Assembly: GCF_014640335.1 (NCBI RefSeq)
Contig: NZ_BMGT01000001.1
Coordinates: forward strand, 682,001 to 746,000
DNA length: 64,000 nt
Reading direction: 5' to 3'
Source: Edaphobacter dinghuensis
Lineage (GTDB): Bacteria; Acidobacteriota; Terriglobia; Terriglobales; Acidobacteriaceae
Below the pieces are notes generated by a model. It was given only the letters and a program-made list of their open reading frames with translations. It was not told the origin of the DNA and searched no databases. The position numbers were made by a program, and so were the translations under genes. Within the stretch, counting starts at the first letter, position 1. Each line of letters starts with the position of its first letter. Below, one piece after another: positions 1 to 64,000 of this stretch.

Positions 1-1864
1 CACTGCTCTTGGTTATATCTTTCACAGCATCGAAGAACGACTTGGAGTCTTTGGTGCGGTGAATCCTCCCGTTGATCACATCGTCCCATGTGATGTAGGG
101 ATAGAGATTATGAGTTTTGGCCTGCTCTTCGAACAGAGCTTTTAGTTCAGCCAACTTCTCGGGATACTTTTTGGCTAAGTCAATTCGCTCTGTGTAGTCG
201 TCATTCAGGTTGTAGAGTTCCCACGCGTTTTCATCAAAGGCTTGTTTGCTCGCCGCGTTTCCAGTGATCAGGCTGTTGGGATAAGGCAATTCGGCTTTCC
301 ACCCATCTTTATAAATCGCTCTTGAGCCAAAGATGTAGTAGTACTGCACGGTGTGGCGGGAGGGCGCCTTGGCATCATTGATCGAGTACGCCAGGGAAGT
401 TCCCTCAATGGGCTGCTGCTTGATTCCCCTGATCTCGTCGGGCGCCTTGACGCCAACAAGATCGAGTGTCGTCGGAAGAATGTCAATTACGTGACTGTAC
501 TGAGTACGAATTCCTCCTTTGTCCTTAATTCCTTTCGGGTAAAAGACAATAAGCGGATTGTGAGTACCGCCTTCACTATTCGCGTCCTCCTTCCAGTACT
601 TGAAAGGAGTATTTGCGGCCTGTGCCCAACCAAGTGGATAATTCCCCTCGACAGCAGCGGGCGTACCAATCTCCCCAATCTTTCTCAAGTTATAAGCAAT
701 GTTTTCTTTTTCCGGTAAAGTAGCGCTCACTAAAGAGCGATCGATATCCCCGTTCAAAGTGCCTTCTTTGCTTGCGCCATTGTCGCCAATCGAAATGAAT
801 ATAAGCGTATTGTCCAATTGGTTGATCTCTTTTAAGTGGTTGATCAAGCGGCCAACTTCATAATCTGTGTACGTCAAGTAGCCTGCGTACACTTCCATGA
901 AGCGTGCATAAAGTTTTTTCTCGTCCGGTGATAACTGGTCCCATGCCTTAATATCCGGGTTGCGCTCAGGAAGTTTTGCATCGGCAGGAATAACGCCGAG
1001 TTTTTTCTGACGTTCAAAAACCTCCTCACGATAAGCATCCCAGCCCTTGTCGAATTTGCCCTTGTATTGATCGCTCCAGTATCTGTCTACCTGGTGCGGA
1101 GCATGCGTGGCGCCGGGTGCGTAATAAAGAAAAAATGGCTTTTCCGGAGCTACCCTCTCCTGACGATCGATATAGCTGATGGCTTTATCGGTGATCTGAG
1201 CGTTCAGGTGGCGGCCATCGGGACGGACGTGGGCCTGATCTTCCACCAGGTCCGGCTTGTATTGATCGGTTTGCGAACCAAGGAATCCGAAGAAGTGGTC
1301 AAAACCTTTTCCGGTTGGCCAGCGATCAAATGGCCCTGCATCGGTCGCATCTTCGTCAGGAGTTACACCGTATTTTCCAACTGCGAATGTGTTGTAGCCA
1401 TTCGCACGAAGGATCTCTGCAATGGTTCCGGCTGAGGACGGAATTCTGCCATCCCAGCCGGGGAATCCGGCGGACATAACCGTGTGTGAAAATCCAGCTT
1501 CGTGCACGGAGGAGCTGTTACGGCCAGTCAGCAGCGCTGCGCGGGTTGGGGCGCAGATCGCGGTTGTATGGAAGTTTGTATAACGCAAACCATTGTTAGC
1601 CAGACTGTCAAACGTGGGAGTCTGGATGAGGCCGCCGAATGTGTTGGCAGCGCCAAAGCCCACATCATCGAGGAGGATCCACACTACGTTGGGGGCACCT
1701 GCAGGTGCCTTCACAGGCTCCGGCCACCATTCTTTTGACTGGGCGAGGGTTCTGCCAACGACTCCCTGATACGGCTGTGGCGTTTGAGCATGCAGTGAGA
1801 GACTCAGACTCGTCGTAAATATTAACGTCGAGATCAACTTATTCAGTACGCTTTTCTCTTTCAT
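1..1864 (-). CDS. Arylsulfatase (sulfatase family), 3' end outside the window
   Basis: The frame is open from an ATG at 1864 to the window edge, so about 621 residues are seen and the C-terminus is missing. Residues 1-27 form a signal peptide ending HAQ, so the enzyme is probably exported. A metal-binding ILLDDVGFG segment lies at about residues 63-71. The sulfatase signature CAPTRAALLTGR follows at residues 104-115; Cys104 in C-x-P-x-R is the residue that a maturase converts to formylglycine. The family hydrolyses sulfate esters; the order of motifs resembles long bacterial AtsA-like enzymes. The substrate cannot be told. It is transcribed away from the TonB-dependent receptor, and the pair may serve uptake and desulfation of a polymer, which is inference only. 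Confidence 0.9.
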   Translation of the reverse strand, partial: MKEKSVLNKLISTLIFTTSLSLSLHAQTPQPYQGVVGRTLAQSKEWWPEPVKAPAGAPNVVWILLDDVGFGAANTFGGLIQTPTFDSLANNGLRYTNFHTTAICAPTRAALLTGRNSSSVHEAGFSHTVMSAGFPGWDGRIPSSAGTIAEILRANGYNTFAVGKYGVTPDEDATDAGPFDRWPTGKGFDHFFGFLGSQTDQYKPDLVEDQAHVRPDGRHLNAQITDKAISYIDRQERVAPEKPFFLYYAPGATHAPHQVDRYWSDQYKGKFDKGWDAYREEVFERQKKLGVIPADAKLPERNPDIKAWDQLSPDEKKLYARFMEVYAGYLTYTDYEVGRLINHLKEINQLDNTLIFISIGDNGASKEGTLNGDIDRSLVSATLPEKENIAYNLRKIGEIGTPAAVEGNYPLGWAQAANTPFKYWKEDANSEGGTHNPLIVFYPKGIKDKGGIRTQYSHVIDILPTTLDLVGVKAPDEIRGIKQQPIEGTSLAYSINDAKAPSRHTVQYYYIFGSRAIYKDGWKAELPYPNSLITGNAASKQAFDENAWELYNLNDDYTERIDLAKKYPEKLAELKALFEEQAKTHNLYPYITWDDVINGRIHRTKDSKSFFDAVKDITKSS

Positions 1865-2831
1865 AGATCTCCTGTTGGTTCAAGTTATTCAAAGAGGATT
1901 CGAGTACGTATCGAGCCCATCGTCGGCCCGTACGAAACCCGTGCCTTCTGCCCGAAAAGAGGTTTCCCTTCTCCAGGTAGTAGCAGTAAGTGCAATTGAG
2001 GTTGCAGATTGGCCTGTGCCGCTAGGCCATGACAGGAAACGGCTTCATGCGAACTGGTTCCTTATTTCCAGCGAAGGAGCGAAGCTCCAATAGAAAACCC
2101 ACGAGTTCGACTCGTGGGTGCGCCTTGAGGATCCAGTCCGAATCAATGTCCGGAAGCCGTCAGCGTAATTCCGCGAAGTCGCTCAACTGTCTTAGAGGGA
2201 GACAGGGCGACAACAACAACTGCGGAACTGGAGTTTCTTTGTCATGCTGACTTACTCTCGCGGATTCAAATTAAGTTTGCTAATTTGGCGATGAGTTATT
2301 CAGATAGTGCACGGAAGAAGATTTCGTGTCAAGAGCGTGAGCGAATTTAGTCCTCAATATCACGTCAGTGAAACACGCTTGGCGATTCTCGATTTCTATG
2401 GCATGATACGCATCATGCAGAGTAAGTTGCGATTCAGTTCAACGGTCAAGTGTGCAACGCCGGCTCCCCGCCGCGCGTGTAGCTGTTGTTGATTCCTCTG
2501 TACCGAGACATCCCCACAAAATTTTGAGAGTCGCTGCGATAGCAGTGTTGCTGCACGATCGTCATCCGTGAATGCACGGCGATCGTGTAGCTACTACAGT
2601 TCATCGTTTTGCGCTCACCTACGCAAGGAGCAACCAGGTGCTTATTCGCCGTCTTACTTCGCGTTGTCGCTAGTTACCTCTCCGAAAAACTGAGATAGCT
2701 CGCCATCACGGGCTGCTTCAACACAATCCATCGGACGCAGTAGCCACAAGGCAAAGTGTCCCGGCTTGCGGCCGCGGCCGTGCGCCCAATGTTCTTTGCG
2801 ATCACACGTTGATCGCAACCTGGAGGCAATG
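1865..2831. other. Long divergent intergenic region with three hairpins
   Basis: About 970 bases between the divergent sulfatase and TonB receptor genes. I see no convincing gene. Two adjacent stem-loops occur at 2076-2088 (GGAGC/GCTCC, GAA loop) and 2098-2118 (CCCACGAG/CTCGTGGG, 5-nt loop). A larger two-part hairpin sits at 2554-2587. None is followed by a T-tract, so they are not obvious terminators. Confidence 0.5.
2554..2587. promoter_or_regulatory. Two-part hairpin upstream of the TonB receptor
   Basis: Outer arms CACGATCG and CGATCGTG pair over 8 bp and inner arms CCGTG and CACGG over 5 bp, with a TCAT bulge and an AATG loop. It lies about 245 bases before the receptor start. It could be an operator or a leader structure; no known family was recognised. 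Confidence 0.35.
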
Positions 2832-5800
2832 ATGTTGCTGTCAAGATCCAATGAGGTTCATGCGCGAGCCAATAAGCTGCTCGCGCTCATCGTACTTTTA
2901 CTGATTTTCGTTGCGAGCCATCGCAGTTACGGACAGGTGGAAAAGGGAGTAATCACCGGACAGGTCAAGGATAGTTCTGGTGCCCTGGTCGATCACGCGC
3001 AGGTGACGCTACGAAACGTAGCGACGGAACTCCCCACCACTACCACCACCAATGGTGAAGGAATTTACGTCTCGCCGCCATTGAATCCGGGAGACTACGA
3101 GGTAAAGATCGCCGCGCCTGGGTACAGCGGCTCGATCAGCCATGTTCGCCTTGATGTTGCGCAGCGTTTGACAGTCGATGCGACACTCGCGGTTGGCGAT
3201 GTGAGTCAATCCGTCGATGTGCAGGCGAATACTGTGCAATTCGACACGGAGACAGCAACGATTTCGAACCTGCGCACGGAAGAGGCCGTACACAATCTTC
3301 CGCTCAATGGACGCAACTTTGCGGAGTTACTTGGCCTGGGCGCCGGTGTGGTTCCGGGACAGTCGCAGATGACCGGCGTCGTTCCGCTGGCGCAGCAGCG
3401 CGGCCCAACTGCGTATGCCATCAACGGCCAGCGCATGACCGACAATCGTTTTCTGCTCGACGGTATCGGCGACAACGAAAACCATAACGGCCTGGGTGTG
3501 GTGATTTTTCCGCCCATCGATGCAGTGGAAGAGTTTCGTGAGCAGACCACCGACGCCGATGCGCGTTATGGCAGAGCGGCCGGAGGCATCATCAATCTTG
3601 TCTTCAAGTCGGGAACAAGTCACTACCATGGCGAAGCATTCGAGTTCCTTCGCAACTCCGCGCTCGATGCCAAGAACTATTTCGATAGCGGCAAAAAACC
3701 ACCCTTTCATATGCACTCTTTTGGCGCAACGTTCGGTGGACCAGTTTTCCCGAGCAAGAATCCGCGAACATTCTTCTTTGTCGATTACGCAGGCGTGCGA
3801 ACCAGCCAGGGCTTGACCAATGTGAACTCAATCCCGGCGTGGGGACCGCAGGGTGTCGGCGACTTTTCGCTTTACTCGCAAAAAGTGCACGATCCTGTGA
3901 CCGGAGTCGCTTTCCCTGGAAACGTAGTTCCAGCATCGTACTTAGCCAGCGTGCAATCGCAAGTTGGCCAGAACATCTTAGCCCTCTTCGCCAGCAGCGG
4001 TGTAAAGTCCAACATCGCCGGAACTACGACAGCGAACAACTATCTCTATAGTCCGCAGCGCATCGATAACGGCAATGCTTTCGATGTGAAGGTGGATCAT
4101 CAGTTCACAGACAATGACAGCGCGTTCCTGCGTTACAGTCACTCGTACGATGACATCCTTCAGCCGGGCCTGTTACCGACCCCACTTGTTGGAGCGGCAG
4201 TATCCGGGCCTGCCCAGCAGCCGGCGCATCAGGCCGTACTGAGTGAAACGCATGTGTTCTCTCCGACACTGTTGAACACTGCCCGCTTCGGATGGTCGCG
4301 CATCTTCATTACCGCGCAGAACTTTGATGCTGGCCTGAACCTTCCTACAAAACTGGGTATTCCTGGCGTCATCGTTCCCGGAGATGAAGCGCATACCGAT
4401 GGATTGCCGTACATGAGCATCGTCGGCGCTACAGCAATCGGTGATTCCATCAACAGCCCAACGCAGATCGGCACCAATAACTATCAGGGGAACGACAACG
4501 TCACGATTGTTCACGGAAAACACTCCATCGATGTAGGCACTGAGGTGGTTCGGCTGCAATACAACATGTATCAGACTCTTGCGGAACACGGCACGATGGC
4601 CTTTACCGGAAACTTCACCGGACTCGGATTGGCCGACCTGCTTCTTGGCGCACCCACCTCGGGCGTCTATCAATACCAGCCGGGCACAAGGGGATTTCGC
4701 CAACTGGATCTTTCGTTCTATGGGCAGGATAGTTACAAAGTGAGCGATCGGCTAACGCTGGCTCTCGGCCTGCGTTACGACAACTTCCTCGGCTGGCCGT
4801 GGACAGAGGTTAACAACCGCGAGTATCAATTCGATCCCGCACTCTCGACCACAGCAGTGTTTCAGGTAGGCACTCACGGTATTCCGCGGAGCGGCGTCCT
4901 TGGCAACAACCTCGACTTTTCGCCGCGCGTCGGCTTCTCGTACAAGGTGGCATCGAAGACCGTTGTTCATGGCGGGTTCGGCATCTATTACCAGGCACCT
5001 CAGGTTGCGAATTCGTATACTCTGGGCGCGAATGCCCCGGCGATTGACTACTGGGCCTTCAACAACACGACTTATGGCGCCGCGGGATTCAATTATGTCT
5101 CGAATGGCTTCGTTCACACGCGCTCAACCACCAGCGCACCTGCAGGTGCTCCGCTCTATGCTATCGATCCAAATGCAAAGATGCCCTACAGCGAGCAGTG
5201 GCATGCCAGTGTGCAACAGGAGATCGGCGAATCCAACCGAATCACGGTCGCTTACGTCGGGAATGTGGGCGTTCATCTCGATGGGCTTCTCGACATCAAC
5301 CAGGCTACGCCGGGAACGACGCCGATCGCCACGCGTCGTCCTTACCCTTACTTCTCGCAGATCTGGCAACTGCAGACCAACCTGGTGTCGAACTATAACG
5401 GTCTGCAGGTGACGGCGGAGCGGCGCTCAAAGAACCTGGGCTATCAATTTTCCTACACCTACAGCCACGCGCTCGACGAAAATTCATCCAACCCCGGCAA
5501 TATTGTGAATTCCTATAACAAGCATGCCGATTACGGAAACTCCGATCAGAATATTCCCAGTCGATTTGTCGGCAGCGTGAACTACACGTTGCCCTTCCGT
5601 GGTTCGGGAGTGTATCGGCCACTCGTGCAGGGCTGGCAGGTGAATGCCATTGCAACGTATTCCGACGGTATCCCGTTCTCAGTGTCTTCCGGCGCCAATT
5701 CACTCGGCGTTGCCGACGGTATCGTGCCGCGCGCACAGTTCATTGGCTCAACAGGAAATGGCTCGCTTCCTTCGGGGCAACGGACGCTGAAGCAGTGGTT

Positions 5801-6098
5801 CAATACTGCAGCGTTCGCCAATCCGGGCACGCAGCAATGGGGCAACTCGGGCCGCAACATTCTAGAGGGGCCGGGTACGAAGAACGTGGATTTCTCTGTG
5901 TTCAAGACCGTCCCGCTCCATGAGACGACAAGCCTGCAGTTACGATCGGAGTTCTTCAACCTCTTCAATTCTCCGCAATTCAACAATCCCAATGCGACTG
6001 TGGGTCCGGGGTTTGGCACCGTTTCCTCGGCTGGATCTCCAACCACACTGCAGAGGGTTTCACGTGAGATTCAGCTTGCTGCCAAGATCGTCTTCTGA
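2832..6098 (+). CDS. TonB-dependent receptor with carboxypeptidase-regulatory-like N-terminal domain
   Basis: Outer-membrane ligand-gated porin of the large acidobacterial type, 1088 residues. A signal peptide ends near SYGQ. A Cna-B/carboxypeptidase-regulatory-like domain follows (VITGQVKDSSGALVDHAQVTLRN region), then a plug segment containing LPLNGRNFAELL, then a long beta-barrel ending in Phe, as expected for BAM-inserted barrels. Family knowledge: such proteins import oligosaccharides or other large substrates with TonB energy; the substrate here is unknown. The frame is open from 2766, but GGAGG at 2822-2826 is placed for the ATG at 2832 (or 2829), so I use 2832. It is followed by a convergent hairpin shared with dnaN. 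Confidence 0.93.
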   Translation: MLLSRSNEVHARANKLLALIVLLLIFVASHRSYGQVEKGVITGQVKDSSGALVDHAQVTLRNVATELPTTTTTNGEGIYVSPPLNPGDYEVKIAAPGYSGSISHVRLDVAQRLTVDATLAVGDVSQSVDVQANTVQFDTETATISNLRTEEAVHNLPLNGRNFAELLGLGAGVVPGQSQMTGVVPLAQQRGPTAYAINGQRMTDNRFLLDGIGDNENHNGLGVVIFPPIDAVEEFREQTTDADARYGRAAGGIINLVFKSGTSHYHGEAFEFLRNSALDAKNYFDSGKKPPFHMHSFGATFGGPVFPSKNPRTFFFVDYAGVRTSQGLTNVNSIPAWGPQGVGDFSLYSQKVHDPVTGVAFPGNVVPASYLASVQSQVGQNILALFASSGVKSNIAGTTTANNYLYSPQRIDNGNAFDVKVDHQFTDNDSAFLRYSHSYDDILQPGLLPTPLVGAAVSGPAQQPAHQAVLSETHVFSPTLLNTARFGWSRIFITAQNFDAGLNLPTKLGIPGVIVPGDEAHTDGLPYMSIVGATAIGDSINSPTQIGTNNYQGNDNVTIVHGKHSIDVGTEVVRLQYNMYQTLAEHGTMAFTGNFTGLGLADLLLGAPTSGVYQYQPGTRGFRQLDLSFYGQDSYKVSDRLTLALGLRYDNFLGWPWTEVNNREYQFDPALSTTAVFQVGTHGIPRSGVLGNNLDFSPRVGFSYKVASKTVVHGGFGIYYQAPQVANSYTLGANAPAIDYWAFNNTTYGAAGFNYVSNGFVHTRSTTSAPAGAPLYAIDPNAKMPYSEQWHASVQQEIGESNRITVAYVGNVGVHLDGLLDINQATPGTTPIATRRPYPYFSQIWQLQTNLVSNYNGLQVTAERRSKNLGYQFSYTYSHALDENSSNPGNIVNSYNKHADYGNSDQNIPSRFVGSVNYTLPFRGSGVYRPLVQGWQVNAIATYSDGIPFSVSSGANSLGVADGIVPRAQFIGSTGNGSLPSGQRTLKQWFNTAAFANPGTQQWGNSGRNILEGPGTKNVDFSVFKTVPLHETTSLQLRSEFFNLFNSPQFNNPNATVGPGFGTVSSAGSPTTLQRVSREIQLAAKIVF

Positions 6099-6131
6099 TC
6101 GGCCCGGGGTACAAACTGACGCACGTTGAAG

Positions 6132-6171
6132 ACGGTGGACGACACAGAAACCTGCGTTCGTCCACCGTTTC
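6132..6171. terminator. Convergent hairpin between TonB receptor and dnaN
   Basis: Perfect 11-bp stem ACGGTGGACGA/TCGTCCACCGT with a 15-nt loop, followed by TTTCC on the plus strand. It lies 34 bases after the receptor stop and about 95 bases after the dnaN stop, a good position for a shared terminator. The T-run is short. Confidence 0.6.
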
Positions 6172-6263
6172 CACTTCATGACAGGCTTGTTTGCAAGCTC
6201 AACAGGATTCCTCTGCTGCTGTGAAGCTTATGCTGAATCTGCCGACCGCCAGCGAGCCGATTC

Positions 6264-7421
6264 TCAAATCCGCATCGGCATCAGGATGTAGCGATACTTC
6301 ACATCCTCGTTCGCATCCTCTGGCCGCATCTGGCCGGCGCTCTGCGCGTCCTTGAACTCCAGCCTTACCTCACCGGTGTTACCGATCGCCTTCAAAAAGT
6401 CGATCAGGTACTGGCTGTTGAAGCCCACCACCAGCGGATCGTAGTTGTACGGCGTCTCAATCGTATCTTCCGACTCGCCAGCGTCCGTCGAAGAAGAAGA
6501 CAGCTTCAGCTCGTTCTGCTCCAGCCGAATCTTGATCGCGCCCGAACGCTCGTCAGCAAACTGCGCTACGCGCTGAATCGAACCCATCAGATCTTCCGAG
6601 CGCACAATCACAAACTTGGTGTTGTCGCGCGGCAGCACCGCCTCATAGTTCGGGAACTGCCCCGTCAGCTTGCGGCTCGTCAGCACGCGCCCGCCAATCT
6701 TGAAGAACAGCGTCTGGTCGTCGTCGGCAAACTCCAGCGACTCCGCCTCCGTGCTTCCCAGCAACCCCGAGATCTCTGCCAGCGCCTTGCGCGGAATCAG
6801 CGTCTTCTTTTCACCCGAGATGCCCTCAAGCGTCTCGCCCAGCTTCTCAATGTGCGCGAGGCGATGTCCGTCCGTCGCCACCATCGCCATCGACTCCGCC
6901 TTCAGCACCAGCAGCGCACCGTTCAGCGTGTAGCGCGACTCCTCGTTCGAGATGGCGAAGATCGTCTTCGAGACCATGTTCTTCAGCGACGGCACCGAGA
7001 TCTTGACTGCGGAGGACGCGGGAAACTCCGGGACTTGAGGGAAGTTGGCGCGTGCCATGCCGACCATCTTCGTGTTTGAACGGCCAGCGCGAATCTGCAC
7101 CCAGTGGTTGTCCATCAGCTTGATGGAGATGTCGCCCTCAGGCAGCAGCTTGATGTAGTCGTACAGCTTGCGCGCCGGAATCGTGCACGCGCCCGCCTTC
7201 TTCACCTTGGCCGTGCAGCTCGTGCGCAGGCTCTGGTCCAGATCGGTCGCCGTAATCGTCAGCTTATCGCCGTCGGCCTCGAACAGAAAGTTCGACAGGA
7301 TCGGAATGGTCGTCTTGCGCTCCACCACCGACTGCGCCGCCGTCAGCTCGCGTAACAGCTCGGCGCGCGAGACGGTGATTTCGAGGTTGCCGGTGGGTGC
7401 TGCTGCTGCTGTCTCATCCAT
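6264..7421 (-). CDS. dnaN: DNA polymerase III sliding clamp (beta subunit)
   Basis: Ring-shaped processivity factor that tethers DNA polymerase III to DNA. The three-domain clamp sequence runs from LEITVSRAELLREL through VVERKTTIPILSNFL, ATDLDQSLRTSC and ATDGHRLAHIEK to the C-terminal YRYILMPMRI, which matches the family end. The length is slightly above the usual 366-380 residues because of an Ala/Thr-rich N-terminal tail. Two starts are possible. The ATG at 7421 has AGGAG six bases upstream; a GTG at 7460 has GGAG eight bases upstream and adds 13 residues. dnaN is not directly next to dnaA: three accessory genes and repeats separate them. It lies on the leading strand if the origin is near 42 kb. 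Confidence 0.96.
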   Translation of the reverse strand: MDETAAAAPTGNLEITVSRAELLRELTAAQSVVERKTTIPILSNFLFEADGDKLTITATDLDQSLRTSCTAKVKKAGACTIPARKLYDYIKLLPEGDISIKLMDNHWVQIRAGRSNTKMVGMARANFPQVPEFPASSAVKISVPSLKNMVSKTIFAISNEESRYTLNGALLVLKAESMAMVATDGHRLAHIEKLGETLEGISGEKKTLIPRKALAEISGLLGSTEAESLEFADDDQTLFFKIGGRVLTSRKLTGQFPNYEAVLPRDNTKFVIVRSEDLMGSIQRVAQFADERSGAIKIRLEQNELKLSSSSTDAGESEDTIETPYNYDPLVVGFNSQYLIDFLKAIGNTGEVRLEFKDAQSAGQMRPEDANEDVKYRYILMPMRI

Positions 7422-7791
7422 CGGGGTCTCCTGGGTCGCACTGGTGGTCGCGGTCGTCACTGTCGGTTCTCCGTAGGTTCAGTCATCAAATCTCAAGCGC
7501 CGGATTTCAGGCATGCGTCGCTTGCAAAAACTTTACACCGAATCGCAGCCCGCGTGCATTCCCCACCCGGTCCGCGCTCCGGCATTGGCTCGATTCTAGG
7601 GGCGAACCTTCTCCACCGCGACAACTTTCTTTGTGGGAAACAGGCGGTTTATGTGAGAGTCGGGGACGACCGTCTGTCGCTGCCGCTCAGCTGATACCAG
7701 TGCACAAACTACTGCCTGTGGCGCGAGTGTTGTTATGAAACAAGACTTAAACAGAACAAATACTCACCCTCATAATCATTGTCGTCGGAAA

Positions 7792-7800
7792 AGTGGATAA
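7792..7800 (-). promoter_or_regulatory. DnaA box, 8 of 9 bases
   Basis: Minus strand reads TTATCCACT, one base away from the TTATCCACA consensus. It is about 370 bases upstream of dnaN. Confidence 0.55.
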
Positions 7801-7924
7801 CCTTCCTATCTGACTGACAACCCATCACTTCCCAACGGTACACGTTTTAGAAAACCTGTTCGTCAAAAATGCATCCCGAGGAAGACCCGACACCCGGACC
7901 CTGAAACCCGTCCGATTATCCGAT

Positions 7925-7933
7925 TTATCCACA
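7925..7933 (+). promoter_or_regulatory. DnaA box, perfect consensus
   Basis: TTATCCACA exactly matches the DnaA box. Weaker look-alikes follow at 8012-8020 (CTATACACA) and 8023-8031 (TTTTTCACA). It could regulate dnaN or titrate DnaA. Confidence 0.6.
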
Positions 7934-8177
7934 GCCCCCTTCGGCCCGATCTGAGAAGACCCGCCCCCATCGTGGGAATATCTCCCAACCAAAACAAAAC
8001 GCAGGCAGTTGCTATACACACGTTTTTCACACTAATCCAACCCCGCAGAGGAAAACTCACTCCAAATCGTCAGAAGCCCCACCAGCAAGCGCATCCCGGC
8101 CATGCACCAAAAACGCAGCAACAAAAAGGGGAGCAAAAAGCACGTAACCTCGACCAAAGACGGGTGCCAAAGACGGG

Positions 8178-8281
8178 TGCGGGTGCCCCATGTCCCGATT
8201 CTGGGACATGGGCCGAACCACCCCAACCGCACGTCATCTCGACCGAAGGCGAAGCCGCAGTGGAGAGACTCCTATATTTCG
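8178..8281 (+). repeat. F2 + F1 dispersed repeats
   Basis: F2 at 8178-8222 has stem CCCATGTCCC/GGGACATGGG. F1 at 8230-8281 has core GGC-GAA-GCC. The F1 right arm differs slightly (ACTCCTATATTT). The pair fills the gap before the next gene. Confidence 0.85.
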
Positions 8282-8315
8282 CCTTTGCCTTACATCAAAA
8301 CTAAGGAGAGCCACC

Positions 8316-8954
8316 ATGAACGTAGCCATCTTTGGAGCCAGCGGGGCCACCGGACGCCTCCTGACCAAGCGCTGCTTCGATGCCGGCCACCATGTCACCG
8401 CGCTCCTGCGCCACCCCGAAACCTTCCCTCTGCGCCTGATCGTCCGCAGTGTGCCCGGCAGCGCCTTCGACCTCTCCGCCGTCGCCCAAACCATCGAAGG
8501 TGCCGACGTAGTCCTCTCCGCCCTCGGCGCAAACTCGCTCAAAAAAGAAGATGTCCTCGAGCGCGCCGTCCCCCAGATCGTCACCGCCATGCAGCAAAAA
8601 GGTGTGCGCCGCATCATCGTCCTCGGCTCCGCCGGTGCAAAGCCCGACGCGCTCGACAAGCAACCCGCCTGGCGCCGCTGGATCGTAGAAAACCTCGTCT
8701 ACAAGACCTTCCTCAAATGGCCCGTCGCCTCGCAGCGCAGCCAGTACGCGACCCTCTCCGCCAGCCACCTCGACTGGACCATGGTCATGCCGCCCATGCT
8801 CACCAATGGCCGCGGCCGCGGCAAGTGGCGCATCGACCCCGACGCCCTCCCGCCCAACGCCAACCGCATCTCCCGCGAAGACGTAGCCGACTTCATGATG
8901 CAGCAGATCGACAACCCCCAATGGATCGGCAAAGCCGTCTACATCTCCTGGTAA
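8316..8954 (+). CDS. NAD(P)-binding NmrA/atypical SDR oxidoreductase
   Basis: Rossmann-fold protein of 212 residues. It opens with MNVAIFGASGATGRLL, the GxxGxxG nucleotide-binding motif typical of NAD(P)H-binding NmrA-like and atypical short-chain dehydrogenases. VVLSALGAN and RRIIVLGSAGAK are later conserved strands. The classical YxxxK pair of active SDRs is not obvious, so it may sense redox state or act on an unusual substrate. The ATG at 8316 is chosen because AAGGAG precedes it by about 8 bases; the frame extends further upstream only into repeats. Confidence 0.8.
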   Translation: MNVAIFGASGATGRLLTKRCFDAGHHVTALLRHPETFPLRLIVRSVPGSAFDLSAVAQTIEGADVVLSALGANSLKKEDVLERAVPQIVTAMQQKGVRRIIVLGSAGAKPDALDKQPAWRRWIVENLVYKTFLKWPVASQRSQYATLSASHLDWTMVMPPMLTNGRGRGKWRIDPDALPPNANRISREDVADFMMQQIDNPQWIGKAVYISW

Positions 8955-8984
8955 GCCGCAAGCAGAGAAGAACCACCCAAACCC

Positions 8985-9086
8985 TGGGTGCCCCACGTCC
9001 CGCTTTTGGGACATGGGTTGAACCACCACAAAAACACGTCATCTCGACCGGAGGCGAAGCCGTAGCGGAGAGACCCCTGTATTTCC
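8985..9086 (+). repeat. F2 + F1 dispersed repeats
   Basis: F2 at 8985-9027 begins 30 bases after the upstream stop. F1 at 9035-9086 has core GGC-GAA-GCC and left arm ending ACCGG. The right edge is 21 bases from the convergent stop at 9107. Confidence 0.85.
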
Positions 9087-9106
9087 TCTCCGAACCACCC
9101 CCAACC

Positions 9107-9610
9107 CTACACCGGCACCGAAACCTTCCCCAGCACCGCCGCCTGATAAGCCGCCAGCATCTCTGGATACTCGATCGACCCATGATGATGCACCTGCCGC
9201 CACCGCACCCCGTCCCAGCGAAACAGACGCGACGTGCGGATCGCCAACTCCATCCTGCCCTCCGCCGTCTCCAGATAGCCGCGCTCGCGCCCCACTACCC
9301 AAAAGACCTCGCCCTGCCGATGCAGCGTGTAGTCCCAGAACTCGAAGCGGTACTCACGCGGCGCGGCAAACAGCTTCTCATAGACAGCGCGAATGTCATC
9401 CCATCCCCGCCGTATCCCGCCCAGCGGATTGTCCATCTCCGCCGAGGGTGACGCTCCCCACTGCGCCTCCATCAACGCCATGTCGCGCGCATTCAAAGCG
9501 CAATAAAACTCCGCCAGCGCCTCCAGCGGCTCCCTGCGCTCACCCAAAAACTCCGAGCCGGTAACAGCAGTCTGAACAGGAGACAAAGAGAGATCCGTAG
9601 TATCAGCCAT
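9107..9610 (-). CDS. SnoaL/NTF2-like fold protein
   Basis: A 167-residue cytoplasmic protein with a SnoaL/NTF2-like pattern. It starts with a helix LEALAEFYCALNARDMALME, then a WGASPSAEMDNPLGG core and strands ending FRWDGVRWRQVHHHGSIEYPEML. Members of this fold are isomerases, hydratases or ligand carriers; no specific reaction can be assigned. The start is uncertain: the frame opens at 9664, but MADTTDLS at 9610 or MATMAD at 9619 are more natural, and neither has a strong ribosome binding site. It is flanked on both sides by F1/F2 repeats. Confidence 0.72.
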   Translation of the reverse strand: MADTTDLSLSPVQTAVTGSEFLGERREPLEALAEFYCALNARDMALMEAQWGASPSAEMDNPLGGIRRGWDDIRAVYEKLFAAPREYRFEFWDYTLHRQGEVFWVVGRERGYLETAEGRMELAIRTSRLFRWDGVRWRQVHHHGSIEYPEMLAAYQAAVLGKVSVPV

Positions 9611-9680
9611 CGTAGCCATAAGATGCCGTATCGATACCGAAGTTTCGCGAAGCGCACCCACCACAGTCGCACGTCATGCG

Positions 9681-9804
9681 GGGGCCCCACATCCCGCTTT
9701 TGGGACATGGGCTGAACCATCCACACGCCACCACAAACTCACGTCATCTCGACCGGAGGCGTGCGGTTTCATCGCACGCCGCAGTGGAGAGACCCCTGTA
9801 TTTT
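9681..9804 (+). repeat. F2 + F1 dispersed repeats with long F1 core stem
   Basis: F2 at 9681-9722. F1 at 9739-9804 carries a core GGCGTGCG-gtttcat-CGCACGCC, a perfect 8-bp stem that differs from all other copies in the window. Confidence 0.85.
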
Positions 9805-9840
9805 GCAGTTGTCTCTCCACTCAAGCTCTACCCAAACCCG

Positions 9841-10848
9841 CTAAGCCTTCGTAGCCAGCACCAGCGGCGAAGGCCCCGGCACCTCCAGCAGGCGAGCATC
9901 CACAAACCCCGCCTCCCGCAGCCACTCGCCAATCTCCTCGAACGAGTACGTATCGCCCTCATCCGTATTCACCAGCATGTTCGTCGCAAAGAACAGCGAC
10001 CCCACCGGCCCGGTCCGATCCTTGTTCACCAGAAACTCGCCAATCGCAATCGTCCCGCCCGGAGCCAGCGCGTCAAACGTCTTCTTGAGCAGCCTCCGGC
10101 TCCGCGCCTCGCCCTCGCTATGCAGAATATGGCCGAGCACCGCCACGTTGTGCCCATGCCCGAAATCGGCCTCCAGCAGATCGCCGCCCACATACGTATA
10201 GCGGTCGCTCAGCCCAAACCGAGCCACCGTCGCCCGCGTCGCCGGCAGCACATCCGCCCAGTCCACCGCCGTCACCGTTACACCATCGGCGCTCTCGGCC
10301 AGCGCAATGCTCCACACGCCCGACCCCGCCGCAAGGTCCAGTACCTTCGCGCCGCTGCCCAGGCCAAGATGCCCGGCCAGCACCTTCGCCGACGGATAGC
10401 TCATCGGAAAGATGTCAGTCACAAACTGCTGAAAGAACTCGCTCCCCGTGGCCTGCTCGTTGACCACACGCTCCGGCTTGCCCGTGCCGACAATCTCCGT
10501 CAACTCCAGCCACTTCGGAATCAGTTGCCGGCTCCCGTGCCGCAGAATCCCTCCCTGAAAGCCCGGCTTCGTGCTCACCAGAAACGCCGCGCTCTCCGGC
10601 GTCAGCGCATAGCGGTCGCCATCGGCCCGCGCCAGAAACGCCAGCCCCACCAGCACATTCATGATGCTGTGCAACCCGCGCTCCGAAGCTCCCGTCGCCG
10701 CCGCCGTCTCCTTCACTGTCTTAGGCCCCTCGTCGAGCACATCGAAGACGCGATGATGAATCGCCGCCTCCAACACCAAAGGAGGCACAAAGCCCCAGGT
10801 AAATTGCATAATCCGTTCAGGCGTAACCGCAGCAGAGGAAGTGTTCAA
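9841..10848 (-). CDS. SAM-dependent O-methyltransferase-like protein
   Basis: A 335-residue class I methyltransferase. The N-terminal 100 residues form a winged-helix dimerisation domain (FDVLDEGPKTVKETAAATGASERGLHS), typical of acetylserotonin or hydroxyneurosporene O-methyltransferases. SAM-binding motif I is VLDLAAGSGVWSIALA at about residue 170. Later motifs are VTAVDWADVLP and HNVAVLGHILHSEGE. The acceptor is unknown. The start codon is TTG at 10848, preceded by AAGGAGA at 7 bases; no ATG in frame has a comparable site. Confidence 0.85.
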   Translation of the reverse strand: MNTSSAAVTPERIMQFTWGFVPPLVLEAAIHHRVFDVLDEGPKTVKETAAATGASERGLHSIMNVLVGLAFLARADGDRYALTPESAAFLVSTKPGFQGGILRHGSRQLIPKWLELTEIVGTGKPERVVNEQATGSEFFQQFVTDIFPMSYPSAKVLAGHLGLGSGAKVLDLAAGSGVWSIALAESADGVTVTAVDWADVLPATRATVARFGLSDRYTYVGGDLLEADFGHGHNVAVLGHILHSEGEARSRRLLKKTFDALAPGGTIAIGEFLVNKDRTGPVGSLFFATNMLVNTDEGDTYSFEEIGEWLREAGFVDARLLEVPGPSPLVLATKA

Positions 10849-10989
10849 GGTGTTCTCCTTATAAGTAAAAGCGCAGAATTTTAGATAGGTAGAAAACTAT
10901 TTTTAGACAGGGGCCCAAGGCAGCCATACTACCTCACCCCAAAGCCAAAGTCGCAAAACCCACATCAATTCATCAAAGCCGCACCAAAT

Positions 10990-11132
10990 GCGGGCGCTCC
11001 ACGTCCCGATTCTGGGACGTGGGTTGAACCACCCACACCGCCACCACAAAAGACGTCATCTCGATCAGACCCACCACCAATGCACGTCATCTCGACCGAA
11101 GCGAAGCGTAGTGGAGAGACCCCTGTATTTCG
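10990..11132 (+). repeat. F2 + partial F1 + F1 dispersed repeats
   Basis: F2 at 10990-11034 has the compensated stem CCACGTCCC/GGGACGTGG. A truncated F1 left arm lies at 11052-11066 (GACGTCATCTCGATC). Complete F1 at 11083-11132 has core GC-GAA-GC. They occupy the gap between the methyltransferase and the dnaA terminator. Confidence 0.85.
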
Positions 11133-11170
11133 TCGTTGTACTTGCCGTTGCTTAGTCGCACTCTCACCCA

Positions 11171-11200
11171 AAAGAAAAAAGGCCGACCCAAGGCCGGCCT
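11171..11200 (-). terminator. Rho-independent terminator of dnaA
   Basis: On the minus strand AGGCCG/CGGCCT pairs around a 9-nt loop and is followed by a T-run (TTTTTTCTTT). It lies 22 bases after the dnaA stop. Confidence 0.75.
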
Positions 11201-11221
11201 CTCTCCACCCGAACAAAAACC

Positions 11222-12655
11222 CTAGCTAAGCGTCTCCATCAGCTTATTCACCGTCTGGTTCAGCGCCTTGTCCGCCCGTCTCTGCTCATCGATCTTCGCA
11301 ATCGAGTGCATCACCGTCGTGTGGTGCTTGCCGCCGAACTGCCGCCCGATCTCCGGCAGCGAAGCCTCCGTCAACTGTTTGGCGAGATACATCGCAATCT
11401 GCCGCGGCACCACGATCTGGCGCGAGTTGTTCTTCTGCTTCAGCTCGGCCACACGCATCCCGAACTGCTCCGCCACGCTGCGCTGGATCGCCTCAATCGT
11501 AATCTTGCGCACCTGCGTGTCGATGAACTGCTTCAGGCACTGCTGCGTCACCGCCAGCGTAATCTCGACGCCATGCATCGAGCACCACGCGATCAGCCGC
11601 ACCAGCGCGCCCTCCAACTCGCGCACGTTCGTCCGCACGTTCGAAGCAATAAACAGCGCAACATCGGTAGGCAGCGCCGTCTGCTCGCTCTCCGCTTTCT
11701 TCTGCAGAATCGCCACCTTCGTCTCAAGGTCCGGCGGCTGAATGTCGGCGATCAATCCCCACTCAAAGCGCGATCGCAGCCGGTCCTCAAAGTCCGACAG
11801 CTCTTTCGGCGGACGGTCGCTCGCAATCACGATCTGCTTCATGCTCTCGTGCAGCGTGTTGAAGGTATGGAAGAACTGCTCCTGCGTCCGCTCCTTGCCC
11901 GCCAGAAACTGAATGTCGTCGATCAGCAGAACGTCCACGCTGCGGAACTTGTCGCGAAAGCTGGTCATCTTGTCGTAGCGCACCGAGTCGATCATCTCGT
12001 TGGTGAACTTCTCCGCGCTGACATAGCAGATCGAAGAGTGCGGTTGCCGACGCTTCACGTCATGGCCAATCGCATGCATCAGGTGCGTCTTGCCCATGCC
12101 CACGCCGCCATACAGAAACAGCGGGTTGTAGGCCTTCGAAGGCCGCTCCGCCACCGCCTGCGCCGCGGCCATGGCAAACTGGTTGCCGCTGCCGATCACG
12201 AACGCGTCGAACTGGTAGCGCGGGTTCAGCTGCGAAGCCGTGTTCCAGTCAAACCGCGACTGCTCCGGCCCTGCCTGCCGCGCTCCCGTCTGCGCGCCGC
12301 CCATCTTCGCATTCGGACTCGGAGCGTTGGGGCTGTGGCTGGGCAGCGGCGCAAAGCCGCCGTCCTCGCGCACCTTGGGCGCACGCGGGTCGTGCTCCGG
12401 CGTGGTAAAGGTCACCGACTCCACATCGAGGCCCAGGTTGTCGATCGCCTCCTGGATCAGGTCGGCGTAGCGGTCACCCACATGCTGAAAGTCGGCCGAG
12501 GGAATACGCACAAACAGCTTTTTGCCTTCGAGGTGCGAAAATCGCGTCGGCTTCAGCCATGTCTCGTACGACTGGCGATTGATCTTCTTCTCGAGTGCGG
12601 CGAGAATGCGAACCCAATGATTCAATACGGCGGTAGCCGTCGGAACGAATGACAT
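11222..12655 (-). CDS. dnaA: Chromosomal replication initiator protein DnaA
   Basis: AAA+ ATPase that binds DnaA boxes and melts oriC; 477 residues. Domain I spans about residues 1-85 (LNHWVRILAALEKKINRQSYETWLK). A Pro/Gly-rich linker follows at 90-140. In domain III, Walker A is GGVGMGKTH at 183-191 and Walker B is VLLIDDIQFL. Domain IV ends with the DNA-binding signature FGGKHHTTVMHSIAKI. I chose the ATG at 12655 (MSFVPTATAV) because AAGGAA precedes it by about 8 bases; an extra 17 codons upstream lack such a site. It has its own terminator. The gene is about 29 kb from the inferred origin. Confidence 0.98.
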   Translation of the reverse strand: MSFVPTATAVLNHWVRILAALEKKINRQSYETWLKPTRFSHLEGKKLFVRIPSADFQHVGDRYADLIQEAIDNLGLDVESVTFTTPEHDPRAPKVREDGGFAPLPSHSPNAPSPNAKMGGAQTGARQAGPEQSRFDWNTASQLNPRYQFDAFVIGSGNQFAMAAAQAVAERPSKAYNPLFLYGGVGMGKTHLMHAIGHDVKRRQPHSSICYVSAEKFTNEMIDSVRYDKMTSFRDKFRSVDVLLIDDIQFLAGKERTQEQFFHTFNTLHESMKQIVIASDRPPKELSDFEDRLRSRFEWGLIADIQPPDLETKVAILQKKAESEQTALPTDVALFIASNVRTNVRELEGALVRLIAWCSMHGVEITLAVTQQCLKQFIDTQVRKITIEAIQRSVAEQFGMRVAELKQKNNSRQIVVPRQIAMYLAKQLTEASLPEIGRQFGGKHHTTVMHSIAKIDEQRRADKALNQTVNKLMETLS

Positions 12656-13149
12656 TCTTAGTTTCCTTGTCTCTCTCTCTGTTCCAACCCAGCTGGGCAC
12701 TAACAACGATCGCGTCTGAAAAAATCAAAAAGGAAACACCAGTCCTTCCCGGCTTGCAGGTGAGTGGGGAGGATTTCGTGTTGCCGGAATTCTCTTCGCG
12801 CTGACCGTCAACACACGGGTCGCAGAGAGCAGTCATTCAACGTAAAGCAGAGTGCGAAACAGCTGGACGTGCAGAAAACATCTTACTGAACGGGTTCGAT
12901 AGTAGCACGGAAAACCGGGCGATTTTCATGCCCTTCCCGCAAAAAAAACAAGTTGCACCATTCCTTGTGAAGATCGAAAAAAGATGCCCGCAGGAAAGGA
13001 AAATTGCGTCGATAAAAACTTCCAATCCGTCTCCACGAAGACCCTTCGTGTGATAAAGAAGCGACCACCTCCGCACCGCATCTCAACCCGAAGTGCGGAA
13101 TGCAAACGAAGCAAATCCCGAACCAGTTACCAAAGTGCGGGTACAAAAG
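12656..13149. other. dnaA upstream region, no gene
   Basis: About 490 bases upstream of dnaA before the first repeat. It contains A-rich runs but no DnaA box close to TTATCCACA that I could find. It presumably holds the dnaA promoter. Confidence 0.45.
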
Positions 13150-13384
13150 CCGGGTGCCCCATGTCCCGCCACTGGGACATGGGTTGAACCACCACCACGT
13201 CCCCCGCAGATGCACGTCCTCTCGAATCGCACCCACGCTCCAACCGCCCGCACCTCTTATTTGTCATTCCCGAAGGGAATCTGCGTCTCGCTCGAACCAC
13301 CAAAACCACAAACACACGTCATCTCGACCGAAGCAACGGACAGTTTTATCGTCCGTTGCGTAGCGGAGAGACCCCTGTATTTTT
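13150..13384 (+). repeat. F2, F3 and F1 dispersed repeats
   Basis: All three families occur in a row: F2 at 13150-13194, F3 at 13260-13286, and F1 at 13316-13384. The F1 core GCAACGGAC-agttttatc-GTCCGTTGC is a perfect 9-bp stem. Confidence 0.85.
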
Positions 13385-13440
13385 CGAACTCACGAAGCAG
13401 TAAAAACATCAGACAGTGCCGAGAGAACACCCAGCCGCCG

Positions 13441-14304
13441 CTACTTCGCCGCCGCCTCGATCTCCGCCCACTCCGCATCGCTCAGCTTCACGCTCGCCGC
13501 AGCGACATTCTCCTCCAGATGCTTCACCGAAGTCGTCCCCGGAATCGGCAGCATCACCTTCGACCGGTGCAGCAGCCACGCCAGCGACAACTGCGAGACC
13601 GTCGCTCCATGCTTCTTCGCCGCCTCATCCAGCTTGCCGCCCGGCTGTGCCAGCTTGCCCGCCGCCACCGGAAACCACGGAATAAACGCCAAACCATTCT
13701 TCTCGCAATACTCCACCACGTCCTCATGCTGACGGTCGCCGAGGTTGTACTGGTTCTGCACGCTCACAATCTTTACAATCTTCCGCGCCTGGTCGATCTC
13801 ATGCGGCTTCACCTCGCTCAGCCCCACGTGGCGAATCTTGCCCTCCTGCTGCAGCTTCACCGCCTCGCCCAGCGACTCCTCCAGCGGTGTCTTCGGATCA
13901 ATCCGATGTAGTTGCCACAGATCGATCCGCTCCACCTTCAGATAGCGCAGGCTCAGCTCCACCTCTTGCCGCAGATAGCTCGCACGCCCCAGCGGCTCCC
14001 ACTTGTTCGGCCCCGGCCGCGTCAGCCCGGCCTTGGTCGCCACCACAACGCCCTTCGCATAGGGAGCCAGCGCGTCCCCAATCAGCCGCTCACTCACCGC
14101 CGGGCCATACGAGTCCGCCGTGTCGAAGAAGTTCACGCCCAGCTCGACCGCCCGCCGCAGCACCTTCTTCGCACCCTCGACGTCCTTTGGCTCGCCCCAG
14201 ACACCGTCGCCGGTAATCCGCATCGCGCCATAACCCAAACGATGGACGCTCAAATCCCCGCCAATCGCAAACGTCCCGCTCGCCGCCGCATTTACATTCG
14301 CCAT
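13441..14304 (-). CDS. Aldo/keto reductase
   Basis: NADPH-dependent (beta/alpha)8-barrel oxidoreductase of 287 residues. The catalytic tetrad is visible: Asp and Tyr in [10 protein letters not shown], Lys in VVVATKAGL and His in LWQLHRID. The C-terminal part has [18 protein letters not shown], the usual cofactor-phosphate binding region. The substrate is unknown; this subgroup reduces aldehydes and ketones. The start is set at MANVNAA (14304); the frame reaches 14340 but the extra 12 residues are not family-like. It reads away from the low-GC DpnI pair. Confidence 0.88.
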
Positions 14305-14666
14305 GCAAAATTGGATGCCTTGCTCGATTAAATGGTGCATTCAGATTCCAGAGCCCGTTTATGCGGTTTCACTCAAATCAAGTTTCACCGAGATTATCTC
14401 GTCCGGTGCGAGTTAGCCCGCAAAGTGACAGGCTGTCAACTAAAGATAATGGAATCAATTACACCTGCTATAAAGATCGCATTGTCTCGACTGAAGTAAC
14501 GAAAGTACCGCACCTTCTCTCAACGGAAGCGACGGAAGATTATGGCAAACGACAGGCTGTCGCCGATACATATCGTAGATGGATCTGGGCGATTTACAAA
14601 ACGCAGTGAAGGGCACCAAATAGCTTATCTGTCGCCCAAAACATATGATCAAAAAGCCGGGAATGA
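14305..14666. other. Low-GC intergenic stretch, no gene
   Basis: About 360 bases, visibly more AT-rich than the dnaA region. Short open frames here have no ribosome binding sites or family features. It marks the left border of the low-GC DpnI island. Confidence 0.4.
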
Positions 14667-14924
14667 TTATCTTTCGAGTCTATTTTGTGTAAGTTCCACC
14701 ACGTCCGGTACCCACAACGGTGACGGTAATCTCCGACTGGCGAAATCAAGATCATCTTGATCAATATTTCGGCTTAAGTCGACAGATTTGTATGGAGTCA
14801 TTTCGATATTGCATATCGGACACCGATCATCGCACATGGAGGACCATTCATCCTCCCAAATGTGGTGGCATCGCACGCAGCGATAGCAATTCAAAAACCA
14901 TTGAACTTTCAACTCGAATTTCAT
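14667..14924 (-). CDS. Small zinc-ribbon protein coupled to DpnI homologue
   Basis: An 85-residue protein with six cysteines in its first half: Cys13, 16, 19 and Cys31, 35, 38. The CxxC pairs (CVRC and CPIC) look like a zinc ribbon of rubredoxin type. The C-terminal half is acidic then basic and not recognised. Its ATG overlaps the TGA of the DpnI-like gene (ATGA), so translation is probably coupled. It does not resemble pneumococcal DpnD. A role as a partner, regulator or nucleic-acid-binding accessory of the nuclease is inference from the overlap. Confidence 0.7.
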   Translation of the reverse strand: MKFELKVQWFLNCYRCVRCHHIWEDEWSSMCDDRCPICNIEMTPYKSVDLSRNIDQDDLDFASRRLPSPLWVPDVVELTQNRLER

Positions 14925-15688
14925 AGGAGAGCGTCTCCTGTTGCTGTGGCTCCATAAACCAAGCGGTAGATTCCGCGGCCTTCAAAGAGGATAAGCCCTG
15001 CATCTCGAAGAACCTGCAACTGTTGTCGAATCTTCGGACGAATATTCTTATTCTCGGGGTACAAGATCGAAAGTTCTCTCTCGAATCTATAAGCGTCCTC
15101 AAGAGTAAATTTGGATGTTGGAAGCCGATGTAAACATTTCAGTAGAGCTCGCGACCAATTCCGACCACGGATGGGTTGAATTCGCAATCTTTCAGTCGCA
15201 GCAAATATGGCTCGGCTGCTTTCTTTTGAAACAGGCACACCATTTTCCATTAAGGGAATTCGCCCTTCAGGAGGTATGCCACTGAGCAGGATGTTACAGC
15301 CGATCCAACCTGCTCTCCTGGCGGTAGCCGATAAGGGTTTTCTTTGGCTGATTACTTCGCGGGTGATCAACGAACGATGGATCGCAACAAGATCGGTAAT
15401 CATCGACGATTCTGAGTACCGCAAAAGCAAAAAACTCGACACACTGCCACTTTCAATGCGTCGGATCATAGAAATATATGCGCCGTCGACAATCTTTATT
15501 CCAAAGGGTCTCAGCGAACTCTTAAGTTCATAAGGATGGCCACAATCCCGACATTCAAAATCCCTAGCTTGAGTGTTTGCTGGTGTCGGTACAAGACGTT
15601 CGCTCTCACAAGCTAGACAATAGCCGTTGCTTGCCACCCATGATTCGCTCATAACGCGAGCCAATTGTGATTTGCTCCTGTAAGGCAT
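14921..15688 (-). CDS. dpnI-like: DpnI-like methyl-dependent restriction endonuclease
   Basis: A 255-residue homologue of DpnI (254 residues), the type IIM enzyme that cuts Gm6ATC. The zinc finger is kept (Cys24, Cys27, Cys46, Cys49). The PD-(D/E)xK residues are Asp43, Glu54 and Lys56 in ELK. The strongly conserved block QRKPLSATARRAGWIGCN follows. The C-terminal winged helix, which reads the methylated base in DpnI, is present (FTLEDAYRFERELS; IRPKIRQQLQVLRDAGL; GRGIYR). The first ATG giving a DpnI-like N-terminus is at 15688; the frame opens at 15763. The region is AT-richer than its neighbours, which suggests transfer. No Dam methylase lies in the window, consistent with a host that lacks GATC methylation. 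Confidence 0.93.
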   Translation of the reverse strand: MPYRSKSQLARVMSESWVASNGYCLACESERLVPTPANTQARDFECRDCGHPYELKSSLRPFGIKIVDGAYISMIRRIESGSVSSFLLLRYSESSMITDLVAIHRSLITREVISQRKPLSATARRAGWIGCNILLSGIPPEGRIPLMENGVPVSKESSRAIFAATERLRIQPIRGRNWSRALLKCLHRLPTSKFTLEDAYRFERELSILYPENKNIRPKIRQQLQVLRDAGLILFEGRGIYRLVYGATATGDALL

Positions 15689-15839
15689 AAACGAATAGTA
15701 GATTGGACTCCTATGCTGAGACTCTCTTCCTCCAGCCACCCCCCTGTGAAAAACCCGTCCCATCAGGTATACTCAGAAATTGCTGCATTAGCCTAAAAGT
15801 TTTGAGCAGGAACCGATTCCTGCCGCAGGAGTTTTTGTC

Positions 15840-15995
15840 ATGCCGAAGCGTACCTTTCAACCCAACCGCCGCCACCGCGCCAAGACCCACGGCTTCCTCA
15901 CCCGCATGAAGACCAAGGCCGGTGCTGCCGTTCTCAGCCGCCGCCGCGCCAAGGGCCGTCACAAGATCGCCGTCAGCGCCGGTTACCGCGACTAG
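15840..15995 (+). CDS. rpmH: 50S ribosomal protein L34
   Basis: A 51-residue basic protein, [20 protein letters not shown] to the end VSAGYRD, with the family core [21 protein letters not shown]. It is part of the large ribosomal subunit. The ATG is at 15840, with GCAGGAG about 9 bases upstream. In most bacteria rpmH is followed at once by rnpA; here about 800 bases with a small gene and repeats intervene. Confidence 0.98.
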
Positions 15996-16091
15996 TCGTC
16001 TTCCCGCATCACCCCAAAAGGCAAGTCACCTCAATGGCTTGCCGGAACACCGGGTAAGAATTTTCTAGTCCTGTACCACCCCCAAAAAATA

Positions 16092-16217
16092 CACGTCATC
16101 TCGACCGAAGCCGCGCAGCAACACCGCGCGGCGCAGTGGAGAGACCCCTGTATTTTGCCTTCAGGTACCCCAAACCCGGGTGCCCACGTCCCGATTCCGG
16201 GATGCGGGTTTACGAAG
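16092..16217 (+). repeat. F1 + F2 dispersed repeats
   Basis: F1 at 16092-16156 has core GCCGCGC-agcaacacc-GCGCGGC, a perfect 7-bp stem. F2 at 16177-16217 is degenerate (stem mismatches). The order is F1 then F2, unlike most pairs. They lie between rpmH and the small gene at 16370. Confidence 0.82.
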
Positions 16218-16369
16218 CGCAACAAACCCTAACCCTCCTCAACCTGTATCGTTCTCCCCGCTCGCAAGAGGGGGCAACTCGTGCTGACTCCGGGCATCCA
16301 ACTCCTGCATAGACCGGCTCCGCGTACGCGCAAGAAGAGCGCCGACCGATCCTCTGAAGGAGAAGCACT

Positions 16370-16522
16370 ATGGACAAACAGAGACCACCCTCCCCACGCG
16401 ACATGTCGCACAAGGGCGGGCAGCAGTCCGGACAACAGGCCAAGAGCGGCCAGGTCATGCCGCCCGGCAGCGGCCAGATGGCTCAGCCGCCCAAAGGCAC
16501 GCCGACCCACGGCAACAAATAA
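16370..16522 (+). CDS. Small Gly/Gln-rich hypothetical protein
   Basis: A 50-residue protein beginning MDKQRPPSPRDMSHKGGQQ, rich in Gly, Gln, Pro and Ser with no cysteine or membrane segment. It has an excellent ribosome binding site (AAGGAG, 7 bases before ATG) and is followed 20 bases later by a perfect terminator hairpin, so I take it as a real gene. The KGGQQSGQQAKSG stretch recalls small KGG-type stress proteins, but the match is only compositional. The function is unknown. Confidence 0.6.
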   Translation: MDKQRPPSPRDMSHKGGQQSGQQAKSGQVMPPGSGQMAQPPKGTPTHGNK

Positions 16523-16542
16523 GAAATCATCTCCATCAGCCC

Positions 16543-16568
16543 GAAGCCCGCCCTCTGCGGCGGGCTTC
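16543..16568 (+). terminator. Terminator hairpin after the small gene
   Basis: Perfect 10-bp stem GAAGCCCGCC/GGCGGGCTTC with loop ctctgc, 20 bases after the stop at 16522. The following bases are only moderately T-rich. Confidence 0.65.
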
Positions 16569-16613
16569 GCCTCGTCCGTCATAACCCATCTATATTCAGC
16601 ACCAGCAATAAAG

Positions 16614-16747
16614 CACGTCATCTCGACCCAAGTGGGTGCCCCACGTCCCGCTTTTGGGACATGGGTTTACTACCCATCACACCACCCCCAACCTACGTCA
16701 TCTCGACCGAAGCCCGAAGGGCGCAGCGGAGAGACCCCTGTATTTCG
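16614..16747 (+). repeat. Chimeric F1-left/F2, then complete F1
   Basis: At 16614-16673 the F1 left arm is joined directly to an F2 (CACGTCATCTCGACCCAA then GTGGGTGCCCCACGTCCCG). The same fusion occurs inside folC. A complete F1 follows at 16695-16747 with core GCCC-GAA-GGGC. Confidence 0.85.
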
Positions 16748-16802
16748 CACTTAACCTCACCCCGCAAAACCCGCCACCCATCATCCGCACTAAAATCAAG
16801 CC

Positions 16803-17228
16803 ATGCCCTCCACCGCGGCCAGCTCCGGTAAACCCAAAGCAGCCATCACCTTCCGCCTGCGCAAACACGCCGACTACCAGCGCGTCTACAACGCCAGCCG
16901 CAAGCAGTTCGCCAAGCAGATGAGCTACTTCTTCACCCTCCGTCCCCAGCTCGGCCCCGACGGCACTCCCCTCCGCGACGCCGACGCCGTCAGCCCGCGC
17001 GTCGGCCTCACCGTGGGCAAGGTCATGGGCAAGGCCGTCGACCGCAACCGCATCAAGCGCCGCATGCGCGAGGCCGTCCGCCGCAACCTCGCCCTGCTCG
17101 ACGCTCCCGTCGACGTCATCCTCCACCCCCGCCGCAGCGTCATCGACCTCGACTTTGCCCTCCTCGACCGCGAGGTAGCCACCGTCTTCCGCGCCATCCA
17201 AAAGTCCATTCAGAAGCAGCCATCCTGA
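16803..17228 (+). CDS. rnpA: Ribonuclease P protein component
   Basis: A 141-residue basic protein that binds RNase P RNA and helps process the 5' ends of tRNA precursors. After a short Ala/Ser-rich tail it has the family start TFRLRKHADYQRVYNASRKQ. The RNR motif reads GKAVDRNRIKRRMREAVRR, followed by DVILHPRRSVIDLDFALLDREV. The expected next gene, yidD, is 6.5 kb away. Confidence 0.96.
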   Translation: MPSTAASSGKPKAAITFRLRKHADYQRVYNASRKQFAKQMSYFFTLRPQLGPDGTPLRDADAVSPRVGLTVGKVMGKAVDRNRIKRRMREAVRRNLALLDAPVDVILHPRRSVIDLDFALLDREVATVFRAIQKSIQKQPS

Positions 17229-17298
17229 AGCCTCACGCCATGTCCCAGGCCGACAGGGTCCCGCCGGAAGCACCCCTCGCCGTCAAGCCCGCCAATCG

Positions 17299-17934
17299 CT
17301 AGAGCGACTTCAGCAGCTCGTCGAACACATAATGCAGAAAGTCCTTCAGCGGCACATCGCTCTTGTCCGCTTGCGAGCGAAGCAAGGCTCCCTCCCAGCT
17401 ATTAAGAATGAATCCTGCGAGCGTCGCCGCCTTGACAGACTTCGACAGGTCGCCCTTCTCGATGGCCTCTCGCAACACCGCGGCAACCGCAGCCTGCCAA
17501 CTCGTGAAACTCGCGCTGATACGACCTTGCAGCAATGGGCTGACACCGGCAACTTCAAGGCTCAGGCTGCCGAGAAGGCATCCCGAAATCGGCGCAGCCG
17601 GTCCGGCCACGCGAATCAGGTCCTCGAAGTATCGCCGCAGCCGTTTCAGCGGAGCCTGCCGTACGTTTCCCAAAACCTCCTCGCAGTGCGTGCCTTCGAG
17701 CATCAGATAGCGTTCGATCAGCGCTACGGCGAACTCCTCTTTGCTGCCGAAGTGGTGATAGAACGAGCCCTTGGGCACGTCCGCTGCACGCAACAGCTCC
17801 TGCAGGCCCGTTGCGCCGTAGCCATGCCGACGCATCTGCTCAAGCCCGACTTCGATAAGCCGATCGCGGGTCGACAGGGACGCGGTGCCGACATCCATAG
17901 TGCCGCTTGAAACAACCTCCGCACGCGACGACAT
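17299..17934 (-). CDS. TetR/AcrR family regulator
   Basis: A 211-residue repressor. The N-terminal HTH is RDRLIEVGLEQMRRHGYGATGLQELLRAADVPKGSFYHHF, with the hallmark GSFYHHFGSKEEF. The C-terminal ligand domain resembles the NemR/YxaF-like subgroup (ISGCLLGSLSLEVAG). The start at 17934 has GAGG about 5 bases upstream. It lies 93 bases after the SDR gene on the same strand, probably in one transcript. The TAGACC-N4-GGTCTA palindrome before the SDR is of the type bound by NemR-like regulators, so it probably represses its own operon until an electrophile or substrate binds. Confidence 0.88.
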   Translation of the reverse strand: MSSRAEVVSSGTMDVGTASLSTRDRLIEVGLEQMRRHGYGATGLQELLRAADVPKGSFYHHFGSKEEFAVALIERYLMLEGTHCEEVLGNVRQAPLKRLRRYFEDLIRVAGPAAPISGCLLGSLSLEVAGVSPLLQGRISASFTSWQAAVAAVLREAIEKGDLSKSVKAATLAGFILNSWEGALLRSQADKSDVPLKDFLHYVFDELLKSL

Positions 17935-18027
17935 GGCACCTCGCTTTCTGTTGAAGAACGTGCGGCCCTGCGCGTGTACGCAGAGCCTGCATTCGTTATC
18001 GTACCTGTTCGTGCTGCAAGGCTTGAC

Positions 18028-18837
18028 TTACTTTTGCGCCGCCACACCATAGCGGCTTGCCGGAAACTTGTGCGACAAATTCGGCGCAAGCGCGAGCCGC
18101 GTCTTCTCATACGCTTCAAAGTCAGCAACATCGGGCAGCGCGGGTATGGTGGCGAACTCTCCCTGATCGAGCCCCGCAAGCGATGCATCGACCATGTCCT
18201 CCGCACTCATCACCCACTCTGCCGGAAGGCTGTCCACCGGTACGCCTGCCTTGTCCCATAGCGGAGTCGCCGTCGCCCCCGGCAGCACCACCTGCACCGT
18301 CACTCCCTTGTCCGCAAGATCGTTCTTCAACGCCGTGCTGAAGTTCTGCACGTAAGCCTTTGTGCCGCTATAAACGCCATTCAGCAACTCCGGTGCCAGC
18401 GCCACAACCGAGCCGATATTGATAATCAGACCATTAGCGCGGGCAGCAAAGGCCGTCGCCGCAACCAGCGCCAGCCGCGTAAACGCCGCCACGTTCAACT
18501 GGATCATCTGGTCCATCTCCGCAACGTCGGACTCGAGCAGCTTGCTCGCCGCCGCAATCCCCGCATTGTTCACCAGCGCAGTAATAGAGCGGTCACCGGC
18601 GAGCCGCTCGGCAACTCGCTTAGCGTCTGCGGCGACAGTAAGGTCTGCCTGCAGCGTTTCGACCTTGCGGCCCGTCCCCGATTCGATCCGTTTCGCAACG
18701 TCATTTAGCTTGTCCTGGCTGCGTGCAACGAGGATGAGGTCGTAACCGCGCCTCGCAAGACGATCGGCATAGACGGAGCCGATTCCCGTAGAAGCGCCTG
18801 TAATAAGTGCAGTACCTTTGCTGACCTGACTGGACAT
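18028..18837 (-). CDS. Short-chain dehydrogenase/reductase
   Basis: A 269-residue classical SDR. The cofactor motif is TALITGASTGIGSVYADRLARRGYDLILVAR (TGxxxGxG), with NNAG at the expected place. Catalytic Ser lies in INIGSVVALAP and YxxxK in YSGTKAY. The substrate is unknown. The ATG at 18837 is chosen because AAGGAG is about 9 bases upstream. It is the first gene of a likely SDR-TetR operon controlled from the palindrome at 18896-18911. Confidence 0.88.
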   Translation of the reverse strand: MSSQVSKGTALITGASTGIGSVYADRLARRGYDLILVARSQDKLNDVAKRIESGTGRKVETLQADLTVAADAKRVAERLAGDRSITALVNNAGIAAASKLLESDVAEMDQMIQLNVAAFTRLALVAATAFAARANGLIINIGSVVALAPELLNGVYSGTKAYVQNFSTALKNDLADKGVTVQVVLPGATATPLWDKAGVPVDSLPAEWVMSAEDMVDASLAGLDQGEFATIPALPDVADFEAYEKTRLALAPNLSHKFPASRYGVAAQK

Positions 18838-18895
18838 GATGATGATCTCCTTTGTGAACGGCCATGGAGGGGCAGCCATTCGTTGCTGATATGAG

Positions 18896-18911
18896 TAGAC
18901 CAGTCGGTCTA
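18896..18911. promoter_or_regulatory. TetR-type operator
   Basis: TAGACC-AGTC-GGTCTA is a perfect 6-bp inverted repeat with a 4-nt spacer, 59 bases upstream of the SDR start. This TAGACC-N4-GGTCTA form is known from NemR-like TetR regulators. The TetR gene at 17299 is the likely binder. Confidence 0.75.
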
Positions 18912-18995
18912 GCGATTCAAAAAGAACGTAATTTAAAAAGATCAGGAACGAGAACCTCGCCTTCGTCCCCGTTCCTGCCCTTTCGCTTTTCCTTG

Positions 18996-19024
18996 TTTGT
19001 CATTCCCGAAGGGAATCTGCGTTT
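18996..19024 (+). repeat. F3 dispersed repeat
   Basis: Contains TTGTCATTCCCGAAGGGAAT, then CTGCGTT. ATTCCC-GAA-GGGAAT is a 6-bp stem with a GAA loop. Confidence 0.8.
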
Positions 19025-19100
19025 TGCTCGAATCACCAAAACGACATCCCGAGGAGAACCCTATAAAAAGGGTGCGGCCGTCGCCCCCATTCACCCCCCA

Positions 19101-20108
19101 TCACTTCTTCGGAACCGAAATCGTAATGTTCCGGTACTGAATCACACCGTGGTGATCCCCCTGCAAATAAATCGGCCCCGGCTCACCCTCATTGCTGTCG
19201 AGAGCGCCGCCCGTCGGCCCCGGAAGCTCCACGTTGTCGTGATACATCTTGCCGTCGCGCAACACCGTCACATGCCTGCCCACCAGCGTCACGTCGAAGG
19301 TCGTCCACTGCCCGAGATCGTTCTTCGCTCCCTCCGGCGGCGCATACCAGCTATAGATCGCGCCCATCTCATGCGACGGAATCCTGCCGCCCTCGGTGCC
19401 CACCTGCAACTCGTACCGCCCGCGCAGATAGATGCCGCTGTTGCCGCCCTCCGGACAGTTCACCTCAATATGCAGCTTGAAGTCCTGAAACTTCTCCGTC
19501 GTCATGATGTTGGCCGCCGGACGCATCTTCTGTCCCGGCACCTCGGGATTGTCATTCACCAGCTCGCCATCGCGCGCCACCCACTTGTTGTTCTCAACAT
19601 GCTCGATCGGCTCCCAACCCTTAAGGTCCTTGCCATCGAAGAGCGCCCGCGGCTTGGTCCACCTCTTCGGCATAGGCCGATCGAGCAGAGGAGCCTTCAC
19701 CCCAACCAGCGACGGCCCATCCACATCACCGCGCTTCTCCACGCCGGTCAGCTTGCCTGCGCTCGGCGAAGTAAGCTCCCAGCGAACCTCCGAACCAGGC
19801 CCCGCATGGCCCACATCCACAATCAGCTTGCCCGCCTCCACCCGCGCGCCCGCAATCGGATGCCACGCCCCGCCCCGCGGCTGAAGCTTGCCCTCGATCT
19901 TTCCGCCATCCTCCGTAAGCTCCATCCACTGCGGATAAGGCGTGCCGTCGGCCGGAGTCACCGTCATGTCCCAACGGCCGAGAAACGCATTCGTGTCCTG
20001 CGCAAAGACAGTCGAGGCGAGCGCAATCGCCAGAACAGGTGCAAAGAAAGCTGCAAACAGGGTCTTTATTCTCACGCAGGTGAGTGTAACGTCTTTCGCC
20101 CCCGACAT
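19101..20108 (-). CDS. Exported DUF1080 (3-keto-disaccharide hydrolase-like) protein
   Basis: A 335-residue secreted protein. Residues 1-36 form a signal peptide (IKTLFAAFFAPVLAIALASTVFAQ). The C-terminal 190 residues are a DUF1080 beta-sandwich: ALFDGKDLKGWEP, then DFKLHIEVNCPEGGNSGIYLRGRYELQV and WTTFDVTLVGRHVTVLRDGK, ending YRNITI. Family members cleave or bind sugars, some as 3-keto-glycoside hydrolases. The start at 20108 has AGGTG a few bases upstream. It stands alone between the SDR operon and a PEP-CTERM gene. Confidence 0.85.
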   Translation of the reverse strand: MSGAKDVTLTCVRIKTLFAAFFAPVLAIALASTVFAQDTNAFLGRWDMTVTPADGTPYPQWMELTEDGGKIEGKLQPRGGAWHPIAGARVEAGKLIVDVGHAGPGSEVRWELTSPSAGKLTGVEKRGDVDGPSLVGVKAPLLDRPMPKRWTKPRALFDGKDLKGWEPIEHVENNKWVARDGELVNDNPEVPGQKMRPAANIMTTEKFQDFKLHIEVNCPEGGNSGIYLRGRYELQVGTEGGRIPSHEMGAIYSWYAPPEGAKNDLGQWTTFDVTLVGRHVTVLRDGKMYHDNVELPGPTGGALDSNEGEPGPIYLQGDHHGVIQYRNITISVPKK

Positions 20109-20271
20109 GTCACCTGTGGCCTCTTTGTCGCTGTCATCGGGGTGGAAGATTCAATGTCTATTCATCCGGACGGTAAGTTATTTCCTAATATTTGTCTTTC
20201 ATTTGCATAGTTGATTCGCCAATACTTACTGAGCTTCCAGCTACAACTACATTCCAAGCAAGGAACCTTCT

Positions 20272-20937
20272 ATGCGCTTATCTCGTTTATCGCTCGCTGC
20301 CCTTGGTCTTGTCCTGGCTTCGGCTTCATTCGCACACGCCGATACCATCATCGACAATCTGCCCACCGGCACAAACAATTACTTTCCTATAGGCATCGAC
20401 GGCGCTAATGTCTCGCCTCAATATGAGGCCATCGGGGTTGGGTTTACCCCCACAGCGAATGTAACTCTCACCGAAACCCAGGTGTTGGTCAATCATTTTT
20501 CCCTCCAGAACACGAACGCCAACTTCGATGAGCTTCTCTTTACCAATAACGGAGGAGTTCCTGGAACCCTCGTTGCAGATCTGGCCACAGACCTTGTCGC
20601 TCCGACCGTTTCCAATCCGACCTCTGCCAGCATCGTCGATGTATCTGGATTGTCCGTAGCGCTTACAGCGGGCAACGAATATTGGTTTGTGCTGGCTCCG
20701 TACGACACGAACTCCTTCATTGGCTGGGCTGAGGATGGAGCATCGGTACTGCCCGAAGCCGGAACTCGCTCTGGCACAACCTCCAGCGGTTGGAGATTCG
20801 TCTACGAGGGTGGCTCAGAACAAGTTGCGCTCTTTAGCGGATCTACGGCCGTCACGCCCGAGCCCTCTACGTTCATGCTTCTCGGCACCGGCATTCTCGG
20901 CCTGGCGGGAGCAGTGCGCCGCAAGCTCTCAAACTAA
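20272..20937 (+). CDS. PEP-CTERM sorting-domain protein
   Basis: A 221-residue exported protein. The signal peptide ends ASFAHA. A beta-rich middle has no recognised enzyme motif. The C-terminus has the PEP-CTERM tag: PEPS, then a hydrophobic helix FMLLGTGILGLAGAV and a basic tail RRKLSN. In the family this tag is cut by exosortase for surface attachment or release. No exosortase gene lies in the window. AAGGAA precedes the ATG. A good terminator follows at 21029. Confidence 0.88.
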   Translation: MRLSRLSLAALGLVLASASFAHADTIIDNLPTGTNNYFPIGIDGANVSPQYEAIGVGFTPTANVTLTETQVLVNHFSLQNTNANFDELLFTNNGGVPGTLVADLATDLVAPTVSNPTSASIVDVSGLSVALTAGNEYWFVLAPYDTNSFIGWAEDGASVLPEAGTRSGTTSSGWRFVYEGGSEQVALFSGSTAVTPEPSTFMLLGTGILGLAGAVRRKLSN

Positions 20938-21028
20938 AGGTTTGAGCGTGTAGCGGTCCAACCCATGCGCTTCAGGTGCCTCTTTACCTGCGCATAATAT
21001 TCTCCACGCTCGAAGGAGCGACACAGGA

Positions 21029-21060
21029 AACCCGCCCGGAAAGGCGGGTTTTCTGTTCTT
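21029..21060 (+). terminator. Rho-independent terminator
   Basis: AACCCGCC-cggaaa-GGCGGGTT followed by TTCTGTTCTTT. It ends the PEP-CTERM gene, about 90 bases after its stop. Confidence 0.8.
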
Positions 21061-21139
21061 TCAGATGTTTGCCCACATTCTGTGAAACGATGATGCGTAG
21101 CTCATTCTGAAAATTCCTGGTGTCTGTTCAGAGGTCGGC

Positions 21140-21607
21140 ATGAAGGCGAAACGAACGCGTTGGCTGGCGGCATGTGCTCTCATCGCGTATAGCGTAATCC
21201 TCATCAGGCTCGTCGTCTTCAAGGCCATCCCTGTCATTCGTATCGGACACCTCAGGTTCAGGTTCGCCGGCCCTCACACAGGCCCTGCCAACCTCGTCCC
21301 CTTCAAGACCATCGCTCCTGAACTCATCGGCCACGGAAATCGCTTAATAGACCTGGTGAACCTGATGGGCAACATCATTCCGTTTATGCCGATAGGGCTC
21401 CTTGCCCCGCTCGTCTTTCGATCCATCACATGGCAGAAGGCGCTCGCCCTCGGCGTGGCCATCGGGCTGACCTTCGAGACGATGGAGCTCATCTTCCGCG
21501 TAGGTATCTTCGACGTCGATGACATCATGACGAACGCACTCGGCGTCCTACTCGGCTACGCAGTATTTGCAATGTTCAAAACGCCAGCACAACCCCGCTT
21601 AAACTAA
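21140..21607 (+). CDS. VanZ-like membrane protein
   Basis: A 155-residue inner-membrane protein with about four transmembrane helices. The VanZ-family pattern is clear: NLMGNIIPFMPIGLLAPL, then GLTFETMELIF and DVDDIMTNALGVLLGYAVF. VanZ confers low teicoplanin resistance in enterococci; most homologues have unknown roles. GAGGTC lies about 5 bases before the ATG. Confidence 0.85.
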   Translation: MKAKRTRWLAACALIAYSVILIRLVVFKAIPVIRIGHLRFRFAGPHTGPANLVPFKTIAPELIGHGNRLIDLVNLMGNIIPFMPIGLLAPLVFRSITWQKALALGVAIGLTFETMELIFRVGIFDVDDIMTNALGVLLGYAVFAMFKTPAQPRLN

Positions 21608-21827
21608 GCTCTTCAATCCTCATAAACGCTGTGCTCGTCAGTTCAACAGTTCACCGCCCACAAGCCGACTTCTCGTTACTGATCCGGATCGATGAACGAC
21701 TTGGCGATTTGGCGCTCGCCGAATTCTGTCGGACCTTCGGTCCCGAGTGACCGGAACCGGGCACCATCCCGCTTACTACGCTACCTCCGAATCCGTAACC
21801 ACGCATAGACGTGCTAGCCTCAATTCG

Positions 21828-22823
21828 ATGAGAAAGAAGAAATTCTCCGAAGCAGAAAAAGAGGAAGCCGGTAGGACATTCGGGAGTGTCTGGTACCGTT
21901 TCTTCCCCGACCTGAGCAAAAGATACCGGCACTATCCACACGGAGTCTCGCACTATACCAACGCGGCAGGGTTGTTAGGTATCTGTCGAACCAATGCACT
22001 TTGGGCAACATGCGCGCAGTATTCCAATGATTACTCAGAGGCGCTATACGGAGCAGAAATCGCCAAGGGGCTGTTCGACAATCTTGATTCCTACGAACGG
22101 TCTACTCTCGGAGTTTCATTGAGCTTTGTAGTTGGCAGGCCGCTTTTTGCGCCTCCCCATATACGGGAGTGGGGATCTCTCGACGCATTCACTGTCTCAT
22201 TTTGTAAGTCGAAGGATCTTTTGAGTCAGTGGAGAGGTTACGGATCGAAACTTGGGTTTGAGATCAGATTCTCCGGAATGGCGGTGGGAAATGCTACACG
22301 GAGTAAGAAAACTGTTTCGCTGCAATCTGATGCGATGCTAACTGGAGTTTGGGCCAAGATTGAGTACAACCCAAAGTCGCAGCTAAACATGATTTCCGAA
22401 ACGATGTCTCAAATAGCGGACGCCCGAAGAGAACTGGAAAAAGATTGTTACTTCGAAGTCTTCCACTCGCCAATGCTGATGCATCTTGCCCTTTTAGAAA
22501 TCGCAAGATGGGTCCATTCAGTTAAGCACCCGAAATTTGAGGAAGAGCAGGAATGGCGTATTATTTCCTTTCTTAATTCTGGTCCCACATCCCCTCTCTC
22601 GACTAGATCTGCGGGTATGGAGTTTCGTGAAGGTCAGCATGGGATAATGCCCTACGTTGAGCTTCGTCCGGATGATGGCAAGCTTCTCCCTATCACCGAG
22701 GTTGTGTGCGGACCGGGTGCAAACGAGTCCCTGACGCCCAAAGCTGTCGAACTTCTGCTTGCGAGATATGGTTTTAGCAATTTCGATGTAACCACTTCCG
22801 AAGTGCCGCTAAGGCCGCTATGA
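21828..22823 (+). CDS. DUF2971 family protein, low GC
   Basis: A 331-residue cytoplasmic protein. The DUF2971 pattern is seen in HYTNAAGLLGICRTNALWAT, NDYSEALYG, then TVSFCKSKDLLSQWRGYGSKLGFEIRF and EEEQEWRIISF. The family has no settled function; members are patchily distributed and often near mobile or defence genes. The gene is clearly AT-richer than rnpA or yidC, and has no strong ribosome binding site, which suggests recent transfer. The start at MRKKKFSEAEKEEAG is chosen because upstream in-frame sequence is not protein-like. Confidence 0.75.
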   Translation: MRKKKFSEAEKEEAGRTFGSVWYRFFPDLSKRYRHYPHGVSHYTNAAGLLGICRTNALWATCAQYSNDYSEALYGAEIAKGLFDNLDSYERSTLGVSLSFVVGRPLFAPPHIREWGSLDAFTVSFCKSKDLLSQWRGYGSKLGFEIRFSGMAVGNATRSKKTVSLQSDAMLTGVWAKIEYNPKSQLNMISETMSQIADARRELEKDCYFEVFHSPMLMHLALLEIARWVHSVKHPKFEEEQEWRIISFLNSGPTSPLSTRSAGMEFREGQHGIMPYVELRPDDGKLLPITEVVCGPGANESLTPKAVELLLARYGFSNFDVTTSEVPLRPL

Positions 22824-23036
22824 TTTGCAAATAGTATCTGCGGATCAACAGCGGGGAAGTCGGCTAAGCCCAGCGATCCAGCGAGTATGACTTCACGGTT
22901 GGCCTTTAGCGCAATGCGCTCATTGAGCGCTGACCAAGGTCTTTCAATCTACAACTCCTCATAAACGCCGTTCCCGCCCTATCCAAAGACACCACACCAA
23001 CCCGCAATAGCCCGAACCTGCCGCTCGAATCCAGTC

Positions 23037-23606
23037 TCATCGCGGCAGTTCATTAAACCCTCGTCCGCTCTGGATCATTGGCACACATCGTTCTGCTCGC
23101 GCCGCTCTGGTCTTTGCCTGCTTCGCGCTGGAGATGTGGAAGGCGTATGACTTTCTCCGCCCCGGCGTCAGCGCATCGAAACACGCCTTCAAACCCGCGT
23201 CTTTATTCAACAGGGCCTGCAGCTCCACGGGAATGGTGTACTCCGACGGCTTCCTGAGCTCTACCTTCCTGCCAGCCCGCTCCAGCTCGATGGCCTCGCA
23301 GAGATAGCTTCGCAGAGACGACTGCAACGCAGTAATCTCTTTGATCGAAGTAAACTTTACCCATCGTCCCGCCTGCGTATGCTCTCCGGCTTTTTTAAGA
23401 ATGTGCCTGGGGTCTTTGAGCAGAGCGCCCTTGAAGAACGCCAGCGCGCACGTCTCCTTCAGCGGAACGACAATCGCGACGTTTTTCTTCAGAAAGGTGA
23501 AGCACGGTTTGCCCCACTTGACCTCTTCGATCAGGTCGCAGCCAAGCGCAATCTCTCGCAGCTTGTCCGTCTCCTTCTGCCACTTCTCTGCATAGGGAAC
23601 CTGCAT
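23037..23606 (-). CDS. YdeI/DUF1801 family protein
   Basis: A 189-residue protein. The N-terminal DUF1801 domain reads WQKETDKLREIALGCDLIEEVKWGKPCFTF, and ALAFFKGALLKDP is typical. The C-terminal block is the YdeI/OmpD-associated signature: RRKSYAFHISSAKQAKTRAARAERCVPMI. YdeI homologues have been linked to envelope stress or bacteriocin protection; the molecular role is unclear. GGGAGGGAG precedes the ATG. Confidence 0.88.
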   Translation of the reverse strand: MQVPYAEKWQKETDKLREIALGCDLIEEVKWGKPCFTFLKKNVAIVVPLKETCALAFFKGALLKDPRHILKKAGEHTQAGRWVKFTSIKEITALQSSLRSYLCEAIELERAGRKVELRKPSEYTIPVELQALLNKDAGLKACFDALTPGRRKSYAFHISSAKQAKTRAARAERCVPMIQSGRGFNELPR

Positions 23607-23783
23607 CGCTCTCCCTCCCTCATCTCAAATCGCCGCGCTCGTCGGTGCCGTGGAGCCAGCATACCGCGCAGCCGTATCGCACGAGGAGCATTCACCACCA
23701 CCCCTGCCTCAGCATTCACCACCCCGCTTCATTTCTATATAGTCGATACTGTCCGGCGAAATCGCCATAGAAGCCGCTCCACC

Positions 23784-24086
23784 ATGCCCGACGAAGCCCA
23801 ACCCGACAACCCCGGCCTCGCCATCCGCCTAGCCTTCGGCCTCTATAAGACCGTCATCTCGCCCATCCTGCACGCCTTCAACCCCTCGCAGTGCCTCTAT
23901 CTGCCCACCTGCTCCGAGTACGCCTACGTCGCCATGGTCCGTTTCGGCCCCATCCGAGGCTCCTGGCTCGCCCTCCGGCGCTTCGCCCGCTGCCATCCCT
24001 TCGCCAAAGGCGGCCTCGACCCCGTGCCCGACCGAAACCCCGAGACCCCCGATTCCGTCTCCATTCACACAGACCATTTACCATAG
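23784..24086 (+). CDS. yidD: Membrane protein insertion efficiency factor
   Basis: A 100-residue YidD. The core LAFGLYKTVISPIL, CLYLPTCSEYAYVAMVRFG, RGSWLALRRFARCHPFAKGGLDPVP contains the invariant cysteines. It sits 60 bases before yidC, as in most bacteria, and is thought to assist YidC/Sec insertion at the inner membrane. The start at 23784 (MPDEAQP) fits the family; the open frame continues far upstream without similarity. The usual rnpA-yidD contact is broken here. Confidence 0.95.
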   Translation: MPDEAQPDNPGLAIRLAFGLYKTVISPILHAFNPSQCLYLPTCSEYAYVAMVRFGPIRGSWLALRRFARCHPFAKGGLDPVPDRNPETPDSVSIHTDHLP

Positions 24087-24145
24087 AGCAGGCGCAGCCC
24101 CGTGCTGCCCGAGCCATCGCTTCAGCAAAAGAATAGGAAATCTCC

Positions 24146-25966
24146 TTGGCAGAGTTTAAAAACCCCAATCAGCAGGGCGGACAGGACAACAACTCGTTCC
24201 TGCTCATGATGCTCGTCCTGATCGCCGTCTTCTTCGGCCTGCAGTACTACCACACCAAAGACGCCGGCAAGAACAAGCCCGCCACCCCCACCGCTGCGCA
24301 GAGCACCACCATCAGCCAGAACACCCCGGCCTCTAACGCGCCCGCCGCCACGCAGCCGTCCTCATCCGCCGCCGCTGCCGCCAAGCCCGCGCAATCCGCC
24401 GTGCCCACCGTCCAGGCCACTGCCGCGACCACCACCGTCGTCGAGAACGAGCTCTACCGCATCACCTTCTCCAACAAGGGCGGACAGGTCGTTAGCTGGA
24501 TTCTCAAGAACAAGCCCGGCGGCGGCGTCTTCAAGGACGACGACGGCAAGCCCCTCGACATCATTCACCAGCAGGCCGCCGCCAAGTACGGCTACCCGCT
24601 CTCGCTCCAGACCGGCGACGCGGCGCTGAACGCCACCCTCACCAACGCCCTCTACGTCCCCTCGGCCACCGGCAACCTCGCCGCGCCCGCCACCCTCACC
24701 TTTAAATACTCCGCAGGCGACCTCACCGTCACCAAGACCTTCACCTTCGACGAGACCTACGTCCTCCACGCCGATGTCCAGGTCACGCAAAACGGCCAGC
24801 CCGTCCGTGCCTACCTCATGTGGCCCGGCGGCTTCGGCGACCAGGACAACTCCACCGGTTACGCCAGCGCCCAGATCGACACCAACATCGACGGCAAGAC
24901 CGAGCACCTCTCGCAAAAGAAGGTCACCACCGGCAACACCACCAACGGCCCCATCGCCTGGGCCGGCACCAGCGAAGCCTTCTTCGCCGCCGTCTTCCTT
25001 CCCGACGCGCCCGCCACCGCCGTCCTCACCACCACCAAAAACGAGATCGACGTCAGCAAGACCATCCACAAATCCAGCTTCAGCATGTCCAAAGGCGCGA
25101 TCAACGTGCCTATGCTCGGCGCCGGAATCGGCAGCACCAACGGCCACATTCAGTCGCGCATCTTCGTCGGCCCCAAGGCCATCAAGGTGCTCAAGGCCAT
25201 CAAAGCCTCCGACAACGGCCCCAGCCTCGAGTCGCTGCTCGACTTCGGCTTCTTCGGCGTCATCGGCAAATACCTCTTCATCACGCTCCAGTTCATCCAC
25301 TCCGCCGGAGTCACCAACTGGGGATGGGCCATCATCCTGCTCACCGTGCTCATCAACATCCTCATGCTGCCCTTCCGCATCAAGACCATGCAGAACGGCC
25401 TGAAGATGCAGCGCATTCAGCCGCAGATGAACGCCATCAAGGAGAAGTACAAGAAGTACAAGGCCACCGACCCCAAGAAGTCCGAGATGAACGCCGAGAT
25501 CATGAAGCTCCAGAAGGACAACGGAGTCAACATGTTCGGCGGCTGCATTCCGACGCTGATCACCCTGCCCTTGCTCTACGCCTTCTACGGCATGCTGCCC
25601 CGCGTCGTCGAGCTGCGCCACGCCCACTGGCTCTGGATCCCCGACCTGCAAAACCCCGACCCCTGGCACATCCTGCCCATCGTCATGGTCATCAGCCAGT
25701 TTCTGGTGCAGTACTACACGCCATCTCCCGGCGTAGACCCCAGCCAGCAGAAGATGATGGCCTTCACCATGCCTGCCATCTCCGGCTGGTTCACCTGGTA
25801 CTACGGCGCCGGACTCGCCCTCTACTGGGCAGTCGGCAACTTCATTGGCATCATCCAGCAAGCCGTAATGAACCGCACCAGCCTGGGCAAAGAGATGCGC
25901 GAAGTCGCCGCCAAACGAGCTCGCCGCAAAGCAGGCACAGGCAAAGTCATCCAGGGCAAACAGTAA
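24146..25966 (+). CDS. yidC: Membrane protein insertase YidC
   Basis: Inner-membrane insertase, 606 residues. It has an N-terminal signal anchor (FLLMMLVLIAVFFGLQYY), an Ala/Pro/Ser-rich linker and a large periplasmic P1 domain (about residues 95-340). The conserved membrane core follows: VTNWGWAIILLTVLINILMLPF, QRIQPQMNAIKEKYKKYK, NMFGGCIPTLITLPLLYAFY and TWYYGAGLALYWAVGN. The start is TTG at 24146 with AGGAAA upstream. The tail is Lys/Arg-rich, as expected for ribosome contact. It is co-directional with yidD. Confidence 0.97.
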   Translation: MAEFKNPNQQGGQDNNSFLLMMLVLIAVFFGLQYYHTKDAGKNKPATPTAAQSTTISQNTPASNAPAATQPSSSAAAAAKPAQSAVPTVQATAATTTVVENELYRITFSNKGGQVVSWILKNKPGGGVFKDDDGKPLDIIHQQAAAKYGYPLSLQTGDAALNATLTNALYVPSATGNLAAPATLTFKYSAGDLTVTKTFTFDETYVLHADVQVTQNGQPVRAYLMWPGGFGDQDNSTGYASAQIDTNIDGKTEHLSQKKVTTGNTTNGPIAWAGTSEAFFAAVFLPDAPATAVLTTTKNEIDVSKTIHKSSFSMSKGAINVPMLGAGIGSTNGHIQSRIFVGPKAIKVLKAIKASDNGPSLESLLDFGFFGVIGKYLFITLQFIHSAGVTNWGWAIILLTVLINILMLPFRIKTMQNGLKMQRIQPQMNAIKEKYKKYKATDPKKSEMNAEIMKLQKDNGVNMFGGCIPTLITLPLLYAFYGMLPRVVELRHAHWLWIPDLQNPDPWHILPIVMVISQFLVQYYTPSPGVDPSQQKMMAFTMPAISGWFTWYYGAGLALYWAVGNFIGIIQQAVMNRTSLGKEMREVAAKRARRKAGTGKVIQGKQ

Positions 25967-26020
25967 TCACGGCAAGCAATAATTTTGTGACGGCATGGCT
26001 GAAAGTATGCCACCCCCGCG

Positions 26021-26156
26021 CCGGGTGCCCCACGTCCCGATTCTGGGACGTGGGTTGAACCACCCCAACCGCACGCCACCCCTCAACCGAAGCCCGCACA
26101 ACAACCCACGTCATCTCGACCGAAGCGAAGCGTAGTGGAGAGACCCCTATATTTCG
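26021..26156 (+). repeat. F2 + F1 dispersed repeats
   Basis: F2 at 26021-26064 has stem CCCACGTCCC/GGGACGTGGG. F1 at 26107-26156 has core GC-GAA-GC and is the left member of a 70-bp direct repeat (26103-26172) that flanks the GIY-YIG gene. Confidence 0.87.
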
Positions 26157-26172
26157 TCTTTGCCTTTTGCAT
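26103..26172 (+). repeat. Left 70-bp direct repeat flanking GIY-YIG gene
   Basis: Bases 26103-26172 equal 26673-26742 except at two positions (T/C at 26133/26703 and A/G at 26149/26719). The unit contains an F1 plus the extension CGTCTTTGCCTTTTGCAT, which is absent from other F1 copies here. Confidence 0.85.
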
Positions 26173-26195
26173 AGAATCTGCAATACCGTTCTCCC

Positions 26196-26540
26196 ATGCC
26201 GGAGATCTCCTACATCCTTGCCAGCGGCTTCAAGCACCTCTACATCGGCGTAACTACCGAGCTTGAGCACCGCATCCTGCAACACAAAAATGGATCATTC
26301 CCCGACAGCTTCACCGAGCGATACAACATCAAGTACCTCGTCTACTTCGAGCGCTTCGCCGACCTTTCCTCCGCCATCACCCGCGAAAAGCAGTTAAAGC
26401 GCTGGTCCCGCATCAAGAAGCTACGCCTGATCGTGAATGAAAACCCAACATGGCGCGATCTAAGCGAAGACTGGGGTAAACCAATCGAGCCGTTCCGGGA
26501 AGAAAATCTCAAGCCGCCGCTCTCGTTTTCCTCTAAATAG
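26196..26540 (+). CDS. GIY-YIG nuclease family protein
   Basis: A 114-residue single-domain GIY-YIG protein. The motif appears as Y6-I-L and L-Y16-I-G-V-T; Arg26 and His30 follow, and the metal-binding Glu64 lies in REKQLKRWSRIKKLRLI. All key residues of the UPF0213/YhbQ-like group are kept, so it should be an active metal-dependent DNA nickase or nuclease. It starts 23 bases after one 70-bp direct repeat and ends 132 bases before the other; an inverted F1 lies between its stop and the right copy. No strong ribosome binding site is seen. The flanking repeats suggest that it may move with, or act on, F1 hairpins; this is inference. Confidence 0.88.
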   Translation: MPEISYILASGFKHLYIGVTTELEHRILQHKNGSFPDSFTERYNIKYLVYFERFADLSSAITREKQLKRWSRIKKLRLIVNENPTWRDLSEDWGKPIEPFREENLKPPLSFSSK

Positions 26541-26560
26541 CGAGCCAAGCCGAAAGACAA

Positions 26561-26742
26561 AATACAGGGGTCTCTCCACTACGGCGGCAAAAACCGCCGC
26601 CTTCGGTCGAGATGACGTACCTTTGGGACAGCCACTAAAACCCCATCCGAACGTCGACCAGACCACCAACCAAACCCACGTCATCTCGACCGAAGCGAAG
26701 CGCAGTGGAGAGACCCCTGTATTTCGTCTTTGCCTTTTGCAT
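26561..26742. repeat. Inverted F1 pair, including right 70-bp direct repeat
   Basis: F1 in reverse orientation at 26561-26618 with core GGCGGC/GCCGCC. Forward F1 at 26677-26726 lies inside the right direct repeat (26673-26742). The opposite orientation lets the two copies fold into one long hairpin. Confidence 0.85.
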
Positions 26743-26786
26743 GCGTTGAACCACCACAAATCCCCCACAAAAAATTGTAACCAAAC

Positions 26787-26800
26787 CTACCAGTAGGTAG
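26787..26800. promoter_or_regulatory. TetR-type operator upstream of tetR
   Basis: CTACC-AGTA-GGTAG inverted repeat, 13 bases before the TetR start codon. The same half-sites recur at 27433-27450 before the next gene. Confidence 0.7.
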
Positions 26801-26812
26801 TCTCATCTGCAT

Positions 26813-27388
26813 ATGAGCGGAGAGACTGCAGACCTCATCATGGACGTAGCCCATCGCCTCCTCACCGAGCGCGGATACTCCGCCTTCAGCTACGCCGATA
26901 TCGCCCAGGAGATCCAGATCCGCAAGGCGAGCATCCATCACCACTTTCCCACCAAAACCGCCCTCGTCGTCGCCGTATTGGAGCGGCACAGGCTTCGCAT
27001 GCAGGAGGCCCATGCCGCCTTGGACGAGCGCGTCTCCTCGCCCCTCAACCGCTTGAAGAAGTACGTCGAATACTGGGAGGTCTGCATTCGCAACAGGACC
27101 GAGCCCTTCTGCATCGCCGCCCTCCTCGGTGCCGAACTCCCCGGTCTCCCCGACGAGATTCAAATCGAGGTCGGCAAACACTTCCTCTCCCTCCGTCAAT
27201 GGATCGCCAGGACCATGAAGGACGGCGTAAAGCAGAAGACCATCAAGCTTCAGGAAACACCGGACATCGAGGCTGAGATGCTCATGGCCGCCGTCCACGG
27301 CGCAATGCTCTCGGCCCGCGTCAACAACTCCAGCGCCATCTTCAAACAGGTCACCACCCAGGCAATGCAAAGGCTTTCCATCCGATAA
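26813..27388 (+). CDS. TetR/AcrR family regulator
   Basis: A 191-residue repressor. The HTH is AHRLLTERGYSAFSYADIAQEIQIRKASIHHHFPTKTALV. The C-terminal domain contains TEPFCIAALLGAELPGLPDEIQIEV. Identical CTACC/GGTAG half-sites lie in front of it and in front of the downstream membrane protein gene, so it probably controls both. Confidence 0.88.
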   Translation: MSGETADLIMDVAHRLLTERGYSAFSYADIAQEIQIRKASIHHHFPTKTALVVAVLERHRLRMQEAHAALDERVSSPLNRLKKYVEYWEVCIRNRTEPFCIAALLGAELPGLPDEIQIEVGKHFLSLRQWIARTMKDGVKQKTIKLQETPDIEAEMLMAAVHGAMLSARVNNSSAIFKQVTTQAMQRLSIR

Positions 27389-27432
27389 GAAAGCCGGATT
27401 GCAGAGTCGTAGCAAATCTCATCATTCCCAAC

Positions 27433-27450
27433 CTACCAACTAGAAGGTAG
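27433..27450. promoter_or_regulatory. TetR-type operator upstream of membrane protein gene
   Basis: CTACC-N8-GGTAG with a central CTAG, 20 bases before the ATG at 27470. The half-sites match those at 26787-26800. Confidence 0.65.
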
Positions 27451-27469
27451 TCACGAAAGGAATCACAAG

Positions 27470-28012
27470 ATGACCACAACAGAAACATTGCAGCCAACCA
27501 AAAACCTGCGCAACCTCTATCTCACCCGCACCGCCGTCCAGTTCCTCTGGGCAGCGGCAACCATCGCGACCGCCGCCACGAACCCGGCACTCGCCGCAGC
27601 CCTTCTCGTTCTCTACCCGCTCTGGGACGTCGCCTGCACCCTCTACGACCTCAAGACCTCCAGTGATGCCACATCCGCGACAACGCTCTATATCAATGCT
27701 GCTGCCGGAATCCTCACCGCCATCGGCATCGGCCTCACCGCCTATGCTCATCCCCAATACGCCGTGGCGATCTTCGGTGCGTGGGCTCTCCTTGCCGGCC
27801 TCCTGCAATTTGTAGTGGGCCTCATCCGCAGGCAACGCATGGGCGGCCAGTGGGCAATGATCTTGAGCGGTCTTCAATCGACGGCCGCAGGTGTCGCGTT
27901 CGTGGTCGGCGGACTCAATGGCAAGTTCCACATCAAGGATCTCGGTGGATACGCCATCTTCGGCGCAGTCTACTTCCTGATCGCTGGCATCCTGCTTAGT
28001 CGCAAGCGCTGA
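27470..28012 (+). CDS. Small multi-pass membrane protein (DUF308-like)
   Basis: A 180-residue hydrophobic protein with about five or six predicted transmembrane segments in hairpin repeats (AVQFLWAAATIATA; AALLVLYPLWDVACTLY; YAVAIFGAWALLAGLLQFVVGLI; GYAIFGAVYFLIAGILL). The pattern resembles HdeD/DUF308 proteins, but I am not certain. AAAGGAA precedes the ATG. It is probably the target of the adjacent TetR. The transcript ends at the hairpin at 28019. Confidence 0.7.
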   Translation: MTTTETLQPTKNLRNLYLTRTAVQFLWAAATIATAATNPALAAALLVLYPLWDVACTLYDLKTSSDATSATTLYINAAAGILTAIGIGLTAYAHPQYAVAIFGAWALLAGLLQFVVGLIRRQRMGGQWAMILSGLQSTAAGVAFVVGGLNGKFHIKDLGGYAIFGAVYFLIAGILLSRKR

Positions 28013-28018
28013 AAAACC

Positions 28019-28054
28019 GCAGCCCGGCGGGGCCAAAGAATCCAGCCGGGCTGC
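28019..28054 (+). terminator. Terminator hairpin after membrane protein gene
   Basis: Perfect 10-bp stem GCAGCCCGGC/GCCGGGCTGC with a 16-nt loop, starting 7 bases after the stop. No T-run follows. Confidence 0.55.
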
Positions 28055-28234
28055 ACGCCGCTGAATGAACCGGAAAGCCGGGTTCAATATGGACGTAGCC
28101 AACTCAGCGTGAGCGAAATCAAGCCTCAAAATCCCTGTCAAAACCGCCCACACCCAAGAGGAAGAAGAAGGGAGTTGGAAATATTGGAAACCCACCCCCC
28201 ACCATGAGACGATAATGCTGTACAGAGCACAGCA

Positions 28235-28804
28235 ATGACCTCAACCAGCAAGCCCACCGACGATAAGACCGCTAAGATCAAAGAGTTCCTCGACACCCTG
28301 CTTGCCTCAAGCGGCCTGAGGCTCGACTTCGCGATCCTCGCCGCCAACCCGCAAACGCAGGCCGCCTCCGAGCCCGAGATCTCCGTCGAGTTCACCGGCC
28401 CCGACACCTCGCTGCTCACCGCCCGCAACGCTGAGCTCCTTCACTCCATCGAGCACCTCGCTGCCAAGGTCCTCCGCTTCGAGCCCGAGCAGCACGACCG
28501 CATCTCCTTCGACGCCGAAAACTTCAAGGCCCTCCGCAACCGCGAGCTCGAGCTCATGGCCGAGGCCGGCGCCGACCGCGTCCACGCCACCCACCGCCCC
28601 TACGCCTTCCCGCCCATGAACTCCCGCGAACGCCGCCTGCTGCACCTCGCCCTCAGCAACCTCGGCCTGCCCACCGCCTCCACCAGCGACGGCCCCCGCC
28701 GCTTCGTCGTCGCCTACCCCAAAGGCACCGAGCCGGTAGAACCCAAAGGCCCCTCCACCCAGGACCGCACCCACGCCATCCGCAAAACCTTCCGCCGCCG
28801 CTAA
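28235..28804 (+). CDS. jag: R3H-domain RNA-binding protein Jag/KhpB
   Basis: A 189-residue cytoplasmic RNA-binding protein. The N-terminal half is KH-like (FLDTLLASSGLRLDFAIL...LLHSIEHLAAKVL). The C-terminal R3H domain contains MNSRERRLLHLALSNLGLPTAS and RRFVVAYP. It is the usual neighbour of yidC; here a GIY-YIG gene, a TetR pair and repeats intervene. Homologues act with KhpA in RNA binding and cell-envelope regulation. It ends in a basic tail. Confidence 0.9.
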   Translation: MTSTSKPTDDKTAKIKEFLDTLLASSGLRLDFAILAANPQTQAASEPEISVEFTGPDTSLLTARNAELLHSIEHLAAKVLRFEPEQHDRISFDAENFKALRNRELELMAEAGADRVHATHRPYAFPPMNSRERRLLHLALSNLGLPTASTSDGPRRFVVAYPKGTEPVEPKGPSTQDRTHAIRKTFRRR

Positions 28805-28823
28805 ACGCCGAACACCCCCCACC

Positions 28824-28867
28824 GCACGTCATATCGACCGAAGCGAAGTGGAGAGACCCCTGTATTT
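28824..28867 (+). repeat. F1 dispersed repeat, shortest form
   Basis: Only AAGCGAAG separates the arms, so the core is barely a stem. The left arm has one change (GTCATATCGACCG). Confidence 0.8.
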
Positions 28868-28976
28868 GCCTTTCCCCACAAAGCGCCACAAATTTCCCCA
28901 AGCAAAAACGCCCCATCCTCTCGCAGAATCCATACAGACTCAGCAAAAGAACAGGGCGTCATGAAGCCACCCACAA

Positions 28977-29834
28977 CTACTGCACGTCGCTGACCTGCCC
29001 GTTCATAAAGATCACCTTCATATCGGGATACTTATAGATCTTCTTCGCCCCCAGATCGATGATCTGCTGCGGCGCACCCATCGTCGCCGTCACCTGATCG
29101 ATCGTTTGTCCCAGCGCAATCGTCGGGGCCTGGCCGCCCTGGGCCGGAGCACCCGCCGGCGGAGCGACCACCGCACCGCCAACCACCGTACCCGTCGTCG
29201 TCGAAACCGCGCAGTGCGGCTCGCACGACCGCGCCACCGTGCCGTTATCACGCGCCCGAACCTGGTCCGCAGCGTTCTCCGACAGCACCGCCTCAATCAT
29301 CTTCGCCGCATCGTCCACCGACATCGTCGCCAGTGCACCCTTCGGCAGCTTGAACGCCAGCGTACCCGAATACCGCTTCGCCGCCTGATACTGACTGTAG
29401 TTGCCGCCAAACGTCGCCAGCACCGCATCGCACGTCAGAAACGTGACCTTCAGATCGTCTTCATGGCTGTTGCTGCTGCTGTTGATCTTGGTGATATAGA
29501 CCTTCTGGCCCGGCTGCAGCACCTGCGAATTGTTGCTCCTCAGCAGGCCCAGACCCTTCGACCGCTGCTTCACCTGCCCATCCACCACCGGGTTCTCAAA
29601 CGTGATCATCGTCGGATAAGGCTCCGCATTGATGCCGTCGGCCTCAATCGTCATCACCGTTCCCGGCACCGCCGCGACTCCCTGCATATTGATCTCGGTC
29701 AGCTTGAACCTCTGTTTAAGTCCTACTGTCACATCCTCCTGCGCCACTGCGGCAGGGGCCATGCTCAAAGCCAGCATTAAGACGGACAAGACTCCGAAAG
29801 TAAGTTTACGGACACACGACGAACGAATCAGCAT
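28977..29834 (-). CDS. Exported protein with BamE/SmpA-like C-terminus
   Basis: A 285-residue secreted protein. The signal peptide ends PAAVAQ. A beta-rich middle domain is not recognised. Then comes a Gly/Ala/Pro-rich linker, and a C-terminal 45-residue module ALGQTIDQVTATMGAPQQIIDLGAKKIYKYPDMKVIF. That module has the G-x-T-x2-x-V-x4-G-x-P pattern seen in BamE/SmpA-OmlA folds. AGGAG lies about 8 bases before the ATG. The function is unknown; an envelope role is inference. Confidence 0.75.
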   Translation of the reverse strand: MLIRSSCVRKLTFGVLSVLMLALSMAPAAVAQEDVTVGLKQRFKLTEINMQGVAAVPGTVMTIEADGINAEPYPTMITFENPVVDGQVKQRSKGLGLLRSNNSQVLQPGQKVYITKINSSSNSHEDDLKVTFLTCDAVLATFGGNYSQYQAAKRYSGTLAFKLPKGALATMSVDDAAKMIEAVLSENAADQVRARDNGTVARSCEPHCAVSTTTGTVVGGAVVAPPAGAPAQGGQAPTIALGQTIDQVTATMGAPQQIIDLGAKKIYKYPDMKVIFMNGQVSDVQ

Positions 29835-30020
29835 TCACCAGCTCCTGATAAAAGAGTGAAATATTTTGGGATTGAATAAGGCTTAAACCCTGCCCTCTCA
29901 AGTCTTAGCTCAGACTTTGCAAGGCGCGGAGATAGGGTAGCAGATCAAAGCCGCCCAACAATTAAAAATATACATAATGCGATATACCGTCTCACCAGCC
30001 GAGACAAGCCCGGCACAAAA

Positions 30021-30163
30021 CCGGGTGCCCCATGTCCCGCTTCTGGGACATCGGTTGAACCACCACCACGTCACCCTAAACCCACATCATCTAGACCGAA
30101 CCACCCCAAACCCACGTCATCTCGACCGAAGGCGAAGCCGAAGTGGAGAGACCCCTGTATTTA
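30021..30163 (+). repeat. F2 + partial F1 + F1 dispersed repeats
   Basis: F2 at 30021-30066, truncated F1 left arm at 30082-30100 and complete F1 at 30112-30163 with core GGC-GAA-GCC. They fill the space between two minus-strand genes. Confidence 0.85.
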
Positions 30164-30209
30164 GTTTTTGTCGTTGCCGTTGTTTTTGTCGTTGCCGTTA
30201 CAACCCAAC

Positions 30210-30761
30210 TCACCCACCCACAACGCTCTTGTCCCACCGATGCGCGCGGCTCTCCTTAGCGACCCGCACCGAACTCGGCGCAGCCCCGCTCCGCTCCAGA
30301 TACTTGTGCCACTCTTCGGTCTCGGCTGCCCGCTTGATCAGCGCATTCCGCCGCCGAAGCATCCCGATCAGGTGCCGCCGGACCATCTTTTCCAACATCC
30401 TGCCCATCCATCCATGCCGAGCGGAAAACCGTATCTCGTCGCGCATCCGCGTGCCGTCGTCCATCACGGCAAAGTGGTGCTCATGCTCGAAGCGCGCAAA
30501 CCAGCCCTCGGTCATCACATCGCGAAAGTAGCTGAAGGGCCGCCAGCCGTCGACCTTGCTGGTGTGCGTCACCCATCGGCCAAAGTGCCGTCCGCGCCAC
30601 ACCACCGACTGGCCCTCGCCAATCTCGCCCGACGTCACGCCGCCAATCGCCGTCTCCCGTGTCTGGGCAGCCGACACCAGATGCAGATCGATGCTCGTCG
30701 CCAGCCGGAAGCATCGCTCCATCGGCGCATCCATCCATGTTGTTACTCGAATCGTCTCCAT
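30210..30761 (-). CDS. SRPBCC-fold protein (paralogue A)
   Basis: A 183-residue START/SRPBCC ligand-binding fold protein. It begins ETIRVTTWMDAPMERCFRLATSIDLH and has SVVWRGRHFGRWVTHTSKVDGWRPFSYFRDVM, FARFEHEHHFAVMDDGTRMRDEIRFSA. It is clearly a paralogue of the gene at 31147. Such proteins bind hydrophobic ligands or act as cyclases; no substrate can be assigned. No clear ribosome binding site. Confidence 0.8.
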   Translation of the reverse strand: METIRVTTWMDAPMERCFRLATSIDLHLVSAAQTRETAIGGVTSGEIGEGQSVVWRGRHFGRWVTHTSKVDGWRPFSYFRDVMTEGWFARFEHEHHFAVMDDGTRMRDEIRFSARHGWMGRMLEKMVRRHLIGMLRRRNALIKRAAETEEWHKYLERSGAAPSSVRVAKESRAHRWDKSVVGG

Positions 30762-31000
30762 AGCCCGTCAGTCGTGCCACTTGCTCTGTGTGTGCTCGTT
30801 GTCTCTTATCGCTGCCTGGTTCTCTTTCTGTTAGACCGCTGCAACCCCCTAAAAGCAATCCCACTTTCATACCAGAAGCAGTACCTTTCCGATACCGCCC
30901 CGATCCATCACGCCATAGCGGACAAAGAACGACACAATTTTAGATGCAAAACCCTGCACCCCCGTCTACCCACCCCAAAAAAGACGGCACAAAGACAAAA

Positions 31001-31112
31001 CCGGGTGCCCCATGTCCCGCCTCTGGGACATGGGTTTCTCCCCATCAAGTCACCACAAAACCCACGTCATCTCGACCGGAGCGAAGCGTAGTGGAGAGAC
31101 CCCTGTATTTCG
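31001..31112 (+). repeat. F2 + F1 dispersed repeats between SRPBCC paralogues
   Basis: F2 at 31001-31040 has a changed right flank (TTTCTCC). F1 at 31062-31112 has core GC-GAA-GC. Confidence 0.85.
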
Positions 31113-31146
31113 CCTTTAGCGTTACCACCCAACCCCAAGTCCACCA

Positions 31147-31623
31147 TCACCCAGGCAGATACCGCTTCCACTCATCGCTCTCGGCCACCCGCTTCAGCAG
31201 CTCCAGCCGATGCCGCAGCAGCCGCGACATATACGGCGTCACCACCCACTGCCCCAGTGGCCGTGTCAGCGCACCCAGCGGCAGCGAGAACCGGATCTTG
31301 TCGTTCAGCAGCGTTCGCCCGCCGATCTCGGTAAAGAAGTGGTCATGTTGAAACCGCCGAAACCGCCCTCGCTCCATCGCGTCCTGAAAGTAGTCGGGCC
31401 GCTCGTACTTCGAGATCAGCGTCTCGTGCCGATGCGGCAGGCCGAACACCCACCCCTGCCACGTCAGCCGGTCGCCGCCCTCCACCAGCCCGCTCGTCCG
31501 CGTCGACGCGCCCGCCACCAGATTCATCTTCAGAGACTGCTTCACCAGCTCCAGGCTCGTAGACAGCAGAAAGCACCGCTCGATCGGCGCGTTCACATGA
31601 ATCCTGTCGCTGACAACAAACAT
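31147..31623 (-). CDS. SRPBCC-fold protein (paralogue B)
   Basis: A 158-residue SRPBCC protein sharing the order of motifs with paralogue A: VSDRIHVNAPIERCFLLSTSLEL, LTWQGWVFGLPHRHETLISKYERPDYFQDAM, FRRFQHDHFFTEIGGRTLLNDKIRF. The pair probably arose by tandem duplication and was later split by repeat insertion. The ATG at 31623 is preceded by AGGAGG about 11 bases away. Confidence 0.8.
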   Translation of the reverse strand: MFVVSDRIHVNAPIERCFLLSTSLELVKQSLKMNLVAGASTRTSGLVEGGDRLTWQGWVFGLPHRHETLISKYERPDYFQDAMERGRFRRFQHDHFFTEIGGRTLLNDKIRFSLPLGALTRPLGQWVVTPYMSRLLRHRLELLKRVAESDEWKRYLPG

Positions 31624-31852
31624 CTCGGTCACGCCTCCTGGGGAGTACTGCCACCAGCCCGCCTGATCCAATGCTCTGCGCGACGAAGCTCTACAGCTTA
31701 GCCCATTAGACGCTGTATTTTACGGATCGGCAGCTTACTATCTCACGCCCCCGTTACAGCGCCGCTACAATCACCGCCCCATTGCATTTATCAATAACCC
31801 GCATCAATATTGCCGTTACAAGTGCGGCATCCTTTTGCTTGTCATTCCTTTG

Positions 31853-32044
31853 TTTGTCATTCCCGAAGGGAATCTGCGTTTGTATTTCCATTCCGCAGCG
31901 CAGCACAAAGCCGGGTGCCCCATGTCCCGATTCTGGGACATGGGTTGAACCACCATCAAAGTCACGTCATCGCGATCTGAGCGGCAAAAAAAGCACGTCA
32001 TCTCGACCGAAGGCGAAGCCGCAGTGGAGAGACCCCTGTATTTC
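31853..32044 (+). repeat. F3, F2 and F1 dispersed repeats
   Basis: F3 at 31853-31881, preceded by a partial copy of its first 10 bases at 31839-31848. F2 at 31911-31954. A degenerate F1 left arm lies near 31962. Complete F1 at 31993-32044 has core GGC-GAA-GCC and ends 34 bases from the thrS stop. Confidence 0.85.
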
Positions 32045-32077
32045 CCCCTCCGAAGCGCCACAAACCCCAACTCCAAC

Positions 32078-34117
32078 CTACAACGCCACGCCCTGCCCCT
32101 TCACCAACCCAACCGCCCTCTCGATAAACGCATCGAGCGAAACACTACCCTCATCGCCCTTGCCTCGAGTCCTCACGCTCACCGCTTCGCTTGCCGCTTC
32201 CTTATCGCCCATCACCAGCACAAACGGAACCTTCTGCAGCGTGAACTCACGGATCTTCGCATTCATCTTCTCGTTGCGTGCATCCAACTCGACGCGCAGC
32301 CCAGCCGCTTCAAGCCTCGCCTTCACCGCATTCGCATACTCCAGGTGCTTCTCCGAGATCGGCACCAGACCCACCTGTACCGGGGCCAGCCACATCGGAA
32401 ACGCGCCCGCATAGTGCTCGATCAGAACGCCGAAGAACCTCTCGACGCTTCCGAACAGTGCGCGATGCACCATCACCGGCCTGTGCTTCTCGCCGTCCTC
32501 GCCCGTATACTCCAGCTCAAACCGCTGCGGCAGGTTGAAGTCGAACTGCACCGTCGAGAGCTGCCACAGCCGCCCCAGCACGTCCACCAGCTTGATGTCG
32601 ATCTTTGGCCCGTAGAACGCCGCCTCGCCCGGAATCTCGCGATACGCAATCCCCTTGGCGTCGAGCACCTTCTTCAACGATGCAACCGCGCCCTCCCAGT
32701 GCTCCGCCTTGCCCACATAGTTCTTCGTGTCCTTCGGGTCCCAGGTCGAAAGCTCCACCTTGAACTCCGTGAATCCAAAGGCGTGCAACACTTCATCGGC
32801 AAACTCCACACACGCTGCGATCTCGCCTTCGATCTGCTCCGGCGTGCAGAAGATATGTGCATCGTCCTGCGTAAAGCCGCGCACCCGCAACAGCCCATGC
32901 ATCGTGCCCGAGCGCTCGTACCGATACACATTGCCCAGCTCCGCATACCGCTGCGGCAGGTCGCGATAGCTCTTCGGCGAGTTCTTATAGATCAGAATAT
33001 GTCCCGGGCAGTTCATCGGCTTCAGCCGGTACTCCGCGTCGTCCAGCTCCATCGGCGGATACATGTTCTCCGCATAGTACCCATCATGTCCCGAGACCTT
33101 CCAAAGCTCGCGCCGCATGATGTGCGGTGTGAACACCATCTGGTAGCCGCGCCGTATGCACTGATCGCGCATCCAGTCTTCCATCACCTTGCGGATCAGC
33201 CCGCCCTTCGGATGCCAGAAGATCAGCCCCGCGCCCGCCACCTCCTGGATCGAAAACAGATCGAGCTGCTTGCCCAGCACCCGATGATCGCGCGCCTTGA
33301 TCTCCTCCAACCGCTTGAAGTGAGCCTCCAGGTCCTTGCTATTAAAAAACGCCGTGCCATAGATGCGCTGCAACTGCTGGTTCTTCTCGTCGCCCAGCCA
33401 GTACGCCCCCGCAACGCTCGTCACCTTGAAGGCCTTCACCCTTCCCGTCGAAGGCACATGCGGCCCGCGACAAAAGTCGGTAAAGTTGCCGTTCTTATAC
33501 AGCGAGATCTCATCGCCCGGCTTGGTAAACCGCTCGATGAAGTGGACCTTCATGAACTCGCCCTGCTTCTCGTAGTCGGCCAGCCCCTGCTCGCGCGGCT
33601 CCTCCTCGCGCACGAACGTCTCGTCGCGCGCCACAACGTCGGCCATGCGCTTCTCAATCGCCGCCAGATCGTCCTCGCTGAACGGCGTCTCGCGATAAAC
33701 GTCATAGAAAAACCCGGCATCGGTCGCTGGCCCATGCCCCAGCTTCGTCTCCGGAAAAAGCTCCAGAATCGCCGTCGCCATCACATGCGCCGCCGAGTGC
33801 CGCACCACCTTCAGCGAAGCCTCGTCCGTCTCCTTCAACAGCTCCAGCGCCACGTCCTCGGTCAGCGGAGCCGACAGGTCCACCAGCCGCTCCCCACCCG
33901 CAGCCGCCCCATACATCGAAGCCTCCGACCCCTCCGAATCCGGGTGCCCCGCGTCCGGACCTTCGGACGTGGGCGCGGACACGGGCTTCAGCGGCTTAAC
34001 TCTCGCCACCACCACCGCCGCCGCCAGCCGCGGCGAGATGCTCGTTGCTATAGCAAAAGGAGTCGTACCGCGCGGAACCTCGCGCACAGAACCATCAGGA
34101 AGTTGAATCGAAATCAT
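32078..34117 (-). CDS. thrS: Threonine--tRNA ligase with F2-derived insert in TGS domain
   Basis: Class II aminoacyl-tRNA synthetase, 679 residues, longer than the usual 635-650. The TGS domain starts MISIQLPDGSVREV. The editing domain has RHSAAHVMA. The catalytic core has LKPMNCPGHILIYK, YRYERSGTMHGLLRVRGFTQDDAHIFC and the zinc Cys/His residues. The anticodon-binding domain ends the protein (NEKMNAKIREF, VPFVLVMGDKEA). Residues about 41-74 are extra and interrupt the TGS domain at the turn where relatives read KVNGELVDL. Part of this insert is encoded by an F2 repeat at 33940-33976. The ATG at 34117 is used; the frame runs upstream only into repeats. Confidence 0.96.
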   Translation of the reverse strand: MISIQLPDGSVREVPRGTTPFAIATSISPRLAAAVVVARVKPLKPVSAPTSEGPDAGHPDSEGSEASMYGAAAGGERLVDLSAPLTEDVALELLKETDEASLKVVRHSAAHVMATAILELFPETKLGHGPATDAGFFYDVYRETPFSEDDLAAIEKRMADVVARDETFVREEEPREQGLADYEKQGEFMKVHFIERFTKPGDEISLYKNGNFTDFCRGPHVPSTGRVKAFKVTSVAGAYWLGDEKNQQLQRIYGTAFFNSKDLEAHFKRLEEIKARDHRVLGKQLDLFSIQEVAGAGLIFWHPKGGLIRKVMEDWMRDQCIRRGYQMVFTPHIMRRELWKVSGHDGYYAENMYPPMELDDAEYRLKPMNCPGHILIYKNSPKSYRDLPQRYAELGNVYRYERSGTMHGLLRVRGFTQDDAHIFCTPEQIEGEIAACVEFADEVLHAFGFTEFKVELSTWDPKDTKNYVGKAEHWEGAVASLKKVLDAKGIAYREIPGEAAFYGPKIDIKLVDVLGRLWQLSTVQFDFNLPQRFELEYTGEDGEKHRPVMVHRALFGSVERFFGVLIEHYAGAFPMWLAPVQVGLVPISEKHLEYANAVKARLEAAGLRVELDARNEKMNAKIREFTLQKVPFVLVMGDKEAASEAVSVRTRGKGDEGSVSLDAFIERAVGLVKGQGVAL
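33940..33976 (+). repeat. F2 repeat inside the thrS coding sequence
   Basis: CGGGTGCCCCGCGTCCG-gacctt-CGGACGTGGG. The stem differs from the usual F2 on both sides, yet pairing is largely kept (CGTCCG/CGGACG). It encodes part of the GPDAGHPDSEG segment of ThrRS in antisense orientation. Confidence 0.8.
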
Positions 34118-34165
34118 CTCGTTGCTCACCCTTCCAGCATAAATGCACGTCATCCCCACCAAAAG

Positions 34166-34298
34166 CGGCTGCCCCACGTCCCGCCCCTGGGACATGGGTT
34201 GAACCACCACCAAGCCGTCCCCCAACCGCACGTCATCTCGACCGGAGCACCGGACAGCTTTATCGTCCGTTGCGTAGTGGAGAGACCCCTGTATTTCA
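34166..34298 (+). repeat. F2 + F1 dispersed repeats upstream of thrS
   Basis: F2 at 34166-34210. F1 at 34229-34298 has core GCACCGGAC-agctttatc-GTCCGTTGC, a 9-bp stem with one mismatch, related to the core at 13316. Confidence 0.85.
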
Positions 34299-34466
34299 CT
34301 CACTCCAACCCAGCAACAGCATCCCGAACCGCCCCACCCGCCATCTCATATCCAGCACCCACCGCGCACCGAAGATGCCCTCATCATTAGAACCGGCGCA
34401 GCAAAAGAGGAGAAGACCATCCGCCCCATCCCCACCATCCGCGTTCCCGAAGGCATCTTTCCTAGG

Positions 34467-34922
34467 ATGAAGTCTTGGCAGGCCCTCACGCTCCTGCTCG
34501 CGGTCTGCTACGCCGTCGCCGGAGCAGGCCATCTCTTCATGGCCTCCATCCCCGCCGAGCTGCGCAAGCACGGCTTCGCCCCGGCCAACCATCTCCTCGT
34601 CCCCGCCTGGATCGTCCTCTATAGCTGCATGGCGCTGGCCGCCTGGCTCATCTGGCGCCGCCCCGAGAGCAGGCTTCGCTCCCGCGCCCTGGCGCTGTTC
34701 TCCATCCAGCTCATCCTCAACTTCATGTGGATGATGGACTTCTTCTACTACCAGGTCGTCGGCCCCTCGCTGTTCATCCTTCTGGTGCTCTGGGCGACCG
34801 TCCTTCTGACGACCGTCCTCTTCTGGCGGCTCCGCCACCTGACCGCCTACCTGCTGGCCCCCTACCTCGCCTGGCTGGCCTTCGCCTTCAGCCTCAACTT
34901 CGACATCTTCAGCCTCGGCTGA
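34467..34922 (+). CDS. tspO-like: TspO/MBR-family membrane protein
   Basis: A 151-residue protein with five predicted transmembrane helices. It has features of tryptophan-rich sensory proteins: LLVPAWIVLYSCMALAAWLIWRR, QLILNFMWMMDFFYY and LLAPYLAWLAFAFSLNFDI. TspO proteins bind tetrapyrroles and tune stress or pigment pathways. It is divergent from thrS, separated by F1/F2 repeats. The assignment is by motif order; the first helix is less typical. Confidence 0.78.
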   Translation: MKSWQALTLLLAVCYAVAGAGHLFMASIPAELRKHGFAPANHLLVPAWIVLYSCMALAAWLIWRRPESRLRSRALALFSIQLILNFMWMMDFFYYQVVGPSLFILLVLWATVLLTTVLFWRLRHLTAYLLAPYLAWLAFAFSLNFDIFSLG

Positions 34923-34968
34923 CCACTCCTGAAACTGACGACTCCTGAAATCTGACGCACCACGAAAA

Positions 34969-35104
34969 GCACGTCATCTCGACCGAAGGCGGCGCTTTTG
35001 CCGCCGCAGCGGAGAGACCCCTGTATTTGCCTTCGTCAACGAGCGGTACAAACCCCGGGTGCGGGTGCCCCATGTCCCGCCCCTGGGACATGGACTGAAC
35101 CACC
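34969..35104 (+). repeat. F1 + F2 dispersed repeats
   Basis: F1 at 34969-35030 has core GGCGGC-gctttt-GCCGCC. F2 at 35062-35104 follows. They separate the tspO-like gene from the convergent PEP-CTERM gene. Confidence 0.85.
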
Positions 35105-35161
35105 ACCAAGCAAACCTCCAGACCAGACGGTTCACCGGACCACAGGAAGCTCAAAAAGCTC

Positions 35162-35734
35162 TCAGGCGATGCGCCGCTTCACGAGGCCGCCGATCCCAAG
35201 CAAGCCAGTGCCCAGCAAAACGAAGCTGGAAGGCTCGGGGGTGACGTCCGTACCTGTAAAGGTGACGGTTCCTACGCCAGTGGTATCATCGGCAACCGAA
35301 TTGGCGTTTCCATTGCCCTCGTAGTACGTGCTTCCGGTGACCGATCCATCCGTAGCAATGTTCAACACAAAGACAACGCCACCAAAGCTTGCGTTCGTTC
35401 CGAACAAGGGGCCTGCGGTGATTGTTCCCCGCGCGATACTCTCGCCGCCAAGGGTGAGAACGATATCGCTCGAAGAGACATCATTGAACTGATAGTTGTA
35501 AGTCGAATCGCCGGCCGAAGAGTCGATGGTGTTGGTGAACGAAAATGCGGTGAGGGTCCCCCCTCTCGTGCCGTAGGGATAGCTCACGGCGAAGGAACCG
35601 CTTCCCGAGGCAGTTTCACCCGCCAGGTTCCCCGTTGTAGAAGTGTAGGTAAAGTCGTAAGTAACCGTAGTGGCATGTGCTGCAAGGCTGGCCGACAGCA
35701 AAGCGACGACAGCCGCAAGTAGCTTGATTCGCAT
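35162..35734 (-). CDS. PEP-CTERM sorting-domain protein
   Basis: A 190-residue exported protein. The signal peptide (KLLAAVVALLSASLAAHA) is followed by a Thr/Ser/Gly-rich beta domain. The C-terminal tag has PEPSSFVLLGTGLLGIGGL and KRRIA. The start at 35734 is set by GAAGGGG about 7 bases upstream; the longer open frame crosses an F3 repeat. It resembles the next gene only in the sorting tag. Confidence 0.87.
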   Translation of the reverse strand: MRIKLLAAVVALLSASLAAHATTVTYDFTYTSTTGNLAGETASGSGSFAVSYPYGTRGGTLTAFSFTNTIDSSAGDSTYNYQFNDVSSSDIVLTLGGESIARGTITAGPLFGTNASFGGVVFVLNIATDGSVTGSTYYEGNGNANSVADDTTGVGTVTFTGTDVTPEPSSFVLLGTGLLGIGGLVKRRIA

Positions 35735-35864
35735 CCGGACCCCCTTCAAGAGGCGCCCCAAGCTTAGTCCAAACCCTGTGCGGTTATAGTCACCTCGCGA
35801 CTGATCTTTAGTAATCCGCCCCTTCCAGATCCCATCACACCCCACCCAACCAACACATCCCTCG

Positions 35865-35894
35865 TCTGTCACTCCCGAAGGGAATCTGCGTTTG
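35865..35894 (+). repeat. F3 dispersed repeat
   Basis: CTGTCACTCCCGAAGGGAAT, then CTGCGTTTG; one stem base differs from other F3 copies (ACTCCC). Confidence 0.75.
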
Positions 35895-35909
35895 CCCCTC
35901 CAAACACCA

Positions 35910-35940
35910 ATGCCTCCTCGCATCTTCTGCGAGGAGGCAT
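35910..35940 (-). terminator. Hairpin after PEP-CTERM gene
   Basis: Perfect 12-bp stem ATGCCTCCTCGC/GCGAGGAGGCAT with a 7-nt loop, 30 bases downstream of the stop at 35971 on the minus strand. No clear T-run. Confidence 0.55.
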
Positions 35941-35970
35941 CAGCAACCTGACCGTACAGACCGGAGAGAA

Positions 35971-36537
35971 CTACCCAATCAATTTGCGCCGCGCTACTCC
36001 CGCCAGGCCAAGAATTCCCGTACCAAACAGAACCAGGCTCTCCGGTTCAGGCGTTACTGCCGTCGCCGAAGCAATCTGCTCGTTGCCGCACAGTTGTTGC
36101 GTCTGTGGCCCGTCCCATCCAATGTCGATCGATTCATGCGCGCCGCGGTAGTTATCGCATCCGCCCGCCTGCCCCTGATAGCAAAGGTAGTTCGTGCCCG
36201 CTCCAAGAAACGGGGACTGAATGGCAAAAAGACTGCCGGAGTAGGAGCCGAAGTTAAAGAAGAGCCCGGAAGCCGTCGCCGTCAAAGCATTTCCCGCGAC
36301 CACGTCCTGAGAGTTGCTCTGGGTCAGATTCAGCGAGTTCGATCCATCGTTCAGAAAGATGTTGTAGGCAGTAATGTCACCGGTCGCCAACGAACCCGAG
36401 TTCGAGTCCGTCGTGATGGTGCCGGTAACGTTGAAGCTGGCAAAGTTGTCGTTGAGGTTGTAGGTAAAGCTATCGGCATGCGCCAGTACAGGTGCCAGTG
36501 CCAGGATGGAGATTGCGATCAGGTTGCGAAGATACAT
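35971..36537 (-). CDS. PEP-CTERM sorting-domain protein
   Basis: A 188-residue exported protein. The signal peptide ends PVLAHA. The middle is rich in Asn, Ser, Gly and Thr, with two Cys pairs (CYQGQAGGC and a later C). The C-terminal tag reads TPEPESLVLFGTGILGLAGVARRKLIG. With the genes at 20272 and 35162 it makes three PEP-CTERM substrates in the window, none with an exosortase nearby. AGAGG lies upstream of the ATG. Confidence 0.87.
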   Translation of the reverse strand: MYLRNLIAISILALAPVLAHADSFTYNLNDNFASFNVTGTITTDSNSGSLATGDITAYNIFLNDGSNSLNLTQSNSQDVVAGNALTATASGLFFNFGSYSGSLFAIQSPFLGAGTNYLCYQGQAGGCDNYRGAHESIDIGWDGPQTQQLCGNEQIASATAVTPEPESLVLFGTGILGLAGVARRKLIG

Positions 36538-36729
36538 TATAGGGGCCTCTCAAAGTCGAGCAGTTCCATTGGTAAAGAAGTGCTGCCAGTCCTTATTGCA
36601 AATCGCGTGCCATTCGGTAAACATGCCAAAAACATGCAGATAAGCAGCGGAAAAGAGACAATCCCTTCCACAGTGGGCAAAAATTTGCACACAACATGAA
36701 TCCCATTGCATGTTCAAATTTCACCTCGC

Positions 36730-36903
36730 CGGGTACCCGATGTCTCGCTTTTGGGACATGAGTTGAACCACCACAACGTCACCCCAAAGTCACGTCATCT
36801 CGACCGAAGCGAAGCGAAGTGGAGAGACCCCTGTATTTCGCCTCGTTCAGCAGCAGCACAAAGCCGGGGTGTCCCACATCCCGATTCCAGGACGTGGGTT
36901 GAC
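36730..36903 (+). repeat. F2 + F1 + F2 dispersed repeats
   Basis: F2 at 36730-36772 (degenerate start), F1 at 36791-36840 with core GC-GAA-GC, and a second, mismatched F2 at 36865-36903. They fill the gap before folC. Confidence 0.83.
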
Positions 36904-36983
36904 GAGGCGGCAACAACCTACCCCACCCCATAACCCGCCTTAAATCAGACCCACACCCCATCCCCTTCGCCTAAAATATCCCC

Positions 36984-38531
36984 ATGTCCTACATCGCTGC
37001 GGTCGACCACCTTTACGCCCTCGGGCACGAGCTAGCCCCGGGGACGGCCGCCGCGCCGCGGCGCAAATTTGACCTCGCCCACATGCGCACGCTCATGGCC
37101 GCTCTCGGCGACCCGCAGAACACCTTCCCCTCCGTTCTCATCGCCGGAACCAACGGCAAAGGCTCCACCGCCTCCACGCTCGCCAGCATCCTCACCGCCG
37201 CCGGCTACCGCACCGCCCTCTACACCTCGCCCCACCTCATCCGCGTCAACGAGCGCATCCAGATCGACGGCCACCAGATCCCCGACGACGACTTCGCCCG
37301 CCTCTACTTCCAGGTCGACAACGTCGCCAACCGCCTCGTCGCCTCCGGCACGCTCCCGCACCACCCCAGCTTCTTCGAGATCCTCACCGCCCTCGCCTTC
37401 CTCTATTTTGCAGGGAGAACAGGCGAGCCCACTTCCCATGACGCGCCGGAGGCGCCTTTCGCCCTGCGCGGAGCAGCAGTCGACATCGCCGTCCTCGAAG
37501 TCGGCCTCGGCGGCCGTCTCGACGCCACCAACATCGTCGAGCCGCTCCTCTCCATCATCACCGACATCGCGCTCGACCATCAGGACTACCTTGGCAACAC
37601 CATCGCCGCCATCACCCGCGAAAAGGCAGGCATCCTCCGCCCCAACGGAACCCTCATCACCCTGCCCCAACACCCCGAGGCCAACCAGACCCTCGGCGAA
37701 GTAGCCGCCGTCACCCCCAACCTCACCGCCATCAGCGCCGCCCCCTACATCCCCCCAACCCCACCCCAAAGTCACGTCATCTCGACCGAAGTGGGTGCCC
37801 CACGTCTCGACTCTGAGACGTGGGTTCACGAAGCACCCCAAACCCTGACCCCCAACCACTACACCCTCACCCTCGACAACCAACCCCTCGAAGTCAACTC
37901 ACCACTCCCCGGCCAGCACCAGCAACGCAACATCGCGTTAGCCATCGCCGCCGCCATCGCATTACGCAACCAAAAAAGTTACAAATCAGACAGCACAAGT
38001 AACCAAATAAGTTACAAAATCACAAACGCCAATATTGAAGCAGGAATCCGCAACACAAGCTGGCCCGGTCGTCTCGAGCTCATCCCATCCTCGACCCCCG
38101 GCCACCCACCGCTCCTCCTCGACGTAGCCCACAACCCCGCCGGTGCCTGGACCCTCCGCGCTGCCATCGCCGAGCTGCCCTCTTCGCAGCCCCGCACCCT
38201 CATCTTCAGTTGCCTCCGCGACAAGAGCCTCAAAGAGATGTCGCAGATCCTCCTGCCCCTCTTCGACGCCAACAGTGGCGACCTCGACCGCGCCCGCGAC
38301 CACGTCATCCTCGCCCCCATCGACAACCCGCGCGCCGCCTCGCTCACCGACCTGCTCGCCGCCGCCCACGACCTCGACATCCCCGCGCACGCCGCGCCGC
38401 ACATCACCGCCGCCCTCGCCGAAGCCCGAGCCATCACCCCACCCGACGGCATCATCATCGCCACCGGCTCCGTCTACCTCGTCGGCGAGATCCGCCACCT
38501 TGCCCTCCATGAAGGGGCCACCCCCGCATGA
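36984..38531 (+). CDS. folC: Folylpolyglutamate/dihydrofolate synthase with repeat-derived insert
   Basis: Mur-ligase family enzyme, 515 residues, well above the usual 420-450. It adds glutamates to folates and may also make dihydrofolate. The P-loop is VLIAGTNGKGSTASTLASIL. Later motifs are TSPHLIRVNERIQIDG, AVLEVGLGGRLDATN, DHQDYLGNTIAAITREKAGI and LLLDVAHNPAGA. Residues about 263-286 (SHVISTEVGAPRL, then DSETWVHEAPQ) are encoded by an F1-left/F2 chimera at 37773-37838, read in frame. The insert sits in a loop before the YTLTL strand, and the rest of the enzyme is intact. A further region near residue 140 is also longer than usual. It overlaps plsC by ATGA. Confidence 0.93.
   Translation: MSYIAAVDHLYALGHELAPGTAAAPRRKFDLAHMRTLMAALGDPQNTFPSVLIAGTNGKGSTASTLASILTAAGYRTALYTSPHLIRVNERIQIDGHQIPDDDFARLYFQVDNVANRLVASGTLPHHPSFFEILTALAFLYFAGRTGEPTSHDAPEAPFALRGAAVDIAVLEVGLGGRLDATNIVEPLLSIITDIALDHQDYLGNTIAAITREKAGILRPNGTLITLPQHPEANQTLGEVAAVTPNLTAISAAPYIPPTPPQSHVISTEVGAPRLDSETWVHEAPQTLTPNHYTLTLDNQPLEVNSPLPGQHQQRNIALAIAAAIALRNQKSYKSDSTSNQISYKITNANIEAGIRNTSWPGRLELIPSSTPGHPPLLLDVAHNPAGAWTLRAAIAELPSSQPRTLIFSCLRDKSLKEMSQILLPLFDANSGDLDRARDHVILAPIDNPRAASLTDLLAAAHDLDIPAHAAPHITAALAEARAITPPDGIIIATGSVYLVGEIRHLALHEGATPA
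37773..37838 (+). repeat. F1-left/F2 chimera inside folC
   Basis: F1 left arm at 37773-37790 joined to F2 at 37791-37838. The F2 stem is CCCACGTCTC-gactct-GAGACGTGGG; relative to the standard F2 both strands changed together. The same chimera type occurs at 16614-16673. Confidence 0.87.
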
Positions 38532-39493
38532 GCGAACCGATCGACGAACCACAAACCCACGTCATCTCGACTACTCCAAACAGCCCGGAGCTCCAGCAAA
38601 CGCACGCCTCGACCGGACCGCAGCTACCTCAAACCGACGTCATCTCGACCGAGCCCGGATCGCCCCAAAATCACGTCATCTCGACCGAAGCGAAGCGAAG
38701 TGGAGAGACCCCTGTATTTCCAAGTCCCGAACCACCCCAAATCCCCCCCACCGAAGCTCCACCAACTTCCCGCATCCTCCCCTGGCTGACCTACCTCCTG
38801 CTCATGCCGCTGATCGCCCTCGCCACCACCGGCTTCGGCTGCGTCTCGCTCATCGCCGGCCTGTGGGACAAGTCCGGCCGCCAGCAGCACGCCATCGCCC
38901 ACGCCTGGGCCAAAGTCCTCCTCCTCCTCAGCCTCTCGCCCGTCGAACTCATCGGAGCCGAAAAGCTCCACGAGCACGAGACCGCCGTCTACGCCTCCAA
39001 TCACCTCAGCTACTATGACACCCCGGTCCTTTTCGCCAAGCTGCCCTTCCAGTTCCGCATCCTCGCCAAACAATCGCTCTGGAAGGTCCCCTTCATCGGC
39101 TGGTACCTCCACCGCTCCGGCCAGGTGCCGGTCGACGCCAACAGCGCCCGTTCCGCCATCGCCAGCCTCAACCGCGGCGTGGCCACCCTTAAATCCGGCC
39201 TCCCACTAGTCCTCTTTCCCGAAGGAGGCCGCACCGCCACCGGCGAAACCCAGCCCTTCGTCTCCGGAGCAGCCTACATGGCCATCAAGGCGCAGCTCCC
39301 CCTCATCCCGCTCACCCTCGTCGGAACCTACGAGCTGCTCCCCATCCACACCTACCACCTGACGCCGCGCCCGCTGGCCATCATCGTAGGCGACCCCATC
39401 CCCACCACTGGCCTCACCACCCGCGACGCCGACGCCCTCACCCAACGCCTCCGCGAAGTCATCACCACCACCTACATGCAACACCACCAATAA
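38528..39493 (+). CDS. plsC: 1-acyl-glycerol-3-phosphate acyltransferase with repeat-encoded N-terminus
   Basis: Membrane acyltransferase of 321 residues that makes phosphatidic acid. Catalytic H159-x4-D164 lies in NHLSYYDTPV; the second motif is LFPEGGRTATGE and the third VSGAAYMAIKAQLPLIPLTLVG. A transmembrane segment lies at about 86-112. Residues 1-80 are unlike the family: they contain HVIST three times (one changed to DVIST) and end with EAKRSGETPVF, because F1 copies are read in frame. The ATG overlaps the folC stop (ATGA), so coupled translation supports this start, and no other start lies between it and the membrane helix. Confidence 0.9.
   Translation: MSEPIDEPQTHVISTTPNSPELQQTHASTGPQLPQTDVISTEPGSPQNHVISTEAKRSGETPVFPSPEPPQIPPTEAPPTSRILPWLTYLLLMPLIALATTGFGCVSLIAGLWDKSGRQQHAIAHAWAKVLLLLSLSPVELIGAEKLHEHETAVYASNHLSYYDTPVLFAKLPFQFRILAKQSLWKVPFIGWYLHRSGQVPVDANSARSAIASLNRGVATLKSGLPLVLFPEGGRTATGETQPFVSGAAYMAIKAQLPLIPLTLVGTYELLPIHTYHLTPRPLAIIVGDPIPTTGLTTRDADALTQRLREVITTTYMQHHQ
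38559..38720 (+). repeat. F1 copies encoding the PlsC N-terminus
   Basis: F1 left arms at 38559-38575 and 38636-38651, a more degenerate one at 38605-38620, and a complete F1 at 38672-38720 with core GC-GAA-GC. All are in the plsC reading frame. Confidence 0.85.
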
Positions 39494-39529
39494 TCACCCG
39501 CCACAAAACGATCAGAGCGACAAAAAAGC

Positions 39530-39759
39530 CGGGTGCCCCATGTCCCGCTTTTGGGGCATGGGTTGAACCACCACAAAACACGTCATCTCGACCGAAACTG
39601 CGAGGTCCCCGACGAGCTTGCTCGTTGGGGTGCAAGCCCGAAGGGCGTAGTGGAGAGACCCCTGTATTTCCCCGCATCGAATCAGCACCCATCCAAGGCG
39701 AAACACAGGGATCTCTCCACTCCAGCGGCAAAAGCGCCGCCTCCGGTCGAGATGACGTG
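39530..39759. repeat. F2 + F1 and inverted F1
   Basis: F2 at 39530-39573. Forward F1 at 39579-39670 has a compound core: CCCC-g-ACGAGC/GCTCGT-t-GGGG followed by GCCC-GAA-GGGC. Reverse F1 at 39689-39759 has core GCGGC/GCCGC. The two F1 copies face each other. Confidence 0.85.
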
Positions 39760-39842
39760 CATGGGGTGTTCGCTCAAAATTAGCGAGCGTGTGAGCGGCC
39801 CATGCAAATCCCACCCCATCGCCGTATCATGCAAATAAACCC

Positions 39843-40628
39843 ATGAAGCCGCGCATCGCCATTCCGCTCCCCACCAGCACCGACGCCGAGTACAACCGCA
39901 TCGCCTGGCCCGTCTACGCCGCCGCCATCGAAAAATCCGAGGGCCACCCCGTCGAAATCCCGCTCAACCTCTCTCCGCGCCAGACCATCGACCTCATCAA
40001 TACCTGCCACGCCGTCCTGCTCCCCGGCAGTCCTGCCGACGTCAACCCGCAAAAGTACGGCCACGACCCTGTCCCCGAGTGCAAACCCGCAGACGCTCCC
40101 CGCGAGAACGTCGACGAGCTGCTCATTCAGGACGCCCACAACCTCTACAAGCCCATCTTCGCTATCTGCTTCGGCACCCAGTCGCTCAACGTCTGGCGCG
40201 GCGGCACCCTCGTCCAGCACCTCGCACCCATGCCGGTGAACCATCCCGCCGGGCGCAGCGTCGCCGTCGCGCACACCGCCGCCATCGCACCCGACTCGCT
40301 GCTCGGCACCATCATCCCCGGCGAAGAGGCGCCCGAGCAGGAAGGCTATCTGCGCCTGCCCGTCAACTCCAGCCACCACCAGGCCATCGCCATCCCCGGC
40401 GACGGCCTCCGCGTCTCGGCCCGCTGCCCGCAGGACGGCGTCATCGAGGCAGTCGAGGGCGGCCAGTCCGGTGGCGACACCGAGAGCAGCCACTTTGTCC
40501 TCGGCGTCCAGTGGCATCCCGAGCGCAGCTTCGAGATCAGCGCCGCCTCCCGCGCTCTCTTCCACCGCTTCATCGCCGAAGCCACGGCCTGGACGCCCCG
40601 CTCCATCCACACTTCGGTCTCAAAGTAG
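39843..40628 (+). CDS. Class C26 glutamine amidotransferase/gamma-glutamyl hydrolase
   Basis: A 261-residue cytoplasmic PuuD-like hydrolase. The nucleophile Cys109 lies in PIFAICFGTQSLNVWRGG, where relatives read GICRG. Catalytic His and Glu lie in GVQWHPERSF. Also present are LLPGSPADVNPQKYG and NSSHHQAIAIPG. The family cleaves gamma-glutamyl-GABA or similar amides. It is the last strongly C-rich gene before the skew switch, and the parS cluster begins 31 bases after its stop. Confidence 0.9.
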   Translation: MKPRIAIPLPTSTDAEYNRIAWPVYAAAIEKSEGHPVEIPLNLSPRQTIDLINTCHAVLLPGSPADVNPQKYGHDPVPECKPADAPRENVDELLIQDAHNLYKPIFAICFGTQSLNVWRGGTLVQHLAPMPVNHPAGRSVAVAHTAAIAPDSLLGTIIPGEEAPEQEGYLRLPVNSSHHQAIAIPGDGLRVSARCPQDGVIEAVEGGQSGGDTESSHFVLGVQWHPERSFEISAASRALFHRFIAEATAWTPRSIHTSVSK

Positions 40629-40659
40629 CAAGAAAGCTCGCACGGCGATGTTCCGCGAA

Positions 40660-40675
40660 TGTTCCACGTGGAACA
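40660..40675. promoter_or_regulatory. parS site 1
   Basis: TGTTCCACGTGGAACA, a perfect 16-bp palindrome of the ParB-binding type. Confidence 0.9.
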
Positions 40676-40705
40676 TTGCCCTCATTCTTTCCTCTCCTCA
40701 TTAAG

Positions 40706-40721
40706 TGTTCCACGTGGAACA
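40706..40721. promoter_or_regulatory. parS site 2
   Basis: Same 16-bp palindrome, 46 bases from site 1. Confidence 0.9.
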
Positions 40722-40783
40722 ATCCTCTGGCTGCAACGAAACTCACTCCTGAATCGCCATCCTGTTTCACGCCCATCCCAAAA

Positions 40784-40799
40784 TGTTCCACGTGGAACA
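40784..40799. promoter_or_regulatory. parS site 3
   Basis: Same 16-bp palindrome, 78 bases from site 2 and just before an F1 copy. Confidence 0.9.
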
Positions 40800-40818
40800 C
40801 TCGCTTCCGCCCCAAAAC

Positions 40819-41067
40819 TCACGTCATCTCGACCGGAATTGCGGGGTCCCCGACGAGCTTGCTCGTTGGGGTGCAAGCGTAGCGGAGTGGAGAGATCCCT
40901 GTATTTCGTCTATGTGCGGAGTAAATGCAATGGAATAAGCCACTTGTGGCATCGGGCAGGCAGCAGACATAGAGCGACAGCCTCCGAAGCTGTAGGTCAG
41001 CATCGGCAAAATATAGGGATCTCTCCACTACGGCGGCAAAAGCGCCGCCTCCGGTCGAGATGACGTA
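40819..41067. repeat. Inverted F1 pair between parS 3 and the aldo/keto reductase
   Basis: Forward F1 at 40819-40908 with the CCCC/GGGG compound core. Reverse F1 at 41008-41067 with core GGCGGCG/CGCCGCC-like arms. They face each other across 100 bases, close to the GC-skew switch. Confidence 0.85.
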
Positions 41068-41161
41068 CGTTGGAACGGCATGTAGAAACGGTAAAAACAG
41101 AGCCGTATCAGGTCAAACCACAGCCGCATCGCAACCGCCCCGCGCTCCATCTAACCCCTTT

Positions 41162-42160
<999 letters not shown>

Positions 42161-42181
42161 GAGGTTAGGTTGTGAAGCGGC

Positions 42182-42207
42182 AGGAATGTTCCACGTGGAA
42201 CATTCCT
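42182..42207. promoter_or_regulatory. parS site 4 within a 26-bp perfect palindrome
   Basis: The parS core at 42187-42202 is extended on both sides by AGGAA/TTCCT, giving a 26-bp perfect palindrome. It lies between the reductase stop and rsmG and could also act as a terminator stem. Confidence 0.88.
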
Positions 42208-42267
42208 GCTTTATCGATGCGCGCCTGGGGTTAAATCGCTGCCGGGTTTGAGATACTGGAGCTTCCT

Positions 42268-42870
42268 ATGGCCACTCTCTCGGAATCCGCAATTGCAGGT
42301 TTGCTTGAGCCTTATCTTGCTCCGCCGCCTGAGCTTTTGCCGCGGCTGTCGGCGTATCTCGACCTTCTGCTGAAATGGAATGCCCGTACGAACCTGACCG
42401 CGATCCGCGAGCCGGAGGAGATGGTGCGCCGCCACTTCGGGGAGAGCCTGTTTGCCGCACGGCATCTGCGGCCGGAGGTAGATACGTTGCTCGATCTGGG
42501 TTCAGGGGCGGGCTTTCCGGGGATACCAATTGCCTTGCTCCGTCCCGAGATCCGGGTGACGCTGGCCGAGTCGCAACATAAGAAGGCGAGCTTTCTGCGT
42601 GAGGCGGTGCGGACGCTGGGGCTTTCCACGGAGGTCTGGGCCGGACGGGCGGAGGCCATGCCTCCTGAGCGGCGATTTCATACGGTGGCGCTGCGCGCGG
42701 TGGATAATATGGCTGCGGCGGTTGCGGTTGCCGAGGACCGGGCTGCACGGCAGATAGTAGTGCTGACCAGCGCGGCGCAGGCTCCTGAGCTGGCGGGGTT
42801 TTCCGAGCAGCAGGTAATTCCTTTGCCCGGCTCGCAGAGTGGTGTTCTGTTGGTGGCTTCGCGGGCTTAA
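42268..42870 (+). CDS. rsmG: 16S rRNA (guanine527-N7)-methyltransferase
   Basis: A 200-residue SAM-dependent methyltransferase (GidB). It has LLKWNARTNLTAIREPEEMVRRHFGESL, then motif I TLLDLGSGAGFPGIPIALLRP, VTLAESQHKKASFLREA and TVALRAVDNM. It modifies G527 of 16S rRNA. GGAG lies about 8 bases before the ATG. As in many bacteria it precedes parA-parB near the origin. parS site 5 begins immediately after its stop codon. Confidence 0.96.
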   Translation: MATLSESAIAGLLEPYLAPPPELLPRLSAYLDLLLKWNARTNLTAIREPEEMVRRHFGESLFAARHLRPEVDTLLDLGSGAGFPGIPIALLRPEIRVTLAESQHKKASFLREAVRTLGLSTEVWAGRAEAMPPERRFHTVALRAVDNMAAAVAVAEDRAARQIVVLTSAAQAPELAGFSEQQVIPLPGSQSGVLLVASRA

Positions 42871-42886
42871 TGTTCCACGTGGAACA
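42871..42886. promoter_or_regulatory. parS site 5
   Basis: TGTTCCACGTGGAACA starting at the base after the rsmG stop codon. Confidence 0.9.
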
Positions 42887-42923
42887 TTTCTGCCTGGCTG
42901 GTCCTAGATTCTCAACTCTTCCA

Positions 42924-43180
42924 TACGTCATCTCGACCGGAATTGCGGGGTCCCCGACGAGCTTGCTCGTTGGGGTGCAAGCGTAGCGTAGTGGAGAGAT
43001 CCCTGTATTTTGTATCCGCATTTTGCTTCGATGCCCGGCTCGTTACATAGCGAAATACAGGGGTCTCTCCACTACGGCGTGCGATAAAACTGCACACCTT
43101 CGGTCGAGATGACGTGGATTTGGGGTGGCATGATGGTTGGTTCAACCCATGTCCCAGAGGCGGGACATGGGGCACCCGGC
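42924..43180. repeat. Forward F1, reverse F1 and reverse F2 in the rsmG-parA gap
   Basis: Forward F1 at 42924-43011 with the CCCC/GGGG compound core, reverse F1 at 43052-43116, and reverse F2 at 43138-43180. This is the point where repeat orientation changes; everything to the right is reversed. Confidence 0.87.
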
Positions 43181-43191
43181 TTTGGGGCGAG

Positions 43192-43207
43192 TGTTCCACG
43201 TGGAACA
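43192..43207. promoter_or_regulatory. parS site 6
   Basis: Same 16-bp palindrome, 12 bases after the reverse F2. Confidence 0.9.
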
Positions 43208-43276
43208 TTTGCTTGGTGAGCTATGGTCTCTTGCGACTCTGCACTGGCCTTGCACCGTCCTTTTTTGGCCGCATTT

Positions 43277-43292
43277 TGTTCCACGTGGAACA
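43277..43292. promoter_or_regulatory. parS site 7
   Basis: Same 16-bp palindrome. A related imperfect sequence (TTTTCCACATGGAG) follows at 43297. Confidence 0.9.
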
Positions 43293-43296
43293 AAAG

Positions 43297-43386
43297 TTTT
43301 CCACATGGAGGCAGGGCTAACTCCCCTGAATGGGCTGAAAAACGCGGCTTCCACAAGTTCTCCACAGGAGAGAGCGCTTCTCCACA
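43297..43386 (+). promoter_or_regulatory. Three DnaA-box-like sequences, possible oriC
   Basis: TTTTCCACA at 43297-43305, TTCTCCACA at 43358-43366 and TTCTCCACA at 43378-43386. Each differs from TTATCCACA at one base, and all are on the same strand. They lie in the gap before parA, beside parS 7 and near the GC-skew switch. No long AT-rich unwinding element is obvious. Confidence 0.45.
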
Positions 43387-43442
43387 ACGAGATCGCCGTT
43401 GCGCCGGGGGGCTATGCCCGATACCCTTTCTTCTACCAGGTT

Positions 43443-44438
43443 ATGCCCGAAAATCCTTCTTCCAAACAGCTCGAATCAAGCGGCCCGGCGGTATCCAATT
43501 CAGGGGCCAAGTCCGGCGCTTCGTCCGCGGCCAAGCCTGCTGCTGAAGCAGGCGGAGGCAAGGGTTCGAAGGTACTGGCCGTCGTGAACCAGAAGGGTGG
43601 GGTCGGCAAGACGACGACCGCCATCAACCTTGCCGCGGCGCTGGCGTTGGAGGGGTTGAAGACGCTCTTGATTGACTGCGATCCGCAGGCCAATACGACG
43701 GGCGGACTGGGGTTTGCGCGGGACGATGAGCGGTCGAGCATCTATGACCTGCTGATGGGGCATGCTCCTGCGGAAAAGATTATTGTGCCGACTGAGGTGG
43801 AGAACCTGTCGCTGGTTCCAGGCAGCAAAAACCTGATTGGCGCGAACATCGAGCTGGTGGCGCAGGACCGCCGTGAGTATCGGCTGAGGGACGCGCTGGA
43901 GCCGGTGCGGGCGCAGTTTCCGTTTATTATTCTGGACTGCCCGCCGGCGCTGGACTTGTTGACCCTGAATTCACTGGTTGCCGCGGATGGGCTGCTGGTG
44001 CCGATGCAGGCGGAGTACTTTGCGCTGGAGGGCATCTCGGAGCTGATGTCGACGCTGGACCGGGTGACGCAGTCGTTCAATCCGAAGCTGGCGCTTGAGG
44101 GCGTGTTGCTGACGATGTATGACGACCGCACGAACTTGTCGCAACAGGTTACTGAGAATTTGAAGGGCTTCTTTACCGACAAGTTATTGAAGACGACGAT
44201 TCCGCGGAATATTCGGCTGGCGGAGGCGCCGAGCCATGGCAAACCGGTGTCGCTGTATGACGGCAAGTCGCGCGGGGCTGAGGCTTACCGCGAACTGGCG
44301 ATGGAGCTGCTTGAGCGGAATGGGATGAAGAGTCCGGAGGAAGAGCGGCGGAAGGCAGCGGCCAGGGCTGCGGCCAGCTCGCTGAAGTCGTTTCAGCAGC
44401 CGGAGAAGAAGGGGCGGTTCTGGCGGTCGAATAAGTAG
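43443..44438 (+). CDS. parA: Chromosome partitioning ATPase ParA/Soj
   Basis: A 331-residue Walker-type ATPase that works with ParB-parS to segregate origins. The deviant Walker A is KGGVGKTT at residues 51-58, followed by LLIDCDPQANTTGGLG and FIILDCPPALDLLTLNSLVAADGLLVPMQAEYFALEGISEL. The C-terminus is basic. The ATG at 43443 (MPENPSSKQ) is the start I favour; an AGG lies close by. The open frame continues to 43137, but that part holds parS sites, DnaA-box-like sequences and F2 and is not protein-like. parB follows after a repeat. Confidence 0.95.
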   Translation: MPENPSSKQLESSGPAVSNSGAKSGASSAAKPAAEAGGGKGSKVLAVVNQKGGVGKTTTAINLAAALALEGLKTLLIDCDPQANTTGGLGFARDDERSSIYDLLMGHAPAEKIIVPTEVENLSLVPGSKNLIGANIELVAQDRREYRLRDALEPVRAQFPFIILDCPPALDLLTLNSLVAADGLLVPMQAEYFALEGISELMSTLDRVTQSFNPKLALEGVLLTMYDDRTNLSQQVTENLKGFFTDKLLKTTIPRNIRLAEAPSHGKPVSLYDGKSRGAEAYRELAMELLERNGMKSPEEERRKAAARAAASSLKSFQQPEKKGRFWRSNK

Positions 44439-44449
44439 GTTTGGGTTTG

Positions 44450-44569
44450 TGGTGGTTCAACTCAGGGTTTGGGGTGATTCGAGCGGCGGAAATACAGGGA
44501 TCTCTCCACTTCGGCTTCGCCTTCGGTCGAGATGACGTTCGGTTAGGGCGCTTTGACCGAGATGACGTG
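44450..44569 (-). repeat. Reverse F1 with F2 and F1 remnants between parA and parB
   Basis: F2 remnant at 44450-44466 (TGGTGGTTCAACTCAGG), complete reverse F1 at 44489-44537 with core GGC/GCC-like, and a truncated reverse left arm at 44553-44569. They split the parA-parB operon. Confidence 0.82.
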
Positions 44570-44632
44570 AGTTTGGATGTATTGAATTTCAGTGAGTGAT
44601 GTTCAGAGATTTTTATAGAAAGCGTAAAGACT

Positions 44633-45550
44633 ATGGCTACCGCTACTGCAGATGCTAAGCGCCGCGCCCTCGGCAAGGGGCTTGAATCGTTGCTGCCGGC
44701 ACGTCCGGCAGTTGTTCCTCAGATTGCCGCTACGGCGGCGGTGGAGTCGAATGGAAAGCCGCTGGAGATTCCGCTCGACCAGATTGAGCGCAATCCTTTT
44801 CAGACGCGGACGCGCTTTGATGATTCGAAGCTGGCGGAGCTGGCGTCCTCGATTGCGGCGACGGGTGTGGTGCAGCCGATTCTGGTGAGGCCGCTGGATA
44901 TGCCGGGGCGCTATCAGTTGATCGCCGGCGAGCGGCGCTGGCTGGCGAGCCGGCGGGTGGGCAAGTCGACGATTCCGGCGATTGTAAGGCAGGTGTCGGA
45001 CGAGCAGACGCTGGAGATCACGATTGTCGAGAATTTGCAGCGCGCCGATCTGAACCCGATGGAGCAGGCGCGGGCGTATCAGCGGCTGAGCCAGCAGTTT
45101 CACCTGACGCAGGAGCAGATGGCGACGCGGACGGGCAAGGAACGGGCCAGCGTGGCTAACTTCCTTCGTTTGTTGAAGTTGCCGGAGACGGTCCAGGCGA
45201 AGGTGGAGACGGGCGAGCTGAGTTTTGGCCATGCGCGGGCGCTGCTGTCGCTGGATTCGGCGGAGGTGATGGCGAGCGCGGCGCAGAAGGTGCTGGCGTT
45301 GTCGCTGTCGGTGCGGCAGACGGAGACGTATGTGCAGGGCTTGATCAATCCGGAGGCGAAGCAGAAGAAGGCCGACAAGCCGGAACGCGAGGTGGACCCG
45401 AATGTGCGCGAGGCCGAGGACAAGCTGCGGCGGACGCTGGGGCTGAAGGTGCAGATCGAGGACAAGAAGGGTAAGGGGCGCGTGATTATCGAGTACTCGG
45501 GGTTGGAGGATTTTGATGCGATTTTGAGTGCGCTGGGCGGCGAGGAGTAG
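44633..45550 (+). CDS. parB: Chromosome partitioning protein ParB/Spo0J
   Basis: A 305-residue parS-binding CTPase clamp. The conserved start RALGKGLESLLPA is followed by IPLDQIERNPFQTRTRFDD. The CTP-binding motif is GERRWLAS at 99-106, where many relatives have GERRxRA. ENLQRADLNPMEQARAYQRL and the HTH TGKERASVANFLRLLKLP follow. The C-terminal dimer domain includes KVQIEDKKGKGRVIIEYSGLEDFDAIL. Its likely targets are the seven parS sites at 40.6-43.3 kb. Confidence 0.96.
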   Translation: MATATADAKRRALGKGLESLLPARPAVVPQIAATAAVESNGKPLEIPLDQIERNPFQTRTRFDDSKLAELASSIAATGVVQPILVRPLDMPGRYQLIAGERRWLASRRVGKSTIPAIVRQVSDEQTLEITIVENLQRADLNPMEQARAYQRLSQQFHLTQEQMATRTGKERASVANFLRLLKLPETVQAKVETGELSFGHARALLSLDSAEVMASAAQKVLALSLSVRQTETYVQGLINPEAKQKKADKPEREVDPNVREAEDKLRRTLGLKVQIEDKKGKGRVIIEYSGLEDFDAILSALGGEE

Positions 45551-45671
45551 CTGGGTTTTATGTAACTGAATGAGTTTCTTTTATTTGTAACTTTTTTGGT
45601 TGCTTGTTTTGGGTTGGATTTGGGGTTGGGTAGAGTGGTTCTTCTCTGGATATAGTTTTGGCGATTTGAGC

Positions 45672-45825
45672 GAAATACAGGGGTCTCTCCACTTCGCTTG
45701 CACCCCAACGAGCAAGCTCGTCGGGGACCCCGCCTTCGCTCCGGTCGAGATGACGTGGGTTTATGGGTGACGTTGTGGTGGTTCAACCCAAGTCCCAGAA
45801 GCGGGACATGGGGCACCCGGCACCC
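45672..45825 (-). repeat. Reverse F1 + reverse F2
   Basis: Reverse F1 at 45672-45757 with the CCCC/GGGG compound core. Reverse F2 at 45778-45825. Read on the minus strand the order is F2 then F1, as in most left-arm pairs. Confidence 0.87.
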
Positions 45826-45878
45826 GGTTATTTGTTGAGATGATGTGTGGTTGAGAAAGAGGTCCGCTGAGCGGAGAT

Positions 45879-46646
45879 ATGAAAGCCACGGCGTTTGAGT
45901 TTCGGTTTCGGTTTTTGATTCACTTTGTGATCATCGTGCTGGGCTTTACGGCTCCGTGGGACCGCTGGCTGCATGTGGACTCGTCTGGGCCTAACGCGCA
46001 TGTTTGGGGCACGCTGGCGGCCTATGTAGCGATGTTGAAGCCGGGGACGATCGGCATTGCGGCTGCGTTCAATGTGCTGCTGGGAGTGGGCATTGTGTGT
46101 GCGCTGGCGGCGGCGGCGCTGCGGACGTGGGGGTCGGCGTATCTTGGCGCGAATGTGGTGAAGGCGCATACGTTTCAGGGCAACGGCGTGGTGGCTGCGG
46201 GGCCTTATCGCTTTGTGCGCAATCCGCTGTACCTGGGCACGATGATTCATGTGCTGGCGCTGGCGCTGCTGATGCCGCCTAGCGGTGCGGTGTTCACGAT
46301 TGTGGCGATTGTGTTGTTTCAGGTGCGATTGATTTTGGGCGAAGAGGCGTTTCTTACGGCTAAGCTGGGTGAGCCTTATCTGGCTTACTGTGCGCGGGTT
46401 CCTCGGCTGCTGCCTGCGCTTATGCCAAGGGTGGCTGCGTCGCAGGCCTCGGCTGCGTGGGGCTCGGCTCTGCTGGGCGAGATTTATATGTGGGGCGTGG
46501 CGATTGCGTTTATCGCTGTGGGGTATCGGTATAACGCGTTTTTGATTACGCAGGGCGTGGTGGTTTCGGTGGGGGTTTCGCTGGTGGCTCGGGCGCTGAT
46601 TCCGAAGACGTCGGTGACGCAGGATGGTGTGACTGCGGTGGAGTAG
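45879..46646 (+). CDS. Isoprenylcysteine/phospholipid methyltransferase-like membrane protein
   Basis: A 255-residue integral membrane protein with about six predicted helices. The ICMT/PEMT signature reads VVAAGPYRFVRNPLYLGTMIHVLALALL, followed by LILGEEAFLTAKLGEPYLAYCARVPRLLP, the usual SAM-binding RNPxY...EE arrangement. Family members methylate lipid or isoprenoid carboxyl or amino groups; the acceptor here is unknown. There is no close operon partner. Confidence 0.82.
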   Translation: MKATAFEFRFRFLIHFVIIVLGFTAPWDRWLHVDSSGPNAHVWGTLAAYVAMLKPGTIGIAAAFNVLLGVGIVCALAAAALRTWGSAYLGANVVKAHTFQGNGVVAAGPYRFVRNPLYLGTMIHVLALALLMPPSGAVFTIVAIVLFQVRLILGEEAFLTAKLGEPYLAYCARVPRLLPALMPRVAASQASAAWGSALLGEIYMWGVAIAFIAVGYRYNAFLITQGVVVSVGVSLVARALIPKTSVTQDGVTAVE

Positions 46647-46739
46647 GTGACCTCTAAGGGTTGGTTGTGGCGCTTCGTAAACTCACGTCCCCGGTTGGTA
46701 TGTGGGTTTTTAAGAACAGGCAACAGCAACAGCTACGGC

Positions 46740-46862
46740 AAATACAGGGGTCTCTCCACTTCGCTCTTCGGGCTTCGGTCGAGATGACGTGCGGTTTGAG
46801 GGCTCTTCCGGAGGTGGTTTGGGGGTCGTGCAAAACGCAGATTCCCTTCGGGAATGACAAAC
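46740..46862 (-). repeat. Reverse F1 + reverse F3
   Basis: Reverse F1 at 46740-46792 with core GCCC/GGGC-like, and reverse F3 at 46835-46862. Confidence 0.85.
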
Positions 46863-46871
46863 AAAACGATG

Positions 46872-46908
46872 GCCCGTTGTGTGCTGCCTTGCGGCGGGCA
46901 CAACGGGC
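46872..46908 (-). terminator. Terminator of the HU gene
   Basis: GCCCGTTGTG/CACAACGGGC, a perfect 10-bp stem. On the minus strand the hairpin is followed by T-rich sequence (ATCGTTTTGTTTG). It is 45 bases beyond the HU stop. Confidence 0.72.
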
Positions 46909-46952
46909 TTGTCGTTTGTTTGTAGCGGTTGCTTGTGGCTACTGCCCCTTCG

Positions 46953-47249
46953 TTACTTCTTGGGCGGAGCGATGGTGTCCTTGGCGACCTTGGCGACGCG
47001 GAACTTGACCACGGTCTTGGCCTTGATCTTGATGGTCTCGCCGGTCTGGGGGTTGCGGCCGAGGCGCGCCTTGCGCTCTGCCTTCACCAGCTTGCCGATG
47101 CCGGGAATGGTGAACTCGCCGTTCTTCTTGGTCTCTTTGACTGCGGTCTCAGCCAGCAGCTCGAGGCCGGCTGCGGCCTGCTTGTTGGTGATCTCGAGCT
47201 TCTCCGCCATGTGGCGAACCAGTGCTGTCTTTGTCATTCCCTTTGCCAT
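46953..47249 (-). CDS. hup: HU family DNA-binding protein
   Basis: A 98-residue nucleoid protein. It begins MAKGMTKTALVRHMAEKLEI, then the dimer core LLAETAVKETKKNGEFTIPGIGKLV, and the DNA-contacting arm RKARLGRNPQTGETIKIKAKTVVKFR. A short basic tail follows. It bends DNA and supports replication and recombination, fitting its place near the origin. AAGGAG lies upstream of the start. Confidence 0.95.
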   Translation of the reverse strand: MAKGMTKTALVRHMAEKLEITNKQAAAGLELLAETAVKETKKNGEFTIPGIGKLVKAERKARLGRNPQTGETIKIKAKTVVKFRVAKVAKDTIAPPKK

Positions 47250-47617
47250 GTATTGCTCCTTCTAGCGTTCAAAATAGAAAATCTCTGGGCCCGCTCGCCT
47301 GGCCCGCGTGAAGATCGGAGGAGAAAAACATCCTTGGATGGATGCGTGTTCCTCAATGTTCATGCGGGTGCGGAGAACCGTACCGCAATTCACCTTCGGC
47401 TTTTCCGCGCGCTTTGTCAACCGGATTTCTTCGGTTTCCACAGGTTTTTTCGGGTTTTTGCCGGTTTTGTGCGGTTTTTGGTTCATTTTGGGGCAAAAAG
47501 CGAGTTTTGGGGTTGGATTTTGGGGTGATTTGTGGACTCCTATGTCCCGGTTTTGGGTGCGAGGTGCGGTGGTGGAGAGGCGGATTCCTGCGCTTCGCTG
47601 CGGAATGGAAATGCTAG
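47250..47617. other. HU upstream region, G/T-rich, no gene
   Basis: About 370 bases upstream of hup. The plus strand is strongly G/T-rich at 47400-47530 with recurring GGTTTTT runs. An F2 remnant (ATGTCCCGGTTTTGGG) lies near 47541. No gene is supported. Confidence 0.4.
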
Positions 47618-47645
47618 ACGCAGATTCCCTTCGGGAATGACAAAC
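47618..47645 (-). repeat. Reverse F3, outermost repeat of the right arm
   Basis: Minus strand contains TTGTCATTCCCGAAGGGAAT then CTGCGT. No F1, F2 or F3 was found to the right of this point in the window. Confidence 0.8.
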
Positions 47646-47682
47646 TAGGGATGCGTGCGGTTGGGGGGACAATTTTTTTGCT

Positions 47683-48648
47683 TTACTTTTCTTTACCGCG
47701 TTTGAGGTATTCGCCGGGGTTGGCTCCGACGACTCGCTTGAATGCTTTGCTGAACGCAGCGTCGGACTCGTAACCGACCGAGCGAGCGATGTCGATGAGC
47801 TTTTTGTCACGCTGCGGTAGTAATTGCATCGCCTTCTGCATCCGCCACTCGGTTACGTATTCGAGTGGTGTTTGTCCGAGCAGCTCTTTGAAGCGGGCGG
47901 CGAATGCGGAGCGGGACATGCCTGCTGCTTCGGCGAGGGATTCGACCGTCCAGGGGGTATTCACTCTGTCGTGAATGGCGCTGAGGGCAGTGCCCATTTG
48001 AGGATCGAAGATGGCACGAAGCCATCCTTTGTTGCGTTCCGGTTCCGACGCGATATGCGCGCGGAGTACCTGGATAAACAGGACCTCGGCCAGGCGAGTC
48101 GCGACGACTTCAGATCCGGGCACTTGTTCTGCCATCTCTGACGCCAGCGCCTGCATGGTGTTGTGAAGAGCAAGCGTGCGTGCCTGATCGGCCTTAATCA
48201 GAATGAAGCTCGGCAATAACTGAGTGATCGGCTTCGGGCTGGAGCGATCGAAGCTGAAGGACCCGCAGACGATTGTCGTCGGTGCGCCACCGCCTCCATA
48301 GTGAGCGACGTTGCTGTTGGCTTTGGCTGCGATCTCGCGGAAGGTTGACCTTGGACGTGTTCGCGGACTGTCGCGCAAGATAATCGAAGTTCCCGGGGCC
48401 AGCAAAATGCAGTCGCCACCGGTGAGGGGGATCGGCTTCGGAATGCCTTCGACACTGAGCCAGCAGTTGCCGCGCGACAGCATGGCGAAGTGCGCCGAAT
48501 CTGTGGATGAAATTTTTTTGCCGGAGGGCGTGACTCTTTCTTCAGTCTGTTTGTCCTGCATCAAGCCCCACGGAGCGGTGGCTTCGAGCCTGTGCTGACC
48601 GAAAGCGGTTACATGCATTGTTCTGAAGATGTCTGTTATCGAGTCCAA
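47683..48648 (-). CDS. AraC family regulator with cupin-type sensor domain
   Basis: A 321-residue regulator. The N-terminal cupin_6-like domain has HFAMLSRGNCWLSVEG and LTGGDCILLAPGTSIIL. The C-terminal double HTH is WTVESLAEAAGMSRSAFAARFKELLGQTPLEYVTEWRMQKA and DIARSVGYESDAAFSKAFKRVVGANPGEY. I set the start at TTG 48648 because AGGGAG lies 7 bases upstream; an ATG at 48618 is the alternative. It is divergent from an SDR gene across 133 bases and probably controls it. Confidence 0.86.
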   Translation of the reverse strand: MDSITDIFRTMHVTAFGQHRLEATAPWGLMQDKQTEERVTPSGKKISSTDSAHFAMLSRGNCWLSVEGIPKPIPLTGGDCILLAPGTSIILRDSPRTRPRSTFREIAAKANSNVAHYGGGGAPTTIVCGSFSFDRSSPKPITQLLPSFILIKADQARTLALHNTMQALASEMAEQVPGSEVVATRLAEVLFIQVLRAHIASEPERNKGWLRAIFDPQMGTALSAIHDRVNTPWTVESLAEAAGMSRSAFAARFKELLGQTPLEYVTEWRMQKAMQLLPQRDKKLIDIARSVGYESDAAFSKAFKRVVGANPGEYLKRGKEK

Positions 48649-48688
48649 TTTAGTCTCCCTCTTTTGGACGAATAGACAAAAGTTTAGG

Positions 48689-48701
48689 ACTGCTGAGCAG
48701 T
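48689..48701. promoter_or_regulatory. Palindrome between divergent AraC and SDR genes
   Basis: ACTGCT-G-AGCAGT, perfect 6-bp arms around one base. It is a candidate operator; AraC proteins often prefer direct repeats, so this is tentative. Confidence 0.35.
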
Positions 48702-48781
48702 TCTCGTCCACCGCCAAAGAAATCTACTCTTCTGTAGGAATGCTACACAGCAGAACTACACATTCAGCGAAGGGAGTCATT

Positions 48782-49516
48782 ATGGGAAAGCTAGAGGGTA
48801 AGGTTGCAGTAGTTACGGGGGGATCGAGCGGTATGGCGCTGGCGAGCGCCAAGCGGTTCGTTGAAGAGGGTGCCTATGTTTTTATCACGGGCCGGAAGCA
48901 GGAGACGCTCGACGAGGCCGTCAAGGTGATTGGCCGGAACGTGACCGCTGTGCGCGGCGATGCGGCCAATCTCGACGATCTCGATCGCCTGTTCGATACG
49001 GTCAAGAGGGAGAAGGGCAAGATCGACATTTTGTACGCGAGCGCGGGCTGGGGCGAAGCTGTCCCACTGGGCGAGATCACCGAGCAGCACTTCGATGCGG
49101 TCTTCGACCTGAATACGCGCGGAACGCTGTTTACGGTTCAGAAGGCGCTGCCGCTGTTCAACGATGGCGGATCGATCTTCATGACCGGGTCGGTTGCTTC
49201 GGTGAAGGGCTTTCCCGGTTACGGCGTGTATGCGGCGAGCAAGGCGGCGTTGCGTTCCTTCGCACGCACGTGGCTCAACGAACTGAAGGGCAGGAATATC
49301 CGTGTGAATGTGCTAGGTCCGGGGCCGATCGCCACACCGATGCAGGACCAGGTTCTGACCAAGGAGGCGAAGCAGATGTTCGAATCGCTGATTCCGCGGG
49401 GAACGATGGGTAAGCCTGAGGAGATTGCGGCGGTCGCGCTGTTTCTTGCTTCGGACGATTCGAGCTTCGTGAATGGAGTGGAGTTGAACGTCGACGGCGG
49501 CTTCTCGGCCATCTGA
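48782..49516 (+). CDS. Short-chain dehydrogenase/reductase
   Basis: A 244-residue classical SDR. The cofactor motif reads VAVVTGGSSGMALASAKRFVEEGAYVFITGR, with Met in place of the usual Ile-Gly. NAG is replaced by YASAGWG. Catalytic residues are Ser in FMTGSVAS and Tyr/Lys in YGVYAASKAALR. The C-terminus has the usual DGGFSAI. AAGGGAG lies before the ATG at 48782. It is paired divergently with the AraC regulator. Confidence 0.88.
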   Translation: MGKLEGKVAVVTGGSSGMALASAKRFVEEGAYVFITGRKQETLDEAVKVIGRNVTAVRGDAANLDDLDRLFDTVKREKGKIDILYASAGWGEAVPLGEITEQHFDAVFDLNTRGTLFTVQKALPLFNDGGSIFMTGSVASVKGFPGYGVYAASKAALRSFARTWLNELKGRNIRVNVLGPGPIATPMQDQVLTKEAKQMFESLIPRGTMGKPEEIAAVALFLASDDSSFVNGVELNVDGGFSAI

Positions 49517-49674
49517 TACCAGAGGATCTCGGTGAGTGCGTGATCGCCAATGTGCTCATCGAGATCCGATCTGTACCGATAGGCCGGCTTATGGTCGGCA
49601 ACCAGCCAATTTCGCGGAGGAGCGTTTATCGTTACTTATCCGTTCTCGGTAGAAAATTGGAGGGTTCTTAGAAG

Positions 49675-49944
49675 ATGTGCAGAAATATCAAAATGCTTTT
49701 CAACTTCGATCCGCCTGTTACCGCAGACGAGGTTCGAGCGGCTTCGCTGCAGTTCGTTAGAAAGATCACTGGCTTCAACAAGCCATCGAAGGCGAACGAA
49801 GAGGCGTTCATGGCTGCGATCGATGCGATTGCAGGCATATCGACCGAGCTTCTTCTTTCGCTTGAAACGAATGCGCCGCCAAAGAATCGAGAAGAAGAGG
49901 CGGCCAAAGCCAGAGCGCGCAACGCGGAGAGATTTCCAGTGTGA
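49675..49944 (+). CDS. DUF2277 family protein
   Basis: An 89-residue protein with the unmistakable DUF2277 pattern: MCRNIKMLFNFDPPVTADEVRAA, LQFVRKITGFNKPSKANEEAF, then an Ala/Arg-rich tail. The family is widespread and uncharacterised. It opens a co-directional set of four small genes. Confidence 0.88.
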   Translation: MCRNIKMLFNFDPPVTADEVRAASLQFVRKITGFNKPSKANEEAFMAAIDAIAGISTELLLSLETNAPPKNREEEAAKARARNAERFPV

Positions 49945-50073
49945 GGCGCGCAGGGCTGCGTTCGGCGATTCGCTCACGATTACCTGCGAGGTAATTGCTG
50001 TGCTCTGCGATCCGTTCGATATTGAAGCTGTAGCTGTTCAGGATGACCTGGAGGCTACAGAGGAGAGATCGTC

Positions 50074-50622
50074 ATGCCGAATTATTCCGTTCATACCATC
50101 GCTTCAGCGCCTGAGAACTCGAAGACGGCGCTTGAACAGTTGCAGCAGGCTTTTGGCGTCGTGCCGAATATTGCCGGAGCGATTGCAAATTCACCGAAAC
50201 TTATCAACGCTCTGGTTGGCGTATTTCAGCAGGTCCACAGCAGCAGCCTTGCCGAAGCGGAGATTCAAATCGTCCTTTTGACAGATGCTGTGACGAACTC
50301 GTGTGCCTATGCTGTCGCGTTCCATACGGCATTGGCGTTGCAGCAGGGAGTCGGGGCCGAGGCGGTCGATGCGATTCGTGCGCGGCAGGCGCCTGCGGAT
50401 GGACGATATGCTGCGCTCTTCAACCTGGCAACGAACCTTATCGAGAGGCGCGGACATGTGAGCGAAGAGGAGCTTGATGCGTTTCTTGCTGCCGGGTTCA
50501 CGAAAGAGCAGGTGCTGGAAGTGATCGCGATTGTGGCAGCCTCGACGATCACAAACTATGCTGGAACCATCGCCAATACGCCGCTGGACGATCCGTTCCG
50601 GCAGTATGCGTGGCGAGGATAG
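50074..50622 (+). CDS. Carboxymuconolactone decarboxylase/AhpD-like protein lacking one Cys
   Basis: A 182-residue all-helical AhpD-like protein. The active-site region reads TNSCAYAVAFHT: Cys77 and His84 are present, but the second Cys of the usual CxxC is Ala80. It may therefore not cycle as a disulfide peroxidase. FTKEQVLEVIAIVAASTITNYAG is a typical C-terminal helix. GAGGAGAG precedes the ATG. It lies between the DUF2277 and XRE genes on the same strand. Confidence 0.8.
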   Translation: MPNYSVHTIASAPENSKTALEQLQQAFGVVPNIAGAIANSPKLINALVGVFQQVHSSSLAEAEIQIVLLTDAVTNSCAYAVAFHTALALQQGVGAEAVDAIRARQAPADGRYAALFNLATNLIERRGHVSEEELDAFLAAGFTKEQVLEVIAIVAASTITNYAGTIANTPLDDPFRQYAWRG

Positions 50623-50686
50623 AGCGGAGGATGCATCTGAATCCGCCGTAGCTTCGCCGGATCTTGTGTTGCAGGAGAAGATCGTG

Positions 50687-51466
50687 ATGGGAACACATTC
50701 GATTGCCGCGGCTCCTCAACTGGGTGAGTTGTTGCGCTACTGGAGACAGGAGCGCGGCAAGAGCCAGCTCGATCTTTCGCTGGACACAGGCATCTCGCAA
50801 CGCCATGTGAGCTTTGTGGAGAGCGGACGAAGCACACCCAGCCGGGATTTTCTTTCCACTGTTTCCGATGCTTTGAACATTCCACTGCGCGAGCGAAATG
50901 TTTTGCTGCTGGCGTCGGGCTATGCGCCGCAGTATAGCGAGCAGAGCATGGATGACGAGCAGATGGCGATCGTAACCAGTGCCGTCGACCGAATGTTGCA
51001 GCAGCATGAACCGCATCCGGCGCTGGTGCTGGACCGGCACTGGAACGTGTTGAGGAGGAATGAGGCAGCGACACGATTCTTTGGCTCATTCGTTGACCTG
51101 GAGGCGTGGCCAAAGCCGCGGAACCTTCTTGAGCTGATGTTCGATCCAGCGGGAGTGCGGCCTTTTGTTGAGGAGTGGGAGAAGGTTGCCGCCGGTCTGC
51201 TGCAAAGGGTTCGGCGGGAGGCGGTGGGACAGGTGCTGGATGTGGAGCTGCAACGATTGCTGAAGCGGTTGCAGGAGTATCCAGAGGTTGAAGGATTGAA
51301 GCCTCCGCCTGCTGCTCAGAGCGCTGTATTGCCGATTGTGTTCAGGCGGGGAGAGGAGCGCTTCTCTTATTTTTCTCTGATTACGACGGTCGGTACGCCA
51401 CAGTGCATTACGGCGCAGGAACTTCGCGTGGAGTGTATGTTTCCGAGTCATATCGCGAGCAGATGA
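50687..51466 (+). CDS. XRE family regulator with MmyB-like ligand domain
   Basis: A 259-residue transcription factor. The HTH is LGELLRYWRQERGKSQLDLSLDTGISQRHVSFVESGRSTPSRDFL. The C-terminal PAS-like MmyB domain contains PALVLDRHWNVLRRNEAATRFF and FSLITTVGTPQCITAQELRVECMFP, which binds fatty-acid-like ligands in structurally known relatives. The ATG at 50687 is preceded by AGGAGA. It probably regulates its neighbours in the 49.7-51.9 kb group. Confidence 0.87.
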   Translation: MGTHSIAAAPQLGELLRYWRQERGKSQLDLSLDTGISQRHVSFVESGRSTPSRDFLSTVSDALNIPLRERNVLLLASGYAPQYSEQSMDDEQMAIVTSAVDRMLQQHEPHPALVLDRHWNVLRRNEAATRFFGSFVDLEAWPKPRNLLELMFDPAGVRPFVEEWEKVAAGLLQRVRREAVGQVLDVELQRLLKRLQEYPEVEGLKPPPAAQSAVLPIVFRRGEERFSYFSLITTVGTPQCITAQELRVECMFPSHIASR

Positions 51467-51499
51467 ATCTATTCCTCATGAGCGGTTGCGCGAGGTGGT

Positions 51500-51895
51500 A
51501 TGGCAGACACTGAGATTCTGATCGAGCGGGCGTACTCGGCGTTCAACAAGCGGGACATCGATGGCGCATTAGCGCTGATGACCGAAGATGTGAGCTGGCC
51601 GAAGGCTTCGGAGGGCGGCAGGGTTGTGGGGAAGGAAGAGATTCGCGCTTATTGGATGCGGCAATGGGGCGAGTTTGATCCGTATGTCGACCCGCTGGTC
51701 ATCACCGAGGGAGACGGCGGCAAGGTCCGCGTGAGGGTGCACCAGCTTGTCAGGAGCCTTGAAGGTGATGTGCTGGCGGACGGCGAAGTTCTCCATGTAT
51801 TTACGGTGAAGAGCGGCCTTATCGCAGCCATGGAGCTTGGGGATGAGGCCGATGCGGCTGCGGGGCCGTCTGCTGCGTTTTCGCATCGACACTAA
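51500..51895 (+). CDS. SnoaL/NTF2-like protein
   Basis: A 131-residue NTF2-fold protein: ILIERAYSAFNKRDIDGALALMTEDVSWP, then GKEEIRAYWMRQWGEFDPYVDPL and the strand region VHQLVRSLEGDVLADGEVLHVFTVKSGLIAAMEL. Probably a small-molecule binder or isomerase of unknown substrate. It follows the XRE gene by 33 bases and may share its transcript. Confidence 0.8.
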   Translation: MADTEILIERAYSAFNKRDIDGALALMTEDVSWPKASEGGRVVGKEEIRAYWMRQWGEFDPYVDPLVITEGDGGKVRVRVHQLVRSLEGDVLADGEVLHVFTVKSGLIAAMELGDEADAAAGPSAAFSHRH

Positions 51896-52237
51896 CTAAC
51901 GTCTTTTTTGTGATGACGTCTATCTATGACTACGTCTAATGCATAGCGCTTGTGAAAGGGAGAATTGACTGGCAAGACCGAAGCGCCAGCAAATACTGAA
52001 TGTTTACAAGTGATCTCTCAGCGAATGCGCCACTCCACTTACTCCACTTACTCCACTCATTCCACTGGAAGAACTTTCCGAGCATGTTGAGTCCAAATCG
52101 TTTCGACGCATCGCCCTTAATCGCGGCCAAGATCTTGTGCGTGACGAATTACGATGGGTTGACGGGCTTGCGGCTCACAAGGAACAAAAAAAGTGACATC
52201 ACCGGGTAATCTTCTTCGCATCTGCAACTACGCAAGA
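51896..52237. other. Intergenic region with a 9-bp tandem repeat
   Basis: At 52035-52066 CCACTTACT occurs twice, followed by CCACTCATT and CCACT, a 9-bp period over about 3.5 units. Nothing else is recognised; the downstream gene start is weakly defined. Confidence 0.5.
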
Positions 52238-53320
52238 ATGCGTGCGCGCTTCATTTTTGTACTGCTTCCATTTTTTTCAGTTCTTTCCGTTCCCGGTAGT
52301 GCACAACAAAGCGCGGCGCGGTTGACCAGAGTGGCCGATCCGCTGCCTGATGCTCCGCTGCCCGCGCAGGATGGTTCGGCCAATGACCAGACGGCAGGTA
52401 CGGCGAGCATTGCAGGCGTAGTGGTCGATTCGGATGGCGCGGCGGTTTCGGGTGCGCTGGTCAGAGTTCTGCTGAGCGATGGAAGGCAATTTGCGACGCT
52501 GAAATCGGGCGTGAATGGAGAGTTCACGTTCACACAGGTTCCGGCGGGATCTTATTCCGTGATGGTGGATGCTTCGAGGTTCACCTCTTTCAAGACGCCG
52601 CCGTTTACTGTCGCGGCGGGGCAGGCTTATTCGGTCCCGGAGATTTCGCTTGCCATTGCAGGGGTAAACACGAGTGTGGTGGTTCGGCCTACGGAAGAGG
52701 TGGCCGCGGAACAGATCAAGGCGGAAGAGAAGCAGCGCGCGCTGGGCATCGTCCCCAACTTTTATGTGAGCTACATTCCGGATGCCGCTCCTCTGACGTC
52801 GAAGCAAAAGCTCTCGATGGCTGTTCACGACACGTTCGATTGGACGAGCTTTGTCGGCGTGAGCATCGGAGCGGGCATTCAGCAGGCCAACAATTCTTTC
52901 AGCGGCTATGGGCAGGGTGCGGAGGGATATGGCAAGCGATGGGGCGCGCTCTATGCCGACGGACGGACGAGCGACCTGCTGAGCCACTATGTCTTCGCAT
53001 CGCTGCTTCACCAGGACCCGCGCTACTTTTACCAGGGCACGGGGACAAAGAAATCGCGGCTCTTCCATGCCTTGAGCAATGGATTTGTTGCACGCAGCGA
53101 TAGCGGCAAGACCATGCCCAACTATGCGTATCTTTTTGGCGATATCACCTCTGCCGCTATTTCGAATGCGTATTATCCTAAGTCGGATCGCGGAGCGGGG
53201 CTGGTCTTCACGAACGCGGGGCTTGGCATCGCAGGCCGCGCCGCGCAAGGCGTGATTCAGGAATTTATCGGCAAGCGGCTGACGAAGCATAGCTCCGATT
53301 CCAGTGCCACAGCGCCGTGA
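52238..53320 (+). CDS. Exported protein with carboxypeptidase-regulatory-like domain
   Basis: A 360-residue exported protein. The signal peptide ends PGSAQQ. A Cna-B-like domain covers about residues 55-135 (ASIAGVVVDSDGAAVSGALVRVLL; GEFTFTQVPAGSYSVMVDASRF). The C-terminal 200 residues are not recognised by name but recur in acidobacterial proteins with this layout (TSFVGVSIGAGIQQANNSF, YVFASLLHQDPRYFY). The start is ATG at 52238; an earlier frame start at 52193 is not signal-peptide-like. Confidence 0.75.
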   Translation: MRARFIFVLLPFFSVLSVPGSAQQSAARLTRVADPLPDAPLPAQDGSANDQTAGTASIAGVVVDSDGAAVSGALVRVLLSDGRQFATLKSGVNGEFTFTQVPAGSYSVMVDASRFTSFKTPPFTVAAGQAYSVPEISLAIAGVNTSVVVRPTEEVAAEQIKAEEKQRALGIVPNFYVSYIPDAAPLTSKQKLSMAVHDTFDWTSFVGVSIGAGIQQANNSFSGYGQGAEGYGKRWGALYADGRTSDLLSHYVFASLLHQDPRYFYQGTGTKKSRLFHALSNGFVARSDSGKTMPNYAYLFGDITSAAISNAYYPKSDRGAGLVFTNAGLGIAGRAAQGVIQEFIGKRLTKHSSDSSATAP

Positions 53321-53340
53321 GAGTGAGTGCTGCCTGAGGT

Positions 53341-54162
53341 TCAGTCTTCCTGGTGTGCGAGCCACTCGGAGGGTGGCATGCCGAGACGCTGGGTGAAGAC
53401 CCGCGTGAGGGCCGTGGCGTTGGCGTATCCCACGGCGGCTGCGATGAGCTTCAGAGAGCTGCCCTTGCGCAACATCGTCTGGGCAACACCGAGACGCCAG
53501 TCTGTCAGGTAATCGAATGGCGTTATGCCGACGATGTGGCGAAAGCGTGCGGCGAAGCGGGCGCGGGACATGCCTGCGCGTCTGGCCAGCTCTTCGAGCG
53601 ACCAGGGAAACTCAGGGTGTTTGTGCATAAGCTCGATTGCCTTGCCCAGACGTTCATCGGCAAGGCCCAACAGGACACCGCTGTCGAGCAGGCGATCGGT
53701 GAGGGCGGACCGTATGAGGAGCACGAGAATGTATTCGAAGAGACGATCGAGCGCGGCCTGCCTGCCGGCGGAGCGAGAGCTTGCTTCGGAGAACAGAAGC
53801 TCGAGGGCGGGAGCGAGCTGGGGAAGAGTGTTCAGAGGGACGACGAACGGCTCCGGGAGTGAGACGGTGAGAGGGTTCAACATGCCGACGCCGAATTGCA
53901 CGGTGGCGCAGACGAGATCAGCACCACCGGTCTTGGGGCCGTGAATGCGATGTTGTTGAGGACGAGGAAAGAAGAGGATGCTTGGCGTATCGAGCACCAG
54001 AGGACGAGCGTTGGGGCGAATGACCGTCAACGTTCCTCTGCGGAGCACATGAAGATAGCCTGTCGGCTCGTCGAGGTTAGGAGAGAGGCCGCATTGCCGC
54101 CCCGAGTAAAACATGCGGGCGGAGAGAGAGAATCGTTCGAAGAAAGGGGCGAGGCGGTCCAT
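53341..54162 (-). CDS. AraC family regulator, RclR-like
   Basis: A 273-residue AraC regulator with a cupin_6 sensor half (YLHVLRRGTLTVIRPNARPLVLDTPSILFFPRPQQHRI) and a double HTH (WSLEELARRAGMSRARFAARFRHIVGITPFDYLTDWRLGVAQ; LIAAAVGYANATALTRVFTQRLGMPPSEWL). It is divergent from a DUF417/RclC-like gene, as rclR is from rclABC in E. coli, where RclR senses reactive chlorine. The domain type fits, but orthology is not proven. The ATG at 54162 has no clear ribosome binding site. Confidence 0.83.
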   Translation of the reverse strand: MDRLAPFFERFSLSARMFYSGRQCGLSPNLDEPTGYLHVLRRGTLTVIRPNARPLVLDTPSILFFPRPQQHRIHGPKTGGADLVCATVQFGVGMLNPLTVSLPEPFVVPLNTLPQLAPALELLFSEASSRSAGRQAALDRLFEYILVLLIRSALTDRLLDSGVLLGLADERLGKAIELMHKHPEFPWSLEELARRAGMSRARFAARFRHIVGITPFDYLTDWRLGVAQTMLRKGSSLKLIAAAVGYANATALTRVFTQRLGMPPSEWLAHQED

Positions 54163-54270
54163 AACGAGACTATAAGGTAGACCAAAGGCACTAAAAAGAA
54201 CATAGAGTATCGTCTTATGGTTAAAGACGCTTCGGGCACGACCTGAGATGGAGCGGAAAGGACAGAGACG

Positions 54271-54798
54271 ATGAATGGATTGAGCAAGGTTCGAGTGAAA
54301 GCAGAGAGCGGCCTGGTGCAGTTGGCGGCATGGATCGATGAGCGCAAGATTGCGTTTCTGGTCACGAGCATCGGCATGATTGTGATGCTGCTGTGGGCCG
54401 GGTCTTTTAAGATGACGCGTCCCGGCGCCGAAGGCATTATTCCTCTGGTTTCGAACAGCCCGCTGATCTGGTGGCACTTTAAGGTGTTCGGCCCTTATGT
54501 CGGATCGGACCTTATCGGCTTGACCGAGTGGCTTTACGCTCTGCTGATTATCGTGGGTTACTTTAAACCGAAGGCCGGTATCGCGGGCGGGCTGATCGGT
54601 GTGGTGATGTTTTTTACGACCAGCACCATGCTGATGACTACGCCGGGCGCGATCATCTCTGTACCCGGGATTCATGGGATGAGGTACATGAGCTTTCTGG
54701 GCCTGTTTCTCTTCAAGGACGTGATCTCGCTGGGAGCGTCGTTCTACCTGATCAGTTATTTCGGGAAGAAGGCCATTGCTTTGGAGAAGAGATCGTAA
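54271..54798 (+). CDS. DUF417 (YkgB/RclC-like) inner-membrane protein
   Basis: A 175-residue protein with four predicted transmembrane segments. DUF417 features are MIVMLLWAGSFKMTRPGAEGIIPLVSNSPLIWW, LIGLTEWLYALLIIVGYFKPKAGIAGGLIGVVMFFTTSTMLMTTPG and KDVISLGASFYLI. In E. coli RclC is a membrane protein of the reactive-chlorine response. The divergent AraC regulator 108 bases away supports a similar stress role. AGACG-type sequence before the ATG gives only a weak ribosome binding site. Confidence 0.85.
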   Translation: MNGLSKVRVKAESGLVQLAAWIDERKIAFLVTSIGMIVMLLWAGSFKMTRPGAEGIIPLVSNSPLIWWHFKVFGPYVGSDLIGLTEWLYALLIIVGYFKPKAGIAGGLIGVVMFFTTSTMLMTTPGAIISVPGIHGMRYMSFLGLFLFKDVISLGASFYLISYFGKKAIALEKRS

Positions 54799-54830
54799 TG
54801 GCGCGTTCGCACAGCGCTTGTTCTCGGGCG

Positions 54831-55028
54831 TTATCTCTTGCCTTCGGTCTCAAGGCAATTGGCCAGGTTTGCTGTGCAGTCGTGCAACTGATTTCGTAAG
54901 CGCTCGTTTTTTATCAGCAGCTCGGCGACGAGCAACTGGAGCCGGTCTCTTTCTTCGGACGCGCTTGGGGCGGTGTCATTCGTTTCATGGGACATGACAG
55001 GACATGGCATTTCACTCAAGCGAGTCAC
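54831..55028 (-). CDS. Small coiled-coil protein coupled to TetR gene
   Basis: A 65-residue protein. Its centre, ERDRLQLLVAELLIKNERLRNQL, is a predicted coiled coil or long helix. The ATG overlaps the TetR stop codon, so it is probably translationally coupled. The partial frame at the right window edge encodes a related helix (LEQLVAELLLKNQQLR), so this is a small paralogous family. The function is unknown; dimerisation or partner binding is inference. Confidence 0.6.
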   Translation of the reverse strand: MTRLSEMPCPVMSHETNDTAPSASEERDRLQLLVAELLIKNERLRNQLHDCTANLANCLETEGKR

Positions 55029-55729
55029 TTTATTCCGAAGAGGGTGTCGAAGACGGTGGCGGAGATTCGTTCCACGTCGGCGAGCTGGAAGAGGTGAGGG
55101 TCGAAGGTCTTTTCGAACTGCAGGGCGTAGAGGACGGCGAACGATGCATGGACTGCCTTGGTCCGCGTGAAGGATTGTTTGCCGCGTGGAGGCTTTCCAA
55201 GATGGGCGATGTATTCGGTCTCTTCGTCCTGCGGCCGCATGCGCTTGTAGATATCGAGGAGGCGTTCTCGCGCTTCAGGGTGGCGGATTGCATAGAGCTT
55301 GAACTCGAGGATCAGCAAGCTCCAGACCTCGTCCTTTGCGAGCGAGAGGAGGAACTTTCGGAGGATGCGGATGTTTTCTTCGGTCGATCGCGAGTCCTCG
55401 AGCAGGTCTCTCATCGTGACTCTGCGGCGGAGAGCAGTTGCTTCGATGAGAGCGAGGAAGACGTCTTCCTTGCTCTTGAACTGGCCGTAGATCGCTCCCT
55501 TGGTTCGTCCGGCGATCTCGGCGATCTCGGCGAGGTCGGCCTTCTCGTATCCATCGCGCACAAAGACTTTTTCTGCGGCTTGAAGGAGCAGCTCTCTGGT
55601 CTCTTTGGTGCGTTGCTCGTGCTTGTTCAGCTTTGTCGGTGGCATCTCGTCCACCATCGTAGCTGAAGGATGTCCCAAGATCATCTGGGATGGCGAGATA
55701 GGCTTGCTTGATTGTTCTTGTATGTTCAT
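55025..55729 (-). CDS. TetR/AcrR family regulator
   Basis: A 234-residue repressor. The HTH is RELLLQAAEKVFVRDGYEKADLAEIAEIAGRTKGAIYGQFKSKEDVF. The C-terminal domain includes KDEVWSLLILEFKLYAIRHPEARERL. It follows the exported protein gene by 20 bases and overlaps the coiled-coil gene, forming a three-gene operon. The palindrome at 56774-56799 is its likely operator. The start could also be at 55645 (MPPTKLNKHEQ). Confidence 0.86.
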   Translation of the reverse strand: MNIQEQSSKPISPSQMILGHPSATMVDEMPPTKLNKHEQRTKETRELLLQAAEKVFVRDGYEKADLAEIAEIAGRTKGAIYGQFKSKEDVFLALIEATALRRRVTMRDLLEDSRSTEENIRILRKFLLSLAKDEVWSLLILEFKLYAIRHPEARERLLDIYKRMRPQDEETEYIAHLGKPPRGKQSFTRTKAVHASFAVLYALQFEKTFDPHLFQLADVERISATVFDTLFGIK

Positions 55730-55749
55730 TGCGTACTGGCCTCTCAGTT

Positions 55750-56754
55750 CTACGCCTGGCTGTTGGGAGCGGACACCACGGAGGATGCTGACGCCTTCAG
55801 GATCGTCACGTATTTCTTTGCGAGCTTCTTTGCTACGGCGTCTGCAACGCCGGTGCTCTCAGACTCGGTACGCACCGCAGCCTTGATCTTCTCCTGCTTT
55901 GTGACGCCGGATGCAGCATCGGTGTAGGCCACATCGAACGTCATCTGGGTTGCGCTGGTGAACATGCCGATGGGTCCGGTTGCCGCACGCACGACCTGGT
56001 TCCCTTTCTTGTATGCATCGATGGCGATCTTGATGGTGAATTGCGGGCAGGCTGTTCCCTCGCCGAGCTCACCGGCGCGATAGACGTTGCCGACGCCCTT
56101 CGCTGCTTTGAGACGGGCGATGACATGTTCATAGACGAGCGCACGATAGGCGGCGGGGACCTGAGCGCGGTCCCAGTCGGGCAGATCGACGAGGACGCCG
56201 CGGGGATCGAGAGGTTTGCCGCTGCAGCTTGCCGTCTGCGAGAGGCGCGGTGCAGGGGGAGCGTCGCCGAAGCTCTTGAGCGCGAGGTCGGCTTCGGTTG
56301 CGGGGAGATAGAAGACGGCGGAATGGCTGCCGCCGCGAGCGTCGCGGAAGTCCAGCGTGAGCATGTCGACGCGATGATGCATCACGGCTGCGGCGGCTAA
56401 GCCACCTCCGTCGGGAATGACCATTCGCATGACGCGGCCACCGGTTCCCCACATCTCAACGCGGTCATTGCCGGCGCTGACGGCTGTGATGCGGTCGCGA
56501 GGGATCGATGTATGGAAGGATTTGCCGGTGAAGGTGAAGCTCTTCTGATCGAGAGTGAGAACGCCTTTCTGGTGGGGCCTGGCGTCGGGCAGGCCGTATG
56601 CGTGTTCGGCGTGGGCCGAGCGCCAAAGAACTGCGGAAGAGGGTGGTGTCGCAGGACCTGTGCGGATTTGCTGGGCGGATGCGATGGACAGGAGCGGGAC
56701 GAGGGCAAGCGCGGTCAGCAGGCTGACGAGCTGTTGGGCGAGGGATCGGGGCAT
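55750..56754 (-). CDS. Exported protein of unknown function, first gene of TetR operon
   Basis: A 334-residue exported protein. The signal peptide is LVSLLTALALVPLLSIASAQ. A beta-rich first half (KGVLTLDQKSFTFTGKSFHTSIPRDRITAVSAG) looks PH-like. The second half has YRALVYEHVIARLKAAKGVGNVYRAGE and ends KKYVTILKASASS; its DUF4410-like pattern is tentative. GGAGG lies 7 bases before the ATG at 56754. Expression is probably controlled from the palindrome upstream. Confidence 0.72.
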   Translation of the reverse strand: MPRSLAQQLVSLLTALALVPLLSIASAQQIRTGPATPPSSAVLWRSAHAEHAYGLPDARPHQKGVLTLDQKSFTFTGKSFHTSIPRDRITAVSAGNDRVEMWGTGGRVMRMVIPDGGGLAAAAVMHHRVDMLTLDFRDARGGSHSAVFYLPATEADLALKSFGDAPPAPRLSQTASCSGKPLDPRGVLVDLPDWDRAQVPAAYRALVYEHVIARLKAAKGVGNVYRAGELGEGTACPQFTIKIAIDAYKKGNQVVRAATGPIGMFTSATQMTFDVAYTDAASGVTKQEKIKAAVRTESESTGVADAVAKKLAKKYVTILKASASSVVSAPNSQA

Positions 56755-56773
56755 GAGACGACCTCCAAAATCG

Positions 56774-56799
56774 TACTGGTAGGTATATACCAACAAGTA
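56774..56799. promoter_or_regulatory. TetR-type operator of the 54.8-56.8 kb operon
   Basis: A 26-bp imperfect palindrome with outer TACT/AGTA and a perfect GGTATATACC centre at 56782-56791. It starts 20 bases upstream of the start codon at 56754. Confidence 0.65.
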
Positions 56800-56946
56800 T
56801 GAAATGTCTATGCGCGAGGAGATTTATCAGAGGCCATGGGGCTTGCTCTGTCGGGTGATGCTTTGGTACTCGGTGAGTTGGTGCGCTTGTTTGCGGAGGG
56901 GATTTCTGAGATGCGCGGTTTCCGATACCGGTTGAGCGTCGTTTGC

Positions 56947-57510
56947 TTAGGGCGTGCCGGCTTCGATGCTTTGGCCGGTGGCTGAAGTATCGGAGGCTAA
57001 GTCGAGCTTGCCGCCTGCGCGTCCGTAGTCCAACAGGGACAGGAAGAGAGTTCCTAAGGCGTAGGCAGCGCTGATGGCAACGAGGCCTGCATCGTGGATG
57101 TGCAGGGCGCTCTTCATCAGCTCGACGACGCCGTAAGAACATGCGAGTGCGGAGAGCGCGTAGGGATGCCTCAAGGCGGTGCCCGCAAGTTTTGCGATGG
57201 TGGAAGGCGACGCTGTGATGCGCTGGCCAAGACGGCGCAGCTCATTTTGGAAGCCTACGATGGCTGCGGCGGGGATGTAGCCGAGCGGCGTCCTCACCCG
57301 GTTCCAGTCGATGTATCCGGCGTGGAGGCCGCTTGCAGCGAGCAGCAGACTGCCGAGGATGACACCCGCGGCGTTGATTCTTGGCGCGGCGATGGGATGA
57401 CGATTTTTCTGCCGGAGCGCGTAGTCGGAGGCGATCCAGAGGAAGCCGACCGCGGTTTCAAGGTTTGGGTGGAGGCCCCGCCTCAGGAGCAGACCGGTGT
57501 TCCCTGCCAT
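56947..57510 (-). CDS. Putative membrane protein, not recognised
   Basis: A 187-residue protein with about four hydrophobic segments (ETAVGFLWIASDYAL; INAAGVILGSLLLAASGLHAGYI; AALRHPYALSALACSYGVVELM-like; AGLVAISAAYALGTLFLSLL). No family motif is apparent. The frame, composition and helix spacing support a real gene, but the start lacks a good ribosome binding site. Confidence 0.55.
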   Translation of the reverse strand: MAGNTGLLLRRGLHPNLETAVGFLWIASDYALRQKNRHPIAAPRINAAGVILGSLLLAASGLHAGYIDWNRVRTPLGYIPAAAIVGFQNELRRLGQRITASPSTIAKLAGTALRHPYALSALACSYGVVELMKSALHIHDAGLVAISAAYALGTLFLSLLDYGRAGGKLDLASDTSATGQSIEAGTP

Positions 57511-57708
57511 TAAGCTGACAGCGGTAACGGTGGGAGCGGCGCGGACGAGACGGCTTCGAATGGCGGCGAGCAGGTGGTAGATCCTCGATGAAGGGACTCA
57601 TTGCATTGTAGGTGAGTGTGCGGCAGAGCCGTTATGCGAGTTCGCAAACGGCTCTGTAAAGATGCATGCATCAGTTCCATGAAGACTTGGGTGGGTCAAG
57701 TAGCCCGA

Positions 57709-58929
57709 TTATTGAACGGGGGTTCCCTCCATCAACGCACGTTGAGATGCCGATATCGCCCAATGTCCCTGATCGAATGCGGGCTTGAGATCAGCCACGG
57801 TTTGTTGCAATTGCTTCAATTTGTCGTTTGCAGTAGAGGCACAGGTCGCGCCTGCGAAAGCCTTCTGTTGATCGCTAAGGATTGCTCCGAATTTAGTTAA
57901 GAAGTCACTGACGTTCTGCACAAGGCTGTCATACTGCGCCAGTTGCGTTCTCAGTTGACCAAGCTGATATCGGGTATTCACAATCCCAGCGGTAGAAATA
58001 GCATTTCCACCGTCTTTGAATGCATTTGCAACGGATGGCGCGAGAATGTCTGTGGCCGCTTGCAATTGATCGGCGCGGTACTGATCGAGGTTCTTGTTAT
58101 ACCCTATTACTCCAGCATATCCCTGAAAGGTTGAATCGCTGGTTGCCTCGAATTGCTTAATGTTCGCTTGGACACTAGTCAGTTGCGCCTGAATCTGCTG
58201 GGTAGCGGTGAGACTCTGAGTTCCTAGATTAACGACACAAGCGATGTCTGTTAACTTTTGATCCTTATCGCTGACCTTCGACGTGAAATACGATGCGAGT
58301 GAGAGACCAAGCGAAACATAGGGATTAGCGGTGGCAACTGATTTCACCAAAGGGTTGCTAGTTAACGATGAAATAACGTTTGTGTTTTGCTTCTGCAAGA
58401 GTGCCTGAACGTCAGTTGTGAAGAGTTGGTTATTCATAGGATTTACAGCATCTTGAAAGTCACTAATCGCTGATCCCAGGTTGAATGCAAATTCAAGTCT
58501 GTGAGCCTGATCGTCCATAAGACTTAAGCCTGCATATCCGGCTTGATATTGTCTGGTGAGGTCATCAGTCGCTTTTTTTGCTTGTGTCGCAGCTAGATCT
58601 TGTTGGGTCTTTTGAGCTGTTTCAAGTGCGGTTATTCGCGCGGTGAGCGTCTGGATAGTAGACGCAGCATTGTTGTTCTGCGCTAACTGGGACTGAACAG
58701 CTTCGAGTTGTTTTTGAAGGTCGGCGATCTGTTGATCCTGTACAGAACTCTGTGACGCGGCTTGCTGAGCAAGTACGTTCAGTTTGGTGGTATCGGGGGT
58801 TTGTTGAACCTGAGCAGAAACTGCAGTTGCATTAATACCTGGATGCAGTTGCGCTCCTGCACTGTGGAAGGCAGGCAGAAGCAGAAGTAGGGTGGACTGG
58901 AACAGCAATAGCTTACGCACAACAACCAT
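57709..58929 (-). CDS. Exported coiled-coil protein of unknown function
   Basis: A 406-residue exported protein. The signal peptide (KLLLFQSTLLLLLPAFHSAGAQ) is followed by a long Gln-rich coiled coil at about 65-125 (QDQQIADLQKQLEAVQSQLAQNNN; TLTARITALETAQKTQQ). A helical domain with two cysteines far apart completes it. It looks like a periplasmic scaffold. GGAGG lies about 8 bases before the ATG. The gene is AT-richer than its neighbours. Confidence 0.75.
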   Translation of the reverse strand: MVVVRKLLLFQSTLLLLLPAFHSAGAQLHPGINATAVSAQVQQTPDTTKLNVLAQQAASQSSVQDQQIADLQKQLEAVQSQLAQNNNAASTIQTLTARITALETAQKTQQDLAATQAKKATDDLTRQYQAGYAGLSLMDDQAHRLEFAFNLGSAISDFQDAVNPMNNQLFTTDVQALLQKQNTNVISSLTSNPLVKSVATANPYVSLGLSLASYFTSKVSDKDQKLTDIACVVNLGTQSLTATQQIQAQLTSVQANIKQFEATSDSTFQGYAGVIGYNKNLDQYRADQLQAATDILAPSVANAFKDGGNAISTAGIVNTRYQLGQLRTQLAQYDSLVQNVSDFLTKFGAILSDQQKAFAGATCASTANDKLKQLQQTVADLKPAFDQGHWAISASQRALMEGTPVQ

Positions 58930-59338
58930 GGCAGAATCCTCCAGAACCTAAAATGTGCAGCAGGAAACTCTCGGATTATCCTACTGATACTTCCGAAAGT
59001 CGAGGGTAAGATTGTTCGGAACAGATATGCGAAACGTATAGTGCGATGCTCGGAAGCGCACCTGTAAAGGTGTACTCAGTTTGCGAAATCTTCGATCCCA
59101 ATCCTCGAACAAAAGTGCTCGCAGTTGGCTTCTATTTGCAATAAGCCACGAGAAGCTCTGCCGCTATAAAAGCAGGGAGCGGTGTTGTGGCTTGACTGGA
59201 TGGTCGCCCATTCAAGGTTGCGATGGCGGTGCATGTTTTTCTCAAAGCGAGCTTTCAATGCCGTTGGAACCAGGAAAGAGAAGCCGACTTTTGAGGACCG
59301 ATTCGTTCAAGTTTTTGAATAGCCCAGTCCCATTGCGC
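58930..59338. other. Intergenic region, nothing recognised
   Basis: About 400 AT-richer bases between two minus-strand genes. Short frames here lack ribosome binding sites and family features. Confidence 0.4.
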
Positions 59339-59776
59339 TCAGAGGAGTTCCTGGGCGAGTCCGATGAGAAGGCCTTCAGGCCCGCGGATGTAGCAAAGCC
59401 GATAAGAGTCCTGATACTGGACGACTTCGCCTACGAGCTGTGCGCCGCGCTTGCGCAGCCTGCCAAGCGTTTCGTCGATGTCGTCCACGGCGAACATGAC
59501 GCGGAGGTAGCCTAAAGCGTTTACCGGGGCGTTGCGGTGGTCCGCGACGACTGGCGGCGCGAGGAAGCGGGAGAGCTCGAGACGGCTGTGGCCGTCCGGT
59601 GTACGCATCATGGCAATCTCGACGCGCTGGTCGCCGAGTCCGGTGATACGACCTGCCCATTCTCCTTCGATCGTGGCTCGCCCTTCCAGTTCCAGGCCGA
59701 GCTCGCGGAAGAAATCAATCGTCGCTTCGAGGTCATCGACGACAATCCCTATGTTATCCATCCGTTTGAGCGCCAT
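59339..59776 (-). CDS. VOC (glyoxalase/bleomycin resistance) superfamily protein
   Basis: A 145-residue single-chain VOC protein with two beta-alpha-beta-beta-beta modules: RMDNIGIVVDDLEATIDFFRELGLELEGRA and GYLRVMFAVDDIDETLGRLRKRGAQLVGEV. Candidate metal ligands include Glu in the last strands (GPEGLLIGLAQEL). Family members are lyases, dioxygenases or drug-binding proteins. The start at 59776 (MALKRM) fits the fold; the longer frame is not protein-like. Confidence 0.87.
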   Translation of the reverse strand: MALKRMDNIGIVVDDLEATIDFFRELGLELEGRATIEGEWAGRITGLGDQRVEIAMMRTPDGHSRLELSRFLAPPVVADHRNAPVNALGYLRVMFAVDDIDETLGRLRKRGAQLVGEVVQYQDSYRLCYIRGPEGLLIGLAQELL

Positions 59777-59922
59777 GCGTCGACTGTACAAGATGTCGCA
59801 TGGATGCAACAACGGGTGTTTTGCAAGGCCGAAGCAGAATCCGCGCGGAGGTTGCCTGATTGCTTTCGGATTACCCATAATCCTCCGATTACGGGCAATC
59901 CGGAAGAGAAGTGATTTGTTGC

Positions 59923-62589
59923 TTATTCGGCGCGGAGGATTTCGGTGGGGTTGGTGCGTAGCGCGCGGAGGACAGCTGGGAGGATGGCGATGAGGGCGGT
60001 GAGCAGGATGGCGCATGTCGGCAGCGCGATCATATCTGCGTCGGTGGCTTTGACTTGATAGAAGAGCGATTCGGCGTAGCGCGCTGTGCCGAGTCCGAGG
60101 GTGATGCCTGCGCAGCCGCCGAGGACGATCATCAGGAAGATGTCGGAGGTGACGAGACGCACGATGCGGGTGCGAGGTGCGCCGATTGCCATGCGGATGC
60201 CGATCTCGCGGCGGCGCTGCTGCACGCTGTAGTTGAGGACGGCGTAGAGTCCGATGCCGGCGAGGAGCAGAGCGACGGCGGCGAAGAAGGCGGCGAGCAT
60301 GGCGAGGAGGCGTTCGCGGACGGTCTGGTCGCGGAAGAGATCGAGTTGGGTGGTGATGTTGGAGATGCGGAGGCCGTTGTGGCGCTCGGCGATGAGCTGG
60401 CGGAGGGTGTCGGCGAGGGCAAGCGGGTTTTGGGTATCGGTGTGAATGGTGAAGGTGGCGAAGTCCACGGTCTTAGGAACGGATTGGTTGTCTACTCTAT
60501 CGATTTCGCCGAAGGGGACATAGAAGACGGGGCGGTTGGGCTCGCGCAGGTCGCGGTATGGGGCGTCGGGGGTGATGCCGACGATGGCATAGGGATGTTC
60601 ATTGGCGCCGCGTGCGAAGGTGTGGCCGATGGGGTCCTGATTGGGGAAGAAGGTTTTGGCGAAGCTTTGATTGATGATGGCGGCTCCGGGCGAGGTGTCG
60701 TCGCGGTTGAAGTCGCGGCCGGAGACGAGAGGGATCTTCATCGTGGAGAGCCAGCCGGGGGAGACGCTGAGGAAGAAGGCGGGAGTTGGGCTGGGAGTTG
60801 CGTTGTTGATGGAGATGTCGCTGTTGATGGCGATGCGTCCGAGAAGGGGCCATCGCGCGATGGCTACGGAGTCGACGCCGGTGACGGCACGGAGCGCATC
60901 GGCAGTTTGATTCCAGACGACGGGGAGCTGGCCTTTGCCGGCGACGGTTTCGAGCAGGAGGATGCGGTCGGTGGAGAAGCCGAGAGGTCGGTTCTGGAGG
61001 CGCTGGAAGGACGCGACGAAGAGCGAAGAGAGAAAGAGGACGAGGCAGCAGAAGGCGACTTGCAGCGCGATGGCTCCGCGCATGAGACGGCGTGGCGAGT
61101 GCGGATCGTTACCGCCTTTGAGGGCGGTGACGGGCTGGACGGCAGAGGCGCGGAGAGCTGGAAACAAGCCGAGCAGTAGAACGATGAGGAGGATGAGCGC
61201 GAAGCCGAAGAGGAGCACGCGCCAGTCGGCGGGGAGGGCGAGGCGTGCAGGATTATCGGGCGGATTGACGAGGCTGAGCACAAAGGGCGCGGACCATGCT
61301 GCAAAGAACGCTCCGAGGATGGAGGCGAAGAGGGCGAGCAGCGTGCTTTGGGACAGAATGAGCTGGACGAGGCGGCGACGGCCAGCGCCGATGGAGACTC
61401 GGAGGGCCATCTCCTGTGTGCGTGCGGCTGCCTGGGCGGTCATCATGTTGGCGACGTTGACGCAGGCGATGAGCAGGACGAGAGCGACGAGGAGACCGAG
61501 GACGCCGAGCAGTCGGCGATATTCCTTTTGCAGATCGGAGATGCCAGCACCGGCGGGAGAGATGGCGAGCGTCTGATTAAGATAGCGGTCGATCTGTGCC
61601 TGCGGCGCGCCGTGGAAGCTTTTGGTAAACGCAATATTGAAGACGTGGTTGACGGCGGAGAGATGCTGGCGGAGCGGCTCGAGGGCGGTGGCTGGGTCGA
61701 TGCCCGGTTTCAACATCAGGAAGGCGCGGTGCCAGGAGACGTTATCCTGAGTGGCTAAGCTGCTCATGGTGAGGGGCAGAAAGATGTCGGTGACAGTTCC
61801 CTTTTCGGTGCCGGTGAAATCGCGAGGGCCGACGCCGACGATCTCGAAGGTCTGGTCGCCGATGTGAAGCGAGCGGCCGAGGACGTGGGGATCGCGGCCG
61901 AAGCGGCGATTCCAGTAGTCCCATGAGAGGACGGCGTAGGGGCTGGCGCCGAGAGCGCGGTCATCTGTAGGGGCGAGCAGGCGGCCGAGTGCGGGCTGGA
62001 GGCCGAAGAGCGGGAACATGTTGCCGGAGATGGAGACGACGTGGGCTTTCTCCATGTCGTCGTCGGTGGACCAAGTGATGTCGGTGCGGTCGGCGTCGCT
62101 GATGGCGATGAGGTCGGCCTGGTCTTTGACGGCATCGCGCATGAGATTGAAGTCAGGCGTGGCCCAGTGGTTGTCCTCGATTGGCTTGCCGTCGAAGCCG
62201 GTCATCTTGCGGGAGAGGATATACAGGCTGCTGGAGTGGGCGATGGGCAGCGGACGCCAGAGCAGAGCGTCGATGAGACGAAAGGCTGCGACGGAGGAGC
62301 CGATGCCGAGTGCGAGGGAGAGGACAGCGGCCGCGGTCATGACTTTGTTGCGGCAGAGCTGTCGCCAGCCGAAGGAGAGGTCGGCACGAAGGGATTCGAG
62401 CCAGCCGACGACGCGAATGGAGTGACTTACTTCGCGGGAGCGCAAGGTGGAACCGAGTGCGTGGCGCGCTTCGTTGCGATCGCGTCCTGAGGCGACGGCC
62501 TCTTCGATGTGCGACTGAAGCTCTTCGTCGATCTCGCGATTCAAGCGCTCGCCGTGCAGGGCATTCGAAATGCGCGACCACAAAGACAT
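59923..62589 (-). CDS. ADOP-type ABC transporter permease (duplicated MacB-like)
   Basis: An 888-residue inner-membrane permease typical of Acidobacteriota. It starts with a short cytoplasmic domain (LNREIDEELQSHIEEAVASGRDRNEARHALG), found in ADOPs. Two MacB_PCD-FtsX units follow (MTAAAVLSLALGIGSSVAAFRLI...LRVSIGAGRRRLVQLILSQS; then MRGAIALQVAFCCLVLFL...EIGIRMAIGAPRTRIVRLV). No ATPase domain is present or adjacent. The transported substrate is unknown. GGGAGG lies before the ATG at 62589, one base after the padR stop, so the two are co-translated. Confidence 0.92.
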   Translation of the reverse strand: MSLWSRISNALHGERLNREIDEELQSHIEEAVASGRDRNEARHALGSTLRSREVSHSIRVVGWLESLRADLSFGWRQLCRNKVMTAAAVLSLALGIGSSVAAFRLIDALLWRPLPIAHSSSLYILSRKMTGFDGKPIEDNHWATPDFNLMRDAVKDQADLIAISDADRTDITWSTDDDMEKAHVVSISGNMFPLFGLQPALGRLLAPTDDRALGASPYAVLSWDYWNRRFGRDPHVLGRSLHIGDQTFEIVGVGPRDFTGTEKGTVTDIFLPLTMSSLATQDNVSWHRAFLMLKPGIDPATALEPLRQHLSAVNHVFNIAFTKSFHGAPQAQIDRYLNQTLAISPAGAGISDLQKEYRRLLGVLGLLVALVLLIACVNVANMMTAQAAARTQEMALRVSIGAGRRRLVQLILSQSTLLALFASILGAFFAAWSAPFVLSLVNPPDNPARLALPADWRVLLFGFALILLIVLLLGLFPALRASAVQPVTALKGGNDPHSPRRLMRGAIALQVAFCCLVLFLSSLFVASFQRLQNRPLGFSTDRILLLETVAGKGQLPVVWNQTADALRAVTGVDSVAIARWPLLGRIAINSDISINNATPSPTPAFFLSVSPGWLSTMKIPLVSGRDFNRDDTSPGAAIINQSFAKTFFPNQDPIGHTFARGANEHPYAIVGITPDAPYRDLREPNRPVFYVPFGEIDRVDNQSVPKTVDFATFTIHTDTQNPLALADTLRQLIAERHNGLRISNITTQLDLFRDQTVRERLLAMLAAFFAAVALLLAGIGLYAVLNYSVQQRRREIGIRMAIGAPRTRIVRLVTSDIFLMIVLGGCAGITLGLGTARYAESLFYQVKATDADMIALPTCAILLTALIAILPAVLRALRTNPTEILRAE

Positions 62590-62590
62590 G

Positions 62591-62920
62591 TCAGGCCTCC
62601 CTGAGAACGCGATTGATTGCAAGGCTGACGGACTGCCAGCGCGACTCTTCCGCGCCGAGCTGCTTTTTGCCTGCGGCGGTTAGCTCGTAGATGCGGGCGC
62701 GGCGACCGGTGTCTTTCTTGATCCACTCGGCGCGAATCCAGCCTGCTTCTTCCATGCGGTAGAGCGCGGGGTAGAGCGAGCCTTCTTCAGCGCGCAGGAC
62801 CTCGCCGGAGATATCGGCGATGGCGGCCATGATGGCGTAGCCGTGAAGGCGAGGACGTCGTGACAGTATCTTGAGCACGAGCAGATCGAGCGAACCTTGG
62901 AGAGCATCAGTCTTGGCCAT
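62591..62920 (-). CDS. PadR family transcriptional regulator
   Basis: A 109-residue winged-helix repressor: LQGSLDLLVLKILSRRPRLHGYAIMAAIADIS, then VLRAEEGSLYPALYRMEEAGWIRAEW and RRARIYELTAAGKKQL. PadR-ADOP operons are common in Acidobacteriota. A large palindrome directly abuts its start codon and should give tight autorepression of the operon. Confidence 0.93.
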   Translation of the reverse strand: MAKTDALQGSLDLLVLKILSRRPRLHGYAIMAAIADISGEVLRAEEGSLYPALYRMEEAGWIRAEWIKKDTGRRARIYELTAAGKKQLGAEESRWQSVSLAINRVLREA

Positions 62921-62950
62921 ACTTAGATGTCTTTATATAGATATCTAAGT
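62921..62950. promoter_or_regulatory. PadR operator abutting the start codon
   Basis: ACTTAGATGTCT/AGATATCTAAGT, 12-bp arms with one mismatch around a TTATAT spacer. It begins at the base immediately upstream of the padR ATG. Confidence 0.75.
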
Positions 62951-63030
62951 ATAGTGTCAACGAGCTTGCCTGACACAGGTATTGTGGCTTTTGCTGAAGA
63001 GATGTCTCGTCTGAAACTGCGGGGGGTGGA

Positions 63031-63747
63031 TCAGGGTGTAGTCGATGGAGCTGGCGAGCCGTCGGACCATTTGTTTGCAATAACGAACAGAATCGTCACA
63101 CGTTCTTCGGGGTCGTTCGCAATCATGACGGGTGAATTGGGATCGTCGGCTGCCCAGCTCTTCGCCATGTCGCCGGAGTAAAAAAACATGGCGTGCGGAT
63201 GCCAGGCTTGATCGTGATCGTTTAGGTACTGCTGTTTCGACATCATGTAGGCCATCGCGCCGGGCTCCAGCGGCGGCAGCTCTTTTTTATCGAGTGCCGT
63301 CGCGACTGCACTCGCGATTGCATCCTTCGATTTTCCTGCCAGCACAAGCCTGGTCTTCATCAGATAGATGGGCGCAAAGCTTCTTGCGGCCTGCGCGTTG
63401 AAGCAATGGGGCGCTCTCATCTTCGGATTCCAGAACTCTGCCTGATCGGTGGCCTGCGCCCACGACCGCTCTACGAGGCAGAGAAAACCGTTCGTGCCTT
63501 TTGCGGCAGTTTTGTATCCCTCGCGGCCCAGCACCATCACTTCGGCGGCGTCGGAGATGGAACTGGGGGCAGCGCTGCGAGCTAGCGCGATCTCGGCGCT
63601 CTCGTCTGATATCAGGTACTGATCGAGGGGAGCCATTGCCGGATAGGCAGTGTTTCCGGCCTGCGCGACTGCCTGCCCGCCTGCGTTGGGAAAGACAATT
63701 TGCAGAGCAAATGCCAAAACGATGATCTTGACGTGATTCTTCCGCAT
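63031..63747 (-). CDS. Exported protein of unknown function
   Basis: A 238-residue exported protein. The signal peptide is IIVLAFALQIVFPNAGGQAVAQA. It has EIALARSAAPSSISDAAEVMVLGREGYKTAAKGTNGFLCLVERSW and later HPHAMFFYSGDMAKSWAADDPNSPVMIA. No known family is recognised, but the composition and GGGAGG before the ATG support a real gene. It is transcribed in the same direction as the PadR-ADOP operon. Confidence 0.72.
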   Translation of the reverse strand: MRKNHVKIIVLAFALQIVFPNAGGQAVAQAGNTAYPAMAPLDQYLISDESAEIALARSAAPSSISDAAEVMVLGREGYKTAAKGTNGFLCLVERSWAQATDQAEFWNPKMRAPHCFNAQAARSFAPIYLMKTRLVLAGKSKDAIASAVATALDKKELPPLEPGAMAYMMSKQQYLNDHDQAWHPHAMFFYSGDMAKSWAADDPNSPVMIANDPEERVTILFVIANKWSDGSPAPSTTP

Positions 63748-63907
63748 CCGATCCTCCCAATTCGCAGATTTCGCGCCGGTGAGTGTTGACCGAGATCGAT
63801 GCGCAAATTGTAACGCGCGGCGTCAAGCTGACATGGGGGAAGCTGGCGATTGAATCATTGCGATCGTCAGAACCGGCCCGTAAGTCCTGGCCAGCTCTGA
63901 GTTGACA

Positions 63908-64000
63908 TCAATCTGGAGAAGCTGCTTCGGATGCTCCCCGGAGCTGTTGGTTCTTCAGAAGTAATTCGGCGACGAGCTGTTCGAGACATGCAATCTTCGC
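63908..64000 (-). CDS. Small coiled-coil protein, C-terminal part (window edge)
   Basis: The frame is open from the window edge to a TGA at 63908-63910. The visible 30 residues begin AKIACLEQLVAELLLKNQQLR, closely resembling the small protein at 54831. The start lies outside the window. Confidence 0.5.
   Translation of the reverse strand, partial: AKIACLEQLVAELLLKNQQLRGASEAASPD

Follow-up and report, generated by a model that had tools for sequence, protein, structure and literature searches.

A DpnI-type nuclease and its recurrent zinc-ribbon companion in a low-GC block between dnaA and rpmH of Edaphobacter dinghuensis

The window analysed here is a 64,000-nucleotide stretch of the Edaphobacter dinghuensis genome (contig NZ_BMGT01000001.1, positions 682,001 to 746,000). 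In the interval from dnaA to rpmH, which also contains an aldo-keto reductase gene on the side towards dnaA, it carries two overlapping genes, which encode a putative methyl-directed endonuclease and a small protein with the cysteine pattern of a zinc ribbon. The original prediction, made from the letters of the window, had placed this pair in an AT-richer island, and both the position and the dip in composition are confirmed, with a GC content of about 0.45–0.48 over 14250–15750 against about 0.60 in the surroundings. On re-reading the sequence, we also found the coordinates of the two genes and their ATGA overlap to be correct. The features of the locus are as follows.

14319–15741, no strand: acquired block of low GC (46%), outside which blastn homology to locus L134 of genome G210 resumes exactly
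14667–14924, minus strand: small acidic zinc-ribbon companion of 85 residues, with homologues beside DpnI in seven other loci, a relic in L089 and no curated family
14775–14897, minus strand: zinc-ribbon core, residues 10–50, a predicted beta fold with C16, C19, C35 and C38 (AlphaFold2; alignment of 16 relatives)
14921–14924, minus strand: ATGA overlap of the DpnI stop with the zinc-gene start (read from the sequence)
14921–15688, minus strand: DpnI-type methyl-directed endonuclease of 255 residues (Pfam DpnI and DpnI_C, PADLOC mREase_II, PDB 4esj)
14963–15163, minus strand: C-terminal winged helix (DpnI_C; Pfam PF17726, residues 176–242), with K219 and R221 equivalent to DpnI K229 and R231 by residue mapping
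15305–15343, minus strand: predicted base and methyl recognition loop RKPLSATARRAGW, with R116, L119, R125 and W128 equivalent to DpnI R126, L129, R135 and W138 (residue mapping; roles from PMC4117772)
15521–15562, minus strand: predicted PD-(D/E)XK active site D43..E54-L-K56, equivalent to DpnI D53, E64 and K66, and the second CxxC pair of the zinc site (ungapped DpnI alignment; residue mapping)

The nuclease coding sequence starts at the ATG at 15688. A longer open reading frame could begin at 15763; because the sequence from 15742 onward is the conserved leader of rpmH, as judged by homology to a relative, 15688 is the sensible start. Profile searches and alignment to the PDB entries confirmed the DpnI-type assignment that had been proposed. 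The protein matches Pfam PF06044 (DpnI) with E = 5.4e-50 and 170 bits and PF17726 (DpnI_C) with E = 3.7e-25 and 88 bits, exceeding the curated cut-offs of 26.7 and 23 bits, respectively, and matches PADLOC mREase_II at 9.5e-67. Against PDB 4esj/4kyw (DpnI; 5.9e-56), 240 residues align with zero gaps, both CxxC pairs included. The window nuclease is an ordinary new member of the DpnI family, having in common with R.DpnI of Streptococcus pneumoniae (PDB 4esj, 4kyw; PF06044 plus PF17726) its two-domain architecture and zinc site. DpnI cuts Gm6ATC and, in pneumococcus, is encoded with DpnD. The two systems differ in host, which is acidobacterial here, and in companion, a putative zinc ribbon in the window as opposed to the pneumococcal DpnD.

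Residues E64 and K66 belong to the active site of DpnI by its PD-(D/E)XK motif. Residue mapping found 12 of 12 checked positions of DpnI conserved in the window nuclease, identical throughout the catalytic, base-contacting, methyl-binding and winged-helix groups. The active-site residues D53, E64 and K66 are present, of which D53 served as the active-site control in the DpnI structure paper (PMC4117772), as are S17, N48, D78 and R126, which together with R135 contact the guanines and the outer pairs of the site (PMC4117772). The methyl cleft of DpnI, formed by L129, R135 and W138, and its winged-helix residues K229 and R231 (PMC4117772) are likewise retained, and the alignment to DpnI adds the CxxC...CxxC zinc site. 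Over 88 DpnI homologues, the checked positions are mostly invariant or nearly so, with lower values for S17 (63/88) and E64 (78/88). The catalytic residues, zinc site and winged helix, all called conserved on first reading, are thus borne out by the mapping and by the ungapped alignment. As the functional residues are identical to those of DpnI, cleavage of Gm6ATC by the window nuclease is strongly predicted.

The block that holds the pair was acquired by insertion. When the window was compared by blastn with its most syntenic relative (L134 of G210), segments 13844–14318 and 15742–16000 aligned and the interval between them did not. This relative has kept both the aldo-keto reductase gene (81%) and rpmH, with no nuclease and zinc pair between them. 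Homology breaks at 14318 and returns at 15742, and 14319–15741 is thus an insertion in an exchangeable site. In place of DpnI, the relative has an unrelated outer-membrane-like gene between the aldo-keto reductase gene and rpmH (L134:500–1400), and the presence of a different gene in the same gap suggests that the dnaA–rpmH interval behaves as an exchange site in the genus. In 29 relatives from the genus we examined the surroundings of rpmH, to a distance of at most about 1.5 kb per side; its neighbour was dnaA in 24, an aldo-keto reductase gene in one and neither in four, and within this range none had DpnI beside rpmH. Across 396 Acidobacteriota genomes only 11 gave a DpnI match, two of them marginal. 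The earlier view that the pair was acquired is supported by its low GC, by the comparison with G210 and by this rarity.

For the companion, AlphaFold2 gave block means of 89–97 over residues 11–50 and a pLDDT of at least 90 for 35 residues, with a weakly predicted tail. Residues Y14, C16, W23, D33, C35, C38 and P44 are invariant over 16 members of the family, viral ones included, and the cysteine pattern and predicted fold together suggest that the companion binds zinc. The isoelectric point lies between 4.1 and 5.4 in 15 of these 16 proteins; that of the window DpnI is 9.9. The companion has no curated family match in Pfam, NCBIfam or PADLOC, and searches of the zinc family against PHROG and Pfam gave sub-threshold zinc-ribbon matches only. 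A sequence search of the PDB returned no relative (best E about 0.08, Rpo12), and comparison of the predicted fold with the PDB returned no significant match (best E 0.4), so that the structure yields no function. The partner had been said to look different from DpnD, and it indeed has no match to PF14207 (DpnD) at E ≤ 5, a search in which the companion at L084, our positive control, matches at 5.7e-12. Nor does it match Lar (PF14354) or any Ard family in Pfam at E ≤ 5.

To place the companion in context, it was searched against all open reading frames of 89 DpnI-bearing loci. A zinc homologue adjoins DpnI in eight of them, the window included, always on the strand of DpnI, and lies downstream in L001, L017, L023, L024 and L058 and upstream in L008, L014 and L016. 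The eight genomes span two phyla, and in each the gene is single-copy. Elsewhere the family is scarce: of 396 Acidobacteriota genomes only G157 has a credible copy away from DpnI, and 288 other genomes from the class of G402 gave no homologue. Matches in G335 and G046 proved to be zinc domains of IS91-type transposases and were rejected as family members. With so small a background, adjacency in 8 of 89 DpnI loci lies far beyond chance. When the presence of the zinc gene is mapped onto a tree of 88 DpnI proteins, five changes are required, at least four of them forced by well-supported branches. The association has therefore arisen repeatedly, or been lost and re-established, with the zinc gene on either side of DpnI. 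The zinc gene is nevertheless absent from most DpnI loci, among them L002, which has the closest intact DpnI for which downstream sequence is available. The association is real, it recurs, and it is undescribed in the libraries and literature searched. The partner is not unlinked in relatives: seven other genomes have it next to DpnI, and a relic of the pair persists in an eighth.

This relic (L089) comes from a genome of the same family and another genus, G273. The first part of its DpnI is the closest to that of the window, at 65.6% over 90 residues. The DpnI fragment is followed by a deletion and then by SIGLSRQLDDQDFSYAARRLPSPLWPPHVIEL, which corresponds to the tail of the window zinc protein, SVDLSRNIDQDDLDFASRRLPSPLWVPDVVEL. 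The relic does not lie at rpmH; its neighbours, recognised by eye from their translations, we take to be dnaB and a glyoxalase gene. Since remnants of both genes are present, DpnI and the zinc gene have been inherited together, and the chromosomal site of the pair differs between G273 and the window.

Away from DpnI, too, the zinc-ribbon core is present. We found it in 22 viral contigs (L107–L128), in Pseudomonas phage KPP25 (ORF038) and on three conjugative plasmids, of Caballeronia, Burkholderia and Methylibium, and the copy in G157 sits in a mobile region, adjoining a CHC2-like zinc-finger protein and without DpnI. The viral loci contain no DpnI, nor do the stretches analysed from phage KPP25 and two of the plasmids, and a DpnI search of the viral contigs gave no relative. 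The neighbours of the viral zinc genes are too mixed for any named pathway. The window protein shares with this unnamed family the core N-x-Y-x-C ... W-x-D-x-WSC-x-C-[DN]-D-x-C-P-x-C ... P-x-x-S. It differs in having an extra C-terminal tail, RRLPSPLW-x-P-x-V-x-EL, seen elsewhere only in the L089 relic, and in its place beside DpnI, which the viral and plasmid copies do not have. It thus belongs to a wider mobile family from which it was recruited, and the basic role of that family, given its presence on phages and plasmids without DpnI, cannot be specific to DpnI. Where the companion had been put forward as a possible accessory protein, the recurrent linkage favours the idea; a partner private to DpnI it is not, since its family travels on phages and plasmids without DpnI and is absent from most DpnI loci.

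Other small genes also occur beside DpnI. A DpnD-like gene (PF14207) flanks DpnI in 10 of 89 loci, eight times downstream and twice upstream. DpnD/PcfM-like proteins resemble the companion in their small size and in the position of their genes, which adjoin DpnI on its downstream side as a rule and on its upstream side at times, but they share no sequence similarity with it and are not zinc ribbons. We rejected mutual exclusion of the two genes, as the zero loci observed with both, against about 0.9 expected, are statistically meaningless. A third small companion family, which matches nothing in Pfam, lies downstream of DpnI in L087 (1295–1495), L028 and L052; in L087 the two genes overlap by ATGA. 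Further small proteins with two CxxC pairs, unrelated to the zinc family, adjoin DpnI in L083, L086, L020 and L034. With the zinc family removed, small CxxC proteins of other families amount to 5/89 beside DpnI and 12/698 among control open reading frames (p = 0.03), a weak lead towards their enrichment there. Lar, too, is a small zinc protein, carried by mobile elements and connected with restriction. The window protein has no significant similarity to Lar (PF14354); only the unrelated two-CxxC protein of L083 matches it, below threshold (E = 0.0016).

A nuclease for Gm6ATC raises the matter of host methylation. No Dam enzyme above the family cut-off was found in the host genome (G000), no Dam-family match in the seven other zinc-bearing genomes and no methylase gene in the acquired block. 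The host genome has one orphan beta-class methylase. Near position 459278 of contig C1 (L092:476–2316), it also encodes a D12-class methylase next to a restriction enzyme of the NotI type (Pfam NotI, 5e-54); the targets of both methylases are unreadable from sequence. GATC occurs 340 times in the window against 407 expected, a deficit too mild to argue from. In two other genomes, G307 and G009, DpnI coexists with full Dam-family methylases encoded elsewhere, so that the absence of the Dam family from DpnI-bearing genomes is not a strict rule, and a conflict between DpnI and Dam-type methylation is possible there. In the same genomes, truncated Dam-family N-terminal fragments of about 44–71 residues (G307:C19:46529–46738 and G009:C27:77549–77689) adjoin DpnI (L084 and L087), an arrangement that looks like the replacement of a dam gene by DpnI.

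We read the block, with moderate confidence, as a mobile two-gene restriction cassette, in which a DpnI-type nuclease for Gm6ATC is paired with a zinc accessory that would bind and modulate it. The endonuclease (Type IIM) would cut Gm6ATC in incoming DNA of Dam-positive phages, plasmids or bacteria, and host DNA would be spared because the host presumably has no Dam, which would make the pair a defence against Dam-methylated DNA, as first suggested. The zinc protein would have been recruited from the phage- and plasmid-borne family into the genomic slot that DpnD holds in other DpnI loci. There, the acidic protein may bind the basic DpnI, most likely as a dedicated accessory, and may restrain its activity or level. 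That DpnD-like and other small genes occupy the slot beside DpnI favours an accessory over an unconnected gene. For the function of the zinc protein, we place a DpnI modulator first, a passenger second and a captured anti-restriction protein third. That the gene is a passenger, a mobile-element gene of the hotspots through which DpnI is exchanged, carried along without acting on the nuclease, seems unlikely. Such a gene could well be found, as this family is, on viral contigs, on conjugative plasmids and in a mobile region without DpnI, and be missing from most DpnI loci; it would not, however, be expected under random co-transfer to land next to DpnI every time. Yet in eight genomes of two phyla the sole genomic copy is the immediate neighbour of DpnI and shares its strand, in both orders and in several lineages, and at the window locus stop and start overlap.

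A still less probable reading makes the zinc protein an anti-restriction (restriction-alleviation) protein of phages or plasmids, captured as an inhibitor of or immunity protein against DpnI and shielding host or incoming self DNA. It draws on the small, acidic character of a family borne by phages and conjugative plasmids, on the ArdC anti-restriction gene that adjoins the viral relative L107 and on the Lar match of the unrelated L083 protein. The ArdC neighbour is weak evidence, however, being found in one of 22 viral loci, the Lar match is below the cut-off and comes from a different protein, and the window protein itself matches neither Lar nor any Ard family. We consider it very unlikely that the window nuclease has ceased to serve in defence, whether through loss of activity or through a change in specificity: the broken pair in G273 indicates that the cassette is dispensable, but the window frame is intact over all 255 residues and every functional residue checked is conserved. 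Beyond the two-gene cassette that we prefer, we can speculate, at low probability, that the phage and plasmid family normally blunts or redirects host DNA defence and was captured on several occasions, now upstream and now downstream of DpnI, as a protein dedicated to controlling this nuclease in the DpnD slot. Were this capture to hold true, DpnI systems would be two-component, with interchangeable companions.

DpnI is regarded as a restriction enzyme that consists of a single protein and acts alone, and the DpnI literature searched gives no role for DpnD. With a second small protein, unrelated to DpnD, recurring beside DpnI across phyla, the nuclease may commonly have a companion that assists it or keeps it in check. 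Such a role would also give the first functional handle on a phage and plasmid zinc-ribbon family that is nameless in the libraries searched. The novelty is modest: the nuclease family is known, and the recurring zinc-ribbon companion is new.

Just downstream of the zinc gene, the near-palindrome GACAGGCTGTC occurs at 14427–14437 and again at 14551–14561, 124 bp apart, with no further exact copy in the window. The two copies, like a GACAG-N4-CTGTC hairpin downstream of the relic pair (L089, 2021–2034), are possibly terminators or traces of the end of an element.
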